Position numbers and translations under genes: made by a program. Below are positions 1-45,570 of a DNA stretch of 45,570 nucleotides, piece after piece. This stretch comes from an uncultured Bacteroidota bacterium (GTDB lineage: Bacteria; Bacteroidota; Bacteroidia; Flavobacteriales_D; Sanyastnellaceae), in NCBI GenBank assembly GCA_903932685.1, contig CAIZGX010000054.1:1-45570 (forward strand), read 5' to 3'. Below the pieces are notes generated by a model that was not told the origin of the DNA, searched no databases, and saw only the letters and a program-made list of their open reading frames with translations. Each line of letters begins with the position of its first letter. The first letter of the stretch is position 1.

Positions 1-507
1 CCGATCTCCTTGAACAATGTTGGTTTCAGCTAAGTGATGGACTTGCTCCAAGACATTCAATTCAACCAATCGGTCGAATTGCTTTTCCTTATCATCAATT
101 GCATGCAACTCTGCTCGATTGGTTTTGTAAACATCTTTAATGTTACGAAGCCAGTTGTTGATCAATGGTAAATAGTCGTTGCCCATAGCCGCTTTCACAC
201 CGCCGCATCCGTAGTGTCCGCAAACGATGATGTGCTTTACTTCTAAGACATCAACAGCATAGGTCAAAACGCTTAGTAAGTTTATGTCGGTGTGAACCAC
301 CATGTTCGCAATGTTTCTATGTACGAATATTTCACCTGGAGCTGTACCTGTAACCTCGTTTGCTGGTACGCGGCTATCTGAACATCCAATCCATAAGTAT
401 TCAGGAGTCTGAAGCGCCGCGAGCTTTTTGAAATAATCAGGATTCTCTTCAATTCGATCCTCAGCCCAAGCTTTGTTGTTTAATAAGAGATTTTCAATGA
501 CTGACAT
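1..507 (-). CDS. can: Beta-class carbonic anhydrase (C-terminus cut by window edge)
   Basis: Interconverts CO2 and bicarbonate in the cytoplasm. I translated it from the ATG at 505-507. The zinc and catalytic residues fall at Cys42, Asp44 (CSDSRVP), His98 and Cys101 (CGHYGCGG), the same numbers as in E. coli Can, and HRNIAN is also present. About 169 residues are visible of a usual 200-220, so the C-terminal end lies left of base 1. The gene follows the SulP transporter stop by 3 bases, so the two are almost certainly co-transcribed. The pairing suggests bicarbonate uptake or supply rather than sulfate transport (inference). Confidence 0.95.
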
Positions 508-510
508 AAC

Positions 511-2061
511 TTAAAGTTTTATGGATTTTAGTACCTCGGGTAATTCTCCCCAGTTGTTTTTGTTGAGTTCAATTCGTATGTTTTTCGATTTCGAACTTAT
601 GATAAAATCTTGAATAATTTCCAAAATATCGGGATCCATAAATTCACATTTACGAGCATCTATGAATAGGTCACTATTTTCGGGAATAACCATAAGTATC
701 TTTTTCAAAGCGGGCTTGTTTAAGAAGGAAACTTCTTTGCGGAAACGAAGCAAATTGTCGTTATTGTCGCCTTTTGTAATTCGAATTGCACTTTTGAAAT
801 TTGTTCGAATAATAAAAAACATTCCGAAGGCTATCCCAATCAACACGCCTTTCAGCATATCGCTAAAATAGATGGCAAGGAATGTTGCAATAAAAGGAAG
901 GAATTGAGAAATGCCCTCAGACCAAAGATCACGAAAAATAGATGGCTTGGTTAATTTAAATCCAACAAAGATCAGAATCGCAGCCAATGCCGAAAGCGGA
1001 ACGAGGTTAAGGTATTGTCCTAAAAAAAGAATGGCGCAAAGCAACCAAAATCCATGAAGGATTGCCGACCATTTTGTTTTAGCACCCGCTAGTCTATTCG
1101 AAGAACTGCGGACAACTACAGATGTTACAGGTAGACCACCAAATAAGCCGCTGAATATATTCCCAATACCTTGAGCAACAAGTTCTCGATTAGGTGGCGT
1201 AATTCGTTTCTCTTCGTCGAATTTGTCAGTGGCTTCAATATTTAAAATAGTTTCTAAACTAGCCACAATAGCAATAATGAAAGCCTGCATCCAAACTGCA
1301 GAGTTAAACAAACTATCCAAACTGAATTTGTTCCAGAGGAATAAATCGGCAGCTGTGCTTAATGGAGGAAGCTGGATCAGGTGTTCATTGCCGAGTTGCT
1401 CAGTGACACCAAAAAATGAGGAGTACAGATTTAGAAATATGCCTAGTACAACAACAACGAGGAATGGAGGTGCTATTTTTAAAACAACGGATTTCTTTAT
1501 CTGAGGTGTATCGAGAAGAATTAATAAGATTAAACAGCTTAGTCCAATGAGAACTGCTTCGCTGTGAATGGTCGCATGAAAAAGTTCTGTGATTGTATTG
1601 TTCCCATCGCGTTGAAAGAAATCTTCGTCCCCTTCAAAGTCCCCGTCGAATCCAACAAGGTGAGGGATTTGCTTAAAAATTAAAATGAAGCCAATGGCTG
1701 CCATCATTCCTTTGATTACTGAAGTGGGAATAAATCCCCCCAAAAAACCAGTTTTCAATATTCCTAAAACAACTTGAATAAGCCCCGCAAGTAAAACAGC
1801 TGTGAAGAATAACGAAAAGTCATTATTTAAACTTGATATAGCGGTAGTGACAACGACCAATAAACCGGCGGCTGGTCCGCTAACACTTTGCTGTGAACCG
1901 CTAATTGCACCAACCAGTAGACCACCGCATATTCCTGAGATAACTCCTGTTATAGCAGGAAGCCCTGAAGCAAAAGCGATTCCTAGGCACAATGGAAGCG
2001 CAACAAGAAAAACCACAAGCGAAGCAGAGAAATCGTTTTTATGCGGAAGCGTAAATTTCAT
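511..2061 (-). CDS. SulP family anion transporter with C-terminal STAS domain (probable bicarbonate transporter)
   Basis: Inner-membrane SLC26/SulP transporter of 516 residues. The N-terminal 400 residues are a series of hydrophobic helices, beginning with the Pro- and Gly-rich first helices typical of SulP (LVALPLCLGIAFASGLP near residue 20). A STAS-like domain lies at about residues 430-516 (LFIDARKCEFMDPDILEII). SulP proteins carry sulfate, bicarbonate or other anions, and the family alone does not fix the substrate. The carbonic anhydrase gene begins 3 bases after this stop codon, which favours bicarbonate (inference from context). A helicase gene ends 30 bases upstream, so read-through from it is possible. 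Confidence 0.9.
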   Translation of the reverse strand: MKFTLPHKNDFSASLVVFLVALPLCLGIAFASGLPAITGVISGICGGLLVGAISGSQQSVSGPAAGLLVVVTTAISSLNNDFSLFFTAVLLAGLIQVVLGILKTGFLGGFIPTSVIKGMMAAIGFILIFKQIPHLVGFDGDFEGDEDFFQRDGNNTITELFHATIHSEAVLIGLSCLILLILLDTPQIKKSVVLKIAPPFLVVVVLGIFLNLYSSFFGVTEQLGNEHLIQLPPLSTAADLFLWNKFSLDSLFNSAVWMQAFIIAIVASLETILNIEATDKFDEEKRITPPNRELVAQGIGNIFSGLFGGLPVTSVVVRSSSNRLAGAKTKWSAILHGFWLLCAILFLGQYLNLVPLSALAAILIFVGFKLTKPSIFRDLWSEGISQFLPFIATFLAIYFSDMLKGVLIGIAFGMFFIIRTNFKSAIRITKGDNNDNLLRFRKEVSFLNKPALKKILMVIPENSDLFIDARKCEFMDPDILEIIQDFIISSKSKNIRIELNKNNWGELPEVLKSIKL

Positions 2062-2091
2062 GATATTTTAAATATAGAAAAAAAGTATTGC

Positions 2092-3609
2092 TTAATCTTC
2101 ATTTACTACTGAGTTGTATAAATTTCCGAGGTCTAAGCGAAGTTTACGAATATATTCTTCCTTCAACCAATCTAAATAACTATCGGTGCTTTTGGAAATA
2201 CAATAGCTGTATTGTTTCATTCGACTCTTAATGTCTTGATCAAGAATTTTTAAAAGTTCGAATGCTCTTTCCAAGGTTGGTGCGTTCTCTTGAATAATGG
2301 TAGCGTGCTGTTGCATGCTCTTGTCGAGCACACTTTTTCCTTTTCCTCCAAAACGCGTAATGCGCAAATACTCTTCCTTTATGTCGAAGTCGATCACCGG
2401 AGATAGTGCGAACATATCGCGAATCTCTGGCGACATTTCGTATTTCATTTCACGCGACATCTGTTCGTCGCTCACGATGCTCTCTAGGTAATTGTGAGGA
2501 TGTGCGAATATGTCGAACCAATCAATGAACTGCTCCCATAAACCAAATCGTTTGGCGTTATTTCCTAAGTCTATAACTGTAAATTCTTTTTTCTCATTGA
2601 ATATTCGAGAGCCACGGCCAATCATTTGATGATAGAGCGTAAGTGATTTCGTTGCTCGGTTAATGATGATTGTTTCAACCGAAGGCTCATCGAAACCAGT
2701 GGTTAAAATAGAAACAGATGACAATACAGCGTCGGGTTTGTTTTTAAACCAATCGAGAATTTCTCGGCGCTCTTGTTCGTTGTGTGTGTTATCTAAATGT
2801 CGAATTTCATATCCTTGCTCACGAAACAAATGGAACACCTGCTTCGATGTGTTAATACCGTTGTTGAAGATTAAAGTCTTTGTTCCCTTTGCTTTTTGTT
2901 CATAGGCGTAAAGCAACTTTTCTTGCATGTACATATTTCCATAGAGCTTCTCGGAACTGCTAACAGTATAGTCTCCAGTTATTCCAACTTTCAAAGAATG
3001 CAAGCTGACATCGTAACTGTATGTCGTAGCTCTCGCAAGGTATCCTCTTCCTACAAGATTGCCAATGCTTTCCCCAATGATTAAATCGTGGTAGTTGTCT
3101 TTTAGAGGGAGCTTAATGTTGCTGCTTAAAGGAGTTGCCGTTACGCCGAGAATCACTTGCTCCTCAAACCATCCGAATAGTTTTCGAAATGAATTGTAGT
3201 GCGCTTCGTCAATGATAACTAACCCCAAATTTGCAAACTCCATTTTCTCGTCACGCAAACGATTGTGAAGCGTTTCCACCATAGCCACAAAGCACTCGTA
3301 ATCCGATTCATCGGGAAGCTGCTTAACCTTGCTTACAATGATTTTATTCTTCACCGAAAAATTATTCAACACGTTACTCGTCTGACTTAGTAATTCGATT
3401 CGATGAGTGAGAATGAGAACTTTTTTTCCTGTCTCCTGAATATATCGACGAGCTATTTCAGAAAAAATAACTGTTTTACCTCCGCCTGTGGGAAGTTGAA
3501 AACACAGGTTATAATTGGTAGGAAATTCATGAATACGCGCGAAGATTCGCTCAAGAGCTTTTTCTTGATAATCGTAAAGTTTTTTTCTCTCAACTAGTTC
3601 TTCACCCAT
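2092..3609 (-). CDS. Superfamily 2 DEAD/DEAH-box helicase (ResIII-like)
   Basis: ATP-dependent nucleic-acid helicase or translocase of about 505 residues. Visible motifs: Walker A PTGGGKT near residue 38, Walker B DEAH, motif III-like VTATP, and motif VI QMIGRGSR in the second RecA domain. About 100 unassigned residues follow. I see no nuclease or methyltransferase domain, so a restriction role is not supported. The reading frame extends to a TTG at 3636, but that codon lies inside a perfect palindrome (3616-3641). I therefore prefer the ATG at 3607-3609. The helicase call is firm; substrate and pathway are unknown. Confidence 0.88.
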   Translation of the reverse strand: MGEELVERKKLYDYQEKALERIFARIHEFPTNYNLCFQLPTGGGKTVIFSEIARRYIQETGKKVLILTHRIELLSQTSNVLNNFSVKNKIIVSKVKQLPDESDYECFVAMVETLHNRLRDEKMEFANLGLVIIDEAHYNSFRKLFGWFEEQVILGVTATPLSSNIKLPLKDNYHDLIIGESIGNLVGRGYLARATTYSYDVSLHSLKVGITGDYTVSSSEKLYGNMYMQEKLLYAYEQKAKGTKTLIFNNGINTSKQVFHLFREQGYEIRHLDNTHNEQERREILDWFKNKPDAVLSSVSILTTGFDEPSVETIIINRATKSLTLYHQMIGRGSRIFNEKKEFTVIDLGNNAKRFGLWEQFIDWFDIFAHPHNYLESIVSDEQMSREMKYEMSPEIRDMFALSPVIDFDIKEEYLRITRFGGKGKSVLDKSMQQHATIIQENAPTLERAFELLKILDQDIKSRMKQYSYCISKSTDSYLDWLKEEYIRKLRLDLGNLYNSVVNED

Positions 3610-3615
3610 ACATGC

Positions 3616-3641
3616 GCACGTTGCTTTTTTGGGCAACGTGC
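3616..3641 (-). promoter_or_regulatory. Perfect 9-bp palindrome overlapping the helicase promoter
   Basis: GCACGTTGC at 3616-3624 and GCAACGTGC at 3633-3641 are exact reverse complements separated by 8 bases. A -7-like box TATTTTTG (minus strand, 3641-3648) touches the upstream arm, so transcription would start within or beside the palindrome. It could be an operator for a dimeric regulator or a 5'-end RNA hairpin. No clear -33 element is visible. Confidence 0.5.
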
Positions 3642-3703
3642 AAAAATAGGACTTTTTAAGGCCTTTGCGATAAAGAACTTATTAAGAATACCTCACAAAT
3701 TGT

Positions 3704-4420
3704 TTATTTATTTTCTGGAAGAAAAGGACGCATGATTATTTCGCTCACATTCACCCCGTCGGGAACTTCAATGGCATTCAGGATTTGTTGAGCAACCCAT
3801 TCGACCGGCATTCCAGCCGCGAAGCTTGGGCGGAATTGCGCTAGTAACGCTTCGTTTTTCGTCTGTTCAACAAAAGGGGTGTTAACTGCTCCAGGGCTAA
3901 TCGTTGTTACACGAACTTTTTTAGCAAGTTCAGTTCGAATGCTTTCGCTAATTGCGAAAACAGCATGTTTCGTTGCGCTATAAACTCCTGAATTTGGAAA
4001 TACAAAGTGAGAAGCCAACGACCCAAGATTGATTATATGTCCTGTTGATGCGATCAAATGCGGAAGAGAAGTGTGTAACACATTTAAAACGCCTTTAATA
4101 TTTACATCTACCATGGTGTGCCAATCTTCGAGTTTAGCATCTTCTAGCAAATCGAAAATTCCTAATCCGGCGTTATTCAATAAGACATCAATTCCGCCCA
4201 TCTTTAGAACCGCAGCGCTGGTCATGGCCTTTACTTCTTCAACATTTGTCACATCGGTTTTAAGAAAAAAGGTATTCGCATTCCTTGACGCCATTTCGGC
4301 CAAGATCTTTTCATTCCTTCCTGCAATAAAAACAGTGTGTCCATTTTTAATCGCCAATTCATACGTTGCGGCACCAATTCCACTGGTTGCACCTGTAATT
4401 AAGATTCTTTTTTTTATCAT
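3704..4420 (-). CDS. Short-chain dehydrogenase/reductase (classical SDR)
   Basis: NAD(P)-dependent oxidoreductase of 238 residues, a typical classical SDR length. The Rossmann motif TGATSGIG is near residue 10, NNAG near residue 86, and the catalytic Tyr and Lys lie in YSATK near residue 151. The sequence resembles the YdfG-like SDRs, whose members reduce small hydroxy acids or aldehydes, but the substrate cannot be read from the sequence. Its start overlaps the stop of the LptF/G gene by one base (TAATG), so it is the last gene of that operon. A second, distinct SDR is at 42870-43622. Confidence 0.92.
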   Translation of the reverse strand: MIKKRILITGATSGIGAATYELAIKNGHTVFIAGRNEKILAEMASRNANTFFLKTDVTNVEEVKAMTSAAVLKMGGIDVLLNNAGLGIFDLLEDAKLEDWHTMVDVNIKGVLNVLHTSLPHLIASTGHIINLGSLASHFVFPNSGVYSATKHAVFAISESIRTELAKKVRVTTISPGAVNTPFVEQTKNEALLAQFRPSFAAGMPVEWVAQQILNAIEVPDGVNVSEIIMRPFLPENK

Positions 4421-5499
4421 TATTTCTGAGCTTTTTTGTAAAGTATAAATGCGAGTATTCCGAAAAGTAAATTAGGCAGCCACACAGCTAATTCACTTGG
4501 CACACCTAAGTTCATTGCGCTTACCGCTGTAATGCGAGAAATGAAAATAAAGATGAAGCCAATGATGATTGCCAAAGCGAGGTGAAAGCCAATTCCTCCG
4601 CGCGATTTTCGAGACGCTATTGAAACACCAATAACGGTAAGGACTAAAATCGAAAAGGGTGTCGCTGTTCTGTTTTCTCTTTCCAGTTCAAATTGAGCGA
4701 CATTACCGGAACCGCTTAACTTTTGATCTTCAATAAATGAATTCAATTCAGACCAATTCATGGTTGCTACAATTTCAGAACGCAATCCGAAATCTTCCGG
4801 ACGAACTTCTAAAATGGTATCTAATTTCTGTTTGAAATAAACGTGTTCGGAACTGTCTTTGAAAATTCTTACTTGTGCGTTAGTGATACTCCAAGATTGA
4901 GTTTCTGGCTTGAAATTCGCCGAGGATGAAATAAGTTTAAAAGTAAGTTTCCCATCCTTCCAGTGTTCCAAGGAAAAGTTACTTCCACCTAAATTACCAG
5001 GATTGTAGCGCTGAAAATAGGCAATAAGTCCTGGCTCAATTTCACGGTGAATGTTTTTGTCTTGAATGGTGAGTTGTTCCTTTAGATACTTCACTTCAAA
5101 TTCAAACTTGCGCTTATTCGCCAGAGGAACCACGTAGTGACCGAAGGCAAGAGAAACGATAATGAGTGAAAAGGCGACAATGAAATAGGGGCGGAGAATG
5201 CGGTTATAGCTAATTCCCGAAGATAGCATGGCAATGATCTCGGAACGCTGAGCAAGCTTACTGGTGAACCAAATAACTGTTAGAAATATAATAAACGAGC
5301 TCAGCAGATTTCCATAGTATAGACAGAAGTTGAAATAATACTCCACAACTATTTCCCAAATAGGTGCTTGCGATTGGAGCAAGTCATCAATGTTCTCGCT
5401 AATATCAAAAACAACAGCAATAATCACAAAGGCACCAATCATGAAGAGAAAGGTTCCAATGAATTTTTTAATGATGTAATTGTCGAGTTTTTTTATCAC
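4420..5499 (-). CDS. LptF/LptG family lipopolysaccharide export permease
   Basis: Inner-membrane permease subunit of the LptB2FG ABC exporter, which lifts lipopolysaccharide into the Lpt bridge. The 359-residue protein has the family layout: three N-terminal membrane helices (about residues 12-115), a periplasmic beta-jellyroll section (about 120-270), then three C-terminal helices. It starts with LDNYIIKKFIGTFLF, typical of the YjgP/YjgQ family. LptF and LptG cannot be told apart here, and the partner subunit is not in the window. It overlaps tgt upstream by 4 bases (ATGA) and the SDR gene downstream by one base. Confidence 0.92.
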   Translation of the reverse strand: MIKKLDNYIIKKFIGTFLFMIGAFVIIAVVFDISENIDDLLQSQAPIWEIVVEYYFNFCLYYGNLLSSFIIFLTVIWFTSKLAQRSEIIAMLSSGISYNRILRPYFIVAFSLIIVSLAFGHYVVPLANKRKFEFEVKYLKEQLTIQDKNIHREIEPGLIAYFQRYNPGNLGGSNFSLEHWKDGKLTFKLISSSANFKPETQSWSITNAQVRIFKDSSEHVYFKQKLDTILEVRPEDFGLRSEIVATMNWSELNSFIEDQKLSGSGNVAQFELERENRTATPFSILVLTVIGVSIASRKSRGGIGFHLALAIIIGFIFIFISRITAVSAMNLGVPSELAVWLPNLLFGILAFILYKKAQK

Positions 5500-6626
5500 A
5501 AGCGAACAGATAGTCTTTTCACAGTTTCATCTTTCCATGTTGCGAAGGTACCTTCAATAATTTTCTCTCTCGCTTTTTCAACTAGACGTAAATAAAAATT
5601 TAGATTATGCACCGAGGCAATTTGAAGAGCAAGTATTTCATTGGCCGCAAACAGGTGACGGACATAGGCTTTCGTGTAGTACGAGTCTACATAACTCTCG
5701 CCAGATTCGTCCAAGGGAGAGAAATCGTTTTCCCATTTTCTGTTCTTCATATTCATGGTGCCGTTCCAAGTGAACAGCATTCCGTTGCGCGCATTTCGCG
5801 TAGGCATCACACAGTCGAACATATCTACACCAAGAGCAATGCATTCTAGAATATTAGCAGGGGTTCCAACACCCATTAGGTATCTTGGTTTGTCTGCAGG
5901 AAGAATGGAGCAAACAAGATCCGTCATTTCATACATCATTTCGTGAGGCTCACCCACACTTAATCCGCCAATGGCGTTTCCAAAAGCCCCTTTGTTCGCA
6001 ATGTATTCAGCACTTTCTTTTCTTAAGTCTGGAAATACACTTCCTTGAACAATCGGAAACAGTGCTTGCTCGTGTCCATACAACGGCGTTGTTTCATCAA
6101 GTCTTTTAAAACAACGATCTAACCATTGATTGGTAATGTGAAGCGATTCACGGGCGTAAGTTTTGTCACATGGATAGGGAGGACATTCATCGAATGCCAT
6201 AATAATATCGGCACCAATACTGCGCTGAATATCCATCACATTTTCAGGCGTGAACGTGTGCTTTGAACCGTCGATGTGTGATTTGAAAACAACCCCTTCA
6301 GGATTTATCTTTCTGTTTTTTGAAAGGCTATATACTTGATATCCGCCACTATCGGTAAGAATAGGTCTATCCCAATTCATAAACGAGTGAAGCCCGCCTG
6401 CTTCCTCCAAAATTTGTGTGCCTGGACGTAAATAAAGATGATAGGTATTTCCTAAAATAATTTGAGCATTTACATCTGCCTTAAGGTCCTGCTGCGTTAC
6501 TGCCTTCACGGAACCAATGGTGCCAACAGGCATGAAAATGGGAGTTTGTATTTTGCCATGTGGAGTCTCTAGAACTCCTGCTCTTGCTTTCGATAACGCG
6601 TCCTTTGCCTCTATAGAATACTTCAT
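5496..6626 (-). CDS. tgt: Queuine/preQ1 tRNA-guanine transglycosylase, without the usual zinc cysteines
   Basis: Exchanges guanine at position 34 of GUN tRNAs for a queuosine precursor. The 376 residues include DSGGYQV with the catalytic Asp at residue 92 (most homologues read DSGGFQV), GGLSVGEP, and MPTRNARNG in the segment around the nucleophile. In most bacterial enzymes a CxCxxC motif plus a later His binds zinc near the C-terminus. Here the matching segment reads SGESYVDSYYTKAYVRHL with no cysteine, confirmed from the DNA at about 5650-5720. I recall the same substitution in other Bacteroidota Tgt proteins, so it is probably a lineage trait rather than a defect. It overlaps both neighbours by ATGA. 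Confidence 0.96.
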   Translation of the reverse strand: MKYSIEAKDALSKARAGVLETPHGKIQTPIFMPVGTIGSVKAVTQQDLKADVNAQIILGNTYHLYLRPGTQILEEAGGLHSFMNWDRPILTDSGGYQVYSLSKNRKINPEGVVFKSHIDGSKHTFTPENVMDIQRSIGADIIMAFDECPPYPCDKTYARESLHITNQWLDRCFKRLDETTPLYGHEQALFPIVQGSVFPDLRKESAEYIANKGAFGNAIGGLSVGEPHEMMYEMTDLVCSILPADKPRYLMGVGTPANILECIALGVDMFDCVMPTRNARNGMLFTWNGTMNMKNRKWENDFSPLDESGESYVDSYYTKAYVRHLFAANEILALQIASVHNLNFYLRLVEKAREKIIEGTFATWKDETVKRLSVRL

Positions 6627-8458
6627 TTCTTTTTCACTTCAACTTTCGGTTTGTCATCAATTACACCCGGCTCAATTTGAGACAGATGTTGGATCCACAA
6701 TGCAATTTCTTTGAGCTCGTTTGAGGTGATATTTATGGAGCTATTTCTTACCGCAATGTGCTCTGTCCACCTAATTTGATTCTGCTTTATCGAATTTGTT
6801 AATCGAACTTCGGGGTTAGACTTTGCGGATTGATAACATAAATAGTTTACTTTTTTAGGCAATTCCATTTGCTCCAATGTTTTCCATTTAGACTGTGCGT
6901 CTTCACCAAACATTCTCGCTGCCATTAAATCTTGCCCAAAGGTTTTTCCGGGAAAATCAAGTCTGTTGATTACAACTCCAGTAAATGATGCACTTCCATT
7001 CAGGGCGAGGTATGCGCCAAGCCCATCACCTACAATAAACGTGTTTTCGGGAATAATGGAGTACTCTTTGTTTATAGAAGCTAGCAGCAATTCGATGTCT
7101 TCAGGGAATGATCCGATTAAATCGGAATAAGCAAATCCAATTTTCGGGCGGAAGGAATATCGAGTGTTCCACACGAATACGGCATATCCACTTTGACAAA
7201 GGTGTTGGACAACTGGATTGAACTGATTGGAGTATGGAATAAATATGTTTTTCGGAATATAAATAACTAGGGGATAAGTTGCCTTGTCTGTTTTTGTTGG
7301 AAGATACATGCGGCCAGTCTGAGAAGCAACTTCACCTGTTTGAATTTGGGCAACTTCACTAGCAATAAATTTTAAATTTTTCGCATCGAATTTATCGAAG
7401 GAAACAGGCTTCGCGGCATTCCCTTCCCAAACGAAATACTTTGGTTTGATGGTTTCGCCTTGTAGGCAGAATAAGATGTTGTTGTTTTTGCTGGAGCATT
7501 TAATGATGTTTGCGGAAGAGCCTTTGAATCCATCTTGCGCGAAAGCTAGAATTTTCTGTATTGTTGGGTTTTGAGACTCTTGATATTCGGCAGCATTTAT
7601 GTTATTTGTTGTCATTGCAACTTCGTTTTTCCAAACGAAAATATCGGTGCAACTTTCTTCTGTTTTGTTGGTTATAGGTTTTAGGCCTGTTTTCGAAATA
7701 GCGCAAGCGTAGGTTGTTAAACTTTGAAAGTTAGTGATGCCATAAAACACATCTCCAGCTGCATTGCAACCTTTTGTTTCGAAATAATATCCAGAAGAAA
7801 ATTCGAAAAGACTTTTTCCTAATTTATCATTTTCGATGGAATAAATGCGGGAGAGCATGTTGCTGTGAATTGCCACACCTAAAAGTCCTTTGGTGGTCGA
7901 AAAATACCAGCCGAACGCTTCTCCGAATATTGGGAATTGGGTAAATTTTTTCGATTCAAAGTCGAATTTCTCAATTATTGAATTATTCCCTATTTGATTG
8001 CAGAAATAAGCCGTCGATAGAGTAGCCCCAATGAAGGTATTCGACTCCGCACTTGCTACTACTTGGCCTGAGGCGATTTCAACCACTTCAAACAAATTCG
8101 ATTCGTTTTGAATAGCAATCGCAATAAATTTATCGTTTAGAAAATAGGCTCGAGCAGCATTGGCTGTGTTTGCTGATTTTATCTGGATGCTTTTTTCAGA
8201 TTGAATTTCAGTGATTGATATGGTATTCACACCACCCGTCTGCTCAATCTTTAAAATCTTATCTCCCGTTTCGTTCAAGTCAATGGAAAGAATCTGAGGC
8301 TCGGATAGTAAGAAATGTGAAGGGTATAGCGGATGAGGAATAGCAACTACTTTATTGGTATTCGCAGAAGGAGGATTGACTTGTAAAGCTTGGCTGAATG
8401 AATTGTTATGGGTGAAAAACCCAAGCGCGAATAGAATAACGGAAAGTGTCTTTTTCAT
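6623..8458 (-). CDS. Secreted two-domain protein resembling S9 prolyl-oligopeptidases; catalytic Ser apparently missing
   Basis: A 611-residue exported protein with signal peptide MKKTLSVILFALGFF through NNSFSQA. Residues about 50-380 look like a beta-propeller: repeated short strands, no strong motif. Residues about 390-590 look like an alpha/beta-hydrolase fold (YPLVIYIPK, then GYAVFVWNTRYS). This layout matches S9 peptidases. The expected nucleophile elbow GxSxG reads GDGLG near residue 477, so Gly stands in for Ser, suggesting a non-catalytic or diverged protein. The Lys-rich end overlaps the tgt start by ATGA. It is the first gene of the tgt-LptF/G-SDR operon. Family call is moderate; function unknown. 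Confidence 0.7.
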   Translation of the reverse strand: MKKTLSVILFALGFFTHNNSFSQALQVNPPSANTNKVVAIPHPLYPSHFLLSEPQILSIDLNETGDKILKIEQTGGVNTISITEIQSEKSIQIKSANTANAARAYFLNDKFIAIAIQNESNLFEVVEIASGQVVASAESNTFIGATLSTAYFCNQIGNNSIIEKFDFESKKFTQFPIFGEAFGWYFSTTKGLLGVAIHSNMLSRIYSIENDKLGKSLFEFSSGYYFETKGCNAAGDVFYGITNFQSLTTYACAISKTGLKPITNKTEESCTDIFVWKNEVAMTTNNINAAEYQESQNPTIQKILAFAQDGFKGSSANIIKCSSKNNNILFCLQGETIKPKYFVWEGNAAKPVSFDKFDAKNLKFIASEVAQIQTGEVASQTGRMYLPTKTDKATYPLVIYIPKNIFIPYSNQFNPVVQHLCQSGYAVFVWNTRYSFRPKIGFAYSDLIGSFPEDIELLLASINKEYSIIPENTFIVGDGLGAYLALNGSASFTGVVINRLDFPGKTFGQDLMAARMFGEDAQSKWKTLEQMELPKKVNYLCYQSAKSNPEVRLTNSIKQNQIRWTEHIAVRNSSINITSNELKEIALWIQHLSQIEPGVIDDKPKVEVKKK

Positions 8459-8462
8459 GTTT

Positions 8463-8470
8463 CAAATTTA
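8463..8470 (-). promoter_or_regulatory. Promoter -7 box of the tgt-LptF/G operon, 4 nt from the start codon
   Basis: On the minus strand TAAATTTG matches the Bacteroidota -7 consensus TAnnTTTG, and only four bases (AAAC) separate it from the ATG at 8458. Transcription from here would begin at or next to the start codon, giving a leaderless or near-leaderless mRNA. No good -33 TTG is visible at the expected distance. Confidence 0.5.
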
Positions 8471-8542
8471 GTGAAGGTTGGGGAGAATGAAGTTATTCAC
8501 AACAAAAGCAGTTGATTTTTTATAATTCATGCCAAATTGAGG

Positions 8543-8573
8543 TTGCTTGTTTTCAATTGAGGGGGTATATTTG
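8543..8573 (+). promoter_or_regulatory. glnN promoter (TTG-N20-TATATTTG)
   Basis: TTG at 8543-8545 and TATATTTG at 8566-8573 are separated by 20 bases, fitting the Bacteroidota housekeeping promoter. The expected transcript start is about 8578-8582, leaving a leader of about 40 nt before the ATG at 8623. Confidence 0.65.
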
Positions 8574-8620
8574 CTAAAAATTAGAAAAATTTGCTAACCA
8601 CCCCCATAATTTAGGGGGTA
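8561..8620 (+). promoter_or_regulatory. glnN leader: paired direct repeats and a start-proximal hairpin
   Basis: ATTTGCTAA occurs at 8569-8577 and 8589-8597, exactly 20 bp apart (two helical turns). The first copy overlaps the -7 box. GGGGGTA occurs at 8561-8567 and 8614-8620. ACCCCC at 8600-8605 can pair with GGGGGT at 8614-8619 (6-bp stem, 8-nt loop), ending 3 nt before the start codon and covering the ribosome-binding zone. The arrangement suggests same-face binding of a regulator, translation control, or both, which is plausible for a nitrogen-assimilation gene. No known nitrogen-regulator site was recognised. Confidence 0.45.
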
Positions 8621-8622
8621 CA

Positions 8623-10818
8623 ATGAAAAAAAATATGAGTTTAAGAAAAAACGCGCAACAGGAAATTAACAGTAGAGTTCCATTGCCAGGGGTTACAAGT
8701 GGTCAAAGAATAAGTGAGTACTTCGGTGATAATGTATTTAACCCGCATAAAATGCGTGAATATCTTCCTGAAGATTTGTATGATAATTTAATGTCTTGTA
8801 TCAATCAAGGAACACGTATCGATAGAAACGTTGCAGATCATATTGCTGCCGGCATGAAGGAATGGGCTATCAGCAAAGGTGCCACACACTTTACCCACTG
8901 GTTTCAACCTCTGACAGGCGCAACTGCTGAAAAACACGATAGTTTCTTCAAGCCATTAGGCGATGGAAGAGCTATTGAGAAGTTTGAGGGAACCATGTTG
9001 GTTCAACAAGAGCCAGATGCTTCGTCATTTCCAAATGGAGGAATTCGAAATACCTTTGAAGCTCGCGGATATACCTTATGGGATCCGTCTTCACCGGCAT
9101 TCATTGTAGGCAACACGTTGTGCATCCCTACCATTTTCATTTCATACACAGGACATGCTCTTGATTACAAGATGCCTTTGATTAAAGCTCTTCAAGTTGT
9201 GGATACTGCAGCTACTGCGGTTTGTCAATATTTCGACAAAGATGTAAATAAAGTTAACACAACCTTAGGATGGGAGCAAGAGTTTTTCTTGGTGGATTCA
9301 GCCTTACACAAGGCCCGTCCTGACTTGGCTATGACAGGTCGAGTGTTATTTGGACATAAGCCTGCAAAAGGACAACAATTGGAAGATCACTATTTCGGAA
9401 GTATTCCGGAAAGAGTGTTGGCTTATATGAAAGACTTCGAATACGAAGCACATTTATTAGGCATTCCTGTAACCACGCGTCACAACGAGGTGGCTCCAAA
9501 TCAGTATGAAGTTGCTCCAATGTTCGAAGAAGCAAATCTGGCCAACGATCACAATCAGTTATTAATGGACTTGTTGAAGAAGATTGCTCAGAAGCATAAC
9601 TTCAATGTGCTTCTCCATGAAAAGCCTTTCGAAGGCGTGAATGGAAGCGGGAAGCATAACAACTGGGCATTGGCTACGAACACAGGCGTGAACCTTCTTC
9701 GTCCTGGTAAAAACCCAAAGTCTAACCTTCAGTTCTTAACCTTCATGGTGAATACAGTCGCTGCTATTCACGAAAATGCAGACGTTCTTCGTGCTTCTAT
9801 TGCAACCGTTGGAAACGACCACCGCTTGGGTGCTAACGAAGCCCCTCCTGCAATTATGAGTTGTTTCTTAGGTGAGCAGCTGAATGCAATGCTTGATAAT
9901 CTTGAAAAGAATATCAAGGCTGGAAAAATGACTCCAGAAGATAAAACTGAGTTGAAATTGAATATTGGAAAGTTGCCACAAGTACTCCTAGACAACACAG
10001 ATAGAAATAGAACGTCTCCGTTTGCTTTTACTGGAAACAAATTCGAATTCCGTGCCGTAGGTTCAAGCGCTAACTGCGCAAATGCCATGATTACCTTGAA
10101 CACCATTGTTGCGAATCGCTTGATTCAATTCAAGAAGGATGTTGACGCACGCATAGCAAAAGGAGATGACAAGGATGAGGCAATCTTGAAAGAGCTTCAA
10201 CGTTTAATTAAACAAAGCAAGGCTATTCGCTTTGAAGGAAACGGATATGGAGACGAGTGGGTGAAAGAAGCTGCAAAGAGAGGACTGTCTAACTTAAAAG
10301 ATACTCCGGCAGCTCTGAAAGTGTGGAAAGACAGGAAGGTAATAGCTATGTTCGAAAAGTTGAATGTATTAACCGGCGAAGAAATTCATGCCCGCTATGA
10401 AATTGAAGTAGAGAACTACGGACGTCGTCGTGAAATTGAAGCGGAAATTGTGGTAGACATGGCTGTGAATCAGATTATCCCAGCTGCCTTAAGATACCAA
10501 AGTGAGTTGATTAATAACGTTCAAGGTTTAAAAGCTGTTTTAGGAGCAAAGGAATACAAAGAGATGTCTAAGACTCAACTGGGACTTATTATGGAAATCT
10601 CGCAGCATGTCAACGGACTGAAGGCTTGTACGGAGGGTATTGTGGTAGAGCAAGGCAAGGTAAATCACAGTAATACAGAGAAGATGGCGGAAATATATTG
10701 TCACAAGATTAAGCCTTTAATGGATTCGGCAAGAGATGCTGCTGATGCCTTAGAGCAAATCATAGATGACAATACTTGGCCAATACCAAAGATGCGTGAG
10801 CTTTTGTTCACTTGCTAA
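8623..10818 (+). CDS. glnN: Type III glutamine synthetase
   Basis: Makes glutamine from glutamate, ammonia and ATP. The length of 731 residues fits GSIII, against about 450-470 for GSI. Family signatures include PLTGATAEKHDSF near residue 96, the metal-binding LGWEQEFFLVD near 215, RHNEVAPNQYE near 286 and the ATP-site segment NGSGKHNNWALAT near 338. It stands alone on the plus strand, diverging from the tgt operon, with its own promoter. A second in-frame ATG lies at 8635. I keep 8623 because it directly follows the leader hairpin, but 8635 cannot be excluded. Confidence 0.96.
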   Translation: MKKNMSLRKNAQQEINSRVPLPGVTSGQRISEYFGDNVFNPHKMREYLPEDLYDNLMSCINQGTRIDRNVADHIAAGMKEWAISKGATHFTHWFQPLTGATAEKHDSFFKPLGDGRAIEKFEGTMLVQQEPDASSFPNGGIRNTFEARGYTLWDPSSPAFIVGNTLCIPTIFISYTGHALDYKMPLIKALQVVDTAATAVCQYFDKDVNKVNTTLGWEQEFFLVDSALHKARPDLAMTGRVLFGHKPAKGQQLEDHYFGSIPERVLAYMKDFEYEAHLLGIPVTTRHNEVAPNQYEVAPMFEEANLANDHNQLLMDLLKKIAQKHNFNVLLHEKPFEGVNGSGKHNNWALATNTGVNLLRPGKNPKSNLQFLTFMVNTVAAIHENADVLRASIATVGNDHRLGANEAPPAIMSCFLGEQLNAMLDNLEKNIKAGKMTPEDKTELKLNIGKLPQVLLDNTDRNRTSPFAFTGNKFEFRAVGSSANCANAMITLNTIVANRLIQFKKDVDARIAKGDDKDEAILKELQRLIKQSKAIRFEGNGYGDEWVKEAAKRGLSNLKDTPAALKVWKDRKVIAMFEKLNVLTGEEIHARYEIEVENYGRRREIEAEIVVDMAVNQIIPAALRYQSELINNVQGLKAVLGAKEYKEMSKTQLGLIMEISQHVNGLKACTEGIVVEQGKVNHSNTEKMAEIYCHKIKPLMDSARDAADALEQIIDDNTWPIPKMRELLFTC

Positions 10819-10841
10819 TAAGAGCGTTTAGATAATTTCGA

Positions 10842-10877
10842 TTTTGTGCGGAAAAGTCACTTTTTTGTTTATTTTCG
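10842..10877 (+). promoter_or_regulatory. Candidate promoter of the PorE-like gene
   Basis: TTTTG at 10842-10846 and TATTTTCG at 10870-10877 are separated by 23 bases. The -7 box differs from TAnnTTTG at one position (C for T). It lies 36 bases upstream of the ATG at 10914. The spacing is at the long end of the accepted range. Confidence 0.4.
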
Positions 10878-10913
10878 CAATTACTAACTTTTAACTGGAC
10901 TAAAACATAACGT

Positions 10914-12992
10914 ATGAGATTTTTCAAATCTATCTTGGTTTTGTTTGTTTGTTTGTCATCGGTATCGTTGATGAATGCTCAAAATAAAAAGATTCAACAA
11001 GCCGACATCGAGTTTGCCGGGCAGGGCTACAACCAAGCCGCAAAAATTTATATCGGAGAGGTTACTAAAATTAAAAATATCGACGAGAAAGCTCGTGTTT
11101 TATACAATATCGCGGAATGTTATAGAAATACCAAGCGTTATGGAATGAGCTTGGATTATTATGACAAGGCCATTAACGCTAAGTACGATAAGAAAACCGC
11201 AGATGTTTATCTGAACTACGGTGTGGCTCTTCAAGAAATGGATCGTATAGAAGATGCAATCGTTCAATACAACAAATACAAGGAGCGAGGCGGAAACGCT
11301 GCTTTAGCCGATATGCGTATTCAAACATGCACGAATGCAGCAACTGCTAAAAAGACAAGCGCTAAATCACCTTACGTTGCTGAGAATGTTGAATTCCTGA
11401 ATTCCTCAGAGGAAGATTTTGGATTGGCTTATGCTTCAAAGAAATGGGATGAGTTCGTATTTACCTCTGCTCGTAAAGAGTCTGTAGGAAGTGGATTAAG
11501 TCCAATCAACGGTGATGAGTTTAAAGATGTTTTTGTTGCAAAGTTGGACAAGAAGTTTAAGTTTCAAGGCGCACCTATGCCTGCGAGCATTACTGTAAAT
11601 ACAGAGTCTCACGAAGCTGCCGGAGCTTTCGACAAAGACTACAAAACAATGTTTTTCACGCGCTGCGGTTTCGACAAAAAAGGAAGAATGGGTTGCGATA
11701 TCTATACGGCAAATAAGCAAGGAGACAACTTCGCAGCAGCTTCAATCATTGATATTATCAGCAGAGAGTCTGATGACTCGTCTCGTGTTGGACAACCATG
11801 TCTTTCCGCAGACGAGCAGTATTTAATATTTGCTTCAAACATGCCAGGCGGCAAGGGCGGAAGAGATTTGTGGTATATGACTTTCGACAAGAAAGCGAAG
11901 AAATGGGCAAACCTGACTAATCTTGCTTCAATCAACACCGCAGGTGACGAATACTATCCTTACATGACAGAAGACGGAACTTTATACTTCGCTTCAAATG
12001 GTTACCCAGGATTGGGAGGATTAGATATCTTCAAAGCAAAGAAAACAGGAGAAATGACGTATGCAGATGTAACTGCAATGCCAGCTCCAATTAACTCTGC
12101 TTCTGATGACTTCGCATTCATACTAGACAAAAAGCCTGTTTTAGATAACGTATTAATGGAAGGCGTATTCGCATGTTATTTCTCATCAAACCGTCCAGGA
12201 GGTAAAGGAAAAGATGATATCTGGCGTGCGTACGAGCGTCCTTTGGAATTCACCATGACAGGTACTGCTTACAACAAAAAAACAGGAAGTACGCTTTCAG
12301 GATGCAAAGTGACCATTGTTGGATCAGACGGATCTACATACAACGTAGTTACAGATGCTAACGGAAGTTTCTTTTTAGATAAAACAAAGGTTAAATTCGA
12401 AACTAAATACACTGTTGATATTCAAAAGGAAAATTTCATAGGAACTGCAGATAAATTCTCTACCAAAGGAGCAAAAGAGTCTACGAACTACCAACAAGAT
12501 TATTTCTTAATTCCTGTTGAAATTGGAAAGGAATACCCAATGCCAACGGTATTGTATCCTTTCAACAAGACAGAATTATTAATCACAGATGATGTAAACA
12601 GTGCCGATTCCTTGAATTACTTGTTGAATATCTTAACCGAAAATCCAACATTTGTTGTTCAGCTTGAATCCCACACAGATGCTCGTGGCGATGTGCCAAG
12701 TAATGACAGACTTTCTCAAGGTCGTGCAGAAACTTGTGTTACCTACTTAACGTCAAAAGGAATTGCAGTTGAACGTTTAGTAGCAAAAGGAAAGGGTGAG
12801 AGCGAGCCTCGTACCATCAAGGAAGGAGACCGTTTGTCTGCAGAGACTTTCGCTGAATTCCCAATTGGTACTTTGTTAGATGAAGTTTTCATCAGCACAA
12901 TTGATAACAATGATTCTCGTGAGCGTGCTCACCAATTGAATCGTCGTACAACATTCAGAATCCTAAGAACGGACTACGTTCCAAAGAAATAG
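10914..12992 (+). CDS. PorE-like outer-membrane protein (TPR, PD40 propeller, CarboxypepD_reg-like, OmpA domain)
   Basis: A 692-residue exported protein. Signal peptide at residues 1-23 (to MNAQ). TPR-like helices at about 25-135. PD40/WD40-like beta-propeller strands at about 150-440, with repeats such as YLIFASNMPGGKGGRDLWY and TLYFASNGYPGLGGLDIF. A carboxypeptidase-regulatory-like fold at about 447-530. A C-terminal OmpA peptidoglycan-binding domain at about 545-690, with ESHTDARGD and NRRTTFRI. The same four-part order is known in PorE, a T9SS-associated protein that ties the machinery to peptidoglycan. Other T9SS cargo is encoded in this window, which fits. Domain calls are firm; PorE equivalence is an inference. 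Confidence 0.85.
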   Translation: MRFFKSILVLFVCLSSVSLMNAQNKKIQQADIEFAGQGYNQAAKIYIGEVTKIKNIDEKARVLYNIAECYRNTKRYGMSLDYYDKAINAKYDKKTADVYLNYGVALQEMDRIEDAIVQYNKYKERGGNAALADMRIQTCTNAATAKKTSAKSPYVAENVEFLNSSEEDFGLAYASKKWDEFVFTSARKESVGSGLSPINGDEFKDVFVAKLDKKFKFQGAPMPASITVNTESHEAAGAFDKDYKTMFFTRCGFDKKGRMGCDIYTANKQGDNFAAASIIDIISRESDDSSRVGQPCLSADEQYLIFASNMPGGKGGRDLWYMTFDKKAKKWANLTNLASINTAGDEYYPYMTEDGTLYFASNGYPGLGGLDIFKAKKTGEMTYADVTAMPAPINSASDDFAFILDKKPVLDNVLMEGVFACYFSSNRPGGKGKDDIWRAYERPLEFTMTGTAYNKKTGSTLSGCKVTIVGSDGSTYNVVTDANGSFFLDKTKVKFETKYTVDIQKENFIGTADKFSTKGAKESTNYQQDYFLIPVEIGKEYPMPTVLYPFNKTELLITDDVNSADSLNYLLNILTENPTFVVQLESHTDARGDVPSNDRLSQGRAETCVTYLTSKGIAVERLVAKGKGESEPRTIKEGDRLSAETFAEFPIGTLLDEVFISTIDNNDSRERAHQLNRRTTFRILRTDYVPKK

Positions 12993-13005
12993 CAAAAAAC
13001 TAAAG

Positions 13006-13038
13006 AAAGGGCTGACACTCGTTGTCAGCCCTTTTTAT
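13006..13038 (+). terminator. Strong intrinsic terminator, immediately before purM
   Basis: A perfect 12-bp stem pairs 13006-13017 with 13023-13034 around the 5-nt loop CTCGT. The run of T continues to 13035, then ATTT. The purM start codon at 13045 is only 10 bases past the stem, so no ordinary promoter fits between them. Confidence 0.9.
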
Positions 13039-13044
13039 TTATAT

Positions 13045-14217
13045 ATGAGTCAAGCCGAAAACAGATACAACAGCAGAGGGGTAAGTGCTTCCAAGGAAGA
13101 CGTTCATGCTGCCATTAAAAACATTGACAAAGGTCTTTTTCCTAAGGCTTTTTGTAAAATTGTCCCCGACTACCTTACCGGAAGCGAAGAGCATTGCATT
13201 GTTATGCATGCCGACGGCGCAGGAACGAAGTCTTCCTTAGCTTATGTCTATTGGAAAGAAACAGGAGATCTTTCTGTTTGGAAGGGAATTGCACAAGACG
13301 CCATTGTCATGAACATTGATGACCTACTTTGTGTGGGAGCCATTGACAACATTCTTCTCAGCAGCACAATTGGAAGAAACAAGAATCTAATACCAGGAGA
13401 GGTGATTTCAGCAATTATCTCTGGAACAGAGGAACTGTGCAACGAGCTTGAAAAGCACGGAGTAAAGATTCATACAACAGGCGGAGAAACAGCCGATGTG
13501 GGTGATTTGGTCCGAACCATTATAGTTGACTCAACTGTCGTTTGCCGCATGCGCAGAGACGAGGTCATTGACAATGCGAACATTGCTCCAGGACAAGTTA
13601 TTGTTGGTTTGGCATCATACGGACAAACAACCTACGAATCTGAATACAACGGAGGAATGGGAAGTAACGGTCTTACTTCTGCACGACACGATGTATTCTA
13701 TAACGATTTGATTGCGAAGTATCCTGAGTCATTCGATAGCGCAATTCCAAAGGAGTTGGTTTATTCAGGATCTTACACTTTAACAGATTATGTTCACGAT
13801 GCGGAATTGAATGCAGGGAAATTGGTTCTTTCACCAACTAGAACTTACGCTCCAATTGTGAAGCGAATTCTCGCAAATCGTCGTAGCAAAATCAAAGGTA
13901 TGGTGCATTGCAGCGGAGGTGGACAAACGAAGGTTCTTCACTTCACCAACAATGTTCACATTGTGAAAGACAACTTGTTCGCAATACCACCACTGTTTAA
14001 AATGATTCAAGAAGAATCGAAAACACCGTGGCAGGAAATGTACAAAGTCTTCAACATGGGACACCGCATGGAGTTTTATACAGACGAAGAAACGGCTTTG
14101 GAAATTATCAATTACGCAGATCAAATGGGATGCGCAGCGCAAATCATAGGCCGCGTTGAAGCAGGAGAAGGTAACACATTAGAAATTCGTTCCGAACACG
14201 GAACATTTCAATACTAA
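13045..14217 (+). CDS. purM: Phosphoribosylformylglycinamidine cyclo-ligase (AIR synthetase)
   Basis: Fifth step of de novo purine synthesis: ATP-dependent closure of FGAM to AIR. The 390-residue protein carries the PurM signatures MHADGAGTKSSLAY near residue 53, the acidic stretch MNIDDLLCVGA near 89 and TTGGETADVGD near 145. It is longer than the E. coli enzyme (about 345), as I recall for the Bacteroidota branch. It opens a purM-prfA-pyrF run: prfA starts 9 bases after its stop. Its ATG sits 10 bases behind a strong terminator hairpin, so expression depends on read-through, attenuation or a promoter hidden in the upstream gene. Confidence 0.94.
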   Translation: MSQAENRYNSRGVSASKEDVHAAIKNIDKGLFPKAFCKIVPDYLTGSEEHCIVMHADGAGTKSSLAYVYWKETGDLSVWKGIAQDAIVMNIDDLLCVGAIDNILLSSTIGRNKNLIPGEVISAIISGTEELCNELEKHGVKIHTTGGETADVGDLVRTIIVDSTVVCRMRRDEVIDNANIAPGQVIVGLASYGQTTYESEYNGGMGSNGLTSARHDVFYNDLIAKYPESFDSAIPKELVYSGSYTLTDYVHDAELNAGKLVLSPTRTYAPIVKRILANRRSKIKGMVHCSGGGQTKVLHFTNNVHIVKDNLFAIPPLFKMIQEESKTPWQEMYKVFNMGHRMEFYTDEETALEIINYADQMGCAAQIIGRVEAGEGNTLEIRSEHGTFQY

Positions 14218-14226
14218 ATCGAAAGC

Positions 14227-15303
14227 ATGGAGTTAATCGATCGTTTGTCGGCTATTTCAGACAGATACAGAGAAGTGGGAAAGAGCATCACCGACCCTAC
14301 GGTTATCGCCGACATGAAAAAATATCCGACACTCATGCGCGAGTATCGTGAGTTGGAAAAGATTAACGACGTATATCTCGAATACAAAAAGGCACTCGAT
14401 GATTTAAAGGGAGCAAAGGAAATTCTATACAGCAATGAAAGTGCCGACTTGAAAGAGATGGCGCAAGAAGAGTACAACGAATTGTCTCCGAAGATTGTTG
14501 AAATGGAAGATGCTATTAAGTTTATTCTTATTCCAAAAGACCCAGAAGATACCAAGAACGTTATTGTCGAAATCCGAGCTGGAACAGGTGGAGACGAAGC
14601 TTCTATCTTTGCCGGAGACCTTTACAAAATGTATACGAGATACATTCAAGACCAAGGTTGGAAAATTGAAGTGTTGAATTTGAGTGAAGGAACCATGGGC
14701 GGATTCAAAGAGGTTTCGTTCAAGGTGGAAGGAGATGAAGTTTATGGCACCATGAAGTTTGAAAGCGGTGTGCATCGGGTGCAGCGTGTTCCAGCAACAG
14801 AAACGCAAGGACGTGTTCATACATCGGCGGCCACCGTTGCTGTTATGCCTGAGGCAGAGGAATTCGACGTAGTCGTAAATATGTCAGATATTCGCAGAGA
14901 TACCTACCGCGCAAGTGGTGCAGGTGGACAGCACGTAAACAAAACTGAATCTGCCGTTCGTTTGACCCACCTTCCAACCGGAGTTGTTGTAGCTTGTCAG
15001 GAGGGTAGAAGTCAGCACGAAAACTTAGACAAAGCCATGACCATGCTTCGTTCACGAATCTTCGAAGCAGAAGTGAATCGCAGACATGAAGAGCGTTCAA
15101 GAATGCGCAAGTCGTTGGTGAGCACAGGAGATAGAAGCGCGAAGATTCGGACGTACAATTATCCGCAAGGACGTGTGACCGATCACCGCATTAACCTAAC
15201 CTTGTATAATTTAGATGCAGCAATGAATGGCGAAATATCCGAAGTCATTGAAGCATTGAAATTAGCAGAGAACACAGAAAAACTTAAGGAAGGAAATTCA
15301 TAA
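14227..15303 (+). CDS. prfA: Peptide chain release factor 1
   Basis: Recognises UAA and UAG in the ribosomal A site and triggers peptide release. The length of 358 residues is standard. The stop-codon-reading PAT tripeptide is in [10 protein letters not shown] near residue 190 (RF2 would have SPF), and the catalytic GGQ is in [15 protein letters not shown] near residue 236. It lies between purM (9-base gap) and pyrF (1-base gap), so the three are very likely one transcript. Confidence 0.97.
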
Positions 15304-15304
15304 G

Positions 15305-16090
15305 ATGAATAAAGCAAAATTGTTAGAGCTCATTCGTTCAAGAAAAAGTTTCTTGTGCGTTGGATTGGATACAGACCCTACAAAGCTTCCAATAGGCGTT
15401 GGAGCGCTTGAATTCAATAAGGCAATCATTGATGCCACTCGGGAGTTTGCAGTGGCGTATAAGCCGAATTTGGCTTTTTATGAAGCCATGGGAAGAGAAG
15501 GATGGGACATTCTTGAGGAAACCGTTGCATATATCGGAAACGAACATTTCACGATTGCAGATGCGAAGCGCGGAGATATCGGAAACACTTCGAGCTATTA
15601 CGCGAAAGCATTTTTTGAAACCTACGGATTCGACAGCATTACCGTTGCTCCTTATATGGGCAAAGACAGCGTTTCGCCTTTCTTGCAGTTTCAAGATAAG
15701 TGGGCAATCGTTTTGGCGCTCACTTCAAATGAAGGATCGAAAGATTTTCAAACACAGAAAATAGGTGAGGAGTATCTTTTTGAAAAAGTATTGCGCGATG
15801 TTGCTTCTTGGGGAACCGACGAAAACACCATGTTCGTAGTTGGCGCAACCAAAGCGGAAAGCCTTGCCCAGATTCGTCAAATTATTCCAAACCACTTCTT
15901 ACTTGTTCCTGGCGTTGGCGCTCAAGGCGGAAGTCTTCAAGACGTTGTGAAATACGGAATGAACAACGAAGTCGGATTGTTAGTGAATGCGAGTCGTTCT
16001 ATCTTGTATGCCTCATCTGGCGGAGATTACGCGAGTGCTGCTGCTGCAGAAGCGAAGAAAATGCAGGAGGAAATGGCGGTTTACTTATAA
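15305..16090 (+). CDS. pyrF: Orotidine 5'-phosphate decarboxylase (type 2)
   Basis: Final step of UMP synthesis: decarboxylation of OMP. At 261 residues it belongs to the longer type 2 group. The N-terminal substrate-binding motif VGLDTDPTKLP starts near residue 19 and the catalytic loop is DAKRGDIGNTS near residue 87. It starts one base after the prfA stop. Its last 6 bases overlap the 3' end of the convergent toxin gene, so the two transcripts are antisense to each other at their ends. Confidence 0.96.
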   Translation: MNKAKLLELIRSRKSFLCVGLDTDPTKLPIGVGALEFNKAIIDATREFAVAYKPNLAFYEAMGREGWDILEETVAYIGNEHFTIADAKRGDIGNTSSYYAKAFFETYGFDSITVAPYMGKDSVSPFLQFQDKWAIVLALTSNEGSKDFQTQKIGEEYLFEKVLRDVASWGTDENTMFVVGATKAESLAQIRQIIPNHFLLVPGVGAQGGSLQDVVKYGMNNEVGLLVNASRSILYASSGGDYASAAAAEAKKMQEEMAVYL

Positions 16091-16378
16091 TTTATCTTCC
16101 GGATTCCTGCTGAAATGAAAAACGGATAATATGATTATTTCATTATTGGGTAGAATCTCAAAAACAACTACAAAAGGAAATTTGTTTAAGAGGGCTTCTC
16201 TTACGGTATTGAATTTAACAGGGAATAGAAGTGGATTACTTTCGAGTATCTCTAGAATTGAAAAGACTTCTTTAGTGAATGAAGTTCCTAAATTTATTTG
16301 GTTGTTTTCATAGTAATCTCGGGCGTTTTCAATTTCTTGAAATGCTCTATCTAGTATTACAATTTGAAATTTACCCAT
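16085..16378 (-). CDS. RelE/ParE superfamily toxin
   Basis: A 97-residue toxin of a type II toxin-antitoxin pair. It starts with the beta-strand FQIVILDRAFQEIENARDYY. The later VREALLNKFPFVVVFEI and the C-terminal IILSVFHFSRNPE are characteristic of the ParE branch. ParE proteins inhibit gyrase and RelE proteins cleave mRNA; the branch here looks ParE-like but the target is not proven. It starts 8 bases after the antitoxin stop. Its end overlaps pyrF on the other strand, so the pair sits flush against the core operon. Confidence 0.88.
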   Translation of the reverse strand: MGKFQIVILDRAFQEIENARDYYENNQINLGTSFTKEVFSILEILESNPLLFPVKFNTVREALLNKFPFVVVFEILPNNEIIILSVFHFSRNPEDKL

Positions 16379-16386
16379 TGAAAAAA

Positions 16387-16614
16387 TTAAATATTGCCTA
16401 GTTTTTTCTTTGCTTCAGCTAATGAAAGGCCCGATTCCACGCCAGTTTGATAATGTACTGACCGTTTAATCATTTCTTCTTGATCCTTTTGTGAAAGCAT
16501 ACTAGAATTATTCTCGCGGTAGACCTCAAGTAACTTGAATATAACTTCAAGCACCTTGTTGTCGGCTTCGTCTATATATTCATGGACTTTAGTTCTTAAT
16601 GCTGTTGTTGTCAT
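16387..16614 (-). CDS. Antitoxin of the RelE/ParE pair
   Basis: A 75-residue protein directly upstream of the toxin gene (8-base gap) on the same strand. The first 35 residues are predicted helical (TTALRTKVHEYIDEADNKVL). The C-terminal part (GLSLAEAKKKLG) looks like the flexible tail that wraps the toxin. This short form is common with RelE/ParE toxins in Bacteroidota. I see no classical ribbon-helix-helix motif. An inverted repeat just upstream is a possible autoregulatory site. Confidence 0.82.
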   Translation of the reverse strand: MTTTALRTKVHEYIDEADNKVLEVIFKLLEVYRENNSSMLSQKDQEEMIKRSVHYQTGVESGLSLAEAKKKLGNI

Positions 16615-16624
16615 AATCTCAAAG

Positions 16625-16647
16625 TTTGATGATCTAAGTTAATCAAA
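16625..16647 (-). promoter_or_regulatory. Inverted repeat upstream of the antitoxin (possible operator)
   Basis: TTTGAT at 16625-16630 and ATCAAA at 16642-16647 form a 6-bp inverted repeat with an 11-base centre. It is 10-33 bases upstream of the antitoxin ATG. A weak -7-like AAACTTTG lies at 16620-16627 on the minus strand. Toxin-antitoxin operons are usually repressed by their own complex at such sites. Confidence 0.4.
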
Positions 16648-17202
16648 TTAATTCACAGAATGTTCTCTAACCATACAAAACGTCTTAAACCCACTCACCA
16701 CGCGTTCTTCGTGAACACGAAATCCGATGCGTTCGTAGACGCGTTTGTTTTTCTCAATAGTCGTTTCAATCAAAATGGGTAATTGTTTTTCTTGTTGAAA
16801 TTGAAACAAGGCATCGCGCAAATCGTAGATTGCTCCGTGTCCGCGTGCCGATTTTCGAACGGCTAAGTAACTGCAATGAATGTAGTTCTCCCATTGCGAA
16901 TGAAAGCGATGAACTTCTCGCTTTCGAAGCCATACGCGCAAAATACGCAGCGGTCCTATTCCAAATAAAATAAGCGGAAGTTCAATGATAAAGGCAGCCG
17001 AGCGCTTGTCCTTTGCTTCGAAGAAGCAGATGATTCCTTCGTTTTTTGAATCTATAAACACGCCCTTGTTGCGGCTCGCTTCCGAATATAAAAAACGAGC
17101 AACAAGCGAAACCTTCAAACGAAAAAAGCCCTTGCTTCCAATCGAAAAAATAACTGATCGATTGTCTACAAGGGTCTCTTTTAAAATTTCTAACGCGTTC
17201 AC
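16648..17202 (-). CDS. GNAT-like N-acetyltransferase domain protein
   Basis: A 184-residue protein with a late-appearing GNAT core. The strand LAVRKSARGHGAIYDLRDAL near residue 112 resembles the acetyl-CoA-binding R/QxxGxG/A motif. It is followed by the common IETTIEKNKRVYERIGFRV, in which the Asn and YERIGF are typical of GNAT motif B. The substrate is unknown. The gene starts 12 bases after pruA and may be part of the M49 peptidase-pruA-GNAT run. Codon use is not obviously different from its neighbours. Confidence 0.8.
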   Translation of the reverse strand: MNALEILKETLVDNRSVIFSIGSKGFFRLKVSLVARFLYSEASRNKGVFIDSKNEGIICFFEAKDKRSAAFIIELPLILFGIGPLRILRVWLRKREVHRFHSQWENYIHCSYLAVRKSARGHGAIYDLRDALFQFQQEKQLPILIETTIEKNKRVYERIGFRVHEERVVSGFKTFCMVREHSVN

Positions 17203-17214
17203 AAGCCTTATTGC

Positions 17215-18843
17215 TTAGGCATTCCAAGGGTAGGTGTAATGCGCTGGAGTGACGAAAGTTTCTTTAATAGTACGAGGAGAAACCCAACGCAACAAGTTCA
17301 AGTAAGATCCGGCTTTGTCGTTGGTTCCACTTCCACGAGCACCACCAAACGGCTGCTGTCCTACAACCGCCCCGGTTGGTTTGTCGTTAATGTAGAAATT
17401 ACCCGCTGCGTTCTCCAATACGCGCATTGACTGATCAATAGCATAACGATCCTTCGAGATAACCGCTCCTGTTAATGCGTAATCACTTGTCTCATTCACC
17501 AAATGCAACGTGTCTGCCCACAACTCATCTTCATACACATAAAGCGTTACAACAGGACCGAAGATCTCCTCTTCCATGGTTCTGAATTTCGGATTGGTGG
17601 TCACAACAACTGTTGGATCAACGAAGAATCCAATAGAATCGTCGTAGGTTCCACCTGCGATAATTTCCGCGTCGTTTTGTGTCTTGATGTATTCTATGTA
17701 TCCTTTGATTTTATCAAATGATCTGCGATCAATAACAGCGTTAACGAAGTTGGTGAAGTCTTCCGGACTTCCAACTTTAATAACTTTTAAATCACTTACA
17801 ATTTTCGCTTTCACTGCAGGCCACAACGAGCGAGGGATGTAGCTTCTACTTGCAGCAGAACATTTCTGTCCTTGATATTCAAATGCTCCACGAACAATAG
17901 CAGTTGCCACTTCTTCTGCATTCGCAGAAGGATGAACAACAATGAAATCTTTTCCTCCAGTTTCTCCAACAATGCGTGGATACGTTCTGTATTTGTCTAG
18001 GTTGCTTCCAATCTCTTTCCACAAGTGCTTGAACACAGCGGTAGATCCAGTAAAGTGAAGTCCAGTGAAATCTCTGTGAGAGAACACAACGTCTCCAGCA
18101 ACAGGTCCATCAACCGTAATCATATTAATTACGCCATCTGGTAATCCAGCTTCGCGGAACAATTCCATAATTACATGCGCGCTGTAAACTTGCGTATCTG
18201 CAGGTTTCCACACACACACGTTTCCCATCATGGCTGCACTTGCAGGTAAGTTTCCAGCTATAGCAGTGAAGTTGAATGGAGTAATTGCGAATACGAATCC
18301 TTCTAGCGGACGATATTCTAAACGGTTCCACATGCCTGGCTGTGATCCCGGTTGCTCGTTGTAAATCTGCTGCATGTACAACACATTGAAACGAAGGAAA
18401 TCGATGAACTCACATGCCGCATCAATTTCAGCTTGATGCGCATTTTTTCCTTGACCCAACATAGTTGCAGCATTCATGCGGTCTCTGTATGGACCCGCAA
18501 GCAAATCAGCTGCACGAAGGAAGATTGCTGCGCGATGTTCCCACGGCAATTGCGACCAACGTTCGCGTGCAGCTAATGCTGTATCAATGGCTTCAATCAC
18601 GTGGTCTTTCGTCCCACGATTCAAATACCCCAATACTTTCGCATGTTCCTGCGGAGAAGTAAGCGGAAGTTTTTCTTCGGTGCGAATCAATTCTGATCCA
18701 ATGTACATTGGAACATCAATAGGCTCTTGATTGTACATTTTTTTGTACATGGCTGAAAGCGATGCGCGCTCTGCACTTCCGGGTGCATATCCTTTTACGG
18801 GTTCGTTAATGGGAAGTGGGACTTGAAATACTCCTTTCGACAT
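17215..18843 (-). CDS. pruA: L-glutamate gamma-semialdehyde (P5C) dehydrogenase
   Basis: NAD-dependent oxidation of glutamate semialdehyde to glutamate, the second step of proline degradation. The 542-residue length fits the stand-alone PruA/ALDH4 type. Visible motifs: FNFTAIAGNLP near residue 190, the catalytic-Glu segment GETGGKDF near 293, and the catalytic Cys in YQGQKCSAASR near 325. No PutA-type proline dehydrogenase domain is fused, and none lies nearby. The gene starts 3 bases after the M49 peptidase stop. That pairing suggests peptide and amino-acid catabolism (inference). Confidence 0.96.
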   Translation of the reverse strand: MSKGVFQVPLPINEPVKGYAPGSAERASLSAMYKKMYNQEPIDVPMYIGSELIRTEEKLPLTSPQEHAKVLGYLNRGTKDHVIEAIDTALAARERWSQLPWEHRAAIFLRAADLLAGPYRDRMNAATMLGQGKNAHQAEIDAACEFIDFLRFNVLYMQQIYNEQPGSQPGMWNRLEYRPLEGFVFAITPFNFTAIAGNLPASAAMMGNVCVWKPADTQVYSAHVIMELFREAGLPDGVINMITVDGPVAGDVVFSHRDFTGLHFTGSTAVFKHLWKEIGSNLDKYRTYPRIVGETGGKDFIVVHPSANAEEVATAIVRGAFEYQGQKCSAASRSYIPRSLWPAVKAKIVSDLKVIKVGSPEDFTNFVNAVIDRRSFDKIKGYIEYIKTQNDAEIIAGGTYDDSIGFFVDPTVVVTTNPKFRTMEEEIFGPVVTLYVYEDELWADTLHLVNETSDYALTGAVISKDRYAIDQSMRVLENAAGNFYINDKPTGAVVGQQPFGGARGSGTNDKAGSYLNLLRWVSPRTIKETFVTPAHYTYPWNA

Positions 18844-18846
18844 ATC

Positions 18847-20880
18847 TTATTTTTTTGGAGCAAGGAAACCGTAGTTCTTGCTGTAGTTTAACATTTGTTC
18901 TGCGAAGGTCTTGGTGTAACTCACGGTTACGTCAATCATTTTTCCGTTTGAATCCAACACCGGAGTTAGAATCGGATTTACGAATCCGTTGTATGGAGGA
19001 ATGTTTAATTTCTCTGATCTAGCAAGCACTTCAGCGTGCAAGGTTGGATCTACTTTCTTTCCGTATCCGTCTGCCAAAGCTTTAGCCGCGTTGTAATCTC
19101 CTTGCGAAGTGATGCGTTGAACTTCACGCAACAATTCACCCGCTAAGTCGCGCATCTTGTCGTAATCGTTAATGTTAAAATACGTTTTGCCATCGCGAAC
19201 TTCTCTTGAAATCACATTCGCAGATGCTCCTTTTTCAATGATCCAATTGCTAATCCAAGCGCGATTGCGCATGTGCGCTTCAGCAATGTCTTCGCCTATT
19301 TTCAATCTTCTCATTTGAACCATCATCGCATTGCGAATGTATCCGTCGTATTCCGCTTTACCCACTTCCAAACTTTCCATCAATCCCATTTCAACCAACT
19401 TCGGATCCATTACATAATAAAGGGCAACCAAGTCAGCTCTTCCTTCTTCAATGGTAGAAGCGAACTCTTTCAATGTTTGTGAACTAGCTGATACGTTCGG
19501 TTCCAATTGTCCACTTGCGTGACCAATAACCTCGTGCATAGCAGTGTGCATTTTTCCCGCAGTGGCGCTATGCTTTTCAGCGCGAGCAATTTCTTCTTCG
19601 TCATTCGCGAATTCTTTCAACATGCCTGATCCACCGGCATTGTTTGCAGCGTCTTCAATGTTTCCTAAACTGACACTCTTCGAACCGTGCATAGCTCGAA
19701 TCCACTGGGCATTCGGAAGATTCACTCCAATTGGAGTCGAAGGATTCGCATCGCCAGATTCTCCGGCTACGTTCACCACTTTGTAAGTAATTCCTTTTAC
19801 TTCTTTCTTCTTGTGTTCAGCAAGAATAGGCGAGTTGTCCTCGAACCATTGCGCATTCTGCATCATAACCTTCATGCGATCACTCGCTTCAAAGTCATTA
19901 ATTTCAACAACCGATTCGTATGAACCACGCTTTCCAAGCGGGTCGTTATACACTTCCACAAAACCATGAATGAAGTCAATGTCACCTTCAGTCGCTTTCA
20001 CCCACTGAATATTGAAATCGTCCCATGTGCGCAAATCTCCTGTTGTATAAAACTCAATCAGCTTGCGAAGTGAAACCGCTTGCTTGTCGTTTTCAGCAAC
20101 CTTTTCTGCTTTATTCAACCAGAATACAACTTGCTCCAATGCCGCGCTGTATTTACCTCCTATGCGATATACATCTTCAACAATAACTCCGTTTTCTTTG
20201 CGAAGGTTTGCGTTAATGCCGTAAGACAATGGTGCGCGATCGCCTGCAACTTCCTTCGATGCATAAAAATCAAATGCTTCTTTTGTAGTAACGCCTTCGT
20301 AGAAGTTAACAGCAGAATTTTCTACCAATCCTTTTGAAGCATCGCTTTCTACTTTTAGGTTAGCAACATTCGGATTGAAAATAACTTCCATAATCTCTTC
20401 TGAAACCTGTGTGCTAGTAGCACTGCAAAGTGTAGTGAAATATTCTTTGCTGAATTTCGGAGTGTGCTTAATGTTGCTGTAGTGGTGGTGAATACCGTTG
20501 CTCATCCACAATTGCTTCAAGTAAGTTTCCAAATTCATCCATTCTTCAGACGTTTTATCGCCGTTGTAATTCGAATAAATCTTCTCGCAAATGCTACGAA
20601 CTTCCAAGTTGTACTTGCAGTTCTGATCCCACATAATGTCTCGTCCAGCAAGGCCTGCCTGAGTTAAATAATAAACGAATTCTTTTTGCTTCGTGGTTAA
20701 CTTATCGAATCCGTCTAGCTTGTAGCGAAGAATTCGAATGTCGGCAAAGCGATCCACTTCGTATTCGAACGGTCCGTTTTCAGTTTCAGATTTTGGAAGC
20801 TGAGCAACCTGATCTTTGAATTGGAAGTAGCACCAAGAAGTAAGCCCGAGCGCAATAAAGGCGATGAATATTTTTTTCAT
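18847..20880 (-). CDS. Dipeptidyl-peptidase III family (M49) metallopeptidase, membrane-anchored or exported
   Basis: Zinc exopeptidase that in this family removes dipeptides from N-termini. The 677 residues carry the M49 zinc motif HEXXXH as HEVIGH near residue 450 and the second motif EEGRAD near 480. A hydrophobic N-terminus (FIAFIALGLTSWCYF) suggests export. The Cys follows Trp rather than Gly, Ala or Ser, so a lipobox is doubtful and a membrane anchor or cleaved signal is more likely. Cytosolic DPP III lacks such a leader. First gene of the run ending in pruA and GNAT; it diverges from the DEAD-box helicase gene across 46 bases. Confidence 0.88.
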   Translation of the reverse strand: MKKIFIAFIALGLTSWCYFQFKDQVAQLPKSETENGPFEYEVDRFADIRILRYKLDGFDKLTTKQKEFVYYLTQAGLAGRDIMWDQNCKYNLEVRSICEKIYSNYNGDKTSEEWMNLETYLKQLWMSNGIHHHYSNIKHTPKFSKEYFTTLCSATSTQVSEEIMEVIFNPNVANLKVESDASKGLVENSAVNFYEGVTTKEAFDFYASKEVAGDRAPLSYGINANLRKENGVIVEDVYRIGGKYSAALEQVVFWLNKAEKVAENDKQAVSLRKLIEFYTTGDLRTWDDFNIQWVKATEGDIDFIHGFVEVYNDPLGKRGSYESVVEINDFEASDRMKVMMQNAQWFEDNSPILAEHKKKEVKGITYKVVNVAGESGDANPSTPIGVNLPNAQWIRAMHGSKSVSLGNIEDAANNAGGSGMLKEFANDEEEIARAEKHSATAGKMHTAMHEVIGHASGQLEPNVSASSQTLKEFASTIEEGRADLVALYYVMDPKLVEMGLMESLEVGKAEYDGYIRNAMMVQMRRLKIGEDIAEAHMRNRAWISNWIIEKGASANVISREVRDGKTYFNINDYDKMRDLAGELLREVQRITSQGDYNAAKALADGYGKKVDPTLHAEVLARSEKLNIPPYNGFVNPILTPVLDSNGKMIDVTVSYTKTFAEQMLNYSKNYGFLAPKK

Positions 20881-20926
20881 TGAAAATGATTTTCGGACAC
20901 GAAGATAAGAAGGTTACCTTTGTGGA
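20881..20926. promoter_or_regulatory. Compact divergent promoter region (M49 peptidase / DEAD-box helicase)
   Basis: Two opposed -7 boxes fit into 46 bases: TACCTTTG at 20915-20922 (plus, for the helicase) and TATCTTCG at 20900-20907 (minus, for the peptidase). The plus-strand box is followed by four bases and then the ATG at 20927, so that transcript should be leaderless or nearly so. Neither box has a clear TTG at -33; TTTTCG at 20890-20895 is the best match for the helicase. Confidence 0.5.
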
Positions 20927-22219
20927 ATGACGTTCGAAGAACTAAAGTTAACGAGACAGTTTTTAGATGCTGTGAAAGAGTTGGGGTATGAGTCTCCTTC
21001 CGAGATTCAAGAGAAAGTTATTCCTCGAGTTTTGGGCGGACAAGACGTCATTGGAATTGCGCAAACCGGCACGGGTAAAACGGCGGCTTATGTGCTTCCT
21101 TTGTTGCAGTTGTTGAAGTATCCACAAGGAGATGAGCCACGTGCGCTTATCCTTGTTCCAACCAAAGAATTGGTGGTTCAGGTGGAAGAACAAATTCAAA
21201 GTCTTTGCAAATACACAGAGCTTCGCTACGTGGCCTTGTACGGCGGCGTTGGTCCGAAGACACAAATTGAAATTATTAAAAAGGGAGTAGACATTATCGT
21301 GGCTACTCCAGGAAGATTCCTAGAAATCTACGCGAAACGCGTAATTATTCCGAAGAAAATAAAGCACGTGGTGCTCGATGAATGTGACCGCATGATGGAC
21401 ATGGGTTTCTGGCCACAGCTTCGTGAAATACAAGAAAAGCTTCCTCAAAAGAAACAGCAATTGCTATTCTCTGCAACGTTCCCAGAGCGAGTGGAACGCA
21501 TTGCAGACAACTTCCTATTGTTCCCTTCACGTGTTGAAGTAACGCCTCAGGCGACTCCGGCTACCACAGTGGAACAGAGAGTCTACATGGTTCCAAACTT
21601 CAAGACGAAATTGAACTTGCTCATGCACCTCTTGGAAGGAGATGAGATGAAGCGTGTGATGGTATTTGTTCGCACGAAAGCCGATGCGACAAGCATGGGG
21701 AAATTCATGGAGCGAAGCAATGTGGGGGAAATCAGATTCCTTCACAGCAACATTGGACAGAACTCGCGCATGAACGCGATTAAGGATTTCAAAGACGGAA
21801 ATGTTCGTATTCTCGTTAGCACCGACGTTACAGCGCGAGGCATAGACGTGTTCGAGGTTTCTCACGTAGTAAATTTTCAAGTACCCGGACACTACGAAGA
21901 CTACGTTCACCGCATCGGAAGAACAGGTCGCGCATTCAAAACAGGTGTTGCCATTAGTTTCGTAGACCAGTCTGAAGAATATCACTTGACCAACATTCAG
22001 AAAATTATTCGTCAAACCATTCCGGTTTTCGAAATTCCAGAAGTGGTGAAAATTGAAAAGACAGATCCCGAAGAAAAACAAGATCATGCGCGCGAAATAG
22101 ATCGCCAGAAAAGATTAGACGATCCCGATTTCAAAGGCGCCTTCCATGAAAAGAAAACGCTGCAAGCGAAATTGAAGTTCAAACAAGAACGCGACAAGAA
22201 ACAAAGAAGGAGCCGTTAA
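20927..22219 (+). CDS. DEAD-box ATP-dependent RNA helicase (motif II reads DECD)
   Basis: RNA helicase of 430 residues with the complete motif set: Q motif region at about 1-30, motif I AQTGTGKT near 46, PTKEL, TPGR, motif II DECD near 150 (Cys for Ala), SATFP near 184, and motif VI HRIGRTGR near 330. The C-terminal 60 residues are highly charged (QERDKKQRRSR at the end), as in RhlE-like helicases that bind rRNA. A role in ribosome assembly or RNA turnover is likely by family. It has its own promoter and a terminator wrapped around its stop codon. Confidence 0.93.
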   Translation: MTFEELKLTRQFLDAVKELGYESPSEIQEKVIPRVLGGQDVIGIAQTGTGKTAAYVLPLLQLLKYPQGDEPRALILVPTKELVVQVEEQIQSLCKYTELRYVALYGGVGPKTQIEIIKKGVDIIVATPGRFLEIYAKRVIIPKKIKHVVLDECDRMMDMGFWPQLREIQEKLPQKKQQLLFSATFPERVERIADNFLLFPSRVEVTPQATPATTVEQRVYMVPNFKTKLNLLMHLLEGDEMKRVMVFVRTKADATSMGKFMERSNVGEIRFLHSNIGQNSRMNAIKDFKDGNVRILVSTDVTARGIDVFEVSHVVNFQVPGHYEDYVHRIGRTGRAFKTGVAISFVDQSEEYHLTNIQKIIRQTIPVFEIPEVVKIEKTDPEEKQDHAREIDRQKRLDDPDFKGAFHEKKTLQAKLKFKQERDKKQRRSR

Positions 22220-22230
22220 GGCTCCTTTCT
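22207..22230 (+). terminator. Intrinsic terminator containing the helicase stop codon
   Basis: AAGGAGCC at 22207-22214 pairs with GGCTCCTT at 22220-22227 (8-bp stem). The 5-nt loop holds the TAA stop codon at 22217-22219. The T-tract (TTTCTTATT) is weak. The hairpin lies between convergent genes and might serve both. The remaining bases up to 22267 are pyrimidine-rich with no other structure seen. Confidence 0.7.
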
Positions 22231-22267
22231 TATTATCTCATTCCCTCTCTGTTTCTCATTCTCTTTC

Positions 22268-23623
22268 TTAGTGCGAAACCACAACCTTCTTTGTCACACT
22301 GTTTGTCCCACTTCCAACACGAACGAAATACGTTCCGTTGTATAACGTGCGTGTGTCGAAATGAGCTAGCGTGCTGCCTTGATAAAGAACAGTGCTCGAA
22401 ATTAATTTCCCTTCAGCACTCAATAGTTCAACTTGAACATTCGATCTGTTCACGGTATTCACTTGAACCGCCAGAACATCTCGAACCGGATTCGGATACG
22501 TATTCACGTTTACATTTTCCAATTGAACTTCAGCAATCGCGTTTGGTGTGTACGTGGTAACGGCTTCAGTTATTGATGGCACACGCGATGCGACTTTCGT
22601 CCCGTAAAACGTTGGTCCAACAGCATACGGATAAGCCGAATTGTGATTTTCATCTACCGTGCAGAAGTAGGCGTAGGTTCCATTCGGATATTCCGGAGTC
22701 ACACAAAAACGTCCGTTGTGTGCGTCCAAATAATCGTCCATTCCCGGATGAGCAATGAACTCATAGTCTTCGCGGTATCTGCCAAGGGGATAAGTAGCGC
22801 TAACCGGAGGACCAGCAGTGACTGTGGTTCCATCGGCGTATTGCGCGCGTGTACTAATATTTCTCAATTGGTATCCACTTTTTATTCTAACCACTCCGCC
22901 TGTTCCATCAGCGTTAGCAAATCCATAAGCGCCATAGATTGGAAATCCATCATAGGCATATCCAACAAGCGGTGAATGCTCTGTTGAATTAATTACATAT
23001 AGCGCATCAGCAGCATAGATGTCGCAAACAGTCGAAATAACAACCAAGTCTAAATTGAAAGCACTCGGATTTTGGTGTGTGTGATAATTTCCATTTGCAG
23101 GATGACCTTTCGAACAATCGAAACCTAGGCGTTCTGCAGGAACAGCATCGCGATTCCAAACACCTTGTCCCGGAGGACCCATTATTGGCCCACCGCCTTC
23201 AGCTTGCGTGTTGTTGTTCCAAGAAACGCCGTCTCTGTAATCGAACAGCGCAACACCGTTAATGAAAACGCCAATGTTTCCTCCATTTGTTGGCGTAGGA
23301 GTTCCTGTGTTTTGTGCAGGCACCAATGGGAATTTAAAGATTGCATTTTGTGCGGTAGCCAATGACGGATTGCCATCTAAAAACGGACCTGTGATGTATG
23401 CCGGAATTCCATTCGTTGAAACATATACCCAGTTCGCGGAATACTGTACGCTTTGCACATTCGCAGCGGTGTTGTCATTGATTGGAGTCGGATTTCCACT
23501 TACATAATGTCTTCCAGTAATACCGGTGGTGTTCTGAAGCCATGAGGTAATGGTTGGTCCTTGCGCAAGCAGCTGGCTTGCAGAAAGAAATAAACTAACG
23601 ATGAGAACGTTTCGTAATTTCAT
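22268..23623 (-). CDS. Secreted YHYH-domain protein with T9SS C-terminal sorting domain
   Basis: A 451-residue exported protein with signal peptide MKLRNVLIVSLFLSASQLLAQ. The central region has the YHYH-type signatures NGNYHTHQNPSAF near residue 180 and SPLVGYAYDGFPIYGAYG near 218. The biochemical role of that family is unknown to me. The last 80 residues are a T9SS type A sorting domain (NVNTYPNPVRDVLAV, then GTYFVRVGSG and KKVVVSH), so the protein should be exported through T9SS. Its start lies 29 bases inside the di-haem peroxidase gene, indicating coupled translation. Confidence 0.87.
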   Translation of the reverse strand: MKLRNVLIVSLFLSASQLLAQGPTITSWLQNTTGITGRHYVSGNPTPINDNTAANVQSVQYSANWVYVSTNGIPAYITGPFLDGNPSLATAQNAIFKFPLVPAQNTGTPTPTNGGNIGVFINGVALFDYRDGVSWNNNTQAEGGGPIMGPPGQGVWNRDAVPAERLGFDCSKGHPANGNYHTHQNPSAFNLDLVVISTVCDIYAADALYVINSTEHSPLVGYAYDGFPIYGAYGFANADGTGGVVRIKSGYQLRNISTRAQYADGTTVTAGPPVSATYPLGRYREDYEFIAHPGMDDYLDAHNGRFCVTPEYPNGTYAYFCTVDENHNSAYPYAVGPTFYGTKVASRVPSITEAVTTYTPNAIAEVQLENVNVNTYPNPVRDVLAVQVNTVNRSNVQVELLSAEGKLISSTVLYQGSTLAHFDTRTLYNGTYFVRVGSGTNSVTKKVVVSH

Positions 23624-24635
23624 GATGAAGGGTTTGAGGAAATTGATAGTCTTTTCGAGTTAAAAATTCATGATCAGTTAAGGTCAGCAGAAACGCAATA
23701 AGGTCCTGCTTTTCATTGGAAGAAAGATTTACCGAATGGTTTAATGGAGGAGAAATATTTTCTTCGTTTCCAGATAATGAAGTGTAATGATTCAAGACTT
23801 GCTGCAAGGTCTTGAACCTTCCGTCGTGCATATACGGAAAGCTCATTTCAACATTTCGCAACGACGGAACTTTGAAGGTCAGTCGGTCTTGTCTAAAGGT
23901 TGTAACAGCACCTCTTCCAAAATCATTCAGCGAATCGTCGAGCGGAATGCCGTTGCATTTGAATTCGTCGTTAGTGAATAGCGGCTCGGTGTGACAAGCG
24001 TTGCAGTTTTTTTGAAACAAGACATAGCCATTCTTTTCTTGCTCAGTGAATTTCATTTCGCCCTTCAGCACCTGGTCGTATTTGCTATTCTTACTTTCCA
24101 ACGAAAGCATGAATTGTGAAATCGATTTCAGCACACGCTCACCAGTAACCAAACTGTCTCCCCATGCTTTGAAGAATTGCTCGCGGTAGAATTTCCGCTC
24201 GTTCAATTTCGAAACAACGTGAACCAATGTTTCATTCATCTCCAATTTATTTTCAATAGGAGCCATGGCTTGTGCATCGAGGTTGTGCACTGCGCCGTCC
24301 CACATGAAATTCTTCTTCCATGCTAAATTGAAGAGCGCCGGGGCGTTGCGTGTGCCTATTCGGTCAGATACGCCATGACTCAACGAATGATCGGTGTGCG
24401 CGAAGGCGGTGTAGGATAGGTGACACGAAGAGCAAGAGATAGTATTGTCGGAAGACAAAATCGGATCGTAAAAAAGCATACGTCCCAATTCTTTTTTTTC
24501 GTTGGAAGTGGGATTGTTCTTTTCGTCGTAAACCTTTTTCGGCCAAACAATTTTTCGTTTAGGTAGAAGGGTAAAGCCAAGCGCGATGACAAAGAGCAAA
24601 ATGAAAAGGAAGAAGGAATAACTTTTTCGAATCAT
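23595..24635 (-). CDS. Di-haem cytochrome c peroxidase / MauG family protein
   Basis: A periplasmic or anchored protein of 346 residues with two c-type haem sites, CSSCH near residue 69 and CNACH near 213. Family segments include MWDGAVHNLDAQAMAPI and PYMHDGRFKTLQQVLNHY. Members reduce H2O2 or, as in MauG, modify partner proteins. The frame is open upstream, but I choose the ATG at 24633-24635 because it gives a clean membrane or signal segment (MIRKSYSFFLFILLF) and overlaps the upstream stop as ATGA. It overlaps the YHYH gene downstream by 29 bases, so the two products may work together (inference). Confidence 0.9.
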   Translation of the reverse strand: MIRKSYSFFLFILLFVIALGFTLLPKRKIVWPKKVYDEKNNPTSNEKKELGRMLFYDPILSSDNTISCSSCHLSYTAFAHTDHSLSHGVSDRIGTRNAPALFNLAWKKNFMWDGAVHNLDAQAMAPIENKLEMNETLVHVVSKLNERKFYREQFFKAWGDSLVTGERVLKSISQFMLSLESKNSKYDQVLKGEMKFTEQEKNGYVLFQKNCNACHTEPLFTNDEFKCNGIPLDDSLNDFGRGAVTTFRQDRLTFKVPSLRNVEMSFPYMHDGRFKTLQQVLNHYTSLSGNEENISPPLNHSVNLSSNEKQDLIAFLLTLTDHEFLTRKDYQFPQTLHHEITKRSHR

Positions 24636-26143
24636 TTGATTGAAGCTGAAAAGGAAGAGCACAATTTTCGCATGTACTCTTGAACGTGACTATTCGGACT
24701 CATGATTGAATATTCTTTGTGGGTTTTAACAAGCTCAAGGAAAGAATCAAGGCTCAAAGAAATGAACAAATGCTGTGATCTTCTATTCGGTGGCAAAACA
24801 GGCCCATTCGAGACCATTCTATGAATAGGTATTTCATCTGTTATTGAACTCATGTGTGCATTGGAGAATCCACCAAGGTGAAGGTTTAATGTTGGACCGT
24901 CTTTTTCTTTTCCTTCCAGCTTAAACTGAATGTATCCGCTTTGCCAGCTCCAATACATGCCGTTCGCGGGATCCAACGCGCAACAATGAACACCAGCGGC
25001 GTTTGTTGTAGAATCTACGCCAAGAGTTAGACGTATGTAACTCGCGTAACTCAAATTGGAGTTGATCGAGAAATTCAATGAGTTCGAATTTTTGAAATCA
25101 ATCAGTCGGTAGGAAACAGAATCCCTTCCAATGATTTGTTTATTCATATCGAGCAACTCGATATGCCCGACATAGCACTTCAATGTTTCAACATGAAGCA
25201 AAGAATCGACGAATTGAAGTGGAATATTTTTCAAGTTGAATTGAAAACTTCCATCCATTTTCGAATACATCTTTTCGAATTCAACAACAACCGGAAAGTG
25301 ATCGGAGAGGAGCGGTTCGGCAACATCGGTATTTCCAACTTTGTAAGAATGAAAACCGAGGTTTTTCAATTTGTAAAAAACGTAGTCTATGCGCGGAGCC
25401 TTTGGATTCGCAGCGCGTTCGAAATTGTTAAACGTTCCAACTTTTGAAGAAATGCCTATTCCCGCATCGGAGAATTCTGCACGAAGTTTTTTCAAAGCAG
25501 CATCTTCCGGTGTGCAGTTCAAATCGCCCATGAAAATGATATTTTGAATGGAAGTGAATGCCTCAATTTCTTTCAGAATGATTTTCGCGCTTTCTTGTCG
25601 AGCCAAAACACCCACATGATCCCAATGCGCATTCACCACCAACAAAGTGTCTTTTAGTTCTTCATCGAACAACAATGCAAACGTGGCTATACGCTCGCAG
25701 GCAGCGTCCCATCCTTTGCTGGGTTTATCAGGAGTTTGTGAAAGCCAAACGGTTTTCGAAGAGATGAGTTGAAAGCGATTCGATCGGAAGTAAATAGGGG
25801 AGTACTCGCCTTTGGTTTTTCCATCTTCTCTTCCAACACCAATGCGAGTGTATTGACGTTCGCTAAAATTGTAATTGAATAACGCGCGATCGAGTTCAAG
25901 AACTTCGTTGTGTAAGACTTCCTGAAATCCAATAATATCAGGACTTTCGCTCCAAAGAAAATTCTTTACACGTTCGCTTCTGTTCGGCCAACTGTTGTCG
26001 CCATCATTCGGATTGTTGTAACGAATGTTGAATGACAAAACTTTTAGTTTCGAAAATTGTCCGTATACTGAATTGCATTGAAATGCAATCAGGACAGACA
26101 GCACACTAATTTTTATGAAGCCAGCCAAGTATTTCATCGTCAT
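24632..26143 (-). CDS. Exported endonuclease/exonuclease/phosphatase-fold protein
   Basis: About 503 residues with an N-terminal hydrophobic leader (ISVLSVLIAFQCNSVYGQ). The EEP fold spans about residues 30-290: VLSFNIRYNNP, PDIIGFQEV with the metal-binding Glu, NAHWDHVG, FMGDLNCTPED and the final SDHFPV. These are complete DNase I-like active-site motifs. The remaining 210 residues are unrecognised and end without a T9SS motif. The first in-frame codon (26146) is TTG; ATGs are at 26143 and 26137, and I use 26143. It overlaps the CHAP gene by about 38 bases and the peroxidase gene by ATGA. Confidence 0.87.
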   Translation of the reverse strand: MTMKYLAGFIKISVLSVLIAFQCNSVYGQFSKLKVLSFNIRYNNPNDGDNSWPNRSERVKNFLWSESPDIIGFQEVLHNEVLELDRALFNYNFSERQYTRIGVGREDGKTKGEYSPIYFRSNRFQLISSKTVWLSQTPDKPSKGWDAACERIATFALLFDEELKDTLLVVNAHWDHVGVLARQESAKIILKEIEAFTSIQNIIFMGDLNCTPEDAALKKLRAEFSDAGIGISSKVGTFNNFERAANPKAPRIDYVFYKLKNLGFHSYKVGNTDVAEPLLSDHFPVVVEFEKMYSKMDGSFQFNLKNIPLQFVDSLLHVETLKCYVGHIELLDMNKQIIGRDSVSYRLIDFKNSNSLNFSINSNLSYASYIRLTLGVDSTTNAAGVHCCALDPANGMYWSWQSGYIQFKLEGKEKDGPTLNLHLGGFSNAHMSSITDEIPIHRMVSNGPVLPPNRRSQHLFISLSLDSFLELVKTHKEYSIMSPNSHVQEYMRKLCSSFSASIK

Positions 26144-26666
26144 CAATGGTGTATCCGCTGCCGGAATAAATGAGGTTCAAGGTTATTCTGCTCGGAGCAT
26201 TCGGTCCGGGATTTTGCTGAATGATTTCAATGCTTTTGTTGTCGTTGTTTTTCACCACAATAGCAACGTGTCCGTATGGATTCCATTCGTTACCCTTCCA
26301 CACAATTAGATCATGAGTTTGAGGAATACCTTTTCCTCCGTTTTTATATTGAATCAGATTTCGCTCTGTGTTCAGTTGTCCGTCTTTGAATTTTGAATTG
26401 TAGAAGTCTTTAGCGTGTCCATACGAATTCGGCATTTTGTGTTTGAAGTATTCGTAATAGTATCGCTTTACGAATTCTACGCATTGGTATTTCAATCCGA
26501 TATTGTACCCATCGCTGCTTACATTGCGCGTGCTCACATGCGATACACTTCCATTGTAATACACCTTTACTCCATTGAATTCGTCTACCACGTCTCCAAT
26601 ATTTCTTTGACCAATCATGAGTGAAGAGGTGAGAATACTTGCGACTAGGAAAAGTATTTTGATCAT
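26106..26666 (-). CDS. Exported CHAP-domain protein (cysteine amidase/peptidase)
   Basis: A 186-residue protein with signal peptide MIKILFLVASILTSSLMIGQ. The CHAP/NlpC-like core has the catalytic Cys in YQCVEFVKRYYY near residue 62, the His in NPYGHVAIV near 132, and a polar residue in EIIQQNPG near 148. CHAP domains usually cut peptidoglycan cross-links or glutathionyl-type amides. Its start is 20 bases after the rpsA terminator stem, and the -7-like TACCTTGC four bases before its ATG is a weak promoter candidate. It is the first gene of the CHAP-EEP-peroxidase-YHYH overlap chain. Confidence 0.85.
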   Translation of the reverse strand: MIKILFLVASILTSSLMIGQRNIGDVVDEFNGVKVYYNGSVSHVSTRNVSSDGYNIGLKYQCVEFVKRYYYEYFKHKMPNSYGHAKDFYNSKFKDGQLNTERNLIQYKNGGKGIPQTHDLIVWKGNEWNPYGHVAIVVKNNDNKSIEIIQQNPGPNAPSRITLNLIYSGSGYTIDDDEILGWLHKN

Positions 26667-26679
26667 GAATGCAAGGTAA

Positions 26680-26707
26680 AATAAAAAAACCTCCCGAAGG
26701 AGGTTTT
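26680..26707 (-). terminator. rpsA terminator with TTCG tetraloop
   Basis: On the minus strand AAAACCTCC (26707-26699) pairs with GGAGGTTTT (26694-26686) around a TTCG tetraloop closed by C-G. A T-run continues to about 26683. This is a textbook intrinsic terminator 23 bases after the rpsA stop codon. Confidence 0.92.
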
Positions 26708-26729
26708 AATATGTTAGAGGGAAGAAGAA

Positions 26730-28757
26730 TTATGCTCCTTCTTCGCCGTCCATTTTCTCTTTCAATGCAGCCAATGCACCTAAGTCACCAAGAGTTGATT
26801 TCTCAACTTGAGAGTTAACTTGCTTCACAGCTGAATTGTTATCTTCTTTCTTAGCACCTGATCCTGAACCAGCACCTGCGCGCTTAGGCTTAGCATCTGA
26901 AGATGGAGTAGAAGTGATTTCTTCTGGCTTCCAAGTTTGTGTGTGAGACACAGCAATCTTACGTTGGTTCTTGTTGAACTCAAGAACAATGAAGTCAAGG
27001 GTTTCTTCCACTTTCGCAGTAGCACCGTCTTCTTTCTTCATGTTTTTGTTCAAGCAGAATCCTTCTAAACCGTAAGGAAGAGCAACAACACAATGGTTAC
27101 CTTCTTTCTTCACGATAGTACCTTGGTGCTTGGTTCCTTCAACGAAAACAGTTTCGAACACATCCCATGGATTTTCTTCCACTTGTTTGTGTCCTAAGCT
27201 GATCTTACGTCCTTCACGATCCAATTCCAATACAACTACAGCTAGATCATCTCCGATAGCGCAGAACTCACTTGGATGCTTGATCTTCTTAGACCAAGAA
27301 AGGTCAGAGATGTGAACAAGGCCATCGATTCCGTCTGCTAATTCGCAGAAGATACCGAATGTAGTGAATGCACGAACTTTCGCAGTGTGCTTGGCTCCAA
27401 CAGGGAAACGAGACTCAATTCCGTCCCATGGATCAGAAGTCAATTGCTTCAATCCAAGACTTAATTTACGCTCGTCTTTTTCCATGCTAAGGATTACAGC
27501 TTCAACTTCCTGTCCTACTTTCAAGAAGTCTTGAGCAGAACGTAAGTGTGAACTCCAAGACATTTCAGAAACGTGAATCAATCCTTCTACACCAGGAGCA
27601 ATCTCAACGAATGCACCGTAGTCAGCAAGAACAACCACTTTTCCTGTAATCTTTTGTCCAACTTCCAAAGTATCTTGAATAGCATCCCATGGGTGAGCAG
27701 ACAATTGTTTCAAACCAAGAGCAATTCTCTTCTTGTCATCATCGAAGTCAAGAATAACAACGTTGATCTTAGTATCCAATTGAACAATCTCTTCAGGATG
27801 AACAATACGTCCCCAAGAAAGGTCAGTAATGTGAATCAATCCATCTACGCCGCCAAGGTCAACGAATACACCGTAGCTTGTGATGTTTTTAACCACACCT
27901 TCCAATACTTGTCCTTTTTCAAGGCCAGACATGATTTGCTTCTTCTGTTCTTCCAACTCAGCTTCGATAAGCGCTTTGTGAGAAACAACAACGTTTTTGA
28001 ATTCGTTGTTAATCTTAACAACTTTCAATTCCATGATTTTTCCAACGTAAACGTCGTAATCACGAATTGGCTTAACGTCGATTTGAGAACCAGGTAAGAA
28101 CGCTTCGATACCGAATACGTCAACGATAAGTCCGCCTTTCGTGCGACACTTAACTTCACCTTTAATGATTTCGCCAGACTCAAGAGCTGCGTTAACATTA
28201 CCCCAAGCGCTGAACAAACGAGCAGTCTTGTGAGAAACGATTAACTGTCCGTTTTTGTCTTCTTGTAATTCAACATAAACAGTAACGCGGTCACCCGCTT
28301 TAAGATCTGGGTTGTAACGGAATTCAGTTACTGCAACCACACCTTCAGACTTGTATCCGATGTTGATTACAACTTCTTTCTTTCCAACAGAAACAACGGT
28401 TCCTTCAATAACTGTTTTTTCAGCAATTGTAGACAACGTGTTTTCGTATAATGAATCGTAACGATCACGCTCCGAATCACTGTAACCTCCTGCAGATTCG
28501 TAAGCTTCCCAACTGAATTCGCCATTTTCATTCATGAAAGCAGCGTCGTCAGCAGTGCTGTACAACTCTAAGGGTTCTTCTGCAGAAACTTCTTCTTCTA
28601 CCGGAGCAGAATCTTCTTCTACCGGAGCAGAAACTTCTTCTGCCGGAGCAGAAACTTCTTCTACAGATTCAGAAGCCGTAGCTTCAGTGTTTTCAGTTCC
28701 TTCGTTGGTTGGAACAATGTTTTCAGCTTCTTCAGCTGGATTTAATTCTTCTGCCAT
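26730..28757 (-). CDS. rpsA: 30S ribosomal protein S1
   Basis: A 675-residue S1 with an acidic N-terminal extension (about residues 1-110) and six S1/OB repeats. The repeats are recognisable by recurring segments such as GVFVDLGGVDGLIHITDLSWGR, GAFVEIAPGVEGLIHVSEMSW and GIFCELADGIDGLVHISDLSW, and by the DxxxKRIALGLKQL-type linkers. S1 brings mRNA to the 30S subunit. In Bacteroidota the anti-SD interaction is rarely used, so S1-mediated initiation is probably important. The extension carries a tandem 7-residue repeat. The C-terminal 60 residues are low-complexity and charged. Confidence 0.96.
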   Translation of the reverse strand: MAEELNPAEEAENIVPTNEGTENTEATASESVEEVSAPAEEVSAPVEEDSAPVEEEVSAEEPLELYSTADDAAFMNENGEFSWEAYESAGGYSDSERDRYDSLYENTLSTIAEKTVIEGTVVSVGKKEVVINIGYKSEGVVAVTEFRYNPDLKAGDRVTVYVELQEDKNGQLIVSHKTARLFSAWGNVNAALESGEIIKGEVKCRTKGGLIVDVFGIEAFLPGSQIDVKPIRDYDVYVGKIMELKVVKINNEFKNVVVSHKALIEAELEEQKKQIMSGLEKGQVLEGVVKNITSYGVFVDLGGVDGLIHITDLSWGRIVHPEEIVQLDTKINVVILDFDDDKKRIALGLKQLSAHPWDAIQDTLEVGQKITGKVVVLADYGAFVEIAPGVEGLIHVSEMSWSSHLRSAQDFLKVGQEVEAVILSMEKDERKLSLGLKQLTSDPWDGIESRFPVGAKHTAKVRAFTTFGIFCELADGIDGLVHISDLSWSKKIKHPSEFCAIGDDLAVVVLELDREGRKISLGHKQVEENPWDVFETVFVEGTKHQGTIVKKEGNHCVVALPYGLEGFCLNKNMKKEDGATAKVEETLDFIVLEFNKNQRKIAVSHTQTWKPEEITSTPSSDAKPKRAGAGSGSGAKKEDNNSAVKQVNSQVEKSTLGDLGALAALKEKMDGEEGA
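28582..28668 (-). repeat. 21-bp tandem repeat inside the rpsA N-terminus
   Basis: Consecutive units start at 28582 (24 nt), 28606 (21 nt), 28627 (21 nt) and 28648 (partial), each beginning GCAGAA and most ending CCGGA. They encode an acidic heptad of the form EEVSAPV. The repeat is in frame and could change copy number without disrupting the protein. Confidence 0.85.
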
Positions 28758-28862
28758 GGGGCATTGTTAATTTGTATTTCATTCGCCTTCGCACGCATGT
28801 GGAATGAAAGAGTTAGTTATTGTTCAGTGACTCAGCGTCTTATCACCGCCCAAAAAGGGACG

Positions 28863-28870
28863 CGAATATA
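28863..28870 (-). promoter_or_regulatory. Candidate rpsA -7 box
   Basis: TATATTCG on the minus strand differs from TAnnTTTG at one base, and lies about 105 bases upstream of the rpsA ATG. It directly follows the T-run of the preceding gene's terminator. No TTG is placed well at -33, so the call is tentative. The leader between it and the ATG shows no obvious hairpin. Confidence 0.35.
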
Positions 28871-28871
28871 C

Positions 28872-28931
28872 AAAAAAAATCGGCTAATATGCCGATTTCA
28901 ATCACTTTGTGATCAATCCTGCAAGGATTGA
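28872..28931 (-). terminator. Three consecutive hairpins ending in an intrinsic terminator
   Basis: Reading along the minus strand from the stop of the upstream gene: an 8-bp stem (28924-28931 with 28913-28920, loop of 3), then a 5-bp stem (28909-28913 with 28901-28905), then an 8-bp stem (28891-28898 with 28877-28884, loop of 6) followed by a run of 8 T. The last is a clear terminator. The first two may protect the 3' end. Confidence 0.85.
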
Positions 28932-28934
28932 AAG

Positions 28935-30110
28935 TTATCCCTCACGCATAACCACAACTTTTCTTACCCCTCGGGTTGTTCCATTGCTTACAAGCTTTGC
29001 ATAGTATACTCCTAGGCCGCGATCGGCTAAATCAAGTACCCTCGACTTTTCTCCAATGTTTAAGTTCACGCTTCTCACAAATGATCCGGCACAATCGTAA
29101 ATATCGATTGAGCTCGTTTCTTTTATTTCATTGAAGGAAAAAGTGGTGCTATTCGAGCAAGGATTCGGATAGTTTGAGAATGAAAATTTAGAATCTGCAA
29201 TTTCGTTAAGATGCACAGAATTATTGGGAAGAATCTTTATGACAACGGGTCTGTGATCAGAGACATTGGCATCGTATTCACTCCAACCATTTGGCAGGTA
29301 TTGTTCAATTTTCAGCGTTTTTATTTCATACGAACTGTTCTGAACCTCGTCGAACAATTCGTTCGTAATGAGAATATGATCAAGATGCGAGGGCCAAGAA
29401 GGGTATGACCAACCGGTGCTGGTTCCTGTTGCAATACCCATATCTGCGAACAAGTAGTTCTCAGTATCATTCAGGAAGTTTATAAATACATTGTTGGGCG
29501 CGGGGTCGGTAAGTCTATCGTTGAGGTCACCCAAAAGAAAAACACTCTTATTGGGCATATTCGTATCGATGTAGGTTTTTAAAAGGTTCGATGCCAAATA
29601 CCTTCTTGCTTCCTCATCATCTGAATCAGCCGGGTTCAGGTAGCCATCTCCACAACATTTGAAATGGTTATTTATAGCGAAGAAATTTTGATTGTCGAAA
29701 TTGAAGTCCATGATTTTTGGCGAACGAGGAAAAGGATTCCAATAGGGGTAAGAGGTATAGATTTCATAAATATCGTTAATCTGAATAACCTCATGTTTAT
29801 AAATGAACGCCAATCCAGCATAATATGAAGTCATGAAGTAGTAGTGATATTGAGGTAAATCGGCTAACATGTATTTAAAGGATACCGTGTCATCGATCTC
29901 TTGAAAAGCGTAGATGTCAGCGTCAATGTTTTCGATAATTTGCTGGACGTAATTCACGGTAATGTCTCCGTTTTTCGGGAAGTGTTCAATATTCCAAGTA
30001 ACAAGTTCCAGGGTAGTGTCTGTCCCGAACGACAAGTCATTCAGCGTTTGTGCAAAAACAAGCGAGCTGTTTAAAAAGATAAAAGCAAGTAAAGAGAGAC
30101 GCTGTTTCAA
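28935..30110 (-). CDS. Secreted endonuclease/exonuclease/phosphatase-fold protein with T9SS sorting domain
   Basis: A 391-residue protein starting at a TTG codon; no in-frame ATG precedes it before a stop. Signal peptide MKQRLSLLAFIFLNSSLVFAQ. The EEP domain spans about residues 30-290 with LVTWNIEHFPKNG, IYAFQEIDD, FLLGDLNDR and VSDHRPVVI, so the metal and catalytic residues appear present. The C-terminal 80 residues form a T9SS type A sorting domain (FSNYPNPCSNSTTFSF, then GVYYAKLVSNG and RKVVVM). Extracellular nuclease or phosphodiesterase is likely. A possible -7 box TAATTTCG lies at 30122-30129. Confidence 0.88.
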   Translation of the reverse strand: MKQRLSLLAFIFLNSSLVFAQTLNDLSFGTDTTLELVTWNIEHFPKNGDITVNYVQQIIENIDADIYAFQEIDDTVSFKYMLADLPQYHYYFMTSYYAGLAFIYKHEVIQINDIYEIYTSYPYWNPFPRSPKIMDFNFDNQNFFAINNHFKCCGDGYLNPADSDDEEARRYLASNLLKTYIDTNMPNKSVFLLGDLNDRLTDPAPNNVFINFLNDTENYLFADMGIATGTSTGWSYPSWPSHLDHILITNELFDEVQNSSYEIKTLKIEQYLPNGWSEYDANVSDHRPVVIKILPNNSVHLNEIADSKFSFSNYPNPCSNSTTFSFNEIKETSSIDIYDCAGSFVRSVNLNIGEKSRVLDLADRGLGVYYAKLVSNGTTRGVRKVVVMREG

Positions 30111-30201
30111 ATGTTTTTTTTCGAAATTAGTGAAGAACCCCGCAAACTAAATATCTCAGATTTGAAATCGCTCCGTTTAATATGAAGAATTGATTGTCCT
30201 T

Positions 30202-31230
30202 CTAGCCAAGAAAGAAGTCATACGCCGCTTTACAAACCTCCGCTATAATCCTTTCATTCGTTTCATCGCTTTCGTATGAGTTGGTAACCAAAACGCTAAT
30301 GATGAAATAATGTCCATTCGGAAGGAACACAACTCCCCAATCGTTTGTCGCTGAAGTTAATCCAGCATCCGTCGTTCCCGATGTTCCCGTTTTGTGCGCC
30401 ACAACTGTTCCTTCGGGCAAGAGTCCTTTCAGACGCTTCACGCCGGTGGAGGTTTCTTTCATGGTTTGCCAGAAGAAGTTGTAGCTCGAAGGAGCGAGCA
30501 AAACGTTTTTATTTTCATAGAACCAGCGAAGCGTCTGAACAGCGGCGTTCGGAGTAATCCAATTCTGAAACATGTTCTCCCATTTCGACTGCATGGTGCG
30601 TTCGTTGTATGCAAATTGAAGGTCTTGAATATTGTTCTTTTTGAAGTAAGATTCCACATCTTTGGGAGACCCTACCATTCCAATTAAAGTATCGCAAGCG
30701 GTATTATCACTGTGCGAAATACAGTACTGAATCAGTTGCGCAACAGTGAGATCTCCTCCATCAGGAAAATCTTTTCCAAGCGGATTCCAATACGCATCAA
30801 CAGGCAAGTCTTCTTTTGAAATTTTTATTTTCTGATTGAGACTGAATTCGCCGCGATCAATTTTGTCAAGCATGGCCAGACCAATGTGCATTTTGTAAGC
30901 GCTCTGAGTAGGGCAGTGCATATTCCCATTGATCGAAAGGGTATCGTTTCCATTTTCTCCTGAAATAGAAATTCCCACCACCGCTTTTTTATCGGCCAAG
31001 ATTAGTTCAATCTGCTTTTTCAATTCCTTTGTCCGATCTACCTTCTCCGCAGCTTCAACAGGAGCAGGAGTGAAGACAAAAAAGTAAATCACCGCCCACA
31101 CCACTCCGAAAAACAATCCGAGATAAACGGTATTCAGATGCTTCTTCAAATCACGTTTAACGATCAATCGAAAAAGAATCCAAAGAATGAAAAGTGCTGC
31201 AAATGCAATGGGGAGGTAGATTCTAAGCAT
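30202..31230 (-). CDS. Class A beta-lactamase-family protein with two N-terminal membrane helices
   Basis: A 342-residue protein with a complete class A active site: SxxK as SAYK (Ser110, Lys113), SDN at 174-176, a Glu at 210 in NERTMQSKW that matches the general-base position of the PER/VEB/CfxA-like branch, and KTG at 280-282. Such enzymes hydrolyse beta-lactams; related proteins may act on cell-wall peptides. The usual cleavable signal is replaced by two predicted membrane helices (about 3-22 and 33-53) joined by a basic loop (VKRDLKKH). This places the catalytic domain on one membrane face. Resistance is not established by sequence alone. Confidence 0.88.
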   Translation of the reverse strand: MLRIYLPIAFAALFILWILFRLIVKRDLKKHLNTVYLGLFFGVVWAVIYFFVFTPAPVEAAEKVDRTKELKKQIELILADKKAVVGISISGENGNDTLSINGNMHCPTQSAYKMHIGLAMLDKIDRGEFSLNQKIKISKEDLPVDAYWNPLGKDFPDGGDLTVAQLIQYCISHSDNTACDTLIGMVGSPKDVESYFKKNNIQDLQFAYNERTMQSKWENMFQNWITPNAAVQTLRWFYENKNVLLAPSSYNFFWQTMKETSTGVKRLKGLLPEGTVVAHKTGTSGTTDAGLTSATNDWGVVFLPNGHYFIISVLVTNSYESDETNERIIAEVCKAAYDFFLG

Positions 31231-31283
31231 GTTTTGTTAATTCAGATAATTTATGCAAAGAAAAGGGTAATTGATATGTTTAC

Positions 31284-31333
31284 GTCGCAGACATTCGCGA
31301 AGCATTCGTGCAAAGCACATTCGTCCGCAGGAC
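31284..31333. repeat. Mini-hairpin array A (ATTC spacers)
   Basis: Four perfect hairpins separated by exactly 4 nt, always ATTC: GTC-gca-GAC (31284-31292), GC-gaa-GC (31297-31303), GTGC-aaa-GCAC (31308-31318), GTCC-gca-GGAC (31323-31333). Every hairpin starts with G and ends with C. The gap 31231-31641 has no gene; it holds this array, the GC-rich element at 31334-31430, a featureless purine/pyrimidine stretch, and array B. Confidence 0.85.
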
Positions 31334-31430
31334 TTTTTGGGCGTGCCCCTTCGGGTCGGGCTATCCGTTCCAAGTCCTCGCGGTTTCCAACCGCTCCGGG
31401 CTTTCCACTTCTATCCCTCACGCAACTCCA
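31334..31430. repeat. GC-rich structured intergenic element
   Basis: A stretch clearly richer in G and C than its surroundings, with small hairpins: GGGC-gt-GCCC (31339-31348), overlapping CCC-ttc-GGG (31347-31355), and GCGGTT-tcc-AACCGC (31380-31394). It ends in a TCCCTCACGCAA-type sequence. I recall similar dispersed elements, with a fixed frame and a variable central hairpin, in other Bacteroidota genomes, but could not check this. No protein or known RNA family was recognised. Confidence 0.5.
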
Positions 31431-31499
31431 CTCTTTCTGTTTGTCTTTCTGATTCTCATTCTAGTAAAAATAAGGAGAGAGTAGGAGAGAAGGAGAAGT

Positions 31500-31605
31500 T
31501 CCCTTCGGGATATATCCACTCTGTGGATCAGTCCGCTAGCGGATACATCCCTTCGGGATTGGTCCTGAAAGGATTTGTCCCTTCGGGATTTGTCCACGAA
31601 GTGGA
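31500..31605. repeat. Mini-hairpin array B (seven TCC...GGA hairpins)
   Basis: Seven perfect hairpins with spacers of exactly 4 nt beginning with T: TCCC-ttc-GGGA (31500), TCCAC-tct-GTGGA (31515), TCCGC-ta-GCGGA (31532), TCCC-ttc-GGGA (31548), TCCT-gaa-AGGA (31563), TCCC-ttc-GGGA (31578), TCCAC-gaa-GTGGA (31593-31605). The fourth pair takes all four Watson-Crick forms. The array ends 36 nt past the stop codon of the minus-strand gene at 31642. No T-tract follows the hairpins. Confidence 0.9.
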
Positions 31606-31641
31606 AAAACCCTTAACTCGTCCCTGTCTTTTTGTGTTTTT

Positions 31642-32031
31642 TTAAGATACCGATATGTGTAAATCACAAACTATTTTCGGTCTTATTTTAAAAAATATTT
31701 TCCATAAATACTTTGAGTTTTCTTGAAGTAAAATTGGAATTGAAAACTCATTGTGTTTCAGAATACCTTCTTTCGGTAAATGAATATCAAACGATTCTAT
31801 AAATTCAACCGCTTCATATTTCTCAATTTTCTTTGACGAATCAAGATAGACTGCTTCAACGGTAATCGAGTCGGGTATCACTGCATATGAATGGTCAAAA
31901 CACAAGTTTAGCGTGTTATTTTCGAAATTCATGTTTAACGCACTGAAATGTCGTTCGATTTCAAAATTATTTGAAGCGTTAAATCTTAAAATTTCATCAA
32001 TATCTAAAAATGTTCTTTTGATTGCCTTCAC
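31642..32031 (-). CDS. Hypothetical protein (possibly a 5'-truncated gene)
   Basis: A 129-residue frame with no recognised domain, no signal peptide and no membrane segment. It appears as mixed beta strands (NTLNLCFDHSYAVIPDSITVEAVYL). It can only start at a GTG (32029-32031); no in-frame ATG precedes the upstream stop codon, so it may be a remnant whose 5' end was lost. Array B lies directly 3' of it. Low codon bias and an AT-rich sequence fit an accessory gene. Confidence 0.5.
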   Translation of the reverse strand: MKAIKRTFLDIDEILRFNASNNFEIERHFSALNMNFENNTLNLCFDHSYAVIPDSITVEAVYLDSSKKIEKYEAVEFIESFDIHLPKEGILKHNEFSIPILLQENSKYLWKIFFKIRPKIVCDLHISVS

Positions 32032-32097
32032 ATTTATTAGTGTATTTCAATTAGTTGGGCCAATAGAATCTCTCAGGCTTCCATCTTCATTTTTTTG

Positions 32098-32610
32098 TCA
32101 AGGTTTACAGTCCTGTTGCGTGTCCTTAGCTAAGTAGTCGTGTTTTAATTTGTCGGGAACGTGCTTGTTTATTTGCTCAAATATTTTTTCTATTTGTGGT
32201 TCATAATAATGATGCAATGATATTTTCTGAGTGATTGTATCAACTGTCTTGGAAATAAAATACTCATTTCCGCTTGTCGCCATTATGCAATAGTTAAAAT
32301 AGAAGTCCTTTAAACTGTCAAGTTGTATGCTTTCTATTTGGTAAATTGAATTATCGTCGAGTTTTTTTGAAAACAACAATGTGTCCAATTCTGACCACAT
32401 ACTAGATTCTCGAACTGTTAGAAGACTGTCGGTAAGATTGTATGTCGTTACACCATTAAACATTTGTTCTGCATGATTATATGTGCTGATTGAAAGTGAA
32501 AATTTTGATTTCGACTCTTTAGGTCTTTTAGCTGCATTGTCCTGTCCGAAAGCCAACAGTCCACAGGTCAAAATAAAAATGGTCAACGTATATGTCGTTT
32601 TTGTCATCAT
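32098..32610 (-). CDS. Hypothetical exported protein
   Basis: About 170 residues from the ATG at 32608-32610; the next codon but one (32607) is also ATG. The frame opens further upstream, but this start puts a signal peptide (TYTLTIFILTCGLLAFGQ) at the N-terminus. The mature part is polar with no recognised motif (LSISTYNHAEQMFNGVTTYN, then IYQIESIQLDSLKDF). It ends in Cys-Lys-Pro. The function is unknown. The gap 32668-33019 downstream of the next gene holds array C and no other gene. Confidence 0.6.
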   Translation of the reverse strand: MMTKTTYTLTIFILTCGLLAFGQDNAAKRPKESKSKFSLSISTYNHAEQMFNGVTTYNLTDSLLTVRESSMWSELDTLLFSKKLDDNSIYQIESIQLDSLKDFYFNYCIMATSGNEYFISKTVDTITQKISLHHYYEPQIEKIFEQINKHVPDKLKHDYLAKDTQQDCKP

Positions 32611-32843
32611 AAAATGAGTGCCAATTAGTTCATTCCTGGTACAAACCTTTCCAATACATTCCATCATAGTCTGATTGGCGAAGTTTAATTGCGCTTATTA
32701 AAAGTAATTAATTTCCCCATTCATTCAACGCAAACGTTTTACAATTCTCTCCTTCCCAAAGACCGTTGTAGTCTAATCGCTAGTGTTATAGGGCAATTGG
32801 TAGCATTTGCCAGAATTAGAGTAGGAGCGGTGGGGTTGAAAAA

Positions 32844-32976
32844 TACGTCGAAAGACGTAGAAACGAAGTTCCCTTCGGGATACATCCACAACGTGGATCA
32901 GTCCGCATAGCGGATAAGTCCCTTCGGGATTGGTCCTGAAAGGATTTGTCCCGAAGGGATTTGTCCACGAAGTGGA
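32844..32976. repeat. Mini-hairpin array C (paralogue of array B)
   Basis: Seven hairpins in the same order as array B, with 4-nt spacers: TCCC-ttc-GGGA (32870), TCCAC-aac-GTGGA (32885), TCCGC-ata-GCGGA (32902), TCCC-ttc-GGGA (32919), TCCT-gaa-AGGA (32934), TCCC-gaa-GGGA (32949), TCCAC-gaa-GTGGA (32964-32976). Two more precede them: TACGTC-gaaa-GACGTA (32844-32859) and AAC-gaa-GTT (32862-32870). Stems match array B while three loops differ. It lies 43 nt 3' of the KilA-N gene stop. Confidence 0.9.
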
Positions 32977-33019
32977 TTAGAAAGTCCTAAGTTGTAATTG
33001 CAAATTCAGTGCTGTTACC

Positions 33020-33430
33020 TTATCTCAGCAAATCCCGAGATTTCAAATTTTGCAATACAGTCATTTGCTGAATAGCCAATTGGTTTAGTTTAACAAGCCT
33101 TTCTTTGTGAGCATATGTCCCGCCATAGCGATCAGATTTTACAGTCAATCCTTTTGCTGCTGTGCGACTTATCCATTGACCAGCGGACATTGTAAATCTG
33201 TTTACGCCGGAATCTTTTTCAATTACACCGAATTCGGGGTAATTAAAATTAACATTATGAATTCTTTCCCATATCGATAAATACTCAATAGTGTTCTTGT
33301 TAGTTATCCATTTGCTAATAAGGCCACTTCCTTCTTTGAATCCCGAAGAAATATCGGTTAGTGAAATAAAATCATTTTCGTTGAATTGAATTATTGAAAT
33401 TTCCGTTGTTTGAACTTTAATTTTTGCCAT
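33020..33430 (-). CDS. KilA-N domain protein, apparently with an internal deletion
   Basis: 136 residues from the ATG at 33428-33430 (the frame reaches a TTG at 33445). Residues about 1-95 are a KilA-N domain, a phage- and virus-associated DNA-binding module: FISLTDISSGF, ISKWITNKNTIEYLSIWE, then SDRYGGTYAHK. Full-length relatives I recall have about 260-280 residues, continuing with an AFEFASWIS-type segment and ending in an ERLxxLNxxAIxQM tail. Here TYAHK is followed at once by ERLVKLNQLAIQQMTVL, as if the middle were removed in frame. Function unknown; mobile-element or defence context is likely. Confidence 0.75.
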   Translation of the reverse strand: MAKIKVQTTEISIIQFNENDFISLTDISSGFKEGSGLISKWITNKNTIEYLSIWERIHNVNFNYPEFGVIEKDSGVNRFTMSAGQWISRTAAKGLTVKSDRYGGTYAHKERLVKLNQLAIQQMTVLQNLKSRDLLR

Positions 33431-33510
33431 TTTTTTTAGCCACAAAGTTGAATTGGCTAGTTGGCATAAACACCAATTTTTATATGCAGTTTATATGCTG
33501 TTTATTCGTC

Positions 33511-33610
33511 AATCCGAAGGATTAATCAACGCAGTTGATTGATTGCTTGCAATTGATCTTCGATGAAGATTGGTCCTACTCCGTAATTCCTAAGTGGTAA
33601 TGGGAACTTA
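33511..33610. repeat. Mini-hairpin array D (AT...AT hairpins, almost no spacer)
   Basis: AATCC-gaa-GGATT (33511-33523) directly abuts AATCAAC-gca-GTTGATT (33524-33540). Then come ATTGC-tt-GCAAT (33542-33553) and ATCTTC-gat-GAAGAT (33556-33570) with 1-2 nt gaps, then TAC-tcc-GTA (33577-33585) plus ATTCC, and TAAGT/ACTTA (33591-33610). The array begins 13 nt 3' of the small frame at 33624-33734. Nothing else is seen in 33431-33623. Confidence 0.85.
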
Positions 33611-33623
33611 GTTTTTGGGAAAT

Positions 33624-33734
33624 TCATTTGAATTCGCTCTCCAATATCAATTCGCAGACATCCTTTAATTCATTCAATTCAAAAGCGGTGTGATAGATAC
33701 GCTCTAATTTTACATTGTGGTATTCAATCTTCAA
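33624..33734 (-). CDS. Candidate 36-residue protein coupled to the Xre-nucleotidyltransferase gene
   Basis: A TTG at 33732-33734 overlaps the upstream TGA stop by TTGA. The frame encodes 36 residues (starting with KIEYHNVKLERIYHTAF) and stops at 33624. The sequence looks helical and amphipathic and lacks low-complexity composition. Partners of nucleotidyltransferase antitoxins are usually larger HEPN proteins, so this could be a remnant or an unrelated small protein. The start codon and coupling are the only evidence for translation. Confidence 0.35.
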   Translation of the reverse strand: MKIEYHNVKLERIYHTAFELNELKDVCELILESEFK

Positions 33735-34357
33735 CCCTTTGTTTGTCTCTTGGCTTTGACATACACAACTTCTTTTTCACGAACCACATCAATGGCAGCC
33801 GTTGGTTTCAACTGGCCTTCTTCAATTAAATCGACTTTCCGATTCAACAATTCTTCAAGATCGTGCTGCATTCTAAGAATGTCGAACATGGATATTTTCT
33901 TCTTCGCCACGAACTGAATCAAAAGATCAATATCGCTTTTCGCTGTTTCTTCCTTCCTTACAAATGATCCAAACAAACTCACTTCTTGAACAACATCAAG
34001 CTCTGCGAAATAAGCCTGAACCGTCTTTTTAATATGCTCTTTTTCTGAATCGTGTTTGGTTTTATAAACCACTTGCTTTTCCAACAATTTCAGAATAGAC
34101 AACGCATCGTCTTCGTGTTCCAATTGCTTGTATAGCTTTTCAGCCAGGAATACCTTGTGAAGCTCCTGAATATCTTTCTTATAAAGTTTCGCCAATTGCG
34201 TCAGCACATCCTGCGTTACCGGACGCTTTCCGTTTTCCATCTTACTCAGTATCGCCTGGTCAATTTCCAAATAAGCCGCTACCTCGCGTAAGGTTTTACC
34301 ATTCTCTTTTCGAAGGTCTTGCAAATACTTGCTAATATCTAATTTTGACAATTTCAT
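33731..34357 (-). CDS. Xre-type HTH fused to a minimal nucleotidyltransferase (MNT) domain
   Basis: About 208 residues from the ATG at 34355-34357 (the frame reaches a TTG at 34366). Residues 1-65 are a helix-turn-helix (TLREVAAYLEIDQAILSKME). A linker helix follows to about 110. Residues 115-205 are an MNT domain with SLFGSFVRKEETAKSDIDLL, carrying the GSF and SDIDL metal-binding motif. MNT proteins act as antitoxins to HEPN RNases or as AMP-transferring antitoxins. The fused HTH implies autoregulation, and a matching palindrome sits on its promoter. No HEPN gene lies beside it. Confidence 0.88.
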   Translation of the reverse strand: MKLSKLDISKYLQDLRKENGKTLREVAAYLEIDQAILSKMENGKRPVTQDVLTQLAKLYKKDIQELHKVFLAEKLYKQLEHEDDALSILKLLEKQVVYKTKHDSEKEHIKKTVQAYFAELDVVQEVSLFGSFVRKEETAKSDIDLLIQFVAKKKISMFDILRMQHDLEELLNRKVDLIEEGQLKPTAAIDVVREKEVVYVKAKRQTKG

Positions 34358-34358
34358 T

Positions 34359-34377
34359 CTTGACAAAGATAGTCAAG
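34359..34377 (-). promoter_or_regulatory. Palindromic operator on the Xre-MNT promoter
   Basis: CTTGAC (34359-34364) and GTCAAG (34372-34377) are perfect inverted repeats around 7 bases. The centre contains the consensus -7 box TATCTTTG (minus strand, 34364-34371). Binding of a dimeric HTH protein here would block the promoter. The start codon ATG lies 1 base downstream of the palindrome. Confidence 0.7.
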
Positions 34378-34378
34378 G

Positions 34379-34667
34379 AACTACGTTATTCCTACTTCGT
34401 AATTGGAAAACCGTTGGTTTTATTCCTACTGCGTAATTCCTATTTCATAATTTGAACGGTGTTATTGGAAGCACTTCATCCGAGCTCGCTCTGCGAGCGG
34501 CATCCGAAATGCCCCCAGTGAAGCTGGGGGATAACGTTCAAGCTCACAAATTGCAACCTTGAAATTGGATGTCGCAAATTGCGACTTCATTCTTGAAACA
34601 GGGCTCTAAAATGGATGGACTGGTGTCTCAAATACTCACTCATCTTCAAGATTAGAAAGTCGAAGAC
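34379..34667. repeat. Mini-hairpin array E (TAC...GTA hairpins, then larger stems)
   Basis: AAC-tac-GTT (34379), TAC-ttc-GTA (34393), AAAACC-gtt-GGTTTT (34407), TAC-tgc-GTA (34427), TAT-ttc-ATA (34441) and AAC-ggt-GTT (34455), separated by ATTCC or ATTGG or a near match. Then GAAG/CTTC (34468-34477), GCTCGC-tct-GCGAGC (34484-34498), CCCCCAG/CTGGGGG (34512-34530), GTCGCA-aat-TGCGAC (34571-34585), ATCT-tca-AGAT (34642-34652) and GTC-gaa-GAC (34659-34667). It ends 14 nt 3' of the L,D-transpeptidase gene and accounts for the gene-free gap 34367-34681. Confidence 0.85.
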
Positions 34668-34681
34668 ATTCATTTAGACTT

Positions 34682-35302
34682 TCAATAATAAATCTCGAGA
34701 ATAATGCTCTTTTCAGAATTGTCCAAGATATTTTCTATTCGTTCAAAGAATTTCTCATGAACCATTGGACAACCGAGACTATTACAGATTGCATCCTCTT
34801 GCTCTTCGTATGGGACTTTCGAATATTTATGAAGAACAACATTTCTTTCGAATGCATTGCTATTTGTTGTGTCAAGGCCATATAGCTTATAGGCTTTACC
34901 GAATCGTCCGTTATAACTTGCGCCAATGCAATATTTGCCTAAAGATGTGCTTAATGAGTTATTGGCGTTACTGAATTTTAGTTCGCCTACAATTCCTGTT
35001 TCAGAGCCTGATCCATGTGCTACCAGGCCTTGATCAATCACTTCGTTTTTCTTTAAATCATAAATGAAAAATCTGTTTTTACCAGAGTGTATCTTCATAT
35101 CAATAAAGAATGCAATTGCATCGTTGTATTTCGGGTTTTTAGAGATAAACAATTGAACTTCTTTTACATGAGTGGCGAGTTTATCCTCAGTTGAATGGTC
35201 AAGCGTAATAACTTCTTTGGGTAAACTACTTTCAGAATTATAGATAGAGTAAATGCCACAAGCAGCAATGAGCAGAATTATTACTACCAGGAATTTTTTC
35301 AT
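34682..35302 (-). CDS. Exported murein L,D-transpeptidase catalytic-domain family protein
   Basis: A 206-residue protein with an N-terminal leader (FLVVIILLIAACGIYS), possibly a lipoprotein (LIAAC). The YkuD_2-type core contains LGKYCIGASYNGRFGKAYKL near residue 121, VVLHKYS near 155 and the catalytic-Cys segment ICNSLGCPMV near 172. These match the family in which Cys attacks a peptide stem, so cross-linking or trimming of cell-wall peptides is likely. It is coupled to the lipoprotein gene upstream by an ATGA overlap. Array E lies at its 3' side. Confidence 0.82.
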   Translation of the reverse strand: MKKFLVVIILLIAACGIYSIYNSESSLPKEVITLDHSTEDKLATHVKEVQLFISKNPKYNDAIAFFIDMKIHSGKNRFFIYDLKKNEVIDQGLVAHGSGSETGIVGELKFSNANNSLSTSLGKYCIGASYNGRFGKAYKLYGLDTTNSNAFERNVVLHKYSKVPYEEQEDAICNSLGCPMVHEKFFERIENILDNSEKSIILEIYY

Positions 35303-35781
35303 TTTGTTCTATTCAAATCTAAAACATCAATATTATATGGTCCTTGTCCAAGTAGAACATCGAGCTCTTTTATCTCTGATAATTTGAAAGAAACATTCTC
35401 GATTCTCAGCACATTAAAGCCTACATAACTTATAATAATATCATAGGTACTAGGTCGTAGGTATTTCTGATACTTCCCTTGAACATCGGATGAGACTAAA
35501 ATAGTATCTCGATTTTCTAAATCAATAAATTCGATTGCGGTGGCAATGAGTGTATCAATGATTATTTTGGAGCCAAGATGTGCTTTCCCGAAAGTTATTC
35601 CTTGAATGAATGCTAATGTTGTATCAGAAAACCCGACTGTATGGAATGATACTATTTTGCTTGGAATCGAAGTCATGCTATCAGAGGCGCTATTGCCAGA
35701 AGTGTTGACGGACCTTCTTCCGCAGCCAACAAGCACTAATCCTAATATCAAGGAGATTAATATTGTTGAGCTTGGTTTCAT
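35299..35781 (-). CDS. Lipoprotein with carboxypeptidase-regulatory-like domain
   Basis: A 160-residue protein with lipobox LVGC near residue 20. The mature part, after a Ser-rich linker, has a single beta-sandwich-like domain (TLIATAIEFIDLENRDTIL, then YDIIISYVGFNVLRIENVSF), as in CarboxypepD_reg-like modules. No enzyme motif is seen. The ATGA overlap with the L,D-transpeptidase gene suggests the two act together at the cell envelope (inference). The gene-free gap 35782-36120 upstream holds array F and a pyrimidine-rich direct repeat. Confidence 0.72.
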   Translation of the reverse strand: MKPSSTILISLILGLVLVGCGRRSVNTSGNSASDSMTSIPSKIVSFHTVGFSDTTLAFIQGITFGKAHLGSKIIIDTLIATAIEFIDLENRDTILVSSDVQGKYQKYLRPSTYDIIISYVGFNVLRIENVSFKLSEIKELDVLLGQGPYNIDVLDLNRTK

Positions 35782-35896
35782 TTTATTCGAATGTTGATTT
35801 TTTTCTAATCATTTAAAAGTAATCAAAGACTCCTTTCGTCTACCCCAAATCCCCTCAAATTTTTCCTTTCTAAAAACCATGGAACTTCGTAATTGA

Positions 35897-36108
35897 AACT
35901 ACGTTATTCCTACTTCGTAATTGGAAATCCTTCGGATTTATTCCTACTTCGTAATTCCTATTTCATAATTTGAAAGGTGTTATTAGAAAAACAGTCGAAG
36001 ACATTCGCGAAGCATTCGCCCAGCGGGCATTCGTCTGAAAGACATTCTTCCCTTCTCTTACCTTTTCTTCCCCTCTCTTACCTTTAGATAGGCATTCGTA
36101 TGAAGTAC
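35897..36108. repeat. Mini-hairpin array F (TAC...GTA block plus ATTC block)
   Basis: First block, ATTCC/ATTGG spacers: AAC-tac-GTT (35897), TAC-ttc-GTA (35911), AAATCC-ttc-GGATTT (35925), TAC-ttc-GTA (35945), TAT-ttc-ATA (35959). Second block, ATTC spacers: GTC-gaa-GAC (35994), GC-gaa-GC (36007), GCCC-agc-GGGC (36018), GTCT-gaa-AGAC (36033), and GTAT-gaa-GTAC with one T-G pair (36098-36108). A pyrimidine direct repeat (36046-36085) interrupts the second block. The first block is nearly identical to the start of array E. The array ends 12 nt 3' of the serine hydrolase gene. Confidence 0.88.
36046..36085. repeat. 20-nt pyrimidine-rich direct repeat
   Basis: Positions 36046-36065 and 36066-36085 are tandem copies with one mismatch, composed almost only of C and T and each ending TTACCTTT. 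The repeat splits array F between its fourth and fifth ATTC-type hairpins. Confidence 0.75.
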
Positions 36109-36120
36109 ATTCTTCATTTT

Positions 36121-37401
36121 CTATCGAACAAAAACTTTTTTCACAACGATTTCATGTCCGTTGGAACACTTGACAAAGTATACTCCCTTTGCCCATAGCG
36201 ATGTTGAAACGTCAGCCGTTTCTTTGGAGGAAAATGTCTCAATACGTTTTCCTTCTGCACCAAGTATTTCACACACAAACGCCTTCCCAGGCCAGTTAAT
36301 TCGAACCGAAGTAGCAGTCTGATTCAACCAGAAATTTTCATCAGATTCTTCAGCAACCGGCGTGCACATGACGTAATTCAACTTCTCCCAAATCTGATCG
36401 TTCAATAAAAACGGAACCAAAGAATTGTCGGGCGCATTGCCCATGCGAATGAACACCAATCCCTCACTCGGACTCACATTCAAGAACTGCCCATCTCTGC
36501 CTATTGCGGCGTATACATCTGAAGGTGCATTTGGAAACATCATCCCCGGTATTACTATTTGTGCTTGAGGAATCATATATGAGCTTTGTCCATTCAACCA
36601 CCACAAATACCCGTAGGAGTTGTTCAGGTTCTGAGAGGGCGAGATCATTTCCTGATAATAATTCGCATCGGTCATCAACTGATTCCCATTCCAATTACCG
36701 CCGTTCTGCATTAAGATTCCAAAACGAGCCATGCTTCGTGCAGTGCTCAAATACACATTGTTGTAACCACTCTGGAAAAAGAACCCGTCCATTCCAGTCG
36801 GTTGTTTCAAGGCTGAAAAGACAAGTCCGTTCAACGTTTGTCCAGTCGCTCCTTCCAACACACCATCGAGCAACGTATACGGACCATTGTGATACGCCCA
36901 GCGCGTGCCCGCGGGAGCCAGATATTGCAGGCATGAAGGGAGTGTACAATATTCATCTGCCACTCCATCATCTAACCCCGATGTCATGGTTAATTGGTTT
37001 CGAACGGTAATGTTATTTTCTTGAGCGGCAGTGCAACTGGTCCATCCAGTTCCCAAATAACTTGAACTTAAATCATTAATCGAAAGCTGTCCGTTTTGTT
37101 GCGCAATTCCAACCAGATAGGAGGTAAGTGTCTTCCCCGCAGAAGCCCAATACCACAGGCTATCCTGCGTGAATGTCCCGAAGTAATTCTCAATGACAAT
37201 CTTGCCATTCTTCAGCACAATAAATGCTTTCGTGTTGTTGCTTTCCAGAAAGGTTAACAACTCAGGTATCTGATCTTCACACCACCCCAATTCCGCTGGA
37301 GTAATAGTGGCCCATGTGTTACCTGTGTTAGGAGGAAAATATATTTGCGCTTTGGCAACAAGATTCGTGAGAATCAAAAGAAGAAGTAAAGTGTATTTCA
37401 T
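36121..37401 (-). CDS. Secreted serine hydrolase (class C beta-lactamase fold) with T9SS sorting domain
   Basis: About 426 residues from the ATG at 37399-37401, which yields signal peptide MKYTLLLLLILTNLVAKAQ (the frame also reaches a GTG at 37422). The catalytic SxxK is SAGK in WYWASAGKTLTSYLVG near residue 83, and YxN is YHN near 172. This is the class C/penicillin-binding-like fold used by esterases, peptidases and beta-lactamases. The last 80 residues carry a T9SS-type sorting sequence (SVRINWPGKAFVCEIL, then KGVYFVKCSNGHEIVVKK). Substrate unknown. Arrays flank it on both sides (G 5', F 3'). Confidence 0.87.
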   Translation of the reverse strand: MKYTLLLLLILTNLVAKAQIYFPPNTGNTWATITPAELGWCEDQIPELLTFLESNNTKAFIVLKNGKIVIENYFGTFTQDSLWYWASAGKTLTSYLVGIAQQNGQLSINDLSSSYLGTGWTSCTAAQENNITVRNQLTMTSGLDDGVADEYCTLPSCLQYLAPAGTRWAYHNGPYTLLDGVLEGATGQTLNGLVFSALKQPTGMDGFFFQSGYNNVYLSTARSMARFGILMQNGGNWNGNQLMTDANYYQEMISPSQNLNNSYGYLWWLNGQSSYMIPQAQIVIPGMMFPNAPSDVYAAIGRDGQFLNVSPSEGLVFIRMGNAPDNSLVPFLLNDQIWEKLNYVMCTPVAEESDENFWLNQTATSVRINWPGKAFVCEILGAEGKRIETFSSKETADVSTSLWAKGVYFVKCSNGHEIVVKKVFVR

Positions 37402-37466
37402 GTTCGTTTGAAAATATTTCACTTAAATGGTTTAACGAATATACGATTCAAACCAACTGAATTTTC

Positions 37467-37567
37467 GCAACATTCTTGCCATCGTCCTCAGGACATTCGT
37501 CATCGACCCTCGTTGCTTGCAACCCTCGTCCATAGGACCCTCGCAACGCCTGTTGCCCTCGCGAAGC
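37467..37567. repeat. Mini-hairpin array G (CCTC spacers)
   Basis: Seven hairpins with spacers of exactly 4 nt (CATC, ATTC, then CCTC four times): GCAA-cattc-TTGC (37467), GTCC-tca-GGAC (37484), GTC-atc-GAC (37499), GTTGC-tt-GCAAC (37512), GTCC-ata-GGAC (37528), GCAAC-gcct-GTTGC (37543), GC-gaa-GC (37561-37567). All start with G and end with C. On the minus strand CCTC reads GAGG. It begins 6 nt 3' of the small membrane-protein gene. Confidence 0.9.
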
Positions 37568-37573
37568 AATTAG

Positions 37574-37684
37574 CTAAATAGCAGCCCAAAGAAAAAGGCC
37601 AAGCCAAAACAAACCTTTAATCAGAAAAAACAAAAAGCCAATCCAGCCAACTCGTTTAAGCCAATGTTTGAATTTTTGTTTCAT
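37574..37684 (-). CDS. Small single-pass membrane protein (36 residues)
   Basis: An ATG at 37682-37684 opens a 36-codon frame ending TAG at 37574. The first 12 residues are basic (MKQKFKHWLKRV). The next 22 are strongly hydrophobic (WIGFLFFLIKGLFWLGLFL), giving one membrane helix with its N-terminus likely inside. It lies just after the rpoD terminator. A -7-like TACCTTCG (37689-37696) sits four bases before the ATG. The positive-inside charge pattern and its own promoter support a real gene, but homology is untested. Confidence 0.55.
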   Translation of the reverse strand: MKQKFKHWLKRVGWIGFLFFLIKGLFWLGLFLWAAI

Positions 37685-37694
37685 AAAACGAAGG

Positions 37695-37725
37695 TAAAAA
37701 AGAAAGGCTCCTTTCGGAGCCTTTC
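37695..37725 (-). terminator. rpoD terminator
   Basis: On the minus strand GAAAGGCTCC (37725-37716) pairs with GGAGCCTTTC (37711-37702), loop of 4 nt, followed by a T-run to about 37697. It ends 6 bases after the rpoD stop and leaves 11-17 bases before the small membrane-protein gene. Confidence 0.92.
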
Positions 37726-37730
37726 AGATA

Positions 37731-38600
37731 TTATCCTAAGTAAGATTTTAAGATCTTACTTCTGCTTGTGTGCTTTAAGCGTCGAATCGCTTTCTCTTTA
37801 ATCTGACGAACACGTTCACGTGTTAAATCGAAGCGCTCTCCGATTTCTTCCAACGTAAGTGGATGTTCACCATTCAAACCGAAATACAATCGAACCACGT
37901 CGCCCTCACGCGCTGTAAGCGTGCGAAGTGAGCGTTCAATCTCGCGACGCAAACTCTCATGCAATAAATCTGTATCCGGAGAAGGAGTGTCGTTCGTTTG
38001 CAATACATCGTACATCGTAGAGCTGCTGTCATCTCCGTCTTTCAAAGGAGCATCCATAGATACGTGACGTCCGCTGTTGCGCAACGATTGCTTCACTTCA
38101 TCCAAAGTCATTTCTAACACTTCAGCCAATTCAGCTGGAGTAGGAGGACGTTCGAATTCTTGTTCCAACTTAGCGAATGCCTTGTTGATTTTGTTAATCG
38201 AACCAATCTTATTCAAAGGAAGACGAACAATACGCGATTGCTCTGCCAACGCTTGAAGAATAGATTGACGAATCCACCATACAGCGTAAGAAATGAATTT
38301 AAATCCACGGGTTTCATCGAAACGCTGAGCCGCTTTAATCAAGCCAAGGTTTCCTTCGTTAATCAAATCGGGAAGAGATAAACCTTGGTTTTGATACTGT
38401 TTCGACACAGATACAACGAAACGCAAATTCGCTTTAGTCAATTTCTCCAAGGCAATCTGATCACCTTGTTTAATGCGACGAGCCAACTCAACTTCTTCTT
38501 CGGCAGTAATCAAATCCACACGACCAATCTCTTGCAAATACTTGTCAAGGGAAGCGGTCTCGCGGTTGGTTACCTGTTTTGTAATTTTTAACTGTCTCAT
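37731..38600 (-). CDS. rpoD: Primary RNA polymerase sigma factor RpoD (short Bacteroidota form)
   Basis: A sigma-70 factor of 289 residues. Region 1.2 begins with [15 protein letters not shown]. Region 2 has [21 protein letters not shown] and the promoter-melting/-10 segment [16 protein letters not shown]. Region 3 follows. Region 4 ends in an HTH ([29 protein letters not shown]). Region 1.1 and the non-conserved spacer of E. coli RpoD are absent, as is standard in this phylum. It reads the TTG/TAnnTTTG promoters seen here. It lies 55 bases after pnp and could be partly co-transcribed. Confidence 0.97.
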
Positions 38601-38655
38601 GTTTGCTTAACGTTCGTTTAATTCACTGTTTCTATTATACGCAGAAAACAGGAAT

Positions 38656-40794
38656 TTAGTTTTGTTCTTCTGGCTTTGGAAGCAAAGCTTTTCTAGAAAG
38701 CTTCAATTTACCGGTCTTAGGATCTTTTCCTAAAACTTTAAATTTAACCAAATCGCCAACTTTCAATACCTCGTTAACATCGTCTACACGTCTCCATTCT
38801 AATTCACTGATGTGAATAAGGCCATCTTGACCTGGAATAATTTCAACGAATGCTCCGAACGGTTGAATGGTTTTAACTGGACCTTCATACGTAGCTCCAA
38901 TTTCAACTTGTGGAGGCCAAACAATAGACTTCACACGATTCACAGCAGCATCAAGGCTTGTCTTGTCCGCAGACGCAATTTCTACAAATCCTTTGTTGTC
39001 GCGCTCTTCGATAGAGATTGTTGCGCCAGTTGTTTTCTGAATTTCTTGAATTACTTTTCCTCCAGGACCAATTACTTTTCCGATTTCTTCGGTTGGAATT
39101 TCGAAGCTAATGATACGTGGTGCGTGAGGTTTGTAATCTTCGCGTGGTTCAGAAATGGTTTTCATCATTTCACCCAAGATGTGCAAACGACCTTGCTTGG
39201 CTTGATCCAAAGCGTCGGTTAACAATTGCATTGAAAGACCCTTGATCTTAATGTCCATTTGGCAAGCTGTAATTCCTTTCGAAGTTCCAGTTACTTTAAA
39301 GTCCATATCGCCCAAGTGATCCTCGTCTCCTAGGATATCTGATAAGATTGAATATTTTCCGTTTTCATCTGTGATCAATCCCATTGCAATTCCAGATACT
39401 GGAGAAGTAATAGGAACACCACCGTCCATTAACGCAAGTGTACCTGCGCAAACAGTAGCCATAGATGAAGACCCGTTCGACTCTAAAATGTCAGACACAA
39501 TTCGCATCGTGTAAGGACATTTTTCAGTTTCTGGAAGAACAGGCTTCAATGCACGAAGTGCAAGGTTACCGTGTCCAATTTCACGACGACCCGTTGAACG
39601 AATCGGACGTGCTTCACCTGTGCTGAATGGTGGGAAGTTGTAGTGCAACAAAAACTTATCGTTACGTGCATTTACAACACCGTCAACGAATTGCTCGTCG
39701 AGTTTAGTTCCCAAAGTAAGCGTGGTCAAAGATTGTGTTTCTCCACGAGTGAAGACACTTGATCCGTGAGCACCTGGCAAATAATCTACTTCACACCAGA
39801 TTGGACGAATGGTACGAGTATCGCGGCCATCCAAACGAATACCATCGTCTAGAATCATGCGACGCATAGCGTCTTTCAAACAATCGTGGGTATATTTCTT
39901 CAACAAGAAAGCATTTGCAGATTTCTCTTCCGCAGTGAATTGAGCGAAAAACTCTTCTTCAATTTGGTGAAACGCTGCGCTTCTTTCTTTCTTTCCGGAT
40001 GGAGTCTTTACCGCAACATAGAACTTGTTGTAACACTCGTCCCATACTTTCTTCTTCAACTCTTCGTCTTTTGGTTCGTGGTTGTATGAACGCTTTACAG
40101 TCGCTTTTTCAACCTTCGATGCCAATTCCAATTGAGCTTTTACTTGTGCTTGAATAGCAGTGTGAGCAATAGCAATGGCTTCAACCATAACTTCCTCAGA
40201 CACTTCTTTCATTTCACCTTCAACCATTACAATACTGTCTGCACTTCCTGCAATCATCATATCTAAATCGGCAAGTGCCAATTGAGAGCGAGTAGGGTTA
40301 ACAACGAATTCACCGTTGATGCGTGCAACACGAACTTCTGAAATTGGTCCGTTGAATGGAATATCTGAAACTGCAATTGCAGCAGATGCTGCAAGACCAG
40401 CTAAACTATCAGGCATGTGCTCTGTATCTGCAGAAATCAAAGACACCACAACTTGTGTATCACTGTGGAAATCTTCAGGGAACATAGGGCGCAAAGCGCG
40501 GTCGATCAAGCGAGAAACTAAAATCTCGTCGTCGTATGGACGTGCTTCACGTTTGAAATAACCACCCGGGAAACGACCCACAGCGGCATATTTTTCGCGG
40601 TACTCTACCGTTAGAGGAAGGAAGTCTAACCCTTCTTTTGCTTCTTCGTTGGCTACAACGGTTGCAAGGAGCATCGTATCTCCTTGACGAACGACTACAG
40701 AGCCATGTGCTTGCTTCGCTAACTTACCAGTTTCAATGGTAATTGGAGCAGAAGAACCCATGTCAATGGTCGTTGTGATTGCTTCGATTTTCAT
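38656..40794 (-). CDS. pnp: Polyribonucleotide nucleotidyltransferase (PNPase)
   Basis: A 712-residue 3'-to-5' phosphorolytic exoribonuclease. It has two RNase PH-like domains (about residues 5-230 and 320-545; [26 protein letters not shown] in the first region is split over conserved segments). A KH domain follows near 560 ([17 protein letters not shown]). A C-terminal S1 domain is near 630 ([21 protein letters not shown]). It follows rpsO, as in most bacteria. A terminator hairpin lies in the 85-base gap, so pnp is transcribed by read-through, its own promoter, or both. Confidence 0.97.
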
Positions 40795-40821
40795 TCTTTT
40801 ATTTTCGGATATATAGTTCTA

Positions 40822-40860
40822 AGAAAAAACGCGAAAAGGCAATTGTTAGATTGCCTTTTC
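40822..40860 (-). terminator. rpsO terminator or rpsO-pnp attenuator
   Basis: On the minus strand GAAAAGGCAAT (40860-40850) pairs with ATTGCCTTTTC (40843-40833), loop of 6 nt. After GCG a run of six T follows (about 40829-40824). The T-run is offset from the stem by 3 bases, so termination may be incomplete and allow read-through into pnp. Confidence 0.8.
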
Positions 40861-40879
40861 TTTGATTTATGCCTGTATA

Positions 40880-41149
40880 TTACTTACGTAATTCAAGTTC
40901 TTTTACGATTGCACGGTAACGAGCGATGTCAACTTTTTGCAAATAATCCAATAAGCTTCTACGCTTACCAACCAATGCAATCAACGAACGTTGTGTGCCG
41001 TAATCTTTTTTATTCTTTTTCAAGTGCTCAGTTAAGTGAGCAATTCGGTAGGTGAACAAAGCAATTTGTCCTTCTGAACTACCTGTGTCTGTTGCAGATT
41101 TACCGTGTTTAGCGAAAATCTCTTGTTTTTTTTCTGTTGTAAGGTACAT
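40880..41149 (-). CDS. rpsO: 30S ribosomal protein S15
   Basis: Primary rRNA-binding protein of 89 residues, standard S15 length. Signatures include TGSSEGQIALFTYRIAHLTEH near residue 22 and the closing RRSLLDYLQKVDIARYRAIV. The gene order rpsO-pnp is conserved across bacteria. A near-perfect promoter lies upstream, with a leader of about 65 nt containing GGAGG near 41180-41186. Confidence 0.97.
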   Translation of the reverse strand: MYLTTEKKQEIFAKHGKSATDTGSSEGQIALFTYRIAHLTEHLKKNKKDYGTQRSLIALVGKRRSLLDYLQKVDIARYRAIVKELELRK

Positions 41150-41217
41150 GCCAATACTTTTTTAGTGATTATTATGTGAGCCTCCAAGTAAATGTTACTT
41201 TTCTTGAAAGTGGGGTG

Positions 41218-41249
41218 CAAAGATACGAAATTTCTTTTCGTGAATGCAA
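41218..41249 (-). promoter_or_regulatory. rpsO promoter (TTG-N21-TATCTTTG)
   Basis: On the minus strand TTG (41249-41247) and TATCTTTG (41225-41218) are 21 bases apart, an excellent match to the Bacteroidota housekeeping promoter. Expected transcript start is near 41211-41214. Confidence 0.85.
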
Positions 41250-41252
41250 GAT

Positions 41253-42095
41253 TTATTTTAAGTGACTTAAGGTAAGCGCCAAACGCTTCTTCATTTCAGT
41301 CCGCTTAACAATGTAGTCAAGGAATCCGTGTTCCAAAACGAACTCAGAACTTTGGAATCCTGCCGGTAAGTCTTTCTTAATGGTTTCCTTCACCACACGT
41401 GGTCCCGCAAATCCTATCAAGGCCTTTGGTTCAGCAATATTTAAATCTCCCAACATCGCGAAAGATGCTGTAACTCCGCCAGTCGTCGGGTCAGTTAAGA
41501 TAGATATATATGGAAGTCCAGCCGCAGCCAACTGGGTCAACTTCGCAGAGGTCTTCGCCATTTGCATCAAAGAGAAGCCTGCTTCCATCATGCGAGCTCC
41601 GCCCGATTTCGAAATACAGATAAAAGGACAGTGAGCCTCAATAGCCTTATCTACGCCCATCGCAAACTTTTCTCCAACAACCGATCCCATGGATCCGCCA
41701 ATAAATGCGAAGTCCATACAGGCAACCACAGCATTCTCATGTTCAATCTTACCAAATCCGACACGCAACGCATCTTTCAATCCGGTTTTTGCAATAGTGG
41801 TTTTAATACGATCCTTGTAATTTTTCGTGTCTGTAAACGTTAGTGGATCGGCACTTTTCATGTGTTCAGCCACTTCAATCCATTCGTGCTCGTCGAAAAA
41901 TATTGAAAAATACTGAAGCGATCCAATTTTCTCGTGATACTCGCAAGCTTCGCAAACCCAATCGTGCTCAGCGTGCTGCTCACTTGTAACGACGTGCTTG
42001 CACTCGGGACATTGGTACCACAAACCCTCTGGAATTTCCTTCTTCTCTTGATTCTGGGTGGTAATACCTTTGTTTTTTCTAGTGAACCAACTCAT
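41253..42095 (-). CDS. accD: Acetyl-CoA carboxylase carboxyltransferase subunit beta
   Basis: Carboxyltransferase half of acetyl-CoA carboxylase, making malonyl-CoA for fatty-acid synthesis. The 280 residues begin with a zinc ribbon (CPEC near residue 29 and CEAC near 48). The crotonase-like core has the CoA-site segments CISKSGGARMMEAGFSLMQM near 157 and ILTDPTTGGVTASFAMLGD near 199. accA is not in this window; in many Bacteroidota it is unlinked. Own promoter upstream, stop 4 bases outside the rpsO promoter. Confidence 0.96.
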   Translation of the reverse strand: MSWFTRKNKGITTQNQEKKEIPEGLWYQCPECKHVVTSEQHAEHDWVCEACEYHEKIGSLQYFSIFFDEHEWIEVAEHMKSADPLTFTDTKNYKDRIKTTIAKTGLKDALRVGFGKIEHENAVVACMDFAFIGGSMGSVVGEKFAMGVDKAIEAHCPFICISKSGGARMMEAGFSLMQMAKTSAKLTQLAAAGLPYISILTDPTTGGVTASFAMLGDLNIAEPKALIGFAGPRVVKETIKKDLPAGFQSSEFVLEHGFLDYIVKRTEMKKRLALTLSHLK

Positions 42096-42118
42096 TCTTT
42101 TGAAATTAGATTAGGTTG

Positions 42119-42154
42119 CAAAAATAGGTAATTCAACTTTAATACGAATCAAAA
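42119..42154 (-). promoter_or_regulatory. accD promoter (TTTTG-N23-TATTTTTG)
   Basis: TTTTG (42154-42150) and TATTTTTG (42126-42119) on the minus strand are 23 bases apart; the ATG follows at 42095. It stands back to back with the promoter for the DUF47 gene. Confidence 0.65.
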
Positions 42155-42167
42155 CAATTTGGTCACA

Positions 42168-42195
42168 TTGAAATAAATTTTTGACCTTACATTCG
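42168..42195 (+). promoter_or_regulatory. DUF47-SDR-amidohydrolase promoter
   Basis: TTG at 42168-42170 and TACATTCG at 42188-42195 are 17 bases apart. The -7 box has one mismatch (C for T). The ATG follows 20 bases later at 42216. Confidence 0.55.
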
Positions 42196-42215
42196 TGCTC
42201 TAAAATTTATGTGAA

Positions 42216-42866
42216 ATGTCCATTAACCTGAATTCGATTCTTCAAGCCTTAGTGCCTAAAGACAAGAAGTGTTTCCCGCTTTTTCAAGCTGCTGTTACAA
42301 ATGCAGTTCGCACTGCGAAAATACTGAAGGAATCATTTGAAGTTGACAGTGTAAAGCGCATGCAGTTGCATAGTGAAATTTATGATTTAGAGCACGTGGG
42401 CGATGATTTGACAGATGCTCTAAAGTTAGAAGTTGAGGCCAATTTCAATGTTCCTTTCGACAGAGAGGAAGTGTATCAATTGGCTATTGTAATTGATGAC
42501 ATCGTAGACGATATGTACGGAGTTTCCAAGCGCATTGAATTGTACAAAATTCATAACATACCCGCTGTTTTTGGTGAAATGGCACAAGTGATTTGGGACA
42601 GCACGAAAGTCTTGGAAGAGTTAATGGAAAACCTGAAGAAATTCAGATATTCAGAGTCAGCGAGAAAGAGAATTGCTGCAATCCGCGAACTAGAGCGTAA
42701 AATGGACGAGCTTCAGGAGACTTCTATCGCGAAGCTATTCAGCGATGGAGCCGATCCCATTGAGCTAATTAAACAACAAGAAGTTTTCGGACTCATGGCA
42801 CGCGCTGAAAAGCGTTGCGAAGAAGCCGCAAGTATTATTGAATCTGTTTTGGTGAAATTCAACTAG
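42216..42866 (+). CDS. DUF47/PhoU-like phosphate transport regulator
   Basis: A 216-residue all-helical protein of the DUF47 family, structurally related to PhoU. Typical segments are LHSEIYDLEHVGDDLTDAL near residue 50 and EVYQLAIVIDDIVDDMYGVSKRIELY near 88 (given in parts), both with metal-binding acidic residues. In most Bacteroidota DUF47 genes precede a Pit-type phosphate permease. Here the next gene, 3 bases on, is an SDR, and no permease is in the window. A role in phosphate homeostasis follows from the family only. Confidence 0.88.
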   Translation: MSINLNSILQALVPKDKKCFPLFQAAVTNAVRTAKILKESFEVDSVKRMQLHSEIYDLEHVGDDLTDALKLEVEANFNVPFDREEVYQLAIVIDDIVDDMYGVSKRIELYKIHNIPAVFGEMAQVIWDSTKVLEELMENLKKFRYSESARKRIAAIRELERKMDELQETSIAKLFSDGADPIELIKQQEVFGLMARAEKRCEEAASIIESVLVKFN

Positions 42867-42869
42867 GCC

Positions 42870-43622
42870 ATGCAAAAGACAGTTTGCATTACGGGAGCAA
42901 GTTCCGGATTTGGAAAATGCACCGCTGAATTATTTTTGAAAAACAACTGGAAGGTCATCGCCCTCGCAAGAAGAATAGAACCTTTGAATGAATTGAAATC
43001 GCTTGCATTAAGCGAGAGTCAGATACTTGTCCATTCTTTAGACGTTCAAAATGAAAAGGAAGTCACGGCGTTTTTTCAATCTCTTCCATCTTCATTCAAA
43101 CAAATAGATGTGCTTTTCAACAACGCTGGATTGTCGCGTGGGAAAGACGAATTGATTCATGCCAATTTAGATCATTGGGAAGAAATGATCGATACCAATA
43201 TCAAAGGTTTCTTGTATGTCGCGAAAGCGGTATTGCCTATCATGAAAGAGCAGGGCAGTGGTTACATTATCAACACAGGTTCTGTAGCCGGAAGAAATTC
43301 GTATGTAGGTGGAAATGTATACGGCGCAACTAAAGCGGCCGTAAAAATGCTTTCGGAGAGTATGCGTTTGGAAGCCGCTGCTTATGGGGTGCGTGTTGGA
43401 GAGATTGCTCCCGGCGCTGCAGAAACAGAATTCAGCATGGTGCGTTTCGATCAGAATAAAGAAACGTCAGATGCTGTATATAAAGGATTCAAGCCGTTGA
43501 ACGGACAAGACATAGCAAATACCGTTTGGTTTTTATCGAATTTACCAGAACACGTCTGCATTCAAGAATTGGTGATTATGCCAACGGCACAACCAAATGC
43601 GAATGTGGTTTATAGAAAATAA
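42870..43622 (+). CDS. Short-chain dehydrogenase/reductase (SDR), YdfG-like
   Basis: A 250-residue classical SDR. TGASSGFGK is near residue 7, NNAG near 88, and the catalytic Tyr and Lys are in VYGATKAAV near 151. The C-terminal part (FLSNLPEHVCIQELVIMPT) matches the YdfG group, which reduces 3-hydroxy acids such as serine and L-allo-threonine semialdehydes; the substrate here is unknown. The 3-base gap to DUF47 and the 1-base gap to the amidohydrolase make a tight operon. Confidence 0.92.
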   Translation: MQKTVCITGASSGFGKCTAELFLKNNWKVIALARRIEPLNELKSLALSESQILVHSLDVQNEKEVTAFFQSLPSSFKQIDVLFNNAGLSRGKDELIHANLDHWEEMIDTNIKGFLYVAKAVLPIMKEQGSGYIINTGSVAGRNSYVGGNVYGATKAAVKMLSESMRLEAAAYGVRVGEIAPGAAETEFSMVRFDQNKETSDAVYKGFKPLNGQDIANTVWFLSNLPEHVCIQELVIMPTAQPNANVVYRK

Positions 43623-43623
43623 A

Positions 43624-45243
43624 ATGCGATATTTTTTAATAGCACTTGTAAGCATCGTATTCGCGAGCTGCTCACCGAAAGAACAAGTAGATCTTATTCT
43701 TCACAACGGAACTTTTCACAGCTTAAATGCCAACAACGACACATACGAAGCTGTTGCAATTCGCGATGGAAAAATAGTGGCTGTTGGTCCTGAAAACGAA
43801 ATTCTCAACGGGTACAAATCTCCTTCCATTTATGATATGGAAAAGAAGCATGTTTACCCCGGATTCATAGATGCTCATGCCCATTTGTTAGGATATTCAC
43901 TAATGAAAAACGATCTCGATTTAGTTGCAACAAATTCATGGAATGAAATCATTGAAAAGCTGAAAGGCTTTCAGAGCAAGCGATCCAGCGGTTGGATTGT
44001 TGGAAGAGGATGGGATCAGAACGATTGGACCTCTCAATCGGAAGGAAATGTCCGCCCAGATGGTATTCCAACGAATTCAGCATTGAATAGTTTATTTCCA
44101 CAAACACCAGTTGTGCTTATTCGCATAGACGGACATGCCGCTATAGCGAACGACGAAGCCATGCGAAGGGCAGGGGTTCAGGTAGAAAATGGGGTGCTGT
44201 TAGACAACGACATGACGAAGGTCTTGAATGCAATTCCACTTGCTTCGAATAAAGAAAAGGCAGCGTTATTAATTGAAGGTCAAAGCGACTGTATAGCTGC
44301 AGGATTAACAACTATCGATGAAGCCGGAATAGATACAGACGATTTGAAAATTATTGATTCACTTCAAAAAAGTGGAGACTTTTATTTGAGAGTTTATGCA
44401 ATGTTGAATGCTTCCGACAAAGACTTTCAATACTGGATGGAAAGAGGTCCAGACACAGCTTCTTCCATGTTGAAAATACGAAGTATAAAGTTCATGGCCG
44501 ATGGCGCGTTGGGCAGTCGTGGAGCCTGCTTGAAAAAAGCTTATGCCGATGTTCTAACGACGAAGGGCGCCTTATTAAATGATCCAGGTTATTTCCGATT
44601 CAGATTCGCAACGGCTTATGCAAGAGGATTTCAAGTATGCACGCACGCCATTGGCGACAGTGCAAATGCGGTTGTGTTGAAGTGGTACGGCGAATTATTA
44701 GAAGGGGTAAACGACAAGCGGTGGAGAATTGAACACGCTCAGGTGGTAGACTCGGCTGATTTTACGTTGTTCCAGCAATACAGTGTCATTCCAAGTGTTC
44801 AGCCCACGCATGCCATTAGCGATGCTCCCTGGGCCATGTCTCGTTTGGGAATATCGCGTTTGAGATATGCATACAATTACAAAAGATTGTTAGGTTATTC
44901 AAATATGTTGGCCTTGGGAACAGACTTTCCAGTTGAAGTCATGGATCCGTTGCGTACGTTTCACACAGCGGTTTTCCGAAAGGAGTTTAAAGAAGGAAGT
45001 GAAACATTCGCAGCGAATGAATCGTTAAGTGCTTTGGAAGCGCTTTATGGAATGACCGTTTGGGCGGCAGTATCGAATTTTGAAGAAGCAGAAAAGGGGT
45101 CAATTGAAGTTGGAAAATTGGCAGATTTCACCGTGTTGAATTTAGATATTTTGAAAGCCTCGGAGAAAGAAATGTTGCGTGCGAAAGTGGATCAAACCAT
45201 CATAAGCGGTGTTGTATTTCGCGGTGGGAAGCGATTGTCATAA
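43624..45243 (+). CDS. Amidohydrolase family lipoprotein (YtcJ-like)
   Basis: About 539 residues starting at the ATG at 43624, one base after the SDR stop. The frame extends 27 bases further upstream, but this start gives a leader and lipobox-like VFASC near residue 16. Metal-dependent hydrolase motifs: GFIDAHAH near residue 88 (HxH), THAIGD near 345, QPTHAISDAPWA near 395 and LGTDFPVEVMDPL near 435. YtcJ-type proteins include N-substituted formamide deformylases, but the substrate here is open. Surface or periplasmic anchoring is likely. Confidence 0.9.
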   Translation: MRYFLIALVSIVFASCSPKEQVDLILHNGTFHSLNANNDTYEAVAIRDGKIVAVGPENEILNGYKSPSIYDMEKKHVYPGFIDAHAHLLGYSLMKNDLDLVATNSWNEIIEKLKGFQSKRSSGWIVGRGWDQNDWTSQSEGNVRPDGIPTNSALNSLFPQTPVVLIRIDGHAAIANDEAMRRAGVQVENGVLLDNDMTKVLNAIPLASNKEKAALLIEGQSDCIAAGLTTIDEAGIDTDDLKIIDSLQKSGDFYLRVYAMLNASDKDFQYWMERGPDTASSMLKIRSIKFMADGALGSRGACLKKAYADVLTTKGALLNDPGYFRFRFATAYARGFQVCTHAIGDSANAVVLKWYGELLEGVNDKRWRIEHAQVVDSADFTLFQQYSVIPSVQPTHAISDAPWAMSRLGISRLRYAYNYKRLLGYSNMLALGTDFPVEVMDPLRTFHTAVFRKEFKEGSETFAANESLSALEALYGMTVWAAVSNFEEAEKGSIEVGKLADFTVLNLDILKASEKEMLRAKVDQTIISGVVFRGGKRLS

Positions 45244-45337
45244 AATAAAACGTAAAAAGTTTTTCCTATAGGACGTTATGTTTGAGCGTGTTGCGTAGAA
45301 GTCGAGAAAATAAATAAAAAATATTTTACTGAAACAC

Positions 45338-45367
45338 TTGCACGGATGAATATTATGAGTACTTTTG
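45338..45367 (+). promoter_or_regulatory. rRNA operon promoter (TTG-N19-TACTTTTG)
   Basis: TTG at 45338-45340 and TACTTTTG at 45360-45367 are 19 bases apart, an exact match to the Bacteroidota consensus. An A/T-rich stretch (45306-45329) directly upstream could serve as an UP-like element. The expected start is near 45371-45374, giving a leader of about 155 nt. Bases 45244-45305 hold nothing I recognise. Confidence 0.85.
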
Positions 45368-45464
45368 CATCCGCTTTAAAGAAACAATGTGGCTTTAAAG
45401 TTAAGAGAAAGTTTAGTAATCGAATCAACGAAGGTTGAAAACGGGATTAAATAAAATAGAAAAA

Positions 45465-45477
45465 GTTCTTTGATATA
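45465..45477 (+). promoter_or_regulatory. boxA-like antitermination sequence in the rRNA leader
   Basis: GTTCTTTGATATA resembles the boxA consensus (TGCTCTTTAACA), which recruits Nus factors to rRNA transcripts. It lies about 50-60 bases upstream of the 16S start. Confidence 0.5.
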
Positions 45478-45527
45478 ATGCAGCAGATAACAGGTTAAAT
45501 TATTGAGCCACAAGATTGAACAATTTA

Positions 45528-45570
<43 letters not shown>

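Follow-up and report, generated by a model that had tools for sequence, protein, structure and literature searches.

We read arrays B and C, two chains of seven short hairpins each, as copies of an interspersed, genus-specific intergenic repeat whose folded hairpins would be under selection, whose copies would serve as joints for recombination and which may confer a benefit at transcript ends; we give this reading an even chance of being right. Both arrays lie in a 45,570-nt stretch of DNA (the window), which is contig C54 of genome G000 (2.37 Mb, 84 contigs). Comparison of copies shows conserved stems beside drifting loops and inner spacer bases, and the number of units at the same gene junction varies between species. 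The similar order of units in B and C is plain common descent.

Arrays B and C and their family

Array B is composed of the hairpins TCCCTTCGGGA, TCCACTCTGTGGA, TCCGCTAGCGGA, TCCCTTCGGGA, TCCTGAAAGGA, TCCCTTCGGGA and TCCACGAAGTGGA, separated in order by the spacers tata, tcag, taca, ttgg, tttg and tttg (Table 1). The spacers of array C are taca, tcag, taag, ttgg, tttg and tttg, so that four of six are identical and C has taca and taag where B has tata and taca. Loops differ at three places (TCT/AAC, TA/ATA and TTC/GAA). The initial annotation, made from the letters alone, had described 14 hairpins with all stems intact, a fourth stem pair running C-G, A-T, G-C, C-G, T-A, C-G, A-T in both arrays, the shared spacers tcag, ttgg, tttg and tttg, and differences in these three loops, and we found the arrays to be so. 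An extra fifth pair occurs in units with A or G at pair 4 (TCCAC/GTGGA, TCCGC/GCGGA), which makes the stem length 4 or 5 bp. A generic hairpin-chain detector scored C at 17.1 (chain 32844-32976) and B at 13.6, and two dinucleotide shuffles of the window yielded zero chains scoring at least 6, which excludes a chance origin of the two arrays. RNA folds of B and C had z-scores of -5.4 to -8.2 on either strand.

Table 1. Positions of arrays B and C and of adjoining features in the window
Feature	Position	Strand	Description
Array B	31500..31605	+	Seven hairpins with 4-nt spacers; the strand listed carries T..G or T..A spacers
DNA between B and C	31606..32869	-	Minus-strand ORFs 31642-32031 and 32098-32667
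Leader	32640..32843	+	About 200 nt, left of C
Hairpin TACGTC-GAAA-GACGTA	32844..32859	+	Left of array C
Array C	32870..32976	+	Seven unit types, order as in B; 91% identity to B
KilA-N domain ORF	33020..33445	-	Right of C

The longer hairpin beside C is exact in nine of 19 aligned copies, C included, and altered in L101 and L115; the left flank of B differs. The leader is alignable by eye, in some copies only in part, in nine of the 19 (C, L096, L097, L098, L101, the first array of L113, the second array of L114, L115 and L116), and its far end approaches the start of ORF 32098-32667. Neither minus-strand ORF between B and C had a Pfam match.

Parsing 43 places besides the window gave a family of 48 arrays with 319 hairpins and 271 spacers in eight of nine genomes of one freshwater Flavobacteriales genus, after seven flanking pseudo-units (L012, L088, L095, L103, L108, L111, L118) were dropped from 326. 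The search for these arrays relied either on an exact pattern (A or G unit, then TCC) or on similarity to B; it therefore partly selected the A and G units for intactness, and did so less for C and T units. Copies and arrays share descent, and counts made over pairs do not amount to independent trials. One unit of L107, bearing a deletion, was misread by the parser, and the single matches at L083 and L100 held no array. By gene calls that are plain ORFs, the arrays are intergenic, some extending into gene ends. A covariance model, which itself favours stems, added two arrays, L203 with 18 consecutive intact units followed by a damaged one, and L204 with six intact. The 18 units of L203 (1767-2032) are of the C and T types only and partly follow a 30-bp higher-order period.

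The pattern TCCRCNNNGYGGANNNNTCC occurred in 4 to 50 copies (both strands summed) in eight of the nine genus genomes and was absent from the ninth, G007, where there was one control match. Outside the genus, 17 of 51 other relatives had one or two copies, and the reversed control matched eight genomes there as well. Under strict filters, a covariance model of the first four hairpins matched 8 of 114 family genomes, all from one genus of 21, and no copy was found in 105 other family genomes. A scan of named genomes returned 22 stretches, 20 of them in MAGs filed as Flavobacteriales or Chryseobacterium that correspond to genus members analysed here. Of the other two, one lies in a MAG called Cytophagales (L069), with an array at the same tRNA-Asn junction as three genus arrays, and one in a Bacillota MAG (L053, 5294-5323), where three consecutive TCC hairpins (CTCC..GGAG) resemble those of the genus and are spaced differently. 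No plasmid or phage record matched C at E 0.001, and no IMG/VR contig contained the exact A-G pattern. Titles and abstract openings in the literature, with subscription papers outside this scope, held no description of such arrays in Flavobacteriales. In 197 kb of the genus that were not chosen around arrays, the generic detector found no overall excess of chains (four scoring at least 6 vs 4.0 in shuffles; one vs 0 scoring at least 12). In 345 kb of other genera it found nine chains scoring at least 6 vs 2.0 in shuffles, and two vs 0 scoring at least 12, both in one locus with CTAG-rich repeats.

Stem constraint and the strand mark

Among 19 copies that start C,A,G,C, variation touches 7 of the 36 stem columns and the mean pairwise difference there is 0.020, a figure raised by the inclusion of L093, which belongs to another junction. 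All 12 loop columns vary (pairwise difference 0.355), and the spacers differ by 0.267 at inner and 0.189 at outer bases. We made the same comparison with type-matched units at eight junctions, namely the B junction and seven that different species have in common, of which one also supplied two arrays from a single genome. Here 35 of 2450 stem bases differ (1.4%) against 161 of 822 loop bases (19.6%), and the spacers differ at 63 of 304 inner bases and 27 of 304 outer ones. The proposal that stems are held and loops are free thus extends beyond B and C, both between copies and at fixed sites. Uncompensated stem changes exist and are rare, far from the parity with loop changes that the initial annotation had named as fatal to its view.

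The further proposal of selection on structure fared less evenly: stems are constrained and loops are not, but the B/C family displays no covariation and the letters themselves are kept. In the covariation check that had been suggested, 0 of 21 stem pairs changed on both sides among 14 distinct copies, and shuffling altered nothing; 16 of the 21 aligned pairs never vary, which leaves almost nothing to count. Stems are conserved as letters, with rare, uncompensated changes, and pairing as such becomes visible only across unit types and in the sister families described below.

Each unit is built of a stem TCC-N or TCC-N-C, a triloop and the partner arm, giving hairpins of 11-13 nt in chains of 2-18. 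Pair 4 is C-G in 126 of the 319 units, A-T in 86, G-C in 64, T-A in 35 and something else in eight. The spacer measures 4 nt in 271 of 271 cases, though the parser permitted 3 to 6, and T..G and C..A spacers were never mixed within one of the 48 arrays. With three unorientable arrays left out of the strand counts (two of which hold G units with loops TAT and TTT), the spacers of the 45 oriented arrays comprise 176 T..G, 79 T..A, 10 other and no C..A, in 22 types on the oriented strand. The bases flanking 220 internal hairpins are G/T at 149, A/T at 67, A/C at three and T/T at one, and L203 and L204 also follow the T..R rule. RNA energy parameters favour the marked strand in 38 of 43 arrays (mean 6.2 kcal/mol) and DNA parameters in 27 of 43 (mean 0.5 kcal/mol), a test that is partly circular since orientation is itself defined by the spacers. 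C..G spacers, which would give a G-C closing pair and would be expected to be common if stability were selected, make up only 3 of 265, so the T..R rule may be a rule of sequence. Non-standard pairs on the marked strand of oriented arrays (28 among 1424 counted: 12 G.U, 7 A.C and 9 other) lean only slightly toward G.U.

Two further patterns were considered and set aside. Avoidance of same-type neighbours seemed strong in 45 arrays (CC 2 vs 41.0 expected; AA 1 vs 19.5) and is not claimed, given two later arrays with many C-C neighbours. An alternative register that pairs adjacent loops was rejected, as reverse-complementary neighbours numbered 39 of 251 against a shuffled mean of 36.3.

The mark on one strand and the 4-nt spacer at each hairpin foot recall GTAG-tagged REP sequences as far as these are described in the portions of PMC3733652 consulted. 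The likeness to REP/RAYT systems (GTAG- and CGTC-tagged) covers multicopy short palindromes with a 4-nt foot tag, the coexistence of several families in a genome and Y1-type transposases in part of the genomes. A palindromic unit in many intergenic copies, by which REPs are recognised, is present here in 48 arrays in eight genomes. The same portions of that source describe REPs as occurring singly, as dimers with spacers mostly of 20-100 bp, and in groups; the arrays here differ in being 11-13-nt hairpins in chains of 2-18 with a constant 4-nt spacer, four stem types and a recurrent order. The tags GTAG and CGTC are absent among the 22 spacer types on the oriented strand, and a Y1 match is missing in five of the nine genus genomes. 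Because the tag fails and the transposase occurs in part of the genomes, four of nine, we file the arrays not as members of REP but as a variant of palindromic extragenic repeats, REP-like and apparently of new architecture.

A selfish REP-like element acting as single-stranded DNA, in which a Y1 (HUH) transposase reads the hairpins and their 4-nt feet so that only copies that fold can spread, would account for this strand mark, for copies dispersed with different flanks and for the Y1 transposase in four genomes. It sits poorly with G003, which is 96% complete and has 24 model matches and no Y1 match, and with G002 and G005, which have arrays without Y1, though they are less complete. The Y1 match was not found in G002, G003, G005 or G008, all with arrays, and the correlation between the two is weak. 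The foot is variable, with its 22 spacer types, and stems are conserved at fixed orthologous junctions too and not just in moving copies. We consider such an element unlikely.

Other chained palindromes offer partial likenesses. The organelle repeats of Volvox carteri are chained, short, intergenic palindromes with 3-5-nt loops, and their plastid motif TCCCCTTTAGGGA is close to the units here. They reside in organelle DNA, average 50 nt and are inserted into each other, and the parts of PMC2670323 consulted describe no fixed 4-nt spacer. Against Rfam, with E up to 5, mir-618 alone (20.5 bits, cut-off 96) overlapped the first 17 nt of B, and nothing fell on C; no match reached the gathering score in six array-bearing loci. 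A sub-cut-off match to Flavo-1 RNA (RF01705) lies beside B, but at the curated cut-off no Rfam family is matched by the arrays.

Sister chains and other possible origins of the hairpins

Hairpin chains with other spacers recur in the genus. Of 508 odd-length segments flanked by GAAT spacers, 72 form perfect triloop hairpins, against a shuffled mean of 6.7 (maximum 15); they comprise 41 distinct hairpins, and the 66 of type G..C show 15 different 5' arms. Between GAGG spacers the count is 12 of 32 segments (0.4 shuffled) and between ATGA spacers 19 of 151 (1.5 shuffled), all three counts coming from loci largely picked around arrays. When 197 kb of the genus picked otherwise were counted, the excess recurred for GAAT (10 of 182; shuffled mean 2.2, maximum 7) and GAGG (3 of 8; mean 0.06, maximum 1) and was not clear for ATGA (3 of 52; mean 0.8, maximum 4). 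In 476 kb of other genera and families the counts were at the shuffled level (GAAT 2 of 181, GAGG 1 of 88, ATGA 0 of 158), and G007 had no hairpins in any of the three. Upstream of rplU, a TCC array is present in G000 and G005 and another hairpin chain in G001, G003, G004 and G006, with the end of that chain visible in the short G008 locus; G007 has no hairpin chain there, and G002 gave no rplU.

Further chains were seen within the window and beyond it. Mini-hairpins with fixed ATTC spacers (GCGAAGC, GTGCAAAGCAC, GTCCGCAGGAC and others), of a kind that recurs in the genus, occupy 31284-31336 and 35994-36046 of the window. Four hairpins of another type, with AT-ended stems and 0-2-nt linkers, lie at 33511-33570, with two relatives of four and five hairpins in a row in L174 (4562-4706). 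A 92-nt direct repeat of 92% identity (34379-34470 and 35897-35988) includes 3-bp hairpins such as TAC-TTC-GTA. In another genus of the family, tandem ACTAGTCACTAGT-type hairpins mark both ends of the contig L155 (50-307 and 19525-19746).

Two facts point to hairpins as such being the feature kept: pair 4 takes all four Watson-Crick types, and sister chains exist with other spacers. They could be taken to define a new class of strand-marked hairpin-chain RNA, with an alphabet of stem types and 4-nt U..R linkers that set the geometry, in which the chain and not its sequence would be kept; this we think rather improbable. The corollary that sister families (with linkers GAAT, GAGG, ATGA and of TG/CA type) even replace one another before rplU seems to us doubtful to the same degree.

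Perfect stems with drifting loops could also arise by mutational upkeep, in which template switching during replication re-copies one arm from the other and no selection is needed; such switching is discussed as a mechanism in PMC8794818 and PMC8604942, each consulted in part. This predicts intact stems and free loops, and the TTC/GAA difference between B and C is an exact loop inversion. Overall, a loop and its inverse both occur for A units (30 GAA, 8 TTC), C units (54 TTC, 7 GAA) and T units (16 TTC, 15 GAA), so inversions at large are not excluded. Between type-matched units at orthologous junctions, on the other hand, no exact inversion was seen among 101 loop differences and no double change among 35 differing stem pairs; these comparisons are pairwise rather than independent events, and matching units by the fourth base leaves pair 4 unable to score as double. 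The commonest G-unit loops, AAA, ATA, GAA and AGA, were counted 49 times in oriented arrays without a single inverse, and arm-copying alone fails to predict the conservation of stem sequence. The alternative offered in the initial annotation, copying that builds perfect hairpins, thus lacks, in the type-matched comparisons, both the inversions and the double stem changes that it predicts, and we judge upkeep of this kind distinctly improbable. As loop inversions are absent from these comparisons and stem letters are conserved, purifying constraint is the favoured reading over a hairpin-building copy process.

The hairpins might instead be a by-product of inverted half-sites bound by a protein that recognises the sequence GGA-TNNR-TCC. 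Such a site would account for stem letters that are kept without covarying and for outer spacer bases that hardly vary. The free choice among Watson-Crick types at pair 4 (all but eight of the 319 units), and sister arrays with other spacers that hold 15 different 5' arms in perfect hairpins and so make the hairpin the shared feature, tell against it, and we regard binding sites as quite improbable.

Gene junctions, unit number and possible function

The 200 nt left of B are 96% identical to the left flank of an array in G001 (L084), and the right side of B is at the shuffled level; the right side of C is 82% identical to that of the same G001 array, and the left side of C is at the shuffled level. 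The 1.26 kb between B and C is therefore missing there exactly between arrays: the intervening DNA was not found in G001, where the left flank of B and the right flank of C meet at one array. Either G000 may have gained it or G001 may have lost it. In G005 (L107), the left flank is 75% identical to that of B and the right side is different again. At a second site, in G001, G002 and G006, left flanks are 88-96% identical and right flanks 62-65%, against 59-61% in shuffles. The arrays themselves are 41-93% identical in these flank comparisons, and copies are dispersed, with differing flanks. At two sites, then, the neighbouring gene changes exactly at the array while the gene on the other side is unchanged.

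KilA-N relatives adjoin arrays in G001 and G002 too, with other left neighbours. The KilA-N frame right of C is short, as in G004:C29; in six relatives from the genus the frame is open over 273-291 aa. Upstream of eight of the ten KilA-N genes found in the genus (L185, L186, L187, L188, L189, L190, L192, L193) stands a box like AATAAAC..GCATATAAA..GTGTTTATGC, preceded by hairpin chains of various types. Directly left of B, on the minus strand at 31350-31431, lies the Flavo-1 RNA-like stretch (34.2 bits, cut-off 42, E 0.00026), and this DNA is common to G001. Elsewhere in the window, a tRNA-Pyl called by ARAGORN on the plus strand at 38656-38742, inside the end of a 712-aa minus-strand ORF, is probably a false call, and ORF 26730-28757 contains a 21-bp tandem repeat (28582-28674).

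Integron-like cassette sites, at which a tyrosine recombinase inserts genes, would also fit the change of neighbouring genes from species to species exactly at the arrays of two sites, and the rows of small minus-strand ORFs with hairpin chains between them. We hold this reading very improbable: an integron integrase scored above the TIGR02249 cut-off in none of the nine genomes, on which count the arrays are not an integron cassette array, weaker tyrosine-recombinase matches occurred in nine of nine genomes but likewise in 14 of 14 controls, and the shared array itself supplies homology for ordinary recombination.

Unit number varies at fixed junctions. After a gene that resembles enoyl-CoA hydratase (named from its sequence), seven of nine genomes have 2 to 8 units, G001 has a decayed array (a pair) and G007 has none: there TTA, apparently the facing gene's stop read in reverse, comes immediately after the stop codon. 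Since the array is decayed in G001 and absent in G007, it is dispensable there. G004 (L204) has six units at the junction where L203 has 18. Within arrays, 87 of 225 pairs of same-type units had identical loops, whereas shuffling gave a mean of 48.8 (0 of 1000 shuffles as high), an excess that block duplication predicts. At the hydratase-like junction, the convergent gene of G006 ends inside the array, and by ORF calls the same is seen in six other genomes. At L112 (2306-2431) and like loci the convergent gene's last residues and stop come from the array, which makes the C-terminus species-variable.

The arrays are not clearly closer to stop codons than chance. With crude gene calls, 28 of 50 arrays lie within 80 nt of a stop codon (46% for random windows), and a facing stop is lacking altogether for 18 of the 50 (15% for random windows); within 10 nt of a stop the count is 8 of about 21 manually grouped sites vs 0.13-0.21. 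Orientation relative to genes varies, running along the upstream gene at several junctions and against it at B, C, L203 and L204. A function as terminators or mRNA ends would fit the hairpin clusters that Gupta and Pal 2021 (PMC8355165, consulted in part) propose as intrinsic terminators, in which short hairpins less than 15 nt apart follow the stop codon and no U-tract is needed. In that source the clusters are predicted gene by gene, whereas here a dispersed repeat family is at hand whose stop proximity is not clearly above chance.

In the reading that we prefer, of a genus-specific repeat with selected hairpins, purifying selection on a folded single strand would keep the hairpins. For that folded strand we think RNA, read off the T..G strand, a likelier candidate than DNA, because RNA parameters separate the two strands better, in the partly circular test above. 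Unit number would change through duplication of hairpin blocks, and homologous recombination between copies would move or remove the genes between them. The benefit is the least certain step: clustered RNA hairpins at transcript ends may block read-through or 3' decay, and many copies may be passengers. Counting against this reading are the lack of covariation in the aligned family, the rarity of C..G spacers, the merely slight lean toward G.U, the inconstant orientation to genes, a stop proximity not clearly beyond chance and the dispensable array after the hydratase-like gene.

If the hairpins are selected, the genus would offer a natural experiment on structure, with many arrays sharing gene junctions across related species and the loops as an internal control. 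If they are not, the arrays would parallel, in a bacterium, the palindromic repeats found in algal organelles. Either way, at some arrays the adjoining genes vary from species to species, which bears on how accessory genes move in these small genomes.
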